In this document: piece after piece, positions 1 to 33,778 of the stretch | Layout: the number at the start of each line of letters is the position of its first letter | Numbering within the stretch: position 1 is the stretch's first letter | Origin: a virus | Virus record (IMG/VR): IMGVR_UViG_3300007734_000600 | Coordinates: 1 to 33,778 of that record | Direction: 5' to 3' (one strand) | Length of the DNA: 33,778 nucleotides | The notes under the pieces: generated by a model | Seen by the model: the letters and a program-made list of their open reading frames with translations, nothing else | Told to the model about the DNA's origin: nothing | Databases searched by the model: none | Made by a program: the position numbers and the translations under genes

Positions 1-127
1 CACTAAAATTGCCAAAAGTACAACAGGCGCAACACCCCCAAAGGGCGCTGCATCTTCTGACAAGTCTGGTGAACGCATGGGCAAGACCGTAGGCGGTGTT
101 GGCATGGGTAAAGAGGACAAGACAGGC
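1..127. repeat. Terminal direct repeat (left copy), contig-closing overlap
   Basis: Bases 1-127 are identical to 33652-33778. The repeat lies inside a small gene whose reading frame continues correctly across the join. This shows that the contig is circular or circularly permuted, with a unique length of 33651 bp. A length of exactly 127 is a common maximum assembler word size, so I infer an assembly overlap and not a biological terminal repeat. Confidence 0.95.
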
Positions 128-199
128 GCTGACAAGCTGTTCAATACTGGTCGCACAGACGGCATTTGCTACACTAAGACCCGTTCAGAGTACCGCTGA
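1..199 (+). CDS. Small basic Gly/Lys-rich protein, 3' part (start at 33638)
   Basis: This is the distal part of the gene that starts at 33638. Codons run from base 2 to the TGA at 197-199. The C-terminal part contains LFNTGRTDGICYTKTRSEYR and one cysteine. The uninterrupted frame across the contig join is independent evidence that the genome is closed. Function unknown. Confidence 0.8.
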   Translation, partial: TKIAKSTTGATPPKGAASSDKSGERMGKTVGGVGMGKEDKTGADKLFNTGRTDGICYTKTRSEYR

Positions 200-209
200 A
201 AAGGCGAAA

Positions 210-237
210 CCCAAACAGCCGAGCAGGGCTGAATGGG
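210..237 (+). other. Small hairpin after the first late gene
   Basis: CCCA (210-213) pairs with TGGG (234-237) and AGCC (217-220) pairs with GGCT (227-230), with 3x3 internal loops and a 6-base apical loop. No T-run follows, so it is more likely a processing or stability element than a terminator. It lies in the 70-base gap before the gene at 270. Confidence 0.3.
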
Positions 238-269
238 CTTCTAGGCACAACAAATAAAGAGGATTTGCC

Positions 270-494
270 ATGCTTAAACAGAATTGTAAGGCTTGTGTTT
301 ACTTTAATGACATAGGTCAGATGGGGCAATGCAGACGCTACCCCACATTTCAGAATCGCCATCACACCGAATGGTGCGGTGAATTTGAATTAGTTGCCAT
401 CGTCCCATCGGAGGATGTTCTACCCGTCCAAGAGGCGGGTGCTTTTTCTGAGCCTCCAAAGAAGCGTGGTCGCCCCGCAAAGGATGCAAAATGA
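270..494 (+). CDS. Cys-rich (zinc-binding-like) small protein with AT-hook-like tail
   Basis: A 74-residue protein. Cys6, Cys9, Cys21 and Cys36 give the pattern C-x2-C-x11-C-x14-C, consistent with one structural zinc site. Two histidines (31-32) lie near the last cysteine. The C-terminus (62-74) is Pro/Lys/Arg-rich with KKRGRPAK, which resembles an AT-hook core (GRP) that can contact the minor groove of A/T DNA. A good ribosome binding site (AGAGGA) lies about 7 bases before the ATG. Its stop overlaps the start of the GroES-like gene (ATGA, 491-494), so the two are translationally coupled. Small proteins of this Cys pattern are common in phages; no function is established that I know of. Confidence 0.75.
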   Translation: MLKQNCKACVYFNDIGQMGQCRRYPTFQNRHHTEWCGEFELVAIVPSEDVLPVQEAGAFSEPPKKRGRPAKDAK

Positions 495-772
495 ACTTGC
501 AACCACTCAGAGATAAAATTCTTGTGCGCCCCGAAAAGCGCATTCAAAGCACTCTATATGTCCAATCGGCTGAAGCTGACAGCCGTGGCATTGTGATTGC
601 TGTTGGCCCTGAAGCACAGGCAGAAGGTCTAAATGTGGGTGACAAGATTGCCTTTGGCACATATCACAAAGACTACAAAGACGAATATCTTAAGTTTGAG
701 GAAATCAAGCACAATGACGAGCGTTTGCTCAAAATGAGTTGGCAAGATGTTTGTTTTGTAATGGAGGACTGA
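491..772 (+). CDS. GroES-like co-chaperonin (Cpn10 family)
   Basis: A 93-residue protein of typical Cpn10 length. The N-terminus PLRDKILVRPEK matches the first beta-strand signature of GroES. RGIVIAVGP (32-40) and GLNVGDKIAFG (46-56) match the strands of the beta-barrel. Residues 17-31 occupy the mobile-loop position that contacts GroEL, although the usual loop sequence is not obvious. No GroEL gene is present, so it probably works with the host GroEL, as T4 gp31 does for capsid folding. It lies in the late operon upstream of terminase and coat, which fits a role in folding the coat or another virion protein; that is inference. The start overlaps the stop of the previous gene. Confidence 0.88.
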   Translation: MNLQPLRDKILVRPEKRIQSTLYVQSAEADSRGIVIAVGPEAQAEGLNVGDKIAFGTYHKDYKDEYLKFEEIKHNDERLLKMSWQDVCFVMED

Positions 773-774
773 TC

Positions 775-936
775 ATGGCTAAAACTGGCTTATATGCCAA
801 CATCCACAAAAAGCAAGAGCGTATCGAGCGCCAAAAAGCTGAGGGCAAGCCTGTGGAAAAGATGCGTAAGCCTGGCACAAAGGGCGCACCCACAGCCGAA
901 GCATTCAAACAATCTGCAAAGACTGCGAAGAAATAA
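775..936 (+). CDS. Small basic conserved phage protein (53 aa)
   Basis: The start is ATG at 775, with GGAGG at 763-767 as ribosome binding site. A longer in-frame start at 739 lies inside the GroES gene and is unlikely. The protein begins MAKTGLYANIHKKQERIE and is dominated by Lys, Arg, Ala and Gln, with no hydrophobic core and no cysteine, suggesting an unfolded or nucleic-acid-binding peptide. I recall similar short proteins beside DUF6321 genes in other aquatic phages, and a DUF6321 gene follows here. Function unknown. Confidence 0.78.
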   Translation: MAKTGLYANIHKKQERIERQKAEGKPVEKMRKPGTKGAPTAEAFKQSAKTAKK

Positions 937-938
937 TC

Positions 939-1217
939 ATGGCTACTAAGAAGCACGACAAGTCTATACCGCACAAGACCACAGGCAAGGATAAGACCTA
1001 CAACCCCACAGAAAAGGGTGCGGGGATGACCGCCAAGGGTCGTGCTGAGTACAACGCCAAGAACAACGCCAATCTTAAGCCGCCTGCCCCAAACCCCAAA
1101 ACCAAGAAGGACGAGGGACGTAAGGCTAGTTTCTGCGCCCGAATGGAAGGCGTGGTAAAGAACGCCAAAGGTCCTGCTGAACGTGCCAAAGCCTCACTTA
1201 AGAACTGGAACTGCTGA
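939..1217 (+). CDS. DUF6321-like basic protein
   Basis: A 92-residue, very basic protein. The core GAGMTAKGRAEYNAKNNANL (residues 28-47), then a proline-rich stretch and SFCARMEGVV (65-74), and a C-terminal RAKASLKNWNC (82-92) match the DUF6321 pattern as I remember it. Two cysteines are present (67, 92). The start is two bases after the preceding stop, and the stop overlaps the next ATG (TGATG, 1215-1219), so it is part of a coupled chain. Members occur in phage virion operons; the biochemical role is not established. Arg/Lys richness suggests DNA or RNA contact (inference). Confidence 0.75.
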   Translation: MATKKHDKSIPHKTTGKDKTYNPTEKGAGMTAKGRAEYNAKNNANLKPPAPNPKTKKDEGRKASFCARMEGVVKNAKGPAERAKASLKNWNC

Positions 1218-1366
1218 TGAAAGAGCAACTAAAAGCCCGTATTGCTGAACTAGAGAAGCAAAAAGAACAAATGTTGGCTAATTTCCATGCCATTTCAGGC
1301 GCTATTGCTGAAAATGAGGCTTGGTTGCGTCAGTTAGAGGTTGAAAAACCAACCGAAACCGATTAA
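1217..1366 (+). CDS. Small coiled-coil protein (49 aa)
   Basis: This short gene begins with ATG at 1217, overlapping the TGA of the DUF6321-like gene, and ends with TAA at 1364-1366. The protein begins MKEQLKARIAELEKQKEQML and has heptad spacing of Leu/Ile/Ala through residues 4-42, so one continuous coiled-coil helix is likely. It ends in an acidic EVEKPTETD-type tail. Tight coupling and a clean composition argue that it is real despite its length. Function unknown; oligomerising scaffold or inhibitor roles are possible but unsupported. Confidence 0.7.
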   Translation: MKEQLKARIAELEKQKEQMLANFHAISGAIAENEAWLRQLEVEKPTETD

Positions 1367-1378
1367 ATTATTGGCACT

Positions 1379-2287
1379 ATGCCAACATTAGCCGACATTT
1401 ACAGCGCCATTGACTCTGCTAAACGCAAGGGGTCTGACCTAATCCGCAACCCAGGCGCAAGTCTGCAACAAATGGCGGGATATGGGATGGACAGAGCCAA
1501 CGCAGCCCGTGACCAACTTTATCAGGCAACTGAGGAGGAGGGCATTGGCTACGGGCCAAAGACGCAAGCGTTAGCCAAGCAAATGGCAGCCACATACAAC
1601 CCAATGGGAATGACGGTGTGGCATGGTTCGCCCCACATCTTTGAGCGTTTTGATTTGGGCAAGTTAGGAACTGGCGAAGGCGCACAAATGTACGGCAAAG
1701 GTTTGTACACAGCCCAAGACCAAGATGTTGCCAAACGCTTTACGCCTAGAGATATCAAATTTGAAGATGCGTTAATGAAAAGGTACAACCAAGCTGAAAA
1801 AGCGGGTGACTACACATCAATGCAAGTGTATGAAGATTTCTTGGCACAAAAAACCCCAGAAGAAATTGCAAAGAATTTCAAAGATATGGGGTTTGTAGGC
1901 AAAGACTTGCTAAATGCCCAAAAAGCCTTTGATACTGCCAAAAGCCTGTACCAACAGCAAACCGAAGGAAATCTGTATAAAGTTGACTTGCCTGACACTC
2001 ATATCCGCAGAATGATTGATTGGGATGCCCCTATCAAAGAACAACCCATGATTGTCAGAAAATTGGCTAAATCATTGGGTCTGGACATGAATGACCTTGG
2101 TGGTGATCTTGTCTGGAAAGCAGGCAAGGATGAAGCGGGCAGACAAGTTATGCAAAATGCGGGAATCCGAGGCATTAAATATGCTGACCAACTGTCAAAT
2201 GGCGAAGCAAAGAAAACCAAAAACTTTGTGGTTTTTGACCCTAATCACATGACCATTCAAGAACGAAACGCAAAAGCAATTAAATGA
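1379..2287 (+). CDS. ADP-ribosyltransferase-like protein (ART-PolyVal type)
   Basis: A 302-residue protein. VWHGSPHIFERFDLGKLGTG (80-99), followed by GEGAQMYGKGLY (99-110), is the signature of the ART-PolyVal/PARP-like fold. His82 and Tyr110 occupy the NAD-binding H and Y positions. GIRGIKYAD (262-270) and KNFVVFDPNHMTI (281-293) are the C-terminal strands typical of this family. The third catalytic residue is not obvious. Residues 1-75 are a helical region beginning MPTLADIYSAIDSAKR, of a type seen in other phage proteins. No good ribosome binding site precedes the ATG. Phage ART enzymes such as T4 Alt and ModA modify host proteins; here a packaged or late-expressed effector is plausible. 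The stop overlaps the terS start. Confidence 0.72.
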   Translation: MPTLADIYSAIDSAKRKGSDLIRNPGASLQQMAGYGMDRANAARDQLYQATEEEGIGYGPKTQALAKQMAATYNPMGMTVWHGSPHIFERFDLGKLGTGEGAQMYGKGLYTAQDQDVAKRFTPRDIKFEDALMKRYNQAEKAGDYTSMQVYEDFLAQKTPEEIAKNFKDMGFVGKDLLNAQKAFDTAKSLYQQQTEGNLYKVDLPDTHIRRMIDWDAPIKEQPMIVRKLAKSLGLDMNDLGGDLVWKAGKDEAGRQVMQNAGIRGIKYADQLSNGEAKKTKNFVVFDPNHMTIQERNAKAIK

Positions 2288-2706
2288 CAGAAACAACCGA
2301 AAAACGCCCTGTTGGTCGCCCATCCCTCTACGATCCTAAATATTGTGAGGAAGTGATTGCATTGGGAAAAATCGGCAAGTCAACTGAGGCAATTGGTGCT
2401 ATTTTGGGCGTTGGAACTAAAACTTTATACAACTGGCGTGATCAAAACCCTGAATTTTTACACGCCTTGGAGTTAGCCAAAGAGTTTGAACTGCAATGGT
2501 GGGAAGATATTGCCCAAACGCACATGGTCGAGAACAAAGAAAGCGACAAACTAAACGCTACGATTTGGTCACGGTCTATGGCGGCACGATTCCCCAAGAA
2601 GTATCGTGAGAGCGTTAAGCAAGAGATTACAGGGGCTGATGGCGCACCGTTGCTGTCGGGCATTCAGGTCAGTTTTGTAAAGCCCAATGACAACCAAGAC
2701 GCATGA
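2284..2706 (+). CDS. Terminase small subunit
   Basis: A 140-residue protein. An N-terminal helix-turn-helix follows RPVGRPSLYDPKYCEEVIAL: KSTEAIGAILGVGTKTLYNW (about 32-51) and then the EFLHALELAKEFE helix typical of terminase small subunits. This domain recognises the packaging site and recruits the large subunit. The C-terminal third is less conserved. The start overlaps the stop of the ART-like gene (ATGA, 2284-2287). The large subunit gene follows after an unusual 171-base gap. Assignment rests on the HTH plus helix pattern and position; confidence is high. Confidence 0.85.
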   Translation: MTETTEKRPVGRPSLYDPKYCEEVIALGKIGKSTEAIGAILGVGTKTLYNWRDQNPEFLHALELAKEFELQWWEDIAQTHMVENKESDKLNATIWSRSMAARFPKKYRESVKQEITGADGAPLLSGIQVSFVKPNDNQDA

Positions 2707-2877
2707 GGATTGGGGCAAAGTTTCGGACGGGCCGTCAGCCGTACCGATGAGCCACAACCTGACGGATCAGTCCTCAGTCGTGTTGGAATGTTAAGTCAGC
2801 GTTCAAGGATGTCGATGCAAACATTTTTCTGGCTTTCCTGTTTGCCATGTCAAAGACCAAATTGAGTTCCAACACCT
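2707..2877 (+). ncRNA. Structured non-coding segment between terS and terL (candidate cis-RNA)
   Basis: This 171-base gap has no credible gene and holds three perfect inverted repeats. CCGTCAG (2732-2738) pairs with CTGACGG (2759-2765), enclosed by GGAC (2725-2728) with GTCC (2770-2773). GCAAACA (2817-2823) pairs with TGTTTGC (2839-2845). GTGTTGGAA (2780-2788) pairs with TTCCAACAC (2867-2875), forming a long-range stem that closes two bases before the terL ATG. The terL start lacks a clear Shine-Dalgarno, and the last stem would bury its initiation region. I infer a cis-regulatory RNA controlling large terminase translation, or possibly the packaging site itself. I do not recognise a known RNA family. 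Confidence 0.55.
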
Positions 2878-4161
2878 ATGTCTGAAGTTCAACAAGCAAT
2901 AGCCAAGGCTGAATTCCCACTCAAGCTAGAGTGCCTGTTCAAGCCATCACGCTACAAAGTTCTTTATGGTGGACGAGGCGGTGCTAAGTCTTGGGGCGTT
3001 GCTAGAGCATTGCTGATCAAGGCAGCGCAGAGCCAGTTACGCATACTGTGCGCCCGTGAGTTCCAAACATCTATCAAGGATTCAGTCCACAAGCTGTTGT
3101 GTGACCAAATTGAGGCTTTGGGGCTTGGATCGTTCTACGAGATTACCCAAACCAACATTAAGGGCAAAAATGGCTCTGAGTTCAGTTTTGTTGGCCTTAA
3201 GAACAACGTGGCTAATGTCAAGTCTTATGAGGGCGTGGACATTTGTTGGGTTGAGGAAGCGCAGACCACAAGCCGAATGTCATGGAACGTGTTGATTCCT
3301 ACCATTCGTAAGGAAAAGTCAGAGATATGGATTACGTTCAACCCTGAGTTGGAAACAGACGAAACATATCAACGGTTTGTGCTAAACCCGCCTGATGACT
3401 GCATCGTCACCAAGGTCAACTGGTCAGACAATCCTTGGTTTCCTGAAACACTCAAACTTGAGAAAGATGCCCTTAAGTTTCGTGACCCACAGGCTTACAA
3501 CGTGGTTTGGGAAGGTTTGTGCCGACAGACTGTGGATGGCGCTATCTTTGCCAAAGAAATGCAAATGGCTGAGTTGGATGGGCGCATCACAAAGGTCAAC
3601 TATGACCCCACAAAGCCCGTACACGCCATTTTTGACCTTGGGTGGTCTGATGCCACAGCAATTTGGTTTTTACAGTTTATAGGCATGGAAACCCGCCTGA
3701 TTCGCTACATTGAGGGCAATCAGCAGACCATGAGCGATTACCTAGCCAAGATGCAGACGTTTGGTTACATCTATGACACGCTGTGGCTACCCCATGACGC
3801 TGAGAACAAGACACTAGCAGGCAATGGCAGAAGCATTGAGGAAATTGTTAGAGCAGCGGGTTACAAAACCAAAATCATTCCCAAAACGCCTATTCTTGAC
3901 TCCATCAATGCGGCTAGAACAATCTTTGTTAACTGCTGGTTTGACCGAGACAACTGTCACGAAGGCTTGCAATGCCTCAGACATTACCGTTACGATGTTG
4001 ACCCAGATACAAAGCAATTTAGCAAAACGCCACTCCATGACCAATATTCACATGGTGCTGATGCGTTTAGATACATTGGACTGATGGTCAACGAGCCAAG
4101 ACAGGCTAGAAGGCCAAGGCTTAACACAAATTATGGTAGCCAACACTCATGGATGAGTTAA
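2878..4161 (+). CDS. Terminase large subunit (packaging ATPase/nuclease)
   Basis: A 427-residue terminase of the PBSX/Terminase_3 type. Walker A is GGRGGAKS (31-38). Walker B is VDICWVEEA (120-128), with the catalytic Glu at 126/127. The coupling motif is TFNPE (153-157). The RNase H-like nuclease shows Asp253 in FDLGWSD, Asp307 in LPHDAEN and Asp395 in HGADAF, three acidic metal ligands. It packages DNA into proheads through the portal and cuts the concatemer. Length is normal. An in-frame stop lies 15 bases upstream, so the start is at or after 2878. No strong ribosome binding site is seen and the upstream segment is structured. Confidence 0.95.
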   Translation: MSEVQQAIAKAEFPLKLECLFKPSRYKVLYGGRGGAKSWGVARALLIKAAQSQLRILCAREFQTSIKDSVHKLLCDQIEALGLGSFYEITQTNIKGKNGSEFSFVGLKNNVANVKSYEGVDICWVEEAQTTSRMSWNVLIPTIRKEKSEIWITFNPELETDETYQRFVLNPPDDCIVTKVNWSDNPWFPETLKLEKDALKFRDPQAYNVVWEGLCRQTVDGAIFAKEMQMAELDGRITKVNYDPTKPVHAIFDLGWSDATAIWFLQFIGMETRLIRYIEGNQQTMSDYLAKMQTFGYIYDTLWLPHDAENKTLAGNGRSIEEIVRAAGYKTKIIPKTPILDSINAARTIFVNCWFDRDNCHEGLQCLRHYRYDVDPDTKQFSKTPLHDQYSHGADAFRYIGLMVNEPRQARRPRLNTNYGSQHSWMS

Positions 4162-4190
4162 AATGGCTTCAAATCACTTAGGGCAACATC

Positions 4191-6272
4191 ATGGCTGATG
4201 ATTACGACTCACGAATTCAAGAAGCAATTGACTTCCTAAAGTTTGCAAACGATGCAGACACAATGAATCGTCAAGAAGCGCTTGAGGATTTGAAATTCGG
4301 TGGCGGTGATCAATGGCCTGTTGAACTGCAAAACTCACGCAATTTGGAATCTCGCCCTGTTATTACGGTGAACAAGGTGGACAATTATTGCCGCCAAGTT
4401 TCTAACCAACAGCGCCAACAGCGTCCCCGAATCAAAGTCCATGCGACAAACACGCATGAGGACATGGTGGACGCACAGACCATTCAGGGCATTATTCGCC
4501 ACATTGAAGTCAATTCCAACGCTGACCATGCCTATGACAACGCATTTGAATATGCTGTCCGAATGGGTTGGGGTTTCATGCGTGTTCGCACAGACTATGT
4601 GTCTGAGGATTCGTTTGATCAGGAAATCTACATTGACCCGATTGATAACCCGTTCACCGTTTACTTTGACCCCAATTCAGTAGCGCCTGATGGCTCTGAC
4701 GCTGACCGTTGTTTGATTACAACAATGATGCTCAAGAGCGAATTCCGCAAGTTGTACCCAGACGCTGATGACGGTGGCACAAGTTTCACCCAACGTGGCA
4801 CAGGCGACTCACAATCCGAGTGGATTACCAAAGAGGACATTCGCCTTGCTGAGTACTACTACACGGTCAGAGAAAAGGCAAAGCTGTACTTGTTGAGCGA
4901 TGGCACAGCGACATTTGCTGATGACAAAGACTTCTTTAACCGCCTTGCCGCCTATGGCATTGAGGTCATTGACCAACGTGATTCATTCAAGAAAACAATC
5001 AAATACTGCAAGATGACTGCGGTTGAGATTCTTGAGGAACGTGATTGGGCAGGCAAATACATTCCAATCGTGCCTGTTTACGGTCGCCACATTGTCATTG
5101 GTGACAAGCGCAAGAAGTTTGGCATGATTCGTTATGCCAAAGACCCACAACGTATGTACAACTTTTGGCAGACTTCCATTACCGAAAGCGTTGCATTAGC
5201 GCCTAAAGCCAAGTGGATTCTTGCTGAAGGCCAAGACGAGGGTCATGAGAGCGATTGGGCAAACGCCAACATTAAGTCATTCCCTGTGTTGCGTTACAAA
5301 CAGACTGACATTGATGGTCGCCCTGCGCCCCCTCCAATTCGTATGCAACCAGAGCCGCCCCCAACAGGCGTTATGGCAGCAGCAGCGGGTGTGAATGATG
5401 ATATTAAAGCCATCATGGGCATTTTTGACCCTGCACAGCTTGGTCAAGGCAATATCTCAGGCAAAGCAATCAACGGTCAGCAACAACAAGTTGACCTTAC
5501 AAACTTTGACTATTACGACAATCTGACCCGTTCAATTGCCCACATTGGCAAAATTTGCTTGGATTTAATCCCCAAAATTTACGACACAGAACGTGTCATG
5601 CGAATCATTGGTGATGATGGCAAGCCTGAACTGTTGACAATTAACCAACGGGATTCTGTCGGTCGGGTGCTGAACGACATTAGTGTTGGTCAATACGATG
5701 TGGTGATGGAAACAGGGCCAGGCTACAACAGCAAGCGCCAAGAGGCTGTGGACAATATGTTGCCACTCTTGTCTGCCGCCCCTGAGTTGATGGGTGTGGC
5801 GGGTGATTTGGTGTTCCGCAACATGGATTGGCCTGGCGCTGACATCATCGCTGACCGCCTTGCCGCTGCCAACCCAATGGCTCAAATTGACGATAAATCC
5901 AAAGTGCCTCCCCAAGTGCAAATGCAATTGGCTATGTCACAGAAACAGATTCAGGAACTTACACAAGCGCTTCAGGCGAAAGATTTGCTCTTGAAGAATC
6001 GCATGGATGTTGAGCAATTGCGTCAAGACTCAGAAACCAAGCGCACCCTGATGAAAGAAACAGGCAGAGCAAATGAGGCTGAGTTGCGTGAGCAAAGTGA
6101 CCGCATTGAAATGCAAATGCGTGTTGAGGGTCAAGCAAACGACACAGTTATCAAGACTCAGACACAGCTTGAGATTGAACGCATGAAACAGCAGATTGCC
6201 CTTTTGTTGGCTCAAATGGACAGAGGCGCATTAAATGATGCCAATGCCGAAGCAACAGAACGGGCTATTTGA
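4191..6272 (+). CDS. P22-type portal protein
   Basis: A 693-residue protein close to P22 gp1 in size. The N-terminus (DDYDSRIQEAIDFLKFANDA), WPVELQNSRNLESRPVITVN (about 42-61) and GWGFMRVRTDY (about 125-135) match the P22-like portal family. The C-terminal part (about 585-690) is Gln/Glu-rich with heptads and should form the helical barrel and coiled coil that extend into the head. The dodecameric portal is the DNA gate and the docking site for terminase and the gp4-like protein. The start has AGGGC upstream. The position between terL and scaffold is canonical. Confidence 0.92.
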   Translation: MADDYDSRIQEAIDFLKFANDADTMNRQEALEDLKFGGGDQWPVELQNSRNLESRPVITVNKVDNYCRQVSNQQRQQRPRIKVHATNTHEDMVDAQTIQGIIRHIEVNSNADHAYDNAFEYAVRMGWGFMRVRTDYVSEDSFDQEIYIDPIDNPFTVYFDPNSVAPDGSDADRCLITTMMLKSEFRKLYPDADDGGTSFTQRGTGDSQSEWITKEDIRLAEYYYTVREKAKLYLLSDGTATFADDKDFFNRLAAYGIEVIDQRDSFKKTIKYCKMTAVEILEERDWAGKYIPIVPVYGRHIVIGDKRKKFGMIRYAKDPQRMYNFWQTSITESVALAPKAKWILAEGQDEGHESDWANANIKSFPVLRYKQTDIDGRPAPPPIRMQPEPPPTGVMAAAAGVNDDIKAIMGIFDPAQLGQGNISGKAINGQQQQVDLTNFDYYDNLTRSIAHIGKICLDLIPKIYDTERVMRIIGDDGKPELLTINQRDSVGRVLNDISVGQYDVVMETGPGYNSKRQEAVDNMLPLLSAAPELMGVAGDLVFRNMDWPGADIIADRLAAANPMAQIDDKSKVPPQVQMQLAMSQKQIQELTQALQAKDLLLKNRMDVEQLRQDSETKRTLMKETGRANEAELREQSDRIEMQMRVEGQANDTVIKTQTQLEIERMKQQIALLLAQMDRGALNDANAEATERAI

Positions 6273-6284
6273 TTTTTAAAGATT

Positions 6285-6345
6285 TTGTGGTAGATTAACC
6301 ACAACCTTACCCGTGAGGCACATGGGGTTAAATCGTTGGGAAACG
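6285..6345 (+). promoter_or_regulatory. Structured leader of the scaffold gene
   Basis: The 74-base gap between portal and scaffold carries two hairpins. TTGTGGT (6285-6291) pairs with ACCACAA (6298-6304). CGTT (6334-6337) pairs with AACG (6342-6345) around GGGA, a GNRA-type tetraloop, one base before the ATG at 6347. The GGGA loop is also the only Shine-Dalgarno-like sequence, so ribosome access could be modulated. A middle segment CCTTACCCGTGAGG (6305-6318) can also fold. I infer translational control of scaffold level; no known family is recognised. Confidence 0.4.
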
Positions 6346-6346
6346 T

Positions 6347-7255
6347 ATGTCCGAAAAAGAAGCGGGTCAAGTATTGACTAGCGAGAATGCAGCAGAATTT
6401 TATGCAAACAGATTAGGTTTAGCTGAATCAAATTCAGAGCCTGTGGCGGTTGAGGAAACCCCTTCCGAGCCAGTAGCTGAAGAAGAACAGAGTGAACCGA
6501 AAGAGGCAGAAAAGGAAGCAAACCAAGAGGGTGAGCGTAAGCAAAATCCTAAACTTGAAAAGCGGTTTTCAGAGATAACCAAGCAACGTGAAGAAGCTAG
6601 GCAAGAAGCACAGCGGGAACGCCAAGCAAGGTTAGAACTAGAACAGCGTTTGGCGGCACTAGAGCAAAATAGACAGCCTCAACAACAGGCGGTCAACATT
6701 GATCAAGAGCCACAACCAAGCCAGTTCAGCGATGCGTTTGAGTATGCGAAGGCTCTAGCCGAGTATTCGACAGAAAAAGCACTAGCCGAACGTGATAGGC
6801 AAGTTGCTATGCAACGTGAGCAAGAAGCGCAACAACAGATTATCCAATCTTGGGCGCAGAAGGTTCAGGCGGCTAAAGCAGAAATGCCTGATTTTGATGA
6901 CATGGTCGCATCGAGCGATGTTGTTGTTAACAACGCAGTTCGTGATGCAATTCTGGAGAGTGATGTAGGCCCAAAAATCCTGTATCACCTAGCTGAAAAC
7001 AATGACCTAGCCAAAAAGATCGCAGGCTTGTCACCAAATGCAGCGCTTAGAGAGATTGGGAAACTAGAAGCAAAGTTTGAGGCAAAGCCTGAAGCTGTGC
7101 AGACAGCCCCTGTTGTAAGAAGTAAAGCACCAACACCGATTCAACCGATTCGTGGTGGGCAAGGCAAACCTGATGTGCCGATTTCCGCTAATGGCGAATT
7201 TCATGGTTCATATCAGGCTTGGAAAGCCGCCCGCAAATCGGGAAAAATTCGGTAA
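6347..7255 (+). CDS. Scaffolding protein
   Basis: A 302-residue protein between portal and coat, the position of P22 gp8. Residues 20-65 are very acidic (Glu-rich). Residues 70-125 form a strong Gln/Glu/Arg coiled coil (KQREEARQEAQRERQARLEL). The C-terminus is basic (HGSYQAWKAARKSGKIR), as in P22 scaffold, where a basic helix-turn-helix contacts the coat. It directs prohead assembly and is then released. There is no sequence-level motif beyond composition and order, so the assignment rests on context and architecture. Confidence 0.82.
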   Translation: MSEKEAGQVLTSENAAEFYANRLGLAESNSEPVAVEETPSEPVAEEEQSEPKEAEKEANQEGERKQNPKLEKRFSEITKQREEARQEAQRERQARLELEQRLAALEQNRQPQQQAVNIDQEPQPSQFSDAFEYAKALAEYSTEKALAERDRQVAMQREQEAQQQIIQSWAQKVQAAKAEMPDFDDMVASSDVVVNNAVRDAILESDVGPKILYHLAENNDLAKKIAGLSPNAALREIGKLEAKFEAKPEAVQTAPVVRSKAPTPIQPIRGGQGKPDVPISANGEFHGSYQAWKAARKSGKIR

Positions 7256-7281
7256 ACCTAATCTTTTTGGAGTAATTTAAA

Positions 7282-8520
7282 ATGTCAAACAATTTATTGA
7301 CGATTAGCAAGATCACTAACGAAGCGTTGATGGTCTTGGAAAATGAACTGACTTTCACATCGGAAGTTGACCGTAACTATGATGACCAATTCGCTGTTGT
7401 AGGCGCTAAGATTGGTAACACAGTTAACGTTCGTAAGCCTGGCCGTTTCATCGGTACAACTGGCCCTGCATTGAATGTTGAGGACTTTAACGAAACTTCT
7501 GTTCCCGTTACTTTGTCCACACAATTCCATGTGGATACACAATTTACCACCCAGGATTTAGCATTATCTTTGGATATGTTCTCTGACCGTGTGTTGAAGC
7601 CCGCAATCGCAGCAATCGCCAACAAGATTGACCGTGATGGTATGGCTATGGCTACCCTGCAAACCGCCAACATCGTTGGTACAGCAGGCACACCCCCAAC
7701 TGGTCTGATCACATATCTGACCGCTGGCGCTTACCTTGACTCTGAAGGCGCACCCCGTGATGGTCGTCGTTCATGTATCGTTGAGCCTTTCACAAGCGCA
7801 ACAATCGTGGACAGCCTGAAAGGTTTGTTTGTTCCTCAAGAAGCCATTGGCGAACAATACCGTAAAGGTTTGATGGGCCGTGACTCTGCTGGCATGAACT
7901 GGAAGATGGATCAGAACGTTGTAAGCCAAACCTTTGGCTCATTCGCTGGTACAGCTACCGTTAACACCACAACCGCTTCTGGTTTCCTGACTTCTGGTTG
8001 GGCATCCTCTAGCACCATCACTTTGACTGCAACTGGTACTGTTGCGTTGAATGCAGGCGATACATTCCAAATCGCTGGCGTTTACGCAGTTAACCCCCAG
8101 AATCGTCAAGCCTATGGCACTAACAAGTTGCGTAACTTTGTTGTGAAACAAGCCGTGACTGGTACTGATGGCACTATGTCTGTTGTGGTCAGCCCCGCTG
8201 TTATCACCGCAGGCCAGTTCCAGAACGTGTCGATTCCCACAACTTCATCTACTGCGGCTGTGAGTTTCTTCAACAAGACTGGTACTGTTTCCCCACAAAA
8301 CATCATCATGCACCGCAATGCTTTCACATTGGCAGTAGCCGATCTGGAATTGCCTGAAGGTGTGCATTTTGCGGGTCGTGCAAGCGACAAGGAAATTGGT
8401 TTGTCAATGCGTGTTGTGCGTCAGTACACCATTAACAATGACTCCATTCCTACCCGTTTGGACGTTTTGTATGGCTGGGCGCCTCTGTACCCTGAATTGG
8501 CTTGCCGAGTGGCAGCCTAA
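7282..8520 (+). CDS. Major capsid protein, P22 coat family
   Basis: A 412-residue protein close to P22 gp5 in length. The N-terminus LTISKITNEALMVLENELTF and the following SEVDRNYDDQFA and IGNTVNVRKP match the P22 coat family (HK97 fold). Residues about 215-335 (Ala/Thr/Val-rich, including GTVALNAGDTFQIAGVYAVN) correspond to the inserted I-domain that stabilises P22 coat. The C-terminal segment IGLSMRVVRQYTINNDSIPT and WAPLYPELACRVAA is typical. A good TTTGGAG ribosome binding site precedes the ATG. A hairpin follows the stop, consistent with a highly expressed transcript. Confidence 0.93.
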   Translation: MSNNLLTISKITNEALMVLENELTFTSEVDRNYDDQFAVVGAKIGNTVNVRKPGRFIGTTGPALNVEDFNETSVPVTLSTQFHVDTQFTTQDLALSLDMFSDRVLKPAIAAIANKIDRDGMAMATLQTANIVGTAGTPPTGLITYLTAGAYLDSEGAPRDGRRSCIVEPFTSATIVDSLKGLFVPQEAIGEQYRKGLMGRDSAGMNWKMDQNVVSQTFGSFAGTATVNTTTASGFLTSGWASSSTITLTATGTVALNAGDTFQIAGVYAVNPQNRQAYGTNKLRNFVVKQAVTGTDGTMSVVVSPAVITAGQFQNVSIPTTSSTAAVSFFNKTGTVSPQNIIMHRNAFTLAVADLELPEGVHFAGRASDKEIGLSMRVVRQYTINNDSIPTRLDVLYGWAPLYPELACRVAA

Positions 8521-8526
8521 TGGTCA

Positions 8527-8549
8527 AAGAGGGGCTAAACACCCCTCTT
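8527..8549 (+). terminator. Hairpin after the coat gene (weak terminator or processing site)
   Basis: AAGAGGGG (8527-8534) pairs perfectly with CCCCTCTT (8542-8549) around a 7-base loop, starting 6 bases after the coat stop. It is followed by ATCTAAACTAAATTT and not by a T-run, so it is at best an attenuator or a 3'-end stabiliser for coat mRNA. Confidence 0.5.
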
Positions 8550-8575
8550 ATCTAAACTAAATTTAAGGAAATATC

Positions 8576-9001
8576 ATGAGCAATCCAGGACCAGCAAGTA
8601 CCACAACGATTCACCCAAGTAATTTGGCTTCTAACCAAGCAATTCGTCTTTTGGGCGTTGCTACTGGCGTGAACGTCAATGCGACTGGTGATCAAGCGGT
8701 CATTCAAATCAACAATTCCACAAACTACTCAGTTAGCAATGTGGTTTTTACTAACGCATCAACATCTTTGACTACTGCCGCAGCGGGTCTGTTTACAGCC
8801 CCTAGCGCTGGTGGTACTGCAATTGTTGCAAATGCCGCCTTGTCAGCCTTGACAGGCTCAACCGTTGTGTCACAGCGCACCGTTGCTTCTACCGCCACTC
8901 AATCAGCCCAAAATCTGTATTTGAACGTTGGTACAGCACAAGGCGCAGCCGCCACAATGGACGTTTATGTCTATGGCTACGACTTCAGCACATTCAGCTA
9001 A
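8576..9001 (+). CDS. Small Ala/Thr/Ser-rich structural protein (decoration-like)
   Basis: A 141-residue protein rich in Ala, Thr, Ser, Val and Asn, with alternating beta-strand patterns and no signal peptide, cysteine or charge cluster. It follows the coat gene with a good AAGGAAA site. The pattern and position suggest a capsid decoration or head-fibre subunit. Residues 52-141 (SVSNVVFTNASTSLTTAAAG onward) resemble a beta-sandwich. No family is recognised. The next two genes are similar in composition but not obviously homologous. Confidence 0.65.
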   Translation: MSNPGPASTTTIHPSNLASNQAIRLLGVATGVNVNATGDQAVIQINNSTNYSVSNVVFTNASTSLTTAAAGLFTAPSAGGTAIVANAALSALTGSTVVSQRTVASTATQSAQNLYLNVGTAQGAAATMDVYVYGYDFSTFS

Positions 9002-9023
9002 ATCCTGATGTGATGTGAGAAAG

Positions 9024-9053
9024 AGCCACTCTTAATAGGGGTGGCTTTTTCTT
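9024..9053 (+). terminator. Rho-independent terminator
   Basis: AGCCACTC (9024-9031) pairs with GGGTGGCT (9039-9046, with one G-U pair) around a 7-base loop. T-rich sequence TTTTTCTTT follows from 9046. The stem can extend by the A-rich bases 9021-9023 pairing with the T-run. This is a classical intrinsic terminator between the structural genes at 8576 and 9095, and would reduce expression of fibres relative to coat. Confidence 0.85.
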
Positions 9054-9064
9054 TATTTGGCGTT

Positions 9065-9070
9065 ACAATT
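9065..9070 (+). promoter_or_regulatory. Possible -10 element downstream of the terminator
   Basis: TACAAT lies about 25 bases before the gene at 9095, just after the intrinsic terminator. No convincing -35 is seen at 16-18 bases, where the terminator T-run sits. A promoter that restarts transcription is plausible but weakly supported. Confidence 0.2.
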
Positions 9071-9094
9071 TAATCATTCTCTAAAGGAATCATC

Positions 9095-9421
9095 ATGGCT
9101 CTCCAAACGACTATTTTGCGTGGAAACATCTCCAACGCATTCGTTATGGGTGTGACTTTTACAGCCACAACCGTTGCCTCCTCTGGCGCATCTAAGACTG
9201 TTACCGTTGCTGGCCTAAAGGTCGGTGACGCAGTTCAAGTGTCCCTTCCCGCTGCTCAAACAACTGGTGTTGGCATTGCCAATGCTTATGTTTCAGCCGC
9301 TGACACTTTGATTGTTCAGTTCACAAATGCAACAGGCTCAAGCGCTTCTGCTGCTGCGGGTACTTACACCGTGGTTGTGAATCGTCCTGAGTATTTGCCC
9401 CTTGATTCAAACGCTGTTTAA
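9095..9421 (+). CDS. Small beta-rich structural protein
   Basis: A 108-residue protein beginning MALQTTILRGNISNAFVMGV, with Ala/Thr/Val-rich beta-strand patterns. KTVTVAGLKVGDAVQVSLPA and AADTLIVQFTNATG-type strands suggest a compact beta-sandwich, as in decoration proteins or fibre heads. The ATG follows CTAAAGGAATCATC, a good ribosome binding site, and the gene sits right after a terminator. The stop is two bases before the next ATG. Function is inferred only from composition and location. Confidence 0.65.
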   Translation: MALQTTILRGNISNAFVMGVTFTATTVASSGASKTVTVAGLKVGDAVQVSLPAAQTTGVGIANAYVSAADTLIVQFTNATGSSASAAAGTYTVVVNRPEYLPLDSNAV

Positions 9422-9423
9422 TC

Positions 9424-9771
9424 ATGTCTAATACCACAGTATTACGTCCCGTAGGAGTAACAACCGCCATTTCGGTGGGTGCAACTTCTACTGCCGCAAC
9501 GCTGATTACTGCAAGCACCAACGATCAAGTTAACTATGCCTCTTTCATCAACACGGGTGCTACCTATGTTGCTGTGAGCCTTGGCGATGCTAACGTGGCT
9601 GCGGCTGTTTTGCCAGTAAGCGGTTCAACCACAGGAAACTTTGTGTTGCCTGCCTCCATGACAGTTCCAATTGTCTTGGCAGTCCCCGCAAGTCCTTATT
9701 ACGTTCGCATGATTGGTTCAGGCGCAGGCCCATCAATCGTTTATGTGACCCCCGTTGGCGATCAAAGCTAA
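9424..9771 (+). CDS. Small beta-rich structural protein
   Basis: A 115-residue protein beginning MSNTTVLRPVGVTTAISVGA. It is Ala/Val/Thr/Pro-rich with few charged residues. SFINTGATYVAVSLGD and PYYVRMIGSGAGPSIVYVTP look like successive beta-strands. The start follows the preceding stop by two bases, so it is translated in series. A decoration or fibre component is likely from context; I do not recognise the family. Confidence 0.65.
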   Translation: MSNTTVLRPVGVTTAISVGATSTAATLITASTNDQVNYASFINTGATYVAVSLGDANVAAAVLPVSGSTTGNFVLPASMTVPIVLAVPASPYYVRMIGSGAGPSIVYVTPVGDQS

Positions 9772-9783
9772 AGGAAAAAACCC

Positions 9784-10341
9784 ATGTCAAGCGCTAATTC
9801 TGTTGCATACACATCATCAACAAATCTTGTCCCTGTGCAAGCTGAATTCAATTCAGCAGGCGTTTGCGTGGGTTTGGTTGGGCCAGGCGGGGCTTACTTC
9901 AGCCCTCCCTTGTCCAACGACACAATTACTGGCGCAACCATTGACAATTCAGTCATTGGAGGCACAACCCCTGCGGCTGTGACTGGCACAGACGTTTATG
10001 CGTCTGATGAAATTGGTTACAGCGCATCGGCTCAAGGTACTGTTACCCAAGCCACAAGCAAGTCCACAGGCGTGACCTTAAACAAGTCCTCTGGGCAAAT
10101 CACAATGAACAACGCTTCATTGGCTTCGGGTTCAACGGTTTTGTTTACCCTGACAAACAGCACTTTATCTGCAAAAGATGTGTTGATTGTAAATGTGGGC
10201 AGCGGTGGCACTTCAGGCGCTTACTGGCCTTATGTTGCAAACGTGGCTGCTGGTTCTGCGGTTATCGGTGTTTACAACAACACAGCTGGCGCTTTGGCTG
10301 AAGCCATTGTGATCAATTACGCAATCATTCACGGTGCATAA
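9784..10341 (+). CDS. Fibre-related protein sharing an N-terminal module with the next gene
   Basis: A 185-residue protein. The N-terminus NLVPVQAEFNSAGVCVGLVG (14-33) parallels NLLPVQAYFSVDGTFQTFIG in the next gene. Both continue into an SNDTITGATIDNSVIGGTTP-like beta-helical Thr/Ile/Gly repeat. The shared module probably anchors related fibres to the same virion site. The C-terminal half (about 75-185) is a beta-rich domain ending AIVINYAIIHGA. It is preceded by a strong AAAGGAAAAAA site. Receptor-binding or fibre assignment is inference. Confidence 0.65.
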   Translation: MSSANSVAYTSSTNLVPVQAEFNSAGVCVGLVGPGGAYFSPPLSNDTITGATIDNSVIGGTTPAAVTGTDVYASDEIGYSASAQGTVTQATSKSTGVTLNKSSGQITMNNASLASGSTVLFTLTNSTLSAKDVLIVNVGSGGTSGAYWPYVANVAAGSAVIGVYNNTAGALAEAIVINYAIIHGA

Positions 10342-10344
10342 ACC

Positions 10345-12186
10345 ATGACAAGTCCATCAAACTCAGACGTTCAGAATTTATTGCCTGTTCAGGCATATTT
10401 CTCTGTTGATGGCACATTTCAGACTTTTATTGGTCAGGGTCAACCGTTTTACGCTATTCCAAACCCTGATCAATCTGGTCTAAACATAACAAACAGCACC
10501 ATCAATAGCACAACTATTGGGGCAACTACACCATCTTCTGCGTCTTTTACAACGGCAACTGTTTCAACAGCGCCTGTAAGCGGTAACGATGTTGTCAACA
10601 AGACATATTTAGATTATTTCGCTACGGGTTTGTCGTGGAAACAGCCTGTTTTGTGCGCTACAACCACAAACATTACGCTGTCAGGACTGCAAACCATTGA
10701 TGGCGTGACGGTGGTGGCGGGTGATCGTGTTTTGGTCAAGAGCCAATCTACAAACTCACAAAACGGCATTTATTTGGCTTCTGCTACGGCATGGTCAAGA
10801 TCGCCTGACGCTGATACATGGAATGAGTTGGTTTCCGCAATCTGTTTTGTGGAAGAAGGCAGCACTTATGCGGGAACTGCATGGTATTGCACAGCCCAAG
10901 CGGGTGGCACTATCGGCACAACTGCGGTTGTATGGTCAAACTTCTCTGTTGCCGCATCCTATACAGCGGGAACGGGTCTGACCCTTACCGCCAATCAGTT
11001 CAGCATTACCAACACAGGCGTGACTGCGGGTGCTTACGGTTCTGCATCTAAGACTTTGACAGCTACTGTGAACGCACAAGGTCAATTGACCGTGTTGGGT
11101 GACACAAACATTGCCATTTCAAACACTCAAGTTTCAGGCTTGGGAACAATGTCCACTCAAGCGGCTTCTAGCGTAGCAATCACGGGTGGCACGATTGATG
11201 GTGTGACAATTGGTGGCACGACAGCGGGTGCGGTTACTGCAACGTTGTTTACAGGCCCTGCAACGGGTCTAACAGGCACAGCAACTAGCTTATCTATTGG
11301 TGGCAATGCCGCCACAGCGACAAGCGCCACAACCGCCACAAATCTTGCGGGTGGTGCAACTGGTTCACTTCCTTACCAATCAGCAAGTGGCACAACCACA
11401 TTGTTGGCTGCGGGAACTGACGGTTATGTGTTGCGTTTGGCTTCAGGCGTACCCGCTTGGAGTGCTGACTACACAGGAACGGTTACATCGGTTAGCGGTA
11501 CAGGCACAGTTTCAGGCATCAGCTTGTCAGGAACTGTCACAAGTTCAGGCAATTTGACCCTTGGTGGTAGCCTTGATTTGTCAACGCCTCCCGCTATTGG
11601 TGGCACGACTGCCAACACAATCACAGGCACAACAATCACGGCAAACACAAAATTTAGTGGTGCTTACTTTGACGCTTCAGGTTCAGGCGGTGGTGCATTG
11701 CGTACCTTGGGAGGTGCATCTTGCTTGCAATGGGGCGCAGCTAACGCAGTTAATTTGACGTTAGATGGCGCATTCAACATGAATCCCGCCAACGCAAGCA
11801 TTTCTATTGCCCCTACAGGCACAGGAACATTGACGGTCAACCCTGCCACAGCGGGAACAATGAACAACATGGCAATTGGTGGATCAACCCCCGCAGCGGG
11901 TGCGTTTACCACTTTGTCAACAACATCTACCGTTTCGGCAAACGGCTCTGTTGGTTCAAGCGGTCAAGTGCTGACTTCAGCGGGTGCGGGATCGCCTGCG
12001 GTGTGGTCAACTCCTACTGCCTATGCAACTGTGACTGATGACACGACAACCAATGCGACACGTTATCCATTGTTTGCTAGTGTGACCACAGGCAATCTGA
12101 CCACAGAATATGTCAGTTCTACTAGACTTCAATTTAACCCAAGCACAGGCGCTTTAACAGCCTCTCAGCTAATCATTGCACCGTAA
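10345..12186 (+). CDS. Tail or head fibre, repetitive beta-structured
   Basis: A 613-residue protein dominated by Gly, Thr, Ser and Ala with recurring motifs: GGTTAGAVTAT, IGGNAATATSATTATNLAG and VSGTGTVSGISLSGTVTSSG. These are typical of trimeric beta-helical phage fibres. Residues about 90-215 include WKQPVLCATTTNITLSG and VVAGDRVLVKSQSTNSQNGI, a module I have seen in many phage fibre proteins. The C-terminus lacks a recognisable intramolecular chaperone. It follows the gene at 9784 by three bases and shares its N-terminal module. Likely a host-recognition fibre. Confidence 0.72.
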   Translation: MTSPSNSDVQNLLPVQAYFSVDGTFQTFIGQGQPFYAIPNPDQSGLNITNSTINSTTIGATTPSSASFTTATVSTAPVSGNDVVNKTYLDYFATGLSWKQPVLCATTTNITLSGLQTIDGVTVVAGDRVLVKSQSTNSQNGIYLASATAWSRSPDADTWNELVSAICFVEEGSTYAGTAWYCTAQAGGTIGTTAVVWSNFSVAASYTAGTGLTLTANQFSITNTGVTAGAYGSASKTLTATVNAQGQLTVLGDTNIAISNTQVSGLGTMSTQAASSVAITGGTIDGVTIGGTTAGAVTATLFTGPATGLTGTATSLSIGGNAATATSATTATNLAGGATGSLPYQSASGTTTLLAAGTDGYVLRLASGVPAWSADYTGTVTSVSGTGTVSGISLSGTVTSSGNLTLGGSLDLSTPPAIGGTTANTITGTTITANTKFSGAYFDASGSGGGALRTLGGASCLQWGAANAVNLTLDGAFNMNPANASISIAPTGTGTLTVNPATAGTMNNMAIGGSTPAAGAFTTLSTTSTVSANGSVGSSGQVLTSAGAGSPAVWSTPTAYATVTDDTTTNATRYPLFASVTTGNLTTEYVSSTRLQFNPSTGALTASQLIIAP

Positions 12187-12195
12187 AGGAAAATC

Positions 12196-12879
12196 ATGGG
12201 ACAGTTAACTTTTCAAGCAACACTAGGCGGTGCGGTCAATTTGGTTGGCCCTAATACCGCTTCAACCACAAGTTTTACTTTGCCAGCGGCTGATGGCACA
12301 AGCGGTCAAGTGTTGCAGACAAATGGTAGTGGAACGCTGAGTTTTGCTACTGTTTCGCAAACATACCCAGGCGCAGGGATCGCAAACTCTACGGGGTCAG
12401 CATGGGGAACAAGCTACACAACAACTGGCAGCGGTACTGTTGTGGCACTAGCAACAAGTCCATCATTCACAACACCAGTATTGGGAACACCCACAAGCGG
12501 CACATTAAGCAATTGCACCGTTGATGGCACAGATTCTGTTGGCTTCAGGAACATTCCTCAAAACGCTCAAACAGGCAGTTACACAATGGTGTTGGCTGAT
12601 TCTGGTAAGCACATTTATCACGCTTCAGGTGCTGGTGCGGCAACGTACACAATCCCTGCGGCATCTTCTGTTGCTTACCCAATTGGCACAGCAATCACTT
12701 TTATTAACCTTTCTTCAACGTCAATAAGCATTGCAATTACGTCTGACACAATGTATCTTTCTAGCGCTGGCACAACTGGCACACGCACATTGGCTCAGTA
12801 TGGTTCTGCAACAGCTATCAAAGTTTCAGGCGTTTCATCTTCAGGAATTTGGGTTATTTCAGGGAGTGGTTTGACATGA
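12196..12879 (+). CDS. Fibre-like structural protein
   Basis: A 227-residue protein beginning MGQLTFQATLGGAVNLVGPN, followed by TSFTLPAADGTSGQVLQTNG, a segment frequent in phage fibre tips and similar to NGSVGSSGQVLTSAGAGSPA in the preceding gene. The C-terminal half (about 115-227) includes GFRNIPQNAQTGSYTMVLAD and AATYTIPAASSVAYPIGTAI, a compact beta domain. The stop overlaps the ATG of the glycine-rich gene (ATGA, 12876-12879), which couples fibre and putative adhesin. A receptor-binding role is inferred. Confidence 0.7.
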   Translation: MGQLTFQATLGGAVNLVGPNTASTTSFTLPAADGTSGQVLQTNGSGTLSFATVSQTYPGAGIANSTGSAWGTSYTTTGSGTVVALATSPSFTTPVLGTPTSGTLSNCTVDGTDSVGFRNIPQNAQTGSYTMVLADSGKHIYHASGAGAATYTIPAASSVAYPIGTAITFINLSSTSISIAITSDTMYLSSAGTTGTRTLAQYGSATAIKVSGVSSSGIWVISGSGLT

Positions 12880-13622
12880 GTGGCGCAATACAAGCTGTCT
12901 TTCAAAATCAACGATCATTTGCTGGCCCACCTGGACAACAAGCCTACACATCAGCAGGCACATATTCTTGGGTTGCCCCATCTGGTGTTACTTCAGTTTG
13001 TGTTGTTGCTGTTGGTGTTGGTGCGTCACCTGGTGGTGGTGATGGAGGTGGCGGTTTGGGTTGGAAAAACAACATTTCAGTTACCCCAGGAAATTCTTAC
13101 ACGGTTCAAGTTGGAACGCCAAGTTCAGGTTCTTCAGGAAGCGCAGGCGATTCGTTTTTTATAGACACAAGTACTGTAAAAGGGGGTCGAGGCACAGCCA
13201 ATGGTGGAAGCTATACAGGTGATGGCGGTGGTAGTGGTGGCAACGGTTCGTGGGGTGGTGGTGGCGCAGGCGGTTACTCTGGAAGCGGTGGTAATGGTGG
13301 TGGCGGTAGTGGCTCTGGCGGTGGCGGTGGAGGCGGTGGCGATACTACTAACTACGGTGGCGGTGGCGGTGGCGTAGGAATATTAGGCGAAGGCTCTAGT
13401 GGTTCTGGTGGTTCAAATGGCGGTGGTGGCGCAGGCGGAGGCGGTGGCTCTGGCGGTAGCTCTGGTGTAGGTGGTGGCGCACAAGGTAATGGTGTAGGCG
13501 GCTCTTATGGTGGTGGTTCTGGTTATAACAACGGTAGTTATGCTGGTGTAGGTGGTGGCGCTGTTCGTATTATTTGGGGGTCTGGTCGAGCATTCCCATC
13601 AACAAATACAGGAAATGTGTAA
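12876..13622 (+). CDS. Glycine-rich adhesin-like fibre tip
   Basis: A 248-residue protein with start at 12876 (ATGA overlap), preferred to the upstream in-frame start at 12849. Residues about 20-85 form a beta domain (AYTSAGTYSWVAPSGVTSVC) typical of phage glycine-rich domain proteins. Residues about 105-230 are mostly Gly with Ser, Asn and Tyr in runs of GG, and could form polyglycine II helices as in the T4-like S16 gp38 adhesin. The end GAVRIIWGSGRAFPSTNTG is a motif common to aquatic phage fibres. A receptor-binding tip is the best guess; the polyglycine fold is inference. Confidence 0.72.
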   Translation: MSGAIQAVFQNQRSFAGPPGQQAYTSAGTYSWVAPSGVTSVCVVAVGVGASPGGGDGGGGLGWKNNISVTPGNSYTVQVGTPSSGSSGSAGDSFFIDTSTVKGGRGTANGGSYTGDGGGSGGNGSWGGGGAGGYSGSGGNGGGGSGSGGGGGGGGDTTNYGGGGGGVGILGEGSSGSGGSNGGGGAGGGGGSGGSSGVGGGAQGNGVGGSYGGGSGYNNGSYAGVGGGAVRIIWGSGRAFPSTNTGNV

Positions 13623-14014
13623 TGAAATTATTTATACAAATTAAAGATGGTTTGCCATTTGGTCATCCAATTGTTGAAGATAATTTCAAACAAGCATTTC
13701 CTGAAATAGATATAAATAATTTACCCGCTGAATTTGCAAACTTTGAACGTGTAGAAATGACTCAAATTACACCTTATGAAGTTTATGAAGGCACAACGTA
13801 TGAATTTTCTAATGGTGTATATAAAGATGTGCATCATTTTAGAACTATGACAGAAGAAGAAAAACAAGAAAAAATTGCTAATACATTTAAAAGATTTCCA
13901 TCATGGGTTTTTGATGAACAAACTTGCACATACAACCCCCCTATTGCATATCCAAACGACAATAAAAATTATTTGTGGGATGAGCAATCAATTTCTTGGG
14001 TTGAAGTTGTTTAA
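13622..14014 (+). CDS. Tail-fibre-associated protein (chaperone-like), A/T-rich gene
   Basis: A 130-residue protein. The start at 13622 overlaps the previous stop (TAATG). The C-terminal segment PSWVFDEQTCTYNPPIAYPN, followed by YLWDEQSISWVEVV, is a Trp-rich repeat seen in fibre-associated proteins of aquatic phages. The base composition is visibly more A/T-rich than its neighbours, suggesting recent acquisition with the adhesin gene. Fibre assembly chaperone or tip cofactor roles are inferred from position after the adhesin. Confidence 0.6.
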   Translation: MKLFIQIKDGLPFGHPIVEDNFKQAFPEIDINNLPAEFANFERVEMTQITPYEVYEGTTYEFSNGVYKDVHHFRTMTEEEKQEKIANTFKRFPSWVFDEQTCTYNPPIAYPNDNKNYLWDEQSISWVEVV

Positions 14015-14023
14015 AGAAAATTT

Positions 14024-14335
14024 ATGAGATTTATTTGGAAAATCTCCGAATTGAAGGGTGATGCTGAAGCCATTATTCAAGCAAAGTATCACGTTTCATT
14101 GATTGAAGATGATCTAAGAATTGAAACAGAAGGGTATTGGGATTTTGACCCTAAGAAGGCGACAATTCCCACATCCCAAGTGACTGAGGAAATGGTTGCA
14201 AATTGGATTGATGAAGGCACTACCCAAGACGGGGTAAGTAGCATAAAATCAAGGCTATTAGAGCAGCTTGATTCGGTCAAAAAACAGCAAGAAATTGCTT
14301 TGCCTTGGAAGCCGCCCACATTTCGACTAAGTTAA
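14024..14335 (+). CDS. Hypothetical protein
   Basis: A 103-residue acidic protein beginning MRFIWKISELKGDAEAIIQA and ending ALPWKPPTFRLS. It has a mixed alpha/beta pattern with no transmembrane segment, cysteine or recognised motif. The N-terminal strand-loop and Trp at 5 recall small proteins found beside fibre genes. It lies 9 bases after the preceding stop and 9 bases before the gp4-like start. A structural accessory role is possible but unproven. Confidence 0.6.
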   Translation: MRFIWKISELKGDAEAIIQAKYHVSLIEDDLRIETEGYWDFDPKKATIPTSQVTEEMVANWIDEGTTQDGVSSIKSRLLEQLDSVKKQQEIALPWKPPTFRLS

Positions 14336-14344
14336 GGAATCACT

Positions 14345-15325
14345 ATGGCTGTGCCTTATGACATTGTTAGCAGAGCGTTAAAAGACATAGGTGCATTAGA
14401 GGCGGGTGAAACTCCTACACCAGACGCAGCTAAAGATGCGTTTGAAATGATGAACGACATGATTGACCAATGGTCAAACGAAAACATGATGGTTTTCAAT
14501 GTCACAGAAATCATTTGCCCTGTTATTGCGGGACAGACTCAATACACGATTGGCCCTAACCCATCGACTCCCAACTTTATTGGCGCTTCTTTCACAGGCT
14601 CAATTGCGGGAAGCGTTTTGACCGTGACAGGCATTAACTCAGGCGCTTTGGCTCAAGGTCAAACATTGAGTGGAACTGGCATTGCAACAGGCACAAAGAT
14701 TACACAGTTTCTGACGGGTGCGGGCGGTAATATCAATGAAACGGGTACTTACCAAGTCAACATTCCTCAGACTGTTGCATCCACAACCATAACTGCTTAC
14801 TACCAAAAGCCTTTGAACATTGATTCAGCTTTTGTGCGAGTGAACACGACTTCTAATGGTCAGCCAATTACAGGCGGTGGTCTTGATTACCCCATGTCGG
14901 TTTTGGCACTCCAAGATTATGAAATGATTGGCCTCAAGACCCTGAACGGCCCTTGGCCTAAAGCGGTTTATTTCAATGCGGGTTCTGACTCAGGCAACTT
15001 GTTTATTTGGCCTAGCCCATCACAAGGTGAGTTGCACTTATTTGCCAATACATTGTTCAGCCGTTATGAATCCATGTATGAAGATTTGACATTGCCACAG
15101 GGCTATTCAATGGCTCTTAGATGGTGTTTGGCAGAGCGTTTAATGCCCATGTATGGCAAAGCCTCTGCAACGCAAATAACAATGATTCAGACCTTTGCGG
15201 GTCAAGCCAAAGCGACTCTGAAGCGCACCAATATGTCACCACTTGCGGTGGCACGTTATCCTGATGCTTTGCTGACGGGTAAGGCAAAAGATGCGGGATG
15301 GATTCTTACAGGCGGCTTTGTTTAA
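14345..15325 (+). CDS. P22 gp4-like tail accessory/head-completion protein with an inserted beta domain
   Basis: A 326-residue protein. The N-terminus [20 protein letters not shown], with [20 protein letters not shown] (31-50), matches the P22 gp4 tail accessory factor family, which binds below the portal after packaging. Near the C-terminus, [20 protein letters not shown] is also typical. P22 gp4 is only about 166 residues; here residues 82-151 are an inserted Gly/Thr beta domain with [11 protein letters not shown] and GTYQVN, also found twice in the gp10-like protein. The next gene is gp10-like, as in P22. Confidence 0.82.
14588..14797 (+). repeat. Inserted beta-domain, copy 1 (in gp4-like gene)
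   Basis: This encodes residues 82-151 of the gp4-like protein. It has the order (F)xGSIxGxxLTV - sGaLxxGQxL - GxxIxTxIT - GtGGxGTYxxnxxQTV, shared with the two copies in the gp10-like gene at 15731-15922 and 15944-16141. Confidence 0.65.
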
Positions 15326-15334
15326 GGGACTACC

Positions 15335-17335
15335 ATGCCAGATTTCGGTTTTGTCGGCCCAAGTTACGAAGCACCGAGCATTTATCAAGATGCTCAAGAG
15401 TGCATCAACTTCTTTCCTGAAATTGACCCTGCCAAACAGCAAGGTGAACGTGGGGTAATTGCGCTTTACCCAACGCCTGGCCTTACCGTCAAAGCCATCT
15501 TGCCCAACATGGACGAGGTTCGTGGGCTTCACACCGTGTCTGGTGGTGAGCAAATGATTGCGGTCTGCGGTTCTTACGTTTATGCCTTGTCAGCCAATCT
15601 TGTTCCTTCAGTTATTGGTCAACTTAATTCCAGTACTGGAATAGTCAGAATCACCGACAACGGTGTTAATGCTTATCTTGTGGACGGTGCTTATCGTTAC
15701 ACATGGCGCATTTCTAGCCCTGCAACGGCTGTGTTTTATGGCTCAATAAGTGGCACAACATTGACCGTGGGAAGCGTGTCTAGTGGCTCTATTGCTGTTG
15801 GACAGTCTTTGTTTGGCATTGATGTGTTGGCTGAAACCGTTATCACGGCTTTGGGGACAGGCACAGGCGGTGCGGGTACATACACAATCAACCGAAGCCA
15901 AACGGTTGCTGCTGAAACAATGAATTCAGCAACTGTTGGCGCAGAGTTTACGGCTACGATTTCCACAACTACCATGACCGTTTCTGCGGTCACATCAGGC
16001 ACGTTGTATGTTGGTCAGACTGTTCAGGGCGCAGGCGTTACCCTTGGCACAATTATTACAGCATTGGGTACGGGTACGGGTGGGGCGGGAACTTACACAT
16101 TAAGCGTGGCAAGTACTGTGTCAACAGGCGTGACCATGTATGGTTTGAACTTCTCTGTTCTGCCATCTACTGACGGTGCGTTTAGCGGTGCAAACACCGT
16201 GGACATTATTGACAACTACATTGTCTATAACAACCCAACGACTCAGCAATGGGGTTCAACAGACCTTTTGTCGCCCATTTCGCCCCCTACTAGCTATTCT
16301 TTAAAAGACGGTGCGCCTGACGATTTGGTGGCTTTGATTGTTGATCACCGTGAAGTTTATTTAATGGGTGAGATTTCGTCAGAGGTGTGGACTGATGTGG
16401 GCGCTGTGCCGTTTCCATTTCAGAGAATTCCAGGCACTTCTACCCAACACGGTATTGCTGCGCCTTTTTCTGTTTCTCGACTTGGCAACTCATTTGCGTA
16501 TGTTTCACGCAACAACCGTGGTCAAGCGCAGATCATGCAAATGCAAGGGTACATCCCACAACGCATTTCAACCCATGCCGTTGAGAACACATTGGCAAAC
16601 CAATACGTTGGTGATGCTATTGCGTGGACATACCAATTGGAAGGCCATGAGGTTTTTGTTGTCACATTCCCATCACTTGAGTTGACATGGGCTTATGACA
16701 TAACCACTCAAATGTGGCACAAGTGGCTTTACACGACTAACCAAGGGACTTATCAGCGTCACCGTGGTAATTGCTGTGCTGTTTTCCAAGGTTTAGTCAT
16801 GATTGGCGACTATGAAAACGGCAAGATATATGAGTTGGACAAAAACAACTACACAGACGATGGTCAGAATATCCGCAGATTGCGTAGAGCGCCTCACTTG
16901 GTGACTGAGTTTCAGCGTCAATACTTTGATGAATTGCAGATTCAGTTTCAGCCAGGCGTGGGGACAACGGGCGCTGCGGGAAGTGTTGCTGTCGTAGATG
17001 CCAACACCATTTATTTGGGTAACACATATACAATTGCGGCTGATGGAACACTCACTATTGAGGCTGAAAAGCGTTACGTTTTGGCAACACAAGAGATTCC
17101 AACAACGCAGACTACAACTGATCCACAAGCAATGCTTAGATGGTCAAATGATGGCGGTTCAACTTGGTCTAATGAGCATTGGACAAGCGTTGGTCGGATA
17201 GGTCGTTACACAAATCGTGCTATTTGGCGCAGATTGGGTCAAGCCCGTGACAGAATTTTTGAGGTATCGGTAACCGATCCTGTGAACTTTGTCATTGTTT
17301 CAGCAAACTTAAAGATGCAAGGGGCAGAAAACTGA
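15335..17335 (+). CDS. P22 gp10-like DNA stabilisation / tail completion protein
   Basis: A 666-residue protein. The N-terminus [20 protein letters not shown], followed by [10 protein letters not shown] and [11 protein letters not shown], matches the gp10 (phage_stabilise) family that caps the gp4 ring and holds DNA in the head. Residues 133-196 and 204-269 are two tandem copies of the inserted beta domain. The rest continues as a propeller-like fold with many short strands. P22 gp10 is about 472 residues; the two insertions account for most of the excess. The stop overlaps the next ATG. Confidence 0.85.
15731..16141 (+). repeat. Inserted beta-domain, copies 2 and 3 (tandem, in gp10-like gene)
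   Basis: Residues 133-196 (15731-15922) and 204-269 (15944-16141) each contain the segment [14 protein letters not shown] and the surrounding strands. They are paralogous to each other and to the domain in the adjacent gp4-like protein. Confidence 0.7.
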
Positions 17336-17574
17336 TGGCTTCACCTGGACTTTCAAGCACCCAACAAGTCAACCCTTATCCACAAGCACCTTTTTTGGAT
17401 GGGGCGACTAATCGTCCAACACGGTCATGGCAACAGTTTTTCATTAACTTGTTGAATTTCAGTTCGTCTGATACAGCCACAACGGGGTCAGCAACGCTTC
17501 CCGCTAACCCTGTGGGTTTTATGAATGTCACCGTAAATGGGCAGACCTACAAAGTGCCTTACTACAATGTTTGA
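17335..17574 (+). CDS. Small proline/serine-rich virion-operon protein
   Basis: A 79-residue protein beginning [20 protein letters not shown] and ending TVNGQTYKVPYYNV. The N-terminal half is Pro/Gln/Ser-rich and probably extended; the C-terminal 20 residues form a short strand pair. The start overlaps the gp10-like stop (TGATG). It sits where P22 has gp26 (tail needle), but it is far too short and lacks a long coiled coil, so it is not gp26 by appearance. Function unknown. Confidence 0.65.
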   Translation: MASPGLSSTQQVNPYPQAPFLDGATNRPTRSWQQFFINLLNFSSSDTATTGSATLPANPVGFMNVTVNGQTYKVPYYNV

Positions 17575-17587
17575 GAGAGCCTAAATT

Positions 17588-19777
17588 ATGGACAACACAA
17601 TTAATTCATTAGTTTCCAAGACTATTGGTCTAACTGACCAACAAGTTAAAGAGAAATTGTTGGCTAACCCAAACATGAATGATGCTCAATTAAGTCAATT
17701 CATGCAGAGTAGTGGAGTTTCTCCCTCTCAAATGTCTAAAGTTTCTGGTATTCCAGAAGGACAACTTGCGGCTAGGATTGCGGCTACCATTCCACAAGGT
17801 TCGTCAGCAACGCTAGGTGATACGGTTATTGTTCCTCAGTACCAAACAACTGGTTCTGGCATGGATCAGCAGATTGGTGGTTTGGAAAGTTTTGCTACAT
17901 CTAAAAGCAATGGCGATCCAAATTACAAAGCCCCTGTTGGCACACCAATGCAAATTTACAATGCTAATGGTGAGTTTGTAAATACAGTTAAAACTAAAAA
18001 AGATCAATCATTTTTTGGTGGTTTAGTAGATGCTTTAAAAGACCCTGTGGTGCAAGCCGCCATATTAGGCGTGTCTTATGGTGCTGGGGCTTTTGATAAC
18101 TTGTTATCTGGATCAGGTGCGACTGGAACAGGTGCGTTGGCAAGTGCTGATGGTACTACCGCATTAAACACATTAGGTAATGCGGCACTTGATGCTGATT
18201 TGGCGGGCGGTTTGATTCCTGAATTTGGAACAAATGCGGCTGCTAATTCGTTTATGACTGGCGCAATGACTCCAGAAGCTATTGCATCGTTAGGGGCAAC
18301 TGTTGCGGCAGCGCCTGAAGTCATTGGTTCTGGTGCGGCTTTAACAAATGCTGCGGCTAATACTGCTAATGTTGCTAATGCGGCTAATGCAGTTAATACA
18401 GCTAATGCCGCAAAAACATTGATTGATCCAATTACAGGATTGGCTATAAGTGCTGCGGGCAACGTTCTTGGAAATGTTGCTAATCAACAAGGTATTGATG
18501 CGGCAAGGACTGCAATTACCCAAGGCGGTGCAACAGCTAACACAGCGCTAAATAAATCTTATGCAGATTCACAAGCCTTAAACGCTGCGGGTCGCACAGA
18601 TTTGGGCAATGTTTACGCAAACACTAATAAATGGTTAGGTGACACATTAAACGCACAAGCGGGCGTTTATGACAAAACTGGCACAACGTTAGCTAACAAT
18701 TACCAAAATTTAGGCACTACATTAAAAGGTAATTTGGCAGATCAAGTTGCGGCTTACAACGCAGCCAACCAAGGCATCAATACAAATGCACAAAACCAAT
18801 TGGGGTTGTTGTCAAATACTTATGAAGGTCAGAAAGCACAAGCAGCCGCTAATGCTGCTGCGCTAAATCAAAATTACAACACAACCCTTGGAAAAATGGG
18901 TGATGTGTACAACCAACAAGTTGGTTTTCAACAACCATATCAAGACGTTGGTCGTGCGGGTTCACAAGGCTTAATTGACAATCAAGGTTATTTAACCCGT
19001 CAGTTTGGTGCGGCAGATTTAAATTCTCAATTAGCACCTAATTACGCATTCCAATTACAACAAGGCCAAATGGCTAACCAACGTGCCGCCAACATGGGTG
19101 GTGGTAGCTTGGGCGGGAATGCTTTGAGGGGCTTGCAAGACTACACGCAGAACTATGCTGCGGGTGCATATCAGAATGCGTTTAACAACTTTAACACCCA
19201 ACGCCAAAACATCTATTCCACATTAGCGGGAATGGCTAACATTGGCACAACGTCTGGTGGTCAATTGGCAAGTCTTGGCAACACATACGGCTCTAACATG
19301 GGTTCGTTGTCATCTAACCTTGGTGGCAACCTTACAACCAACGCAGGCAATTTGTTGAGTGCAGGCAATGCTTACGGCTCTAACACATCTGGCGTGGTCA
19401 ATAACTTGAATAACGTGTTGTCCTCTAATCTTGGTCAAATGCAAAACGCCTATAACCAATACGGTAGCAATGTGACAGGCGCTTCTAATGCTTATGGAAG
19501 CAATGTTTTGGGAAATGCCAACCAAATGCAAGGCGCTTATAACCAATATGGTAGTAATTTGGCAAATACAGCAAACAATTATGGTAGCAACCTTACAACA
19601 AACACAAACACGGGTGTTAATGCTGCCAATGTGTATGGTTTGAATTCCGCTAACCTTGCAATTGGTCAAGCAAACGCTTTGGCAAATAATGCCACAGCAA
19701 CGGGTGCAAACAACGCAACTGCTTTAAGCAACCTTGGCAATACTGCTTTGCTTGGCTCTATGATCAAAGCGACTTAA
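17588..19777 (+). CDS. gp7-like DNA transfer (ejection) protein with YGSN repeats
   Basis: A 729-residue protein. The region QPYQDVGRAGSQGLI, followed by YAFQLQQGQM and GLQDYTQNYAAGAYQNAF (about residues 455-540), matches P22 gp7-type DNA transfer proteins. The middle (about 150-330) is Ala/Gly-rich with possible membrane-active helices (ILGVSYGAGAFDNLLSGSGA). The C-terminal quarter carries six YGSN motifs. Such proteins are carried in the virion and ejected to form a channel across the cell envelope. It is followed by two further ejection-type genes, matching the P22 gp7-gp20-gp16 set. Confidence 0.75.
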   Translation: MDNTINSLVSKTIGLTDQQVKEKLLANPNMNDAQLSQFMQSSGVSPSQMSKVSGIPEGQLAARIAATIPQGSSATLGDTVIVPQYQTTGSGMDQQIGGLESFATSKSNGDPNYKAPVGTPMQIYNANGEFVNTVKTKKDQSFFGGLVDALKDPVVQAAILGVSYGAGAFDNLLSGSGATGTGALASADGTTALNTLGNAALDADLAGGLIPEFGTNAAANSFMTGAMTPEAIASLGATVAAAPEVIGSGAALTNAAANTANVANAANAVNTANAAKTLIDPITGLAISAAGNVLGNVANQQGIDAARTAITQGGATANTALNKSYADSQALNAAGRTDLGNVYANTNKWLGDTLNAQAGVYDKTGTTLANNYQNLGTTLKGNLADQVAAYNAANQGINTNAQNQLGLLSNTYEGQKAQAAANAAALNQNYNTTLGKMGDVYNQQVGFQQPYQDVGRAGSQGLIDNQGYLTRQFGAADLNSQLAPNYAFQLQQGQMANQRAANMGGGSLGGNALRGLQDYTQNYAAGAYQNAFNNFNTQRQNIYSTLAGMANIGTTSGGQLASLGNTYGSNMGSLSSNLGGNLTTNAGNLLSAGNAYGSNTSGVVNNLNNVLSSNLGQMQNAYNQYGSNVTGASNAYGSNVLGNANQMQGAYNQYGSNLANTANNYGSNLTTNTNTGVNAANVYGLNSANLAIGQANALANNATATGANNATALSNLGNTALLGSMIKAT
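19281..19640 (+). repeat. Degenerate coding repeat (YGSN units)
   Basis: Within the gp7-like gene, six YGSN motifs and one YGLN occur with irregular spacing, separated by Asn/Gly/Ala-rich linkers with NAYNQYGSN repeated twice. The DNA repeats are imperfect. It resembles fibrous repeat regions that expand and contract by slippage or recombination. Confidence 0.65.
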
Positions 19778-19786
19778 GGATAAATC

Positions 19787-21247
19787 ATGGCTGACTTTCA
19801 AATGAATGTAAATTACGCCAAACCCCAAGGTTCAAGCCTTGCGGATATGGTGAACATGGCTTCTGGAATGCAACAGTTCCAACAAGCACAGCAAATGAAT
19901 CCTTTGGCTTTGGAAAAGGCTCAGATTGAGAACCAAGTGTTGCGTCAAAAGAATGAAGAACGTTTGAAGTTGCAAGAGTTCACAAGCAATCCTGACAATT
20001 GGCAGACCAATGGTCGCATTGACATGGACAAACTTAATGCGGTTATTCCAAAGATTGCACCGTTGACTGGCCCTGATGTAATCAGTTCATTTAGCGGTTT
20101 ACACAAAAGCCAAACTGACGCAACAAAAGCAAAGAATGCAATGACGCAAGATATGCGTCAAATTGTTGGCGGTCGTTTGGGAATCTTAGGACGAATGGGA
20201 ATTGATGATCCACAAATGGTTATTGGTGAATTGGATCGCCTTAAAAAAGAAAATCCTGACAGCCGTGAAATACACGATTTAATTGAGGCTTACAAATATC
20301 CATTGAGCAAAGCGCAAAAAGGCCCTAATGTTGTCAAAGATTTAATTGCACAAGAGCAATCTTTGCTGTCGCCTGCACAAAAAGAAAGCTCATTGTCGCC
20401 AAGTATTTCGACAACAGCACAAGGCCAAACAATACTTACACAACCAAGCGTTGCGGGTTCTACCCCCACAGCTACTATTGGCGTTGCGGGTGGTTTGCAA
20501 AATACGCCTTTACAGGGCGGTGGTGGCGTTGTGGGTCAAAGACCTACTGTTGGCGGTATGCCATTGCCTTACCCTGTCAGAAGCGCATCACAGCCTTATG
20601 CACCAGAGCCAACAGAGGCAGCAGACCAAACAGCGGGTCAAAGCTATCGCACACGTTTAATTGAGGCACAAGGTACTTTGCCCCAAAGCCGTAGGAATGT
20701 TGAGGAAGTTATCAAGCAAGCCACAGGAATTGGTGAAAACCTAAAGTTTCCTAGTGGCGGTGTATTAGGTCGTTTAGAGCAAAAAGTGCTTATGGCTATG
20801 AAAAGCGATGAGTACGATATGCTTGCCAAAGACTTGGCTAACATGGCATTGTCAAACACAAAGGCTATGGGTGGTGTTGGTAACACCGTGGCGGGTTTGG
20901 ATATGCAAGCGGTCGCTAACGGTACAGTTAAAGTGCCAACTAACGTATTGGTCAACATTGCCCGTAGGGTTCAAGCTGATCAAACCAATATTGATATGCA
21001 AGCCCAAGGCGCACAAAAGTTTGCACAACAGTATGGTGACAACAATTTGAAGGCTTATCAGCAATTGTGGAATGCCAATGCTGATACCAAGATTTTTGAA
21101 GTTATGAACATTTATAAGGACATAACTGATCCAACACAACGCAAATTCCAAATTGAAAAATTGCTTGGAAGTGACCCCGCAAAGCGTCAAGAGTTTTACA
21201 ATAAGTATCAGAACATCAAGAAATTGTCTGAAACTGGAGGTTTGTGA
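19787..21247 (+). CDS. gp20-like ejection protein (putative)
   Basis: A 486-residue protein, Gln-rich at the N-terminus (SGMQQFQQAQQMNPLALEKA), helical through residue 190, with a low-complexity Gly/Pro/Gln linker at about 210-280 and a second helical domain to the end. No transmembrane segment or enzyme motif is seen. Its place between the gp7-like and transglycosylase-containing genes corresponds to P22 gp20. The stop overlaps the next ATG (TGATG, 21245-21249). Ejection-protein role is inferred mainly from order and helical composition. Confidence 0.6.
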   Translation: MADFQMNVNYAKPQGSSLADMVNMASGMQQFQQAQQMNPLALEKAQIENQVLRQKNEERLKLQEFTSNPDNWQTNGRIDMDKLNAVIPKIAPLTGPDVISSFSGLHKSQTDATKAKNAMTQDMRQIVGGRLGILGRMGIDDPQMVIGELDRLKKENPDSREIHDLIEAYKYPLSKAQKGPNVVKDLIAQEQSLLSPAQKESSLSPSISTTAQGQTILTQPSVAGSTPTATIGVAGGLQNTPLQGGGGVVGQRPTVGGMPLPYPVRSASQPYAPEPTEAADQTAGQSYRTRLIEAQGTLPQSRRNVEEVIKQATGIGENLKFPSGGVLGRLEQKVLMAMKSDEYDMLAKDLANMALSNTKAMGGVGNTVAGLDMQAVANGTVKVPTNVLVNIARRVQADQTNIDMQAQGAQKFAQQYGDNNLKAYQQLWNANADTKIFEVMNIYKDITDPTQRKFQIEKLLGSDPAKRQEFYNKYQNIKKLSETGGL

Positions 21248-23919
21248 TGGATGAACTTGGCGCACTTATTTTAGGTAAAAAGCCAGAAGCCAAATCGTCT
21301 GTCATTAGTGATGAACTATTGGATAGTTTGAGGCGTGTTGAAAGTGGCAAAGACCCTTACGCTGTCAACAAACAAACTAAGGCAATGGGCGCTTATCAGT
21401 TCATGCCTGAAACTGTCCAAATGTTGCACAAACAAGGGGTCAAATTTAACCCTTTTGATGAACAAGAAGCCCGTGGTGCGGCTAAGACTTACCTTGAGCA
21501 ATTGGTTAAACGCAACAATGGCGATGTAAACAAAGCCTTGGCGCAGTATGGTGGTTTTGTAACTAAAGACCCATCCCAATATGTTCAAAACGTAACTCAA
21601 GGCGCTACCCAACAACCGAAACAAGCACCTGATGATGAATTGGGCGCTTTGATTCTTGGCAAATCAACGCAACCAACAAAACCAAGCCAAAAGCCAAGTC
21701 AACCTATGCAAGAAAGCACAGGCGGTGCAGGGCGTGGTTCTTATGCGGGATTTGATCCAGAGGCTAAAGGTGTTGCTGAAGGTCAATCAACCCGTGGGCC
21801 AAGACAAGGCAGTCCTGTTGCTAATGGCGCAATTGATTTGTATAACCAATTCCAACAAACCAAGCGTGGGATGGGTGAACGGGTTGCTGGCGCTGTTGAC
21901 ACTTTGTATGGCGTTGTCCCTGCCCTTTATGGTGCGGGTGTTCAGGCTTTGGCACGAACAGCCAACACGCCTGAAGAAGCCGAGCGTATTGGTCAACAAG
22001 CTGCCGCCACTATTGACAAGCCATTAGGCAAGGCATTTGGCATAACAGGAAAAGAAGCATATCAGCAACCTTTGGGTGGTGTTACAGAGCCTATTGCACA
22101 AAAAGTCAACCAAATGTTTAATCAATTGGGCATGACTCCTGAACAAATTTCAGAGAAAACAGGCATACCCGCACAAGACATTAGAAACATGGTGGTGATC
22201 GGTTCTGCCGCATTGCCACAAGCACTTAAAGAAGGTGTGCCTGTTGCTAAACAAGTTGGTCAAACAGTAGCTACGCCATTTCGTGAAGCGGCCTCCGAGT
22301 TGCAAGTTCAGCGTCCAACAGCGGCTGCTGATTTGCAAGCGCAATTTAATGCAAAGCAAGCCCCGCCACCAGGTAGTGTGGGTGCTGCGGGCGTACAAAA
22401 CAACCCGTTTGCAGGCAAGTTTACAGGCGAAGAATTTGGTGGAAGCGAAACATTCCCTCAATTGAAATTGGCAAAAATTCCTAAAGATGTGCCAATTCCT
22501 GAACAGCAATTGCGGTCACAACTATTCCAAGAAGTTTTGCCTGACGTTAAGCCCCGCATGGGTGTGGTTACGGGTAACGACAATTTGTTGAGAAACGAAC
22601 ACGCCTTGGCAAGCATGGCAGAGCCAACACCGCTTGGCTTGAAGATGAAAGAACAGATTGCCAATGAACAAATTGGCTTGTCTAAGTTTGCTGAAGATCG
22701 GGTAAATGCCACAGGCGCATCTAAGAGTTTGATCAATGATGAGCAACGTGGTCAGCGCATCAATGACGTTATGTATGGCGCTTCTCCTGATGACATTTCG
22801 CCATCAAGTCTGACTGGTTACTTTAACCAAGCCAAAAAAGAAATCTATAACTCTGCTTACGACAAAGTTGGTAACAACAAGATCAATACAACTCATGCTG
22901 ATGAGTTGTTTGTTGACCCACAAGTTAAGTCAACATTTAAGGCAGCGGGTACGCTTAATTTGTTAGAAGGCGCACAAGAGTTAATTGACTTGGCTAAGAC
23001 AGCAGGCTTTAAATTGCCTGATGGCACGATTGCCCCGCCTGGCTCTGTTGCCGCCTTTGACCATGTACGCAAAACATTGAACAGTCCAAAGATTTGGTCA
23101 CGGGACAAAGCTAGTTCTATTCGTGAAATTAACCAAGCAATTGACAGAGATATTGCGGCTGTTGCTGACCCTGCTCTGTACAAACTTGGCGACAAGATTC
23201 ACCAATTAGAAAAGTCTATATTTGAATCTAAAGGCATTAAGAGTTTGTTTGGTGAAGTTGATCAAAATGGTGTGCTGACTTCTGCAACGCCATTAGAGAA
23301 AATTCCATCTAAACTAAACAACTTGCCTAAAGACCAATGGCGACACGTTAGGGATACATTGAACGACTTAGCAAATGGTCGGGTACGCAACGCACCTGAA
23401 GGTTTGCCGCCTGTTCCTGATGAACTGCGCCAATATGCTAAATCTGCTGTTGCTGAAATTGATGGCGCTTTAGCCCGTGAAGTTTACAAAGCGGGTGCAA
23501 GCAATGTGGGTGAGTGGAGTTCTAAGAAAGCTAACAACGTTTTGAATTCTGTTGTTGGTCAAAAGATTCTTGAAACATTCCCGCCTGATGAAGTCAAAAG
23601 ATTCCATGCGCTGAATTATGTTGGTCAATACACACCGTCATTGAAATATGAGGGTGCTGCGTTGCAACAACGTAGGGTCGGTTTGCTTGAGAAAGGCTTA
23701 CCCAACATTGGCGCTACTGCGGGTGGTGCTGTTGGTGGCTTTGTAGGTGAAGGCAATCCCTTGGCAATTGGTGGCGGTGCATACGTTGGTCGAGAAATTG
23801 GTCAAAAATTGCAAGCAAGAAAAGTTGCTAAAGAAGAAGCCAAAGCAGTTAAGAAAATGGAAAAAGAGCAAAGCAAGGCTGCTCAACTTGGCACTAAACT
23901 TTCAGACTTAGGAAAATAA
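21247..23919 (+). CDS. Ejection protein with lytic transglycosylase (SLT) domain
   Basis: An 890-residue protein; ATG at 21247 is preferred to the in-frame GTG at 21244. Residues 22-110 are an SLT-type lysozyme fold: LLDSLRRVESGKDPYAVN with catalytic Glu32, and GAYQFMPETV (48-57). It would open peptidoglycan during DNA entry, as P22 gp16-position proteins and T7 gp16 do. The decapeptide DELGALILGK occurs at 2-11 and 130-139, flanking the enzyme domain. The rest is long and helical. Residues about 820-850 form a glycine-zipper-like segment (GGAVGGFVGEGNPLAIGGGA), followed by a basic Lys-rich C-terminus. Confidence 0.8.
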   Translation: MDELGALILGKKPEAKSSVISDELLDSLRRVESGKDPYAVNKQTKAMGAYQFMPETVQMLHKQGVKFNPFDEQEARGAAKTYLEQLVKRNNGDVNKALAQYGGFVTKDPSQYVQNVTQGATQQPKQAPDDELGALILGKSTQPTKPSQKPSQPMQESTGGAGRGSYAGFDPEAKGVAEGQSTRGPRQGSPVANGAIDLYNQFQQTKRGMGERVAGAVDTLYGVVPALYGAGVQALARTANTPEEAERIGQQAAATIDKPLGKAFGITGKEAYQQPLGGVTEPIAQKVNQMFNQLGMTPEQISEKTGIPAQDIRNMVVIGSAALPQALKEGVPVAKQVGQTVATPFREAASELQVQRPTAAADLQAQFNAKQAPPPGSVGAAGVQNNPFAGKFTGEEFGGSETFPQLKLAKIPKDVPIPEQQLRSQLFQEVLPDVKPRMGVVTGNDNLLRNEHALASMAEPTPLGLKMKEQIANEQIGLSKFAEDRVNATGASKSLINDEQRGQRINDVMYGASPDDISPSSLTGYFNQAKKEIYNSAYDKVGNNKINTTHADELFVDPQVKSTFKAAGTLNLLEGAQELIDLAKTAGFKLPDGTIAPPGSVAAFDHVRKTLNSPKIWSRDKASSIREINQAIDRDIAAVADPALYKLGDKIHQLEKSIFESKGIKSLFGEVDQNGVLTSATPLEKIPSKLNNLPKDQWRHVRDTLNDLANGRVRNAPEGLPPVPDELRQYAKSAVAEIDGALAREVYKAGASNVGEWSSKKANNVLNSVVGQKILETFPPDEVKRFHALNYVGQYTPSLKYEGAALQQRRVGLLEKGLPNIGATAGGAVGGFVGEGNPLAIGGGAYVGREIGQKLQARKVAKEEAKAVKKMEKEQSKAAQLGTKLSDLGK
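21250..21279 (+). repeat. DELGALILGK coding repeat, copy 1
   Basis: Residues 2-11 of the SLT protein. The second copy (21634-21663) encodes the identical ten residues with five synonymous codon differences. Confidence 0.8.
21634..21663 (+). repeat. DELGALILGK coding repeat, copy 2
   Basis: Residues 130-139 of the SLT protein, identical in protein to copy 1 but different at five codons. Confidence 0.8.
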
Positions 23920-23921
23920 AC

Positions 23922-24464
23922 ATGGCAGTCAATCTTTCCCCTATTGGTAACGGTTTCCAATTCTTTACCAACACAGGCATTCCCCTCAATGGTGGGTACA
24001 TCTACACCTACCAAGCGGGTTCTAGCACTCCCCTTGCCACATACACAACCGCAGCGGGTACGATTGCCAACACCAACCCTATTCAATTAGGGACTGATGG
24101 TCGCCCCCCACAAGAGATTTGGTTGACTGAGGGTTACTCATATAAGTTTATCTTGACCGACTCTGACAATGTTCAGATTGGCACATACGACAACCTTTAT
24201 GGCATTTTGGGAACAAGCGCAAGCGTCAACCCAATACCATCAGGCGGCATCATCATGTGGTCAGGCTCTATTGGTTCAATTCCTGTGGGCTATTACCTTT
24301 GCAACGGCTCTAACGGCACACCAGATTTGCGTGATCGTTTTGTAGTGGGTGCGGGTAACTCATACGCTGTTGGCAATACAGGCGGTTTTACTTCTGCCGT
24401 TGCGGGTTCAGGCGGCACAAACTTGCCGCTTTACTATGCGCTTGCATACATCCAAAAGGCTTGA
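23922..24464 (+). CDS. Tail spike/fibre with head-binding-like N-terminus and collar domain
   Basis: A 180-residue protein. Residues 8-80 (NGFQFFTNTGIPLNGGYIYT, then TDGRPPQEIWLTEGYSYKF) match the head-binding-like module found at the N-terminus of P22-type tailspikes and related fibres. Residues 106-150 (SGGIIMWSGSIGSIPVGYYL, then DLRDRFVVGAG) form a phage collar domain. There is no endorhamnosidase-type beta-helix, so it is not a P22 gp9 enzyme. It follows the ejection genes, as gp9 does. The protein probably attaches to the tail hub and contacts the host or another fibre. Confidence 0.78.
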   Translation: MAVNLSPIGNGFQFFTNTGIPLNGGYIYTYQAGSSTPLATYTTAAGTIANTNPIQLGTDGRPPQEIWLTEGYSYKFILTDSDNVQIGTYDNLYGILGTSASVNPIPSGGIIMWSGSIGSIPVGYYLCNGSNGTPDLRDRFVVGAGNSYAVGNTGGFTSAVAGSGGTNLPLYYALAYIQKA

Positions 24465-24465
24465 A

Positions 24466-24669
24466 ATGTCTGACATTGATTTGGTCAAATACGGGGTTCT
24501 TTGGCAAAAAGTTGAATCAATGGAAGCCAAGATTGACAAGATGGAAGCCCAACTTGAAACCCTTGTTGAATTGGCAAACAAAGGCCGTGGCGGTTTTTGG
24601 ATGGGCATGATTTTTATATCTGCCGTTTCTAGCGTTGCTGGTTACTTTGCAAATTGGTTTCACAAATAA
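24466..24669 (+). CDS. Single-TM holin-like / XhlA-like membrane protein
   Basis: A 67-residue protein starting at 24466, one base after the preceding stop. Residues 14-40 form a coiled coil (KVESMEAKIDKMEAQLETLV). Residues 44-63 (FWMGMIFISAVSSVAGYFAN) are one transmembrane helix, with a short basic tail. This layout recalls XhlA-type holin partners. The stop overlaps the start of the next gene (TAATG), which encodes a 3-TM holin, so the two probably act together in timing lysis. Assignment is by topology and context. Confidence 0.65.
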   Translation: MSDIDLVKYGVLWQKVESMEAKIDKMEAQLETLVELANKGRGGFWMGMIFISAVSSVAGYFANWFHK

Positions 24670-25163
24670 TGCTTGAAATATTTTCAGGCGGTTTGCTTGG
24701 CTCAATCTTTGGTGGAATATTTCGTTTAGCCCCTGAAGTTTTGAAATGGCTAGACAAGAAAAATGAGCGTGAACATGAACTTGCCATGTTCAAAAACCAA
24801 TGCGAACTTGAAGCCCAGCGTGGTGCGCAAAAATTAGCTGAGATTGGTGCGGTCAGGGAAGCTGCCGTGGACGTTGGTGTAATGGATGCGTTTAATAGCG
24901 CTATCCAACAGCAAGCGGAAATGGTCAAAGCAGCTGGTGGATGGGTTGCCTCTTTATCGGCCTCTGTGCGCCCTGTGGTGACTTATTGGGTGCTGTTTGT
25001 GTGGTCATTCATCCATGTTTGGTTTGCTTGGAATGCTTGGCTTTTGGGTGCGCCAGCGGTTGAAGTATTTAAAACCATGATGACCCCTGACTTTTCTGCG
25101 TTGTTGTCAGGAACAATCAATTACTGGTTTCTTGATCGAACATTGGCTAAACGTGGTTTATGA
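24669..25163 (+). CDS. Holin, 3-TM GTA-type
   Basis: A 164-residue protein with start at 24669. A short hydrophobic N-terminus (LEIFSGGLLGSIFGGIF) is followed by RLAPEVLKWLDKKNEREHEL, the characteristic segment of the 3-TM holin family (PF11351). Two further hydrophobic segments lie at about 103-125 (VVTYWVLFVWSFIHVWFAW) and 143-155. It should perforate the inner membrane to release the endolysin. The stop overlaps the endolysin start (ATGA, 25160-25163). Confidence 0.8.
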   Translation: MLEIFSGGLLGSIFGGIFRLAPEVLKWLDKKNEREHELAMFKNQCELEAQRGAQKLAEIGAVREAAVDVGVMDAFNSAIQQQAEMVKAAGGWVASLSASVRPVVTYWVLFVWSFIHVWFAWNAWLLGAPAVEVFKTMMTPDFSALLSGTINYWFLDRTLAKRGL

Positions 25164-25603
25164 ACTTAGAACTGGCTGCTGCACTTTGTCGCCAGTTTGA
25201 AGGGTTTAGGTCTAAACCTTACCTATGCCCTGCGGGTATTCCAACAATCGGCTACGGCTCAACTTATTACTCTGATGGGCGCAAAGTTACTTTGGAAGAT
25301 GCGCCAATGGACGAGCCAACTGCCAGGGCGCTTTTGATGGCAGAACTTCAGCATACTTACTTGCCAGGCGTTCTGCGAAACTGCCCAATCCTTGCTTCTG
25401 ATGAACGTAAGTGCAACGCTATTGTTGATTTTTGCTACAACCTGGGCGTTGGTCGGCTTCAAACATCAACCCTTAAACGCAAGATCAATGCGCAAGATTG
25501 GGATGGCGCAAAAGAGCAATTGATGCTGTGGACTAAGGGTGGCGGCAAAGTCTTGCCTGGTCTTTTAAAACGCAGACAAGCCGAATGCGTCCTTATTTCT
25601 TAG
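25160..25603 (+). CDS. Endolysin, GH24 lysozyme with E-C-T triad
   Basis: A 147-residue T4-lysozyme-type muramidase. FEGF carries Glu14. YLCPAGIPTIGYG carries Cys23 and Thr29 with the exact T4 spacing (Glu, +9, +15). Cys replaces the usual Asp of the second position; T4 lysozyme tolerates Cys there. CYNLGVGRLQTSTLKRKI and the Trp-rich C-terminus are typical. There is no signal peptide or SAR segment, so it depends on the holin. The gene ends 11 bases inside the convergent zinc-ribbon gene. No Rz/Rz1 spanin is visible downstream. Confidence 0.9.
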   Translation: MNLELAAALCRQFEGFRSKPYLCPAGIPTIGYGSTYYSDGRKVTLEDAPMDEPTARALLMAELQHTYLPGVLRNCPILASDERKCNAIVDFCYNLGVGRLQTSTLKRKINAQDWDGAKEQLMLWTKGGGKVLPGLLKRRQAECVLIS

Positions 25604-25766
25604 CCTGGTTCTGACGCAAATGTTTGCCTGTCAGACGCATGATCCAGCAGGACTGGCAAATCCATTTGTGACCCATGTCAATGCCGCCCTCTGGTGGTTT
25701 GCTCTCATCACATTTGTTGCAAGTTCTGAATGGGTGAAGTTGGCGTGGCTCTGATATTGGTGTCAT
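25593..25766 (-). CDS. Zinc-ribbon microprotein (57 aa)
   Basis: A minus-strand gene starting at 25766 (ATGA overlap with the stop of the gene upstream in its operon) and ending at 25593. The protein has Cys16, Cys19, Cys37 and Cys40 (C-x2-C-x17-C-x2-C), a zinc ribbon, and a basic C-terminus (MRLTGKHLRQNQAKK). It is the last gene of the leftward operon, and its 3' end overlaps the endolysin gene by 11 bases tail to tail. DNA-binding or regulator partner roles are possible. It is too short for a routine 60-residue cutoff but well supported by coupling and motif. Confidence 0.72.
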   Translation of the reverse strand: MTPISEPRQLHPFRTCNKCDESKPPEGGIDMGHKWICQSCWIMRLTGKHLRQNQAKK

Positions 25767-26221
25767 TTAATTTCTACTACTTCTTTTGATTTGCTTTTGA
25801 TTCGGTTACGGGTCTTGACGATCATTTGCTCATAGACGCTACGGGGAACGCTAGAGCGCTGAAGGTCGTGATACTCATATACTTCTCTGATCGCTTTTAA
25901 TCCTAACCCTGACAGACCCATGCGCTTGGTCTTTTCAAAGCGTTTAGCGGCTTCTGTAAGGGCTTCTTGGGCCTGTTGGCAATGTGGGAGGGCTTCAGGG
26001 CCAATGCCTTGAGATGCCATGACTTCACAAATGTTCATCATGTCGGCAAGTTCTTGCCACTCAACGATTGTCCCCATGCCCTTTGACATGGCCTCAATTG
26101 CCGCCAGTTCCCTCAATCTGAGTTTGTCCAATAGGTGCGGTTGAGTTATCCCCGCCCCCAAGATCGCATGACGCAGCGGGTCGATCAACTTCCAATGTTT
26201 CCGCTTTGTTTGTTTTCTCAT
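25763..26221 (-). CDS. Conserved phage protein (hypothetical, regulator-like)
   Basis: A 152-residue protein beginning MRKQTKRKHWKLIDPLRHAI; an in-frame start at 26233 would add four residues. It is helical and basic at both ends, with LRELAAIEAMSKGMGTIVEW in the middle and a conserved-looking RMGLSGLGLKAIREVYEYHD near 110-130. I recall relatives in other beta-proteobacterial phages, always without assigned function. It overlaps the upstream gene (26094-26315) out of frame by 128 bases. Its stop overlaps the next gene's ATG. Confidence 0.75.
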   Translation of the reverse strand: MRKQTKRKHWKLIDPLRHAILGAGITQPHLLDKLRLRELAAIEAMSKGMGTIVEWQELADMMNICEVMASQGIGPEALPHCQQAQEALTEAAKRFEKTKRMGLSGLGLKAIREVYEYHDLQRSSVPRSVYEQMIVKTRNRIKSKSKEVVEIK

Positions 26222-26315
26222 TGTCCCTGCCAAAAATTAAATCCCAACGCTTTGCATATTCTTCATTTGCCACTTGAAATGGCCTTGGCTTGTCGCCTTT
26301 TCCTCCATCACTCAT
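26094..26315 (-). CDS. Small conserved phage protein (PRPF...WDxIFG type)
   Basis: A 73-residue protein. The segment GDKPRPFQVANEEYAKRWDL (7-26), then IFGRDNEK, matches a short phage protein family I recognise by this signature but whose function is unknown. The rest (35-73) is low-complexity and Gly/Thr-rich. Its ATG overlaps the stop of the Cys-rich microgene upstream (ATGA). The last 128 bases overlap the next gene in a different frame, so the tail may be a by-product of that overlap. Confidence 0.62.
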   Translation of the reverse strand: MSDGGKGDKPRPFQVANEEYAKRWDLIFGRDNEKTNKAETLEVDRPAASCDLGGGDNSTAPIGQTQIEGTGGN

Positions 26316-26464
26316 GCTTCCCCCTTAATGCCGTGTGCGGCTTCAATGGCTTGGTAGTTTGTCGGCGGTTTTCCGTCATACCGATATTTGCACCCCATGC
26401 AACGAATGATTCGCTCAACAGTGTTTTTGTGTGATGCGTTACAGGTTTTGCAGGGGTTTTTCAT
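26312..26464 (-). CDS. Zinc-ribbon microprotein with AIEAAHGIK tail (50 aa)
   Basis: A minus-strand gene with ATG at 26464, overlapping the stop of the upstream mosaic gene, and TGA overlapping the next ATG at 26315. Cys5, Cys8, Cys22 and Cys25 form C-x2-C-x13-C-x2-C. The C-terminal AIEAAHGIK is identical to the end module of the mosaic gene at 26461-26889, encoded by a 29-bp exact DNA repeat (26323-26351 and 26472-26500). So a zinc-ribbon head has been joined to a mobile tail block. Function unknown. Confidence 0.7.
   Translation of the reverse strand: MKNPCKTCNASHKNTVERIIRCMGCKYRYDGKPPTNYQAIEAAHGIKGEA
26323..26351. repeat. Mosaic block A, copy 1
   Basis: 29 bp identical to 26472-26500. 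Part of it (23 bp beginning TGCGGCTTCAATGGCTCGGG in copy 2) is also present at 26907-26929. It encodes AIEAAHGIK at the C-terminus of three adjacent genes. Confidence 0.85.
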
Positions 26465-26889
26465 TTGTTCTCCTTAATGCCGTGTGCGGCTTCAATGGCT
26501 CGGGCAATGACGTATGGGTCATATGACCAAGTCTCGGCGCAAACGGCTTTAATCTCCTCATCCGTCAGCGGCTTGCGCTGTGGTGGAAGCGTTGCAACAG
26601 GCGTGACCCACATACTTGCATCAAACCCAGAACTTCTGTCTTGGTCGTGAACCCAAGGCAATAAGGCGTTGTTGATGCCCTGTTTCATTGGGTCTGGCAC
26701 AGTTGGCTTGTAAATCTTAAATTTCATCGCCACAGGCTCCTGCTCTGGCTGTGCCAAGGCTTCTTTGATGGCAGGAATGGCTTGTTCACACGCAGGCCAC
26801 CACACTCGGATGTACTCCTCATGCTCTGGAGCGATGTAAATCTTCTGTAACGCCTCCAGCGCCAGCTTCAATGCTTCTCGTTCAGTCAT
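26461..26889 (-). CDS. Mosaic modular protein 2 (paralogue of 26886-27551)
   Basis: A 142-residue protein with start at 26889 (MTEREALKLALEALQ), coupled by ATGA to its paralogue; the upstream in-frame start at 26904 would lie in the other gene. Four segments match the paralogue exactly or nearly: TEREALKLA, KEALAQPEQEPVA, PPQRKPLTDEEI and ARAIEAA. The sequence between them is unrelated. It has one cysteine near 30 and an acidic character. Proteins with EPVA...PPQRKPLTDEEI are common in aquatic phages, but I know of no function. The blocks are conserved at the DNA level. Confidence 0.75.
   Translation of the reverse strand: MTEREALKLALEALQKIYIAPEHEEYIRVWWPACEQAIPAIKEALAQPEQEPVAMKFKIYKPTVPDPMKQGINNALLPWVHDQDRSSGFDASMWVTPVATLPPQRKPLTDEEIKAVCAETWSYDPYVIARAIEAAHGIKENK
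26472..26500. repeat. Mosaic block A, copy 2
   Basis: Identical over 29 bp to 26323-26351. Its right half, extended to 26507, is identical over 23 bp to 26907-26929. Confidence 0.85.
26551..26586. repeat. Mosaic block B, copy 1
   Basis: 36 bp identical to 26982-27017. It encodes PPQRKPLTDEEI in both mosaic proteins. Confidence 0.9.
26727..26762. repeat. Mosaic block C, copy 1
   Basis: 36 bp identical to 27380-27415. It encodes KALAQPEQEPVA or EALAQPEQEPVA. A degenerate third copy (EPKQEQEPVV) lies near 27203-27240 within the larger gene. Confidence 0.9.
26859..26883. repeat. Mosaic block D, copy 1
   Basis: 25 bp identical to 27521-27545, then one mismatch and a further GTCATTT. It encodes MTEREALKLA at the N-terminus and includes the start codon. 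Confidence 0.85.
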
Positions 26890-27551
26890 TTCTGTTTCTC
26901 CCATACTGCGGCTTCAATGGCTCGGGCAAAATGAATGTCCGTGTGCTGATGAGAAGACGCACACTCAGCCACAATCAAAATAATCTCCTCATCCGTCAGC
27001 GGCTTGCGCTGTGGTGGGGCTTTGTTTGGGAGATGCACCATTTCATCCCCACACCAAACTGCGCCACAAACGCATTGCAGTTCATGGTTCGCCAATGGTT
27101 CGCTATACAAAGGCACTTCGGATGTTTTGCTGTGGTCAACAAAATCCCTCATGTGTTTTTGAAACCGCACCTCGTGTGTGCTTTTATCTTGGTACATCCA
27201 GACCACAGGCTCTTGCTCTTGCTTTGGCTCTGGCAAAGCGTCCCAAGCCGCCATGTAGACAGATGCCGCATGACCAGCATACAAACGCTCGTCATAACCT
27301 TCTGTTGAACATTCATCCATCGCTTTGAGCATTGCTTCGTTTGCTTTTCTTGGCATGAGTTTCCAATCTTTTTGGATTGTCGCCACAGGCTCCTGCTCTG
27401 GCTGTGCCAAGGCTTTGTCAATGGCTTTAATGCCGTTTTCTGCGTAGCGTCTGCGGTCATCGTTGCGTAGATGTCCAGCCTTGCCAAGCAGGGCATCCAG
27501 TTGAACGCCAAGCGCTGTCCGCGCCAGCTTCAATGCTTCTCGTTCGGTCAT
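26886..27551 (-). CDS. Mosaic modular protein 1
   Basis: A 221-residue protein with start ATG at 27551, overlapping the stop of the winged-helix gene (ATGA); the GTG at 27563 is less likely. Modules in order: TEREALKLA, KALAQPEQEPVA, a second EPKQEQEPVV-like piece, a Cys-containing region CVCGAVWC (a possible metal site), PPQRKPLTDEEI and ARAIEAA. Between modules the sequence does not resemble the paralogue at 26461-26889, and the block C to block B interval is 362 bp instead of 140 bp. It is an early-operon gene of unknown function, possibly a variable adaptor. Confidence 0.75.
   Translation of the reverse strand: MTEREALKLARTALGVQLDALLGKAGHLRNDDRRRYAENGIKAIDKALAQPEQEPVATIQKDWKLMPRKANEAMLKAMDECSTEGYDERLYAGHAASVYMAAWDALPEPKQEQEPVVWMYQDKSTHEVRFQKHMRDFVDHSKTSEVPLYSEPLANHELQCVCGAVWCGDEMVHLPNKAPPQRKPLTDEEIILIVAECASSHQHTDIHFARAIEAAVWEKQK
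26907..26929. repeat. Mosaic block A, copy 3 (partial)
   Basis: 23 bp identical to 26485-26507. It encodes ARAIEAA near the C-terminus of mosaic protein 1. Confidence 0.8.
26982..27017. repeat. Mosaic block B, copy 2
   Basis: 36 bp identical to 26551-26586. Confidence 0.9.
27380..27415. repeat. Mosaic block C, copy 2
   Basis: 36 bp identical to 26727-26762. Confidence 0.9.
27521..27545. repeat. Mosaic block D, copy 2
   Basis: 25 bp identical to 26859-26883, at the start of mosaic protein 1. Confidence 0.85.
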
Positions 27552-27865
27552 TTTGCTTTCCACTCTCGTTCGTTGCGTCCTGAGTTTGATTTGACCGTGT
27601 TGCCTGTAAGTTCAATCAAACCGATGATTTTCATTTCGTTCAAGCGCCTGGCTACTTGGTTGCTGTCCAACTGCGTAAAGTAGGCAATCCCATCCTTACC
27701 AAGTGGGCCATGCTTGTGCAAGCATTCCAAGATCAAATCGTGGTGCTGTGGCGCTGCTTCTTTAATTGACTCTGCTGCCTCAAAAGAGGTCAAAGGATCG
27801 GAGGCACGAACTCTTGGGAATTCGGGCATGGCAAAAATGCGTTTAAATGTTTCTTTATAGTCCAT
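27548..27865 (-). CDS. Winged-helix/HTH protein
   Basis: A 105-residue protein. RASDPLTSFEAAESIKEAAP (20-39) followed by HGPLGKDGIAYFTQLDSNQV (51-70) and ARRLNEMKIIGLIELTG form a winged-helix fold like that of small phage MarR/replication-associated regulators. The end is basic (SNSGRNEREWKAK). A good GGAG site lies upstream. It probably binds DNA to regulate the leftward operon or to assist replication; no specific family is certain. It is separated from the SSB-like gene by 63 bases and coupled to mosaic protein 1. Confidence 0.75.
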   Translation of the reverse strand: MDYKETFKRIFAMPEFPRVRASDPLTSFEAAESIKEAAPQHHDLILECLHKHGPLGKDGIAYFTQLDSNQVARRLNEMKIIGLIELTGNTVKSNSGRNEREWKAK

Positions 27866-27928
27866 GATTACTCCAAAAAGGTGGGTACTCGTGTTTCGTC
27901 CGCTTAAGCGCCACTTTCCCCATAAATA

Positions 27929-28171
27929 TTAAAAGGGCAAATCTTCGGGATCGTCCTTGGGCAGACCTTTGTATTCGTCTTTTGGTTTTGGTGTATTGAG
28001 ATACCCCCAACCTGACCATCCACCTTCGACCAATGGAATCATGTCCAATTTCAACATTGGCCCATTTTTGGTTTCAATAACTGAACCAATATTTTGATAG
28101 CGTGATTTCTCTTGACCATCTTTGTTGGTGTATTTACCCGACACAATGGTGATTTCGTAAAGTTTAGACAT
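27929..28171 (-). CDS. Small SSB-like protein with acidic C-terminal tip
   Basis: An 80-residue protein. LYEITIVSGKYTNKDGQEKS, then RYQNIGSVIETKNGPMLKLD and a Trp-rich WSGWGYLN, suggest a compact beta-barrel. The C-terminus DDPEDLPF closely resembles the SSB tip (DDDIPF), which recruits partners in DNA replication and repair. It follows annealase and exonuclease genes, so it probably coats or protects single strands during recombination. It is smaller than bacterial SSB, so it may be an OB-fold variant. Its ATG overlaps the exonuclease stop by 8 bases. Confidence 0.65.
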   Translation of the reverse strand: MSKLYEITIVSGKYTNKDGQEKSRYQNIGSVIETKNGPMLKLDMIPLVEGGWSGWGYLNTPKPKDEYKGLPKDDPEDLPF

Positions 28172-28790
28172 TTTTGACTTTCATAAGTTTATTAATTTTT
28201 TCGTCCAGTTCAGCAAGGAATTGGACAATCTCAGCTTCTATTTGCTTGATATACACATCGTCCCGTGGGACACGTTTCACAAACAATTGAAGTTCTTCTG
28301 GCAGACGATTGTCAAACGACACAAAGTCACACCACTCACGCCCTGTGCAAGCCATTTGAAATTGCATTTGGGTGAAGTATTTGGTTGGCACAGACTCTGA
28401 CAACAGCGTGTCAATGTGAGTTGCCGTGTTGGGGCATTTAATCTCTATCAGCCCATCATCGTTTACAAGGCCATCAGGGGACGCACCAGCCATTGCAATC
28501 GTTGGGTGAGGCACAAACCCAACTTCATCAACCAAGACGTTCTTAGCGACTTCGTATGACAGCCTAGCATATGGCTCTGTCTCTGTGCCGTGTTGCATGG
28601 CAGCGTTGGTAAAACTTTCACCCTTTTGATTGGTGAGGCGTTCACAAATCAATTGAGCCATGTAGTTGTCACGACTGGTTGAATAGCCTGACTTGGTTTT
28701 GGCAATAATGTCAGCCACACGGGATGCGGTGACTTTACCAATACGAATGGCAAACCATTCATCTGAGCCTTGATCCATCATTTCAATCAT
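28164..28790 (-). CDS. YqaJ-type (lambda exonuclease-like) recombinase nuclease
   Basis: A 208-residue protein of the YqaJ family. GSDEWFAIRIGKVTASRVAD (8-27) is the family signature. The PD-(D/E)xK catalytic core is visible as Asp106 (SPDGL) and Glu116/Lys118 (EIKC). FTQMQFQMACTGREWCDFVS is also typical. It resects 5' ends to expose the single strands used by the annealase. It sits two genes after the ERF annealase, separated by a 30-codon gene. Start at 28790 is preferred because it overlaps that gene's stop (ATGA). Confidence 0.88.
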   Translation of the reverse strand: MIEMMDQGSDEWFAIRIGKVTASRVADIIAKTKSGYSTSRDNYMAQLICERLTNQKGESFTNAAMQHGTETEPYARLSYEVAKNVLVDEVGFVPHPTIAMAGASPDGLVNDDGLIEIKCPNTATHIDTLLSESVPTKYFTQMQFQMACTGREWCDFVSFDNRLPEELQLFVKRVPRDDVYIKQIEAEIVQFLAELDEKINKLMKVKNV

Positions 28791-28879
28791 ATAGGGCTTT
28801 CTTCATAGTTATCAGGATTGAACTTGGGGCGCTTTGTCCCCTTGTCCTTTGGGTTTGGGAATGGTGGAAAAGGCCACAT
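28787..28879 (-). CDS. Proline-rich microprotein (30 aa) between annealase and exonuclease
   Basis: A minus-strand gene whose ATG (28879) overlaps the ERF stop (TAATG) and whose TGA overlaps the exonuclease start (ATGA). The product starts MWPFPPFPNPKDKG and ends NYEESPI, with a Trp/Pro/Phe-rich head and an acidic tail. The double overlap and a composition unlike random sequence support translation. I recall similar short Pro-rich peptides in phage genomes. Its place within the recombination cassette suggests a partner peptide, but the function is unknown. Confidence 0.62.
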   Translation of the reverse strand: MWPFPPFPNPKDKGTKRPKFNPDNYEESPI

Positions 28880-29469
28880 TACAGTTTTGCCTTTGCTTCA
28901 TCTTTGGCTTGGATAACTTTCATCTGCCAGGCTTTGTCACCATCACAAGCAGCGTAGGCTACTTTGTAAGCAAGTTTTAATTCATCTTGATTAGTAGATT
29001 GCTTAATAGCCAAAAACAAATCTTTCATTGAATTTGAATCAATATGTGAAATTGCATCTTCAGAATCATTGTCGCCCTCTGTGGGAATGGCAAACGCTTG
29101 AAATGCGGCATATTTGTAAGCGGCTGACATTGCTTTGTTGGTAGCTTTGTCACCGCTATCCATTGCTTCACCAAATGTTTTTACTGTGTGTTTTGTGCCA
29201 TCTTCAGAACTGACAAAATCAAATTCAGCTTCAACAGTTACATAAAACAATGAGCCGCCACTTTTAGACAATCGTTCATCACAATGGCGCGACAACATAC
29301 GAGGCAAAATACATAACTTATGAGTGGCCAACAAAGGTGCAATGGCGTTGTAAACATCATCAATTCCTCGAAAGTTATAACCACTACCTTGTTGGTTTCT
29401 GCGAGTTTTTTCAATACCGGTCTTGGCTAAATCAGCTTGTATTGCGTTAATTGCTTGATAGACTTTCAT
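28879..29469 (-). CDS. ERF-family single-strand annealing protein
   Basis: A 196-residue protein with the ERF N-terminal core: YQAINAIQADLAKTGIEKTR, then NFRGIDDVYNAIAPLLATHK and TFGEAMDSGDKATNKAMSAA, then YKYAAFQAFAIPTEGDND. ERF proteins form rings that anneal complementary strands, as in P22 Erf. The C-terminal 50 residues are helical and probably bind partners. It heads the recombination cassette and pairs with the YqaJ nuclease. Its start overlaps the stop of the 52-residue gene (ATGA). Confidence 0.9.
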   Translation of the reverse strand: MKVYQAINAIQADLAKTGIEKTRRNQQGSGYNFRGIDDVYNAIAPLLATHKLCILPRMLSRHCDERLSKSGGSLFYVTVEAEFDFVSSEDGTKHTVKTFGEAMDSGDKATNKAMSAAYKYAAFQAFAIPTEGDNDSEDAISHIDSNSMKDLFLAIKQSTNQDELKLAYKVAYAACDGDKAWQMKVIQAKDEAKAKL

Positions 29470-29624
29470 TGTTCAATCCTTTGAATTTGTTTAGCTACTA
29501 ACCATTTGTCACCAAGTTGGCGAACAGAACGCACCCATTGGCGTTGGTAATAACGAATGGTTGACTGTGGTGCATCGTATGAAGCAAAGATGCGTCTGAC
29601 TTGTTTTAAGAATCGTGTGTTCAT
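29466..29624 (-). CDS. Small basic protein (52 aa)
   Basis: The start at 29624 is preceded by AGGAAT and is preferred to upstream in-frame starts. The product begins MNTRFLKQVRRIFASYDAPQ and is strongly basic, with aromatic residues (RYYQRQWVRSV) in a probable helix. No motif or membrane segment is seen. It lies 9 bases after the TM microgene and is coupled to ERF by ATGA, so it belongs to the early recombination operon. DNA-binding or annealase accessory roles are possible; unproven. Confidence 0.65.
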   Translation of the reverse strand: MNTRFLKQVRRIFASYDAPQSTIRYYQRQWVRSVRQLGDKWLVAKQIQRIEQ

Positions 29625-29632
29625 GTTTATTC

Positions 29633-29725
29633 CTATCCGCGCCATGCAAGCATTACGCCCCAACCGCCAAAAATGACGATTGCCAAAGCACATTCAATCA
29701 ATGTGGTGATAATCTTTTGTTTCAT
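29633..29725 (-). CDS. Single-TM microprotein (30 aa)
   Basis: A minus-strand gene with ATG at 29725, overlapping the stop of the gene upstream (ATGA), and TAG at 29633. The product MKQKIITTLIECALAIVIFG continues to a Trp/Arg-containing end. Residues 5-28 form one transmembrane helix with a basic N-terminus. It is probably an inner-membrane peptide of the early operon; superinfection exclusion or host-membrane modulation are possible. Function unknown. Confidence 0.58.
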   Translation of the reverse strand: MKQKIITTLIECALAIVIFGGWGVMLAWRG

Positions 29726-29976
29726 ACGGCCTCCATAAAGTGTGATTTGGCTTCTTGCATCAAGCGGTTATATTCGTCTTGAGGAATGTCATAGGTAATG
29801 TTCTTGCCCTGTTGATCAAACACAAACACATCAAAGACTTCTGCGTAGTTTGGTGCGTATGGGTAATTGATTTCTTCTGGCAAATAGTCATAGCCGACAG
29901 TTACGACTTCAACAGTCTCACCGTTGTCGTAGGACACGACATTTTCAAAGCTGTGTTGGAGTTGATTAGGTTTCAT
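29722..29976 (-). CDS. Hypothetical early protein
   Basis: An 84-residue protein and the first gene of the leftward operon. VTVGYDYLPEEINYPYAPNY (26-45) recalls small phage proteins with NYPYAPNY-like strands. It is acidic overall with no hydrophobic segment. AAGG lies about 5 bases before the ATG, and the leader from the promoter at 30021-30049 is about 40 bases. It could be a host-takeover protein because of its early position, but nothing in the sequence proves this. Confidence 0.65.
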   Translation of the reverse strand: MKPNQLQHSFENVVSYDNGETVEVVTVGYDYLPEEINYPYAPNYAEVFDVFVFDQQGKNITYDIPQDEYNRLMQEAKSHFMEAV

Positions 29977-30020
29977 TTTGTGCCTTAAATAGACCCCGAG
30001 AAGTTCAGGGCATGGGTTGT

Positions 30021-30049
30021 ATTGTATAACTTAGCTTATGGGCAATCAA
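30021..30049 (-). promoter_or_regulatory. Leftward early promoter
   Basis: On the minus strand, TTGATT (30049-30044) is followed after 17 bases by TACAAT (30026-30021), a good sigma70-like pair. Transcription would start near 30014 and give a leader of about 38 bases to the ATG at 29976. The leader can form CCCTGA/TCGGGG pairing (30010-29995). Confidence 0.6.
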
Positions 30050-30092
30050 CATTTATTTATTAGGACTTTCCCTTATGTTGTTGTTTTGCAAC

Positions 30093-30130
30093 GGTGGGAA
30101 CAGGTGGGAACTAAATATAAGTGTTCCCAC
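30093..30130. promoter_or_regulatory. Operator-like sites in the divergent control region
   Basis: GGTGGGAAC occurs at 30093-30101 and 30103-30111, a 10-bp period equal to about one helical turn, and its inverse GTTCCCAC occurs at 30123-30130. The third copy abuts the TATAAT at 30131-30136. Three sites around a promoter beside a Cro/YdaS-like gene suggest binding by that regulator, with autoregulation. I infer this from arrangement only. Confidence 0.6.
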
Positions 30131-30136
30131 TATAAT
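30131..30136 (+). promoter_or_regulatory. Rightward early promoter -10, probably giving a leaderless mRNA
   Basis: A perfect TATAAT lies 7 bases before the ATG at 30144. A start of transcription 6-8 bases downstream would fall at or beside the ATG, giving a leaderless transcript; no Shine-Dalgarno is visible. No good -35 is seen, because the spot is occupied by the GTGGGAAC site. Confidence 0.55.
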
Positions 30137-30143
30137 CTGCCTT

Positions 30144-30311
30144 ATGGACAAACACAAGTTTATTGCACTAGCAGGCTCACAGAGTGAGCTAGGTAAGTTA
30201 TTGGGTATCAGTCAGGCGGCTGTTGCTCAATGGAAAACTGTGCCTAAAGCACGAATCTGGCAACTTAAATTGTTGCGTCCTGAATGGTTTTCAACAAAGG
30301 AGAAAGCATGA
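30144..30311 (+). CDS. Cro/YdaS-like HTH regulator
   Basis: A 55-residue protein beginning MDKHKFIALAGSQSELGKLL. The helix-turn-helix is SQSELGKLLGISQAAVAQWK (12-31), with the recognition helix at about 23-31. KARIWQLKLLRPEWF is typical of YdaS/Cro-type proteins of phages. It is the first gene of the rightward early operon and probably represses from the adjacent operator sites. The start is at 30144; the longer frame from 30075 would cross the operator. The stop overlaps the next ATG (ATGA). Confidence 0.78.
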   Translation: MDKHKFIALAGSQSELGKLLGISQAAVAQWKTVPKARIWQLKLLRPEWFSTKEKA

Positions 30312-30469
30312 AAAAAGCGCTTATTGGTATTTATTTGGCTACTGTGGCATCAATGGTGTGGGCTTCATGCACATACAGCACTTACACAGTTGGCGGTAAA
30401 ACTGTGTTTTGCACAACTTGTTGCTATGGCGAAGGCCAATTCCGCACTTGCAACACAACTTGCAATTGA
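30308..30469 (+). CDS. Secreted Cys-rich peptide (53 aa)
   Basis: The product has a signal peptide MKKALIGIYLATVASMVWA, with predicted cleavage near residue 19-20, and a mature part of about 34 residues with six cysteines (SCTYSTYTVGG, FCTTCCYG, RTCNTTCN). Six Cys in such a short mature peptide imply up to three disulfides in the periplasm. It is coupled to the Cro-like gene (ATGA). I recall similar short CTYSTYTVGG peptides in other phages, with no function assigned. A lipoprotein is unlikely because the lipobox -3 position is Trp. Envelope-acting early peptide, such as superinfection exclusion, is possible. Confidence 0.7.
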   Translation: MKKALIGIYLATVASMVWASCTYSTYTVGGKTVFCTTCCYGEGQFRTCNTTCN

Positions 30470-30494
30470 TGTAAGATTGTTTGAAACACGGCTA

Positions 30495-30560
30495 GGTGCG
30501 AAGTCATGAGCGCACCGAAAAGAGAAGTCTCCCCTCCTGCCGCAGTTTCTTTTAGGGAGA
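30495..30560 (+). promoter_or_regulatory. Structured leader before the replication gene
   Basis: GGTGCG (30495-30500) pairs with CGCACC (30511-30516). TCTCCC (30528-30533) pairs with GGGAGA (30555-30560) around a 21-base loop, so the only strong Shine-Dalgarno near the next gene could be hidden. It lies in the position of lambda nutR/tR1 (between cro and O). It might be an antitermination or translational control element; no nut-type box is recognised. Confidence 0.35.
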
Positions 30561-30579
30561 ATTGGAACAAGAGACAGCT

Positions 30580-31302
30580 ATGCACTATTACCAGTTTCAC
30601 ATTGGTGACTACATCAGTCACACAAGGCATCTTTCTTTGATGGAAGATTTGGCCTATCGCAGACTTTTGGATTTTTATTTTCTTCATGAGCAACCTATAA
30701 AACACAGGGATGCAGCCCGTCAAATAGGCATGAAAGAGCATGAAGAAGATGTTTTGACAGTCTTAAATGAGTTCTTTTTGTCCACAGAAAATGGCTTTGT
30801 AAACCCAAGGGCTGACAAGGAAATTAAGCAATACAGAGAATTTGCTGAAGCGGGTAAACGTGGGGCTGCTAAAAGGTGGTCAAAGCCCCCCCATGAGGAG
30901 GCTAATAGCCCCCCTAATGCTACCCCAATAGCAACCAATAACCATAAACCAATAACCAATAACCATAAACCAAAGAGAGAAAGCGCAACTGTCGTTGCTT
31001 GCCCTCCCGATGTTGACCAACAAATCTGGGATGACTGGCAGCAGTTACGCAAAGCCAAAAAAGCGCCAGTTACTGAAACCGTGGTTAACAGCGCAAGAAA
31101 GGAAGCTGCCAAGGCAAATATGGCGTTTAGCGATTTCTTGAGTGTTTGGTGCGCCAGGGGATCGCAAGGTTTGCAAGCCGATTGGTTAAAGCCTGACGAG
31201 CGAAATTTATCTAAGACTGGTCAGCGAAATGCAAATGTACTGTCTGGCTTAACCCGTGGCTTACTTGGAGGACAAACCAATGTCAAATTACTTGGAAACT
31301 GA
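30580..31302 (+). CDS. DUF1376-type replication protein
   Basis: A 240-residue protein starting at ATG 30580; relatives begin with this MHYYQFHIGDY sequence, so the TTG at 30562 is unlikely. Residues 1-85 are DUF1376 (YdaU-like): HIGDYISHTRHLSLMEDLAY, then RRLLDFYF. A low-complexity linker follows (about 105-140), containing TNNHKPITNNHKP. The C-terminal domain DVDQQIWDDWQQLRKAKKAP, then WCARGSQGLQADWL, is common in phage replication proteins. It probably acts as an origin-binding initiator like lambda O. The linker DNA contains direct repeats. Confidence 0.8.
   Translation: MHYYQFHIGDYISHTRHLSLMEDLAYRRLLDFYFLHEQPIKHRDAARQIGMKEHEEDVLTVLNEFFLSTENGFVNPRADKEIKQYREFAEAGKRGAAKRWSKPPHEEANSPPNATPIATNNHKPITNNHKPKRESATVVACPPDVDQQIWDDWQQLRKAKKAPVTETVVNSARKEAAKANMAFSDFLSVWCARGSQGLQADWLKPDERNLSKTGQRNANVLSGLTRGLLGGQTNVKLLGN
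30933..30973 (+). repeat. Iteron-like direct repeats inside the replication gene
   Basis: A 20-base unit AACCAATAACCATAAACCAA occurs at 30933-30952 and 30954-30973, a 21-bp period of two helical turns and seven codons. AATAACC occurs three times in the cluster. The repeats are A/T-rich and inside an initiator-type gene, as the lambda ori is inside O. This is a candidate replication origin. Confidence 0.55.
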
Positions 31303-31678
31303 TTTTTGCCAAACAGACGAAGGTTTGGACTACATTTTTGGTCGTATGAGTGCAATTTATGGTGCTGCATTTCTTAGACATTGGGAAGGCGTTGACCACA
31401 ATTTAATTCGACAGGAATGGGCAAATCAATTGGGCAGATTTTTGACTTATCGCCCAAGCATGGATTTTGCAATCTCAAAATTAAACGAAGAGTTTGTGCC
31501 TAGTGCCATTAAGTTTAGAAACTTATGCAACCAAGGCCCTGAGATTCCCATAAAATCATTACCTCAAATTGAAAGAAAAATGACCATTCACGAGCAAATT
31601 GAAAGTGAAAGGGTTAAGGCTGAAGCGTTGGCAAAATTGGCAGCATTAAAAAAGCAATACAAAAATGACACACCATGA
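31280..31678 (+). CDS. Possible helicase loader (lambda P-like position)
   Basis: A 132-residue protein with start at 31280 behind a GGAGG site. It overlaps the replication gene by 23 bases. A helical N-terminal domain (LDYIFGRMSAIYGAAFLRHW, LIRQEWANQLGRFL) is followed by FAISKLNEEFVPSAIKFRNL and CNQGPEIP, a layout like the DnaB-loading P proteins of lambdoid phages. The C-terminus is a basic coiled coil (ERVKAEALAKLAALKKQYK). No Walker motif is present. The assignment is inferred from architecture and operon position. Confidence 0.5.
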   Translation: MSNYLETDFCQTDEGLDYIFGRMSAIYGAAFLRHWEGVDHNLIRQEWANQLGRFLTYRPSMDFAISKLNEEFVPSAIKFRNLCNQGPEIPIKSLPQIERKMTIHEQIESERVKAEALAKLAALKKQYKNDTP

Positions 31679-31944
31679 AGCAAACAGAATCCTTGATCGG
31701 GTCAGAGAAGGCCAACAATTTAGCCACTATGTCATCACAAGAGCGCTTGAACTTACAGGAGACTATGCGGAATGCGGAGGCGTTAGATTGGATCAGACGT
31801 TACCGCAAGAAAGTCATGGAGGAGGGCAGAGGGGAAGCGCAGTACTGGTGGCAACAGACGCTAGTCCACATAGCACAGAGGCGTGGGCAAGCTGCCGCTG
31901 ATGACCTACGCAGACGCATGAACGAACAGAAAGACAAAAAATGA
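31675..31944 (+). CDS. Conserved small phage protein (DUF7696-like)
   Basis: An 89-residue protein with ATGA overlap with the previous stop. RNAEALDWIRRYRKKVMEEG (32-51) and RRGQAAADDLRRRMNEQKDK (69-88) match a short conserved family that I recognise as DUF7696-like. It is helical and basic. The alternative frame at 31665-31901 on the same strand has poor composition and is rejected. The stop overlaps the RusA start (ATGA, 31941-31944). Its role in replication is unknown. Confidence 0.7.
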   Translation: MKQTESLIGSEKANNLATMSSQERLNLQETMRNAEALDWIRRYRKKVMEEGRGEAQYWWQQTLVHIAQRRGQAAADDLRRRMNEQKDKK

Positions 31945-32369
31945 CCTTTATGACCACATTCAGCGTAGATGCTGACCCCGTAGGCAAGCAACGAGCAAGG
32001 TACGCCAAGCGTGGAAACTTTGTCCAAGCCTATACCCCTGAAAAGACCCGCACTTACGAAACTTTGATCAAGGAAGCAGGCATTCAGGCAATGGGAACAT
32101 CCGAGCCGCTAGAAACGCCTGTTAGCCTTTATCTATACATTCGTATGCCAATCCCTAAGTCATACTCCAAAAAGCGAACAGAAGCCTGTTTAAACGGCTC
32201 TGAGCAACCAATTAAGAAGCCCGATGCCTCAAATATCCTGAAATCTGTGGAAGATGGGTTAAATGGGGTGGTTTACAAAGACGATTCTCAAATCATCAAC
32301 ATTCATGTGACCAAGGTTTACTCAACACAAGGCGGTGTAGATATTTGCGTTAAGGAGTGCTTGCAATGA
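31941..32369 (+). CDS. RusA-type Holliday junction resolvase
   Basis: A 142-residue protein. FSVDADPVGKQRARYAKRGN is the RusA N-terminus. The catalytic region KKPDASNILKSVEDGLNGVV, then YKDDSQI, carries Asp95, Asp105 and Asp114/115. The second Asp of the usual PDxDN motif is Ser97 (PDASN), a variant found in phage RusA relatives. It cuts Holliday junctions and branched DNA before packaging. It is coupled by ATGA to both neighbours. Confidence 0.9.
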   Translation: MTFMTTFSVDADPVGKQRARYAKRGNFVQAYTPEKTRTYETLIKEAGIQAMGTSEPLETPVSLYLYIRMPIPKSYSKKRTEACLNGSEQPIKKPDASNILKSVEDGLNGVVYKDDSQIINIHVTKVYSTQGGVDICVKECLQ

Positions 32370-32599
32370 ACATATTTGTTTATAGCAAAAGCAAATGCCC
32401 TAACTGCGTTGCTGCCAAACAATTGCTCAAATCCAAAGGGCTAAAGTTTATTGAAAACGACATGGACACAGAAACTGTCCGACAAGCCTTTCACTTTGCT
32501 TACCCAGACGTTAAACAAATGCCCCAAATCTTCATCAATGACCAACGGGTAGGCGGTTTGGCGGGTCTGCAACAAGCCTTAAAGGACTTAGGACTATGA
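32366..32599 (+). CDS. Glutaredoxin
   Basis: A 77-residue protein, start at 32366 (ATGA overlap). The redox centre is CPNC (11-14). QMPQIFINDQRVGG provides the cis-Pro loop and the GG motif of glutaredoxins. It would supply electrons for ribonucleotide reduction or protect redox enzymes. No ribonucleotide reductase gene is present in the genome, so it would serve host enzymes. It lies among replication genes, as NrdH/glutaredoxin genes often do in phages. Confidence 0.85.
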   Translation: MNIFVYSKSKCPNCVAAKQLLKSKGLKFIENDMDTETVRQAFHFAYPDVKQMPQIFINDQRVGGLAGLQQALKDLGL

Positions 32600-32688
32600 G
32601 CAACAAAGCCATTTACAGCGTTTTAGGACTGCTTTTGGTGGCTTATTGGCTATGGGTTATTTGGTTTGTAAGGGCTGTTTTATGGTAA
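32596..32688 (+). CDS. Single-TM microprotein (30 aa)
   Basis: ATG at 32596 overlaps the glutaredoxin stop (ATGA), and TAA lies at 32686-32688, overlapping the NinB start. The product MSNKAIYSVLGLLLVAYWLW is one hydrophobic helix over residues 5-28. Double coupling supports expression. It might be a membrane-associated toxin-like or exclusion peptide. The function is unknown and the sequence is not recognised. Confidence 0.58.
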   Translation: MSNKAIYSVLGLLLVAYWLWVIWFVRAVLW

Positions 32689-33083
32689 TCACCCTACAAA
32701 ACGTAGAGCAAGCGCACATGGTGCTGAAAAACCTATGGCCTAAGATGAAAGATGCCTTGCAGTCTGGCAAGCACTTACGGCTAGAAGTTAAACGATCCAC
32801 ACGAAGCACAGACCAAAACGCTATGTTTCACAGCCTGATTGACACGATTGCCAAGGAAATGAAGCAAGCTGGGTCAGCATGGTCAGCAGATGATTGGAAA
32901 CGCCTGTTAATTGACCAATGGGCGCACGAAACAGGACGCAAGATGGGCAAGGTTGCCCCAAGCCTAGATGGTGAACGGGTAGTTCAATTAGGGCTTCAGA
33001 GCCACAAATTCACCATAGAAGAAGGTTCAGAGTTTATTGAATGGCTAATGGCTTGGATGGCAGACAAAGGGATTGAAACATGA
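32682..33083 (+). CDS. ninB: NinB-like recombination protein
   Basis: A 133-residue protein starting at 32682. RSTDQNAMFHSLIDTIAKEM (38-57), then DDWKRLLIDQWAHETGRKMG (68-87), with SLDGERVVQLGLQSHKFTIE, match NinB, a lambda Orf-type mediator of recombination that helps RecF-like steps and binds single-strand ends. The start overlaps the end of the TM microgene. The stop overlaps the YbcO-like start. It works with the ERF annealase and exonuclease in the opposite operon, presumably. Confidence 0.83.
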   Translation: MVITLQNVEQAHMVLKNLWPKMKDALQSGKHLRLEVKRSTRSTDQNAMFHSLIDTIAKEMKQAGSAWSADDWKRLLIDQWAHETGRKMGKVAPSLDGERVVQLGLQSHKFTIEEGSEFIEWLMAWMADKGIET

Positions 33084-33400
33084 TGTTTCCGAAACACAAT
33101 TACGTCAGAAGCCAAAAACTGCTGAAAATGGTGGCAAACCTAGACTGCCAATGCTGTGGCGAATCGTATGGGGTGCAAGCCGCACACTCAAATTGGGGTG
33201 GTGGTAAGGGTCGTGGCATTAAGGCAGATGACAACCTAGTGGCTGCTTTATGCCTGAAATGCCATTACGAAATAGACCAAGGGGCACATTTGTCAAAAGA
33301 CGAACGCAAAGATATGTGGTTAAAAGCCCACATTGCAACGGTTGAGGCACTTGGTGACCAATGGCCTACCGAAGTGCCAAAGCCTCATTTGCCCTTGTGA
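33080..33400 (+). CDS. HNH-type nuclease-like protein (YbcO/DUF1364-like)
   Basis: A 106-residue protein. CQCCGESYGVQAAHSNWGGG (23-42) and LCLKCHYEID (57-66) form a zinc-stabilised HNH-type core: Cys23, Cys25 and Cys26, then His36, Cys58, Cys61 and His62. This resembles YbcO/DUF1364 and Ref-type proteins, which may nick DNA in recombination. It ends the rightward early operon and overlaps the convergent gene tail by 16 bases. Confidence 0.75.
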   Translation: MMFPKHNYVRSQKLLKMVANLDCQCCGESYGVQAAHSNWGGGKGRGIKADDNLVAALCLKCHYEIDQGAHLSKDERKDMWLKAHIATVEALGDQWPTEVPKPHLPL

Positions 33401-33555
33401 GCCTTGTCCATGCCCAAAGACTCATGGCGCTTCAGTTCTTTTTCCACAGCAGCAATGCGCTTCATTTCTTCACGATGCTCAGACACTTTTTCATAGTGCA
33501 TCGGCTCTTTAGGAGTTTTAGATTTAGCAGCGGTGATGGTGTAATTTGTAGCCAT
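33385..33555 (-). CDS. Small basic helical protein (56 aa)
   Basis: The start at 33555 is preceded by AGGAT. The product begins MATNYTITAAKSKTPKEPMH and is a charged helix (EKVSEHREEMKRIAAVEKEL). A longer start at 33585 overlaps the late promoter and is unlikely. It is transcribed leftward from near the late promoter, against the early operon end. No motif is seen. It might be a late-switch regulator because of its location, but that is speculation. Confidence 0.6.
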   Translation of the reverse strand: MATNYTITAAKSKTPKEPMHYEKVSEHREEMKRIAAVEKELKRHESLGMDKAHKGK

Positions 33556-33578
33556 GACAAATCCTGTTAAAATGGTGA

Positions 33579-33607
33579 TTGACATTGTGCCATATTGGGC
33601 ATAAAGT
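33579..33607 (+). promoter_or_regulatory. Sigma70-like promoter for the rightward late operon
   Basis: A perfect -35 hexamer TTGACA (33579-33584) is followed after 17 bases by TAAAGT (33602-33607), which matches four of six consensus -10 positions. Transcription would start near 33614, about 24 bases before the ATG at 33638. The spacer contains the short dyad TGCC/GGCA (33589-33602), a possible operator. This is the best promoter seen ahead of the late region. Confidence 0.6.
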
Positions 33608-33610
33608 CAA
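33584..33610 (-). promoter_or_regulatory. Weak leftward promoter candidate opposing the late promoter
   Basis: On the minus strand, TTGACT (33610-33605) is followed after 15 bases by CACAAT (33589-33584). Spacing is short and it overlaps the late promoter completely, so the two polymerases would interfere. It would transcribe the small gene at 33385-33555. Confidence 0.25.
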
Positions 33611-33637
33611 ACCATAAATTCTTTGCAAGGAAACATC

Positions 33638-33778
33638 ATGGGTAAAATGGACACTAAAATTGCCAAAAGTACAACAGGCGCAACACCCCCAAAGGGCGCT
33701 GCATCTTCTGACAAGTCTGGTGAACGCATGGGCAAGACCGTAGGCGGTGTTGGCATGGGTAAAGAGGACAAGACAGGC
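33638..33778 (+). CDS. Small basic Gly/Lys-rich protein, 5' part (continues at 1-199)
   Basis: The gene begins with ATG at 33638 behind a good ribosome binding site (AAGGAAA, 33627-33633) and runs off the window end. Joined to bases 2-199 it encodes a 70-residue protein beginning MGKMDTKIAK, rich in Lys, Gly, Thr and Ser, with no recognisable domain. It is the first gene after the likely late promoter. Its composition resembles the other small basic proteins of this block (775-936, 939-1217). The function is unknown; a minor virion or DNA-associated protein is possible, but that is inference from composition and position. Confidence 0.8.
   Translation, partial: MGKMDTKIAKSTTGATPPKGAASSDKSGERMGKTVGGVGMGKEDKTG
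33652..33778. repeat. Terminal direct repeat (right copy)
   Basis: This is the right-hand copy of the 127-bp repeat at 1-127, identical throughout. It lies 14 bases after the ATG of the gene that crosses the join. Confidence 0.95.

Follow-up and report, generated by a model that had tools for sequence, protein, structure and literature searches.

The window, that is, the whole stretch of DNA analysed here, is the 33,778-bp IMG/VR record IMGVR_UViG_3300007734_000600. On its minus strand, genes for an Erf-family single-strand annealing recombinase (28879-29469; Pfam PF04404, 5.9e-23) and a YqaJ-family recombination exonuclease (28164-28790; Pfam PF09588, 1.7e-28) are followed by p105 (27548-27865), mosaic gene 2 (26886-27551, 221 aa), mosaic gene 1 (26461-26889, 142 aa), a 50-aa gene with a zinc-ribbon-like CxxC...CxxC head (26312-26464) and the 73-aa gene p73 (26094-26315). 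All genes of the array from p105 onward are connected by ATGA overlaps: the array begins at the ATGA stop of p105, and the ATG of p73 overlaps the last stop. At 25593-25766, the window also encodes a small CxxC...CxxC protein (KPPEGGIDMGHKWICQSCW) adjoining a lysozyme-like gene; this protein is very conserved among relatives and lies directly after p105 in many of them.

Comparison of the two mosaic genes showed that they have four exact strings in common, of 25, 36, 37 and 23 bp and in the same order, which encode MTEREALKLA (start block D), ALAQPEQEPVA (joint block B), PPQRKPLTDEEI (joint block C) and ARAIEAA (tail block A), respectively. The longest exact string common to the two paralogues in 200 Markov-1 shuffles was 14 bp. 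In mosaic genes 1 and 2, block D lies at 26860-26889 and 27522-27551, block B at 26727-26762 and 27380-27415, block C at 26550-26586 and 26981-27017, and the identical 23 bp of block A at 26485-26507 and 26907-26929, all on the minus strand. The first-pass annotation had described four DNA-identical blocks in a conserved order; the blocks and their order were confirmed and three of the four are 100% identical, but the copies of block D match at 29 of 30 positions, with one synonymous mismatch just outside the exact 25 bp. The full tail block of mosaic gene 1 (26461-26507; ARAIEAAHGIKENK and stop) contains AAGGAG and the ATGA start/stop overlap. The zinc-ribbon gene ends in block A as well (26312-26351; QAIEAAHGIKGEA and stop), with AAGGGGGA and an ATGA overlap to p73, and has 29 exact bp in common with the tail of mosaic gene 1, in agreement with its earlier description as a zinc-ribbon head fused to block A only. 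Similar zinc-ribbon heads are fused to block C or to the tail in three other loci (L244, L280 and L123).

Mosaic gene 1 is built as head, B, insert, C, tail module and A, and mosaic gene 2 as head, B, M1, B', M2, M3, C, tail module and an A-like end. B' is an internal second joint (LPEPKQEQEPVVW, about 27195-27236, minus strand) that precedes the same insert in L066, L246 and L302 and is the start point of another insert module. A degenerate extra block C had been reported earlier; it is real, and corresponds to this second EPVA joint, which is a block B in the present naming.

PPQRKPLTDEEI was back-translated with full degeneracy, so that the protein was fixed and the synonymous sites were free, and IMG/VR was searched with the resulting pattern, which matched 103 stretches. 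Block C occurs as two alleles, K (PPQRKPLTDEE) and T (PPQRTWVGLTDE). A scan for the T allele gave at least 120 stretches, and the true number is therefore larger; more than 200 genes of this kind were found in IMG/VR by the back-translated searches. The results showed that 49 of 105 copies of the K allele have one identical 36-mer and that, in the core of block C, a single codon is used in 96-100% of the 105 copies (for example CCA in 103, GAT in 105 and CTG in 103). The contigs bearing the block span 40-63% GC; from their own codon usage, 18-57% would be expected per codon. The mean frequency of the commonest codon was 0.976 in the block C core, compared with 0.56-0.71 where residues are invariant in four orthologous neighbour genes in the relatives of the window. 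Codon bias as the cause of block identity is ruled out by this prediction and these controls. The first-pass annotation had held that its joint reading would be refuted if the blocks diverged at synonymous sites as fast as other genes; the opposite was found. Blocks A, B and D and the PLYTT lead-in are also conserved at wobble positions, though they were no search keys for the K set, and both ends of the T allele are spelled as in the K allele. Among C-terminal modules that have diverged to 50-85% amino acid identity, the module itself shows synonymous change of 0.25-0.68, compared with 0.01-0.14 for the block.

Each insert that follows the head of mosaic gene 2 recurs in other genes and in other contexts. 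M1 (27236-27365, minus strand; WKLMPRKANEAMLKAMDECSTEGYDERLYAGHAASVYMAAWDA) was also found in L021, L066, L275, L302 and L352, at 79-88% nucleotide identity, and precedes either allele of block C in other loci. M2 (27090-27222, minus strand; VVWMYQDKSTHEVRFQKHMRDFVDHS...) is also present in L066, L246 and L302, and the CVCGAVW module M3 (27018-27089, minus strand; ELQCVCGAVWCGDEMVH) in L066, L302, L255, L068, L097 and L022; relative to the window, the order of M2 and M3 is reversed in L302. The tail module ILIVAECASSHQHTDIHF (26928-26981, minus strand) is 95-96% identical in nucleotides in L088, L093 and L246, where the upstream parts are unrelated. The tail of L246 is 95.6% identical to that of the window and the shared DNA starts inside block C, L246 having the T allele and the window the K allele.

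Pairwise DNA comparison of 92 dereplicated K-allele copies showed that homology is confined to block C in most pairs. Among the 4183 pairs, it extended more than 40 bp beyond the block in about 18% on the right and 1.4% on the left. The downstream module was common and the upstream part unrelated in 711 pairs, and the reverse was found in 36, with identities up to 99%; block A contributes part of the downstream sharing in the 711 pairs. For 209 dereplicated genes of both alleles among the matches listed, with blocks annotated by pattern, the ends of high-identity HSPs fell in blocks of both genes in 119 of 222 cases, compared with 50 +/- 6 for randomly placed ends. Dereplicated genes that otherwise differ had 202 HSPs of at least 96% nucleotide identity in common, and near-identical pieces (95-99%) adjoin unrelated pieces. 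In 190 genes among the matches listed, 142 different middle families are joined to 137 tail families: at least two middle partners were found for 27 of 28 multi-gene tail families and at least two tails for 30 of 30 middle families, and 15 middle families were found ahead of both block C alleles. These partner counts are inflated because dereplication discards repeated combinations; when it is omitted, at least two upstream classes occur with 23 of 37 multi-gene tail classes at 90% nucleotide identity or more. A complete four-gamete quartet was found only once (L151 and L317 gene 1, L288, L263 and L317 gene 2). Modules are exchanged, with breakpoints at the blocks. Collecting the genes with the block and comparing their inserts, as the first-pass annotation had advised, thus revealed insert exchange together with conserved joint DNA, and pairwise homology, HSP ends, family pairings and shared segments all support its view that the inserts between the blocks are unrelated and not inherited vertically with their neighbours.

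The joint is single-copy in 42 of the 43 other pattern-positive whole records, and two copies were found in the window only, although the exact pattern misses some variants. Exchange therefore takes place mainly between phage genomes, and shuffling between the two paralogues of the window as the main source was rejected. On L317, a 4.3-kb contig, three mosaic genes lie in tandem, two of them with the same tail; two make up half of the four-gamete quartet. In L302 (4689-5828, 380 aa) and L357 (about four units), long members contain a tandem series of B-insert-C' units within one gene, suggesting gain of units by recombination between joints.

The site between p105 and p73 is empty in some relatives of the window and occupied in others. 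In the close relatives L109, L110, L112, L115, L116 and L118, p105 is joined directly to p73; in L111, L113, L114 and L117, one mosaic gene with other modules lies between them. Similarly, L123 carries mosaic genes where eight relatives (L119-L122, L124-L126 and L148) have none, with flanks about 88-98% identical. In both cases related backbones differ in gene content at a set position, as expected of the flexible genes of environmental phages. Replacement of alleles is seen between L040 and L063, whose flanks are 94% and 89% identical and whose intragenic identity is concentrated in block islands. The first codons of p73 (26289-26315 in the window) read MSDGGKGDKPRPF at occupied sites (the window, L111, L113, L114 and L117) and MSKG..RPF at all six empty sites, as though a few codons of the downstream neighbour moved together with the cassette. 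After p105 in L230 (about 3200-3700) there are two adjacent short genes, MTQTEIIEMARQ...RARGEA and MNREHIIVMADASG...QSRGEA, which have start and end motifs in common but not their middles; they may be another set that is shuffled in the same way. The MTQ-EII-MA head is also fused to block C in L348, L351 and L279.

At the gene end, an ATGA overlap with the following start codon was found in 150 of 205 genes, 138 of which also have a Shine-Dalgarno-like sequence in the tail (e.g. AAACTCAAGGAGAAGAACACATGA). Block A thus has its own reason for DNA conservation, because it encodes the ribosome-binding site of the next gene and the ATGA overlap; this second reason is absent from block C. AlphaFold2 models of the mosaic proteins were weak overall (mean pLDDT 72 and 70, pTM 0.37 and 0.35), but the N-terminal helical hairpin is predicted with confidence and the C-terminal helix pair with less. 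In these models, joints B, B' and C are predicted to lie mostly in loops between pieces.

The first-pass annotation had taken the DNA-level identity to suggest that the blocks are recombination joints used to swap inserts, and the synonymous conservation and the non-vertical inserts support this proposal. We put a probability of about 0.72 on the reading that these are modular accessory proteins that homologous recombination diversifies at conserved joints encoding linkers. The grammar would be block D and a helical head, joint B, an insert (repeatable as B-insert-C'), joint C, a tail module and block A, with the folded pieces connected by proline-rich linkers that joints B and C encode. During co-infection of a cell by two phages, homologous recombination or strand annealing could run across the short near-identical joints; a crossover there would swap one whole side, or the insert between two joints, and would leave frame and domains intact. 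Repeated passage through the same joints might then hold the joint DNA constant in unrelated phages and leave the inserts diverse. Block A carries the Shine-Dalgarno sequence and the ATGA overlap, so that a whole gene can enter or leave as a translationally coupled cassette, as between p105 and p73. That the in-frame joints are uniform in DNA as enablers of exchange, with unrelated phages drawing on a common pool of inserts, is a more tentative proposal, to which we give somewhat less than even odds.

The enzyme responsible is inferred. Candidates would be the phage Erf and YqaJ proteins where present and other phage or host enzymes elsewhere. A joint of 24-37 bp is near the lower limit for RecA-type recombination. 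In the window and 46 related records (26-71 kb), Erf was found in 11 of 47, RecT in one and YqaJ in nine (eight over the cut-off); many of the records may be fragments, and other recombinase families lay outside the profile set. This minority occurrence counts against homologous recombination, as does the single strict four-gamete quartet. On the other side, Erf and YqaJ lie next to the array in the window, the Erf protein of phage D3 acts on diverged DNA with a recombination efficiency close to that of lambda Red (PMC3945230), and homology-driven exchange has been argued for in phages (PMC2327257; PMC3945230).

Since breakpoints cannot be placed inside an identical block, the pieces could also have been joined by another route and then selected; the evidence strongly suggests, without proving it, that the pieces are swapped by homologous recombination at the blocks. 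The strongest rival is illegitimate recombination, in which joins are random and only those at protein linkers survive selection. Although it is an accepted general model, with boundary sequences missing at most phage mosaic borders (PMC3029335), and although the blocks sit in predicted linkers, it leaves unexplained why block C is 96-100% uniform at its wobble positions in contigs that span 40-63% GC and why the K and T alleles are spelled alike at both ends, and we regard it as improbable.

Recombination as the cause of joint conservation is itself an inference, and an unknown DNA- or RNA-level function could be the cause instead. Blocks that are functional elements unrelated to general recombination (protein-binding sites, regulatory RNA or a site-specific recombination site) would fit the role of block A as the ribosome-binding site of the next gene, and the K allele holds a CAGCG-CAAGC-CGCTG inverted repeat. 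However, the wobble sites of block C are conserved to the same degree outside and inside this repeat, part of which is replaced in the T allele. The blocks are direct, in-frame and ordered; serine recombinase (PF00239) was found in none of the 47 records and tyrosine integrase (PF00589) in two, the window not among them. We consider such an element quite unlikely. That identical short blocks misled assemblers into false combinations of modules can be set aside as most improbable: the evidence is nearly all metagenomic and the joints are exact repeats, but the same mosaic gene and flanks recur at 99.8-100% in separate datasets (L022/L059; L031/L047/L056/L061; L051/L084; L023/L091), the circular GenBank genome MW202701 holds a diverged version of the same architecture, and the joints are shorter than typical read lengths.

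As to the phages that carry these joints, a pattern scan covering genomes from 84,980 species of bacteria and archaea gave no match to the K allele and one true match to the combined pattern, on a Burkholderiales MAG contig; three further combined-pattern matches (L234-L236) look like chance on translation. The pattern was present in two of 399 genomes of the order of this MAG, both times on small contigs. A prophage origin was rejected on the near-absence from these genomes and the presence of integrase in only two of 47 records. The scarcity of host-genome matches and of integrases suggests that the phages are mostly virulent; their hosts are perhaps Burkholderiales. Both statements are inferences. 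In tblastn searches against named phages and plasmids, nothing or only weak matches were obtained, the relevant ones being to environmental phages, and the named environmental matches are from Manatee Spring and Dishui Lake.

The mosaic proteins of the window had no Pfam or PHROG match, and a fold search with the 142-aa model (pTM 0.37) gave nothing significant. Scattered weak Pfam and PHROG matches of other family members were not significant enough to explain the proteins; one of 55 members matched the Lar-like restriction alleviation family phrog_6422 weakly (E 0.006). Several heads or inserts are zinc-ribbon-like. Function can only be inferred, and early accessory proteins acting on variable host targets are a guess that we think more likely wrong than right. 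Ead/Ea22-like proteins are phage accessory proteins with variable middle parts and resemble the mosaic proteins in this respect; this is a lead only, and no Ead/Ea22 Pfam match was obtained among 55 family members at E<=0.01.

Like diversity-generating retroelements (DGRs) and shufflons, the mosaic genes show local diversification of defined gene parts, but they usually occur as one copy per genome. The DGR explanation was not supported, in line with the first-pass annotation: reverse transcriptase (PF00078) was absent from the window and the 46 related records, and the repeats are conserved with unrelated sequence between them, the opposite of the adenine pattern of template and variable repeats. 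Nor was a shufflon, site-specific inversion or an integrase system supported, given the absence of serine recombinase from all 47 records, the absence of integrase from the window and the direct, same-order, in-frame repeats. Tail-fibre genes undergo intragenic exchange between unrelated phages at short conserved motifs. The mosaic genes differ from them in being small and accessory, with repeated joints and permuted order, and in lying beside Erf and YqaJ in the window.

Boundary-sequence mosaicism refers to short conserved sequences between phage gene modules (PMC3029335; PMC2327257). In both it and the mosaic genes, short conserved DNA lies beside unrelated, replaced segments, with homologous recombination as the proposed explanation; the mosaic genes show the short conserved DNA expected at such borders, and dependence of their exchange on border homology is inferred from sequence alone. 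Its borders, however, lie mainly between genes and in related phages, whereas the mosaic genes have several in-frame joints per small gene, at linkers, and two joint spellings are common to phages with little other shared DNA. Flexible genes, or metagenomic islands, are alternative gene variants at set places in near-identical environmental phage backbones; in the part of that study available to us, many variants are host-recognition or methyltransferase genes, without conserved intragenic joints like those described here (PMC7468147). Protein-fragment mosaicism, in which sub-protein pieces are shuffled across phages and more is expected in proteins of unknown function, was defined from proteins and profiles, and the available text of that work contains neither the word linker nor flanking and no such joints (PMC10684548). 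A literature search, from whose coverage subscription papers were largely missing, found no paper on the motif or gene set.

The gene set occurs in many otherwise different phages, known mostly from metagenomes, and the near-identity of the joint DNA apparently reflects recombination at the joints that keeps swapping pieces between phages. Whether phage mosaics come from homologous recombination between short stretches of common sequence or from joins made at random has long been debated, partly because shared border sequences are absent at most mosaic borders (PMC3029335). In more than 200 distinct genes described here, border sequences are present, repeated, synonymously uniform and intragenic, which makes the question directly testable. 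Exchange at such joints would reveal a simple way for viruses to assemble new proteins out of a common pool of parts, and would account for a group of phage proteins without a family assignment.
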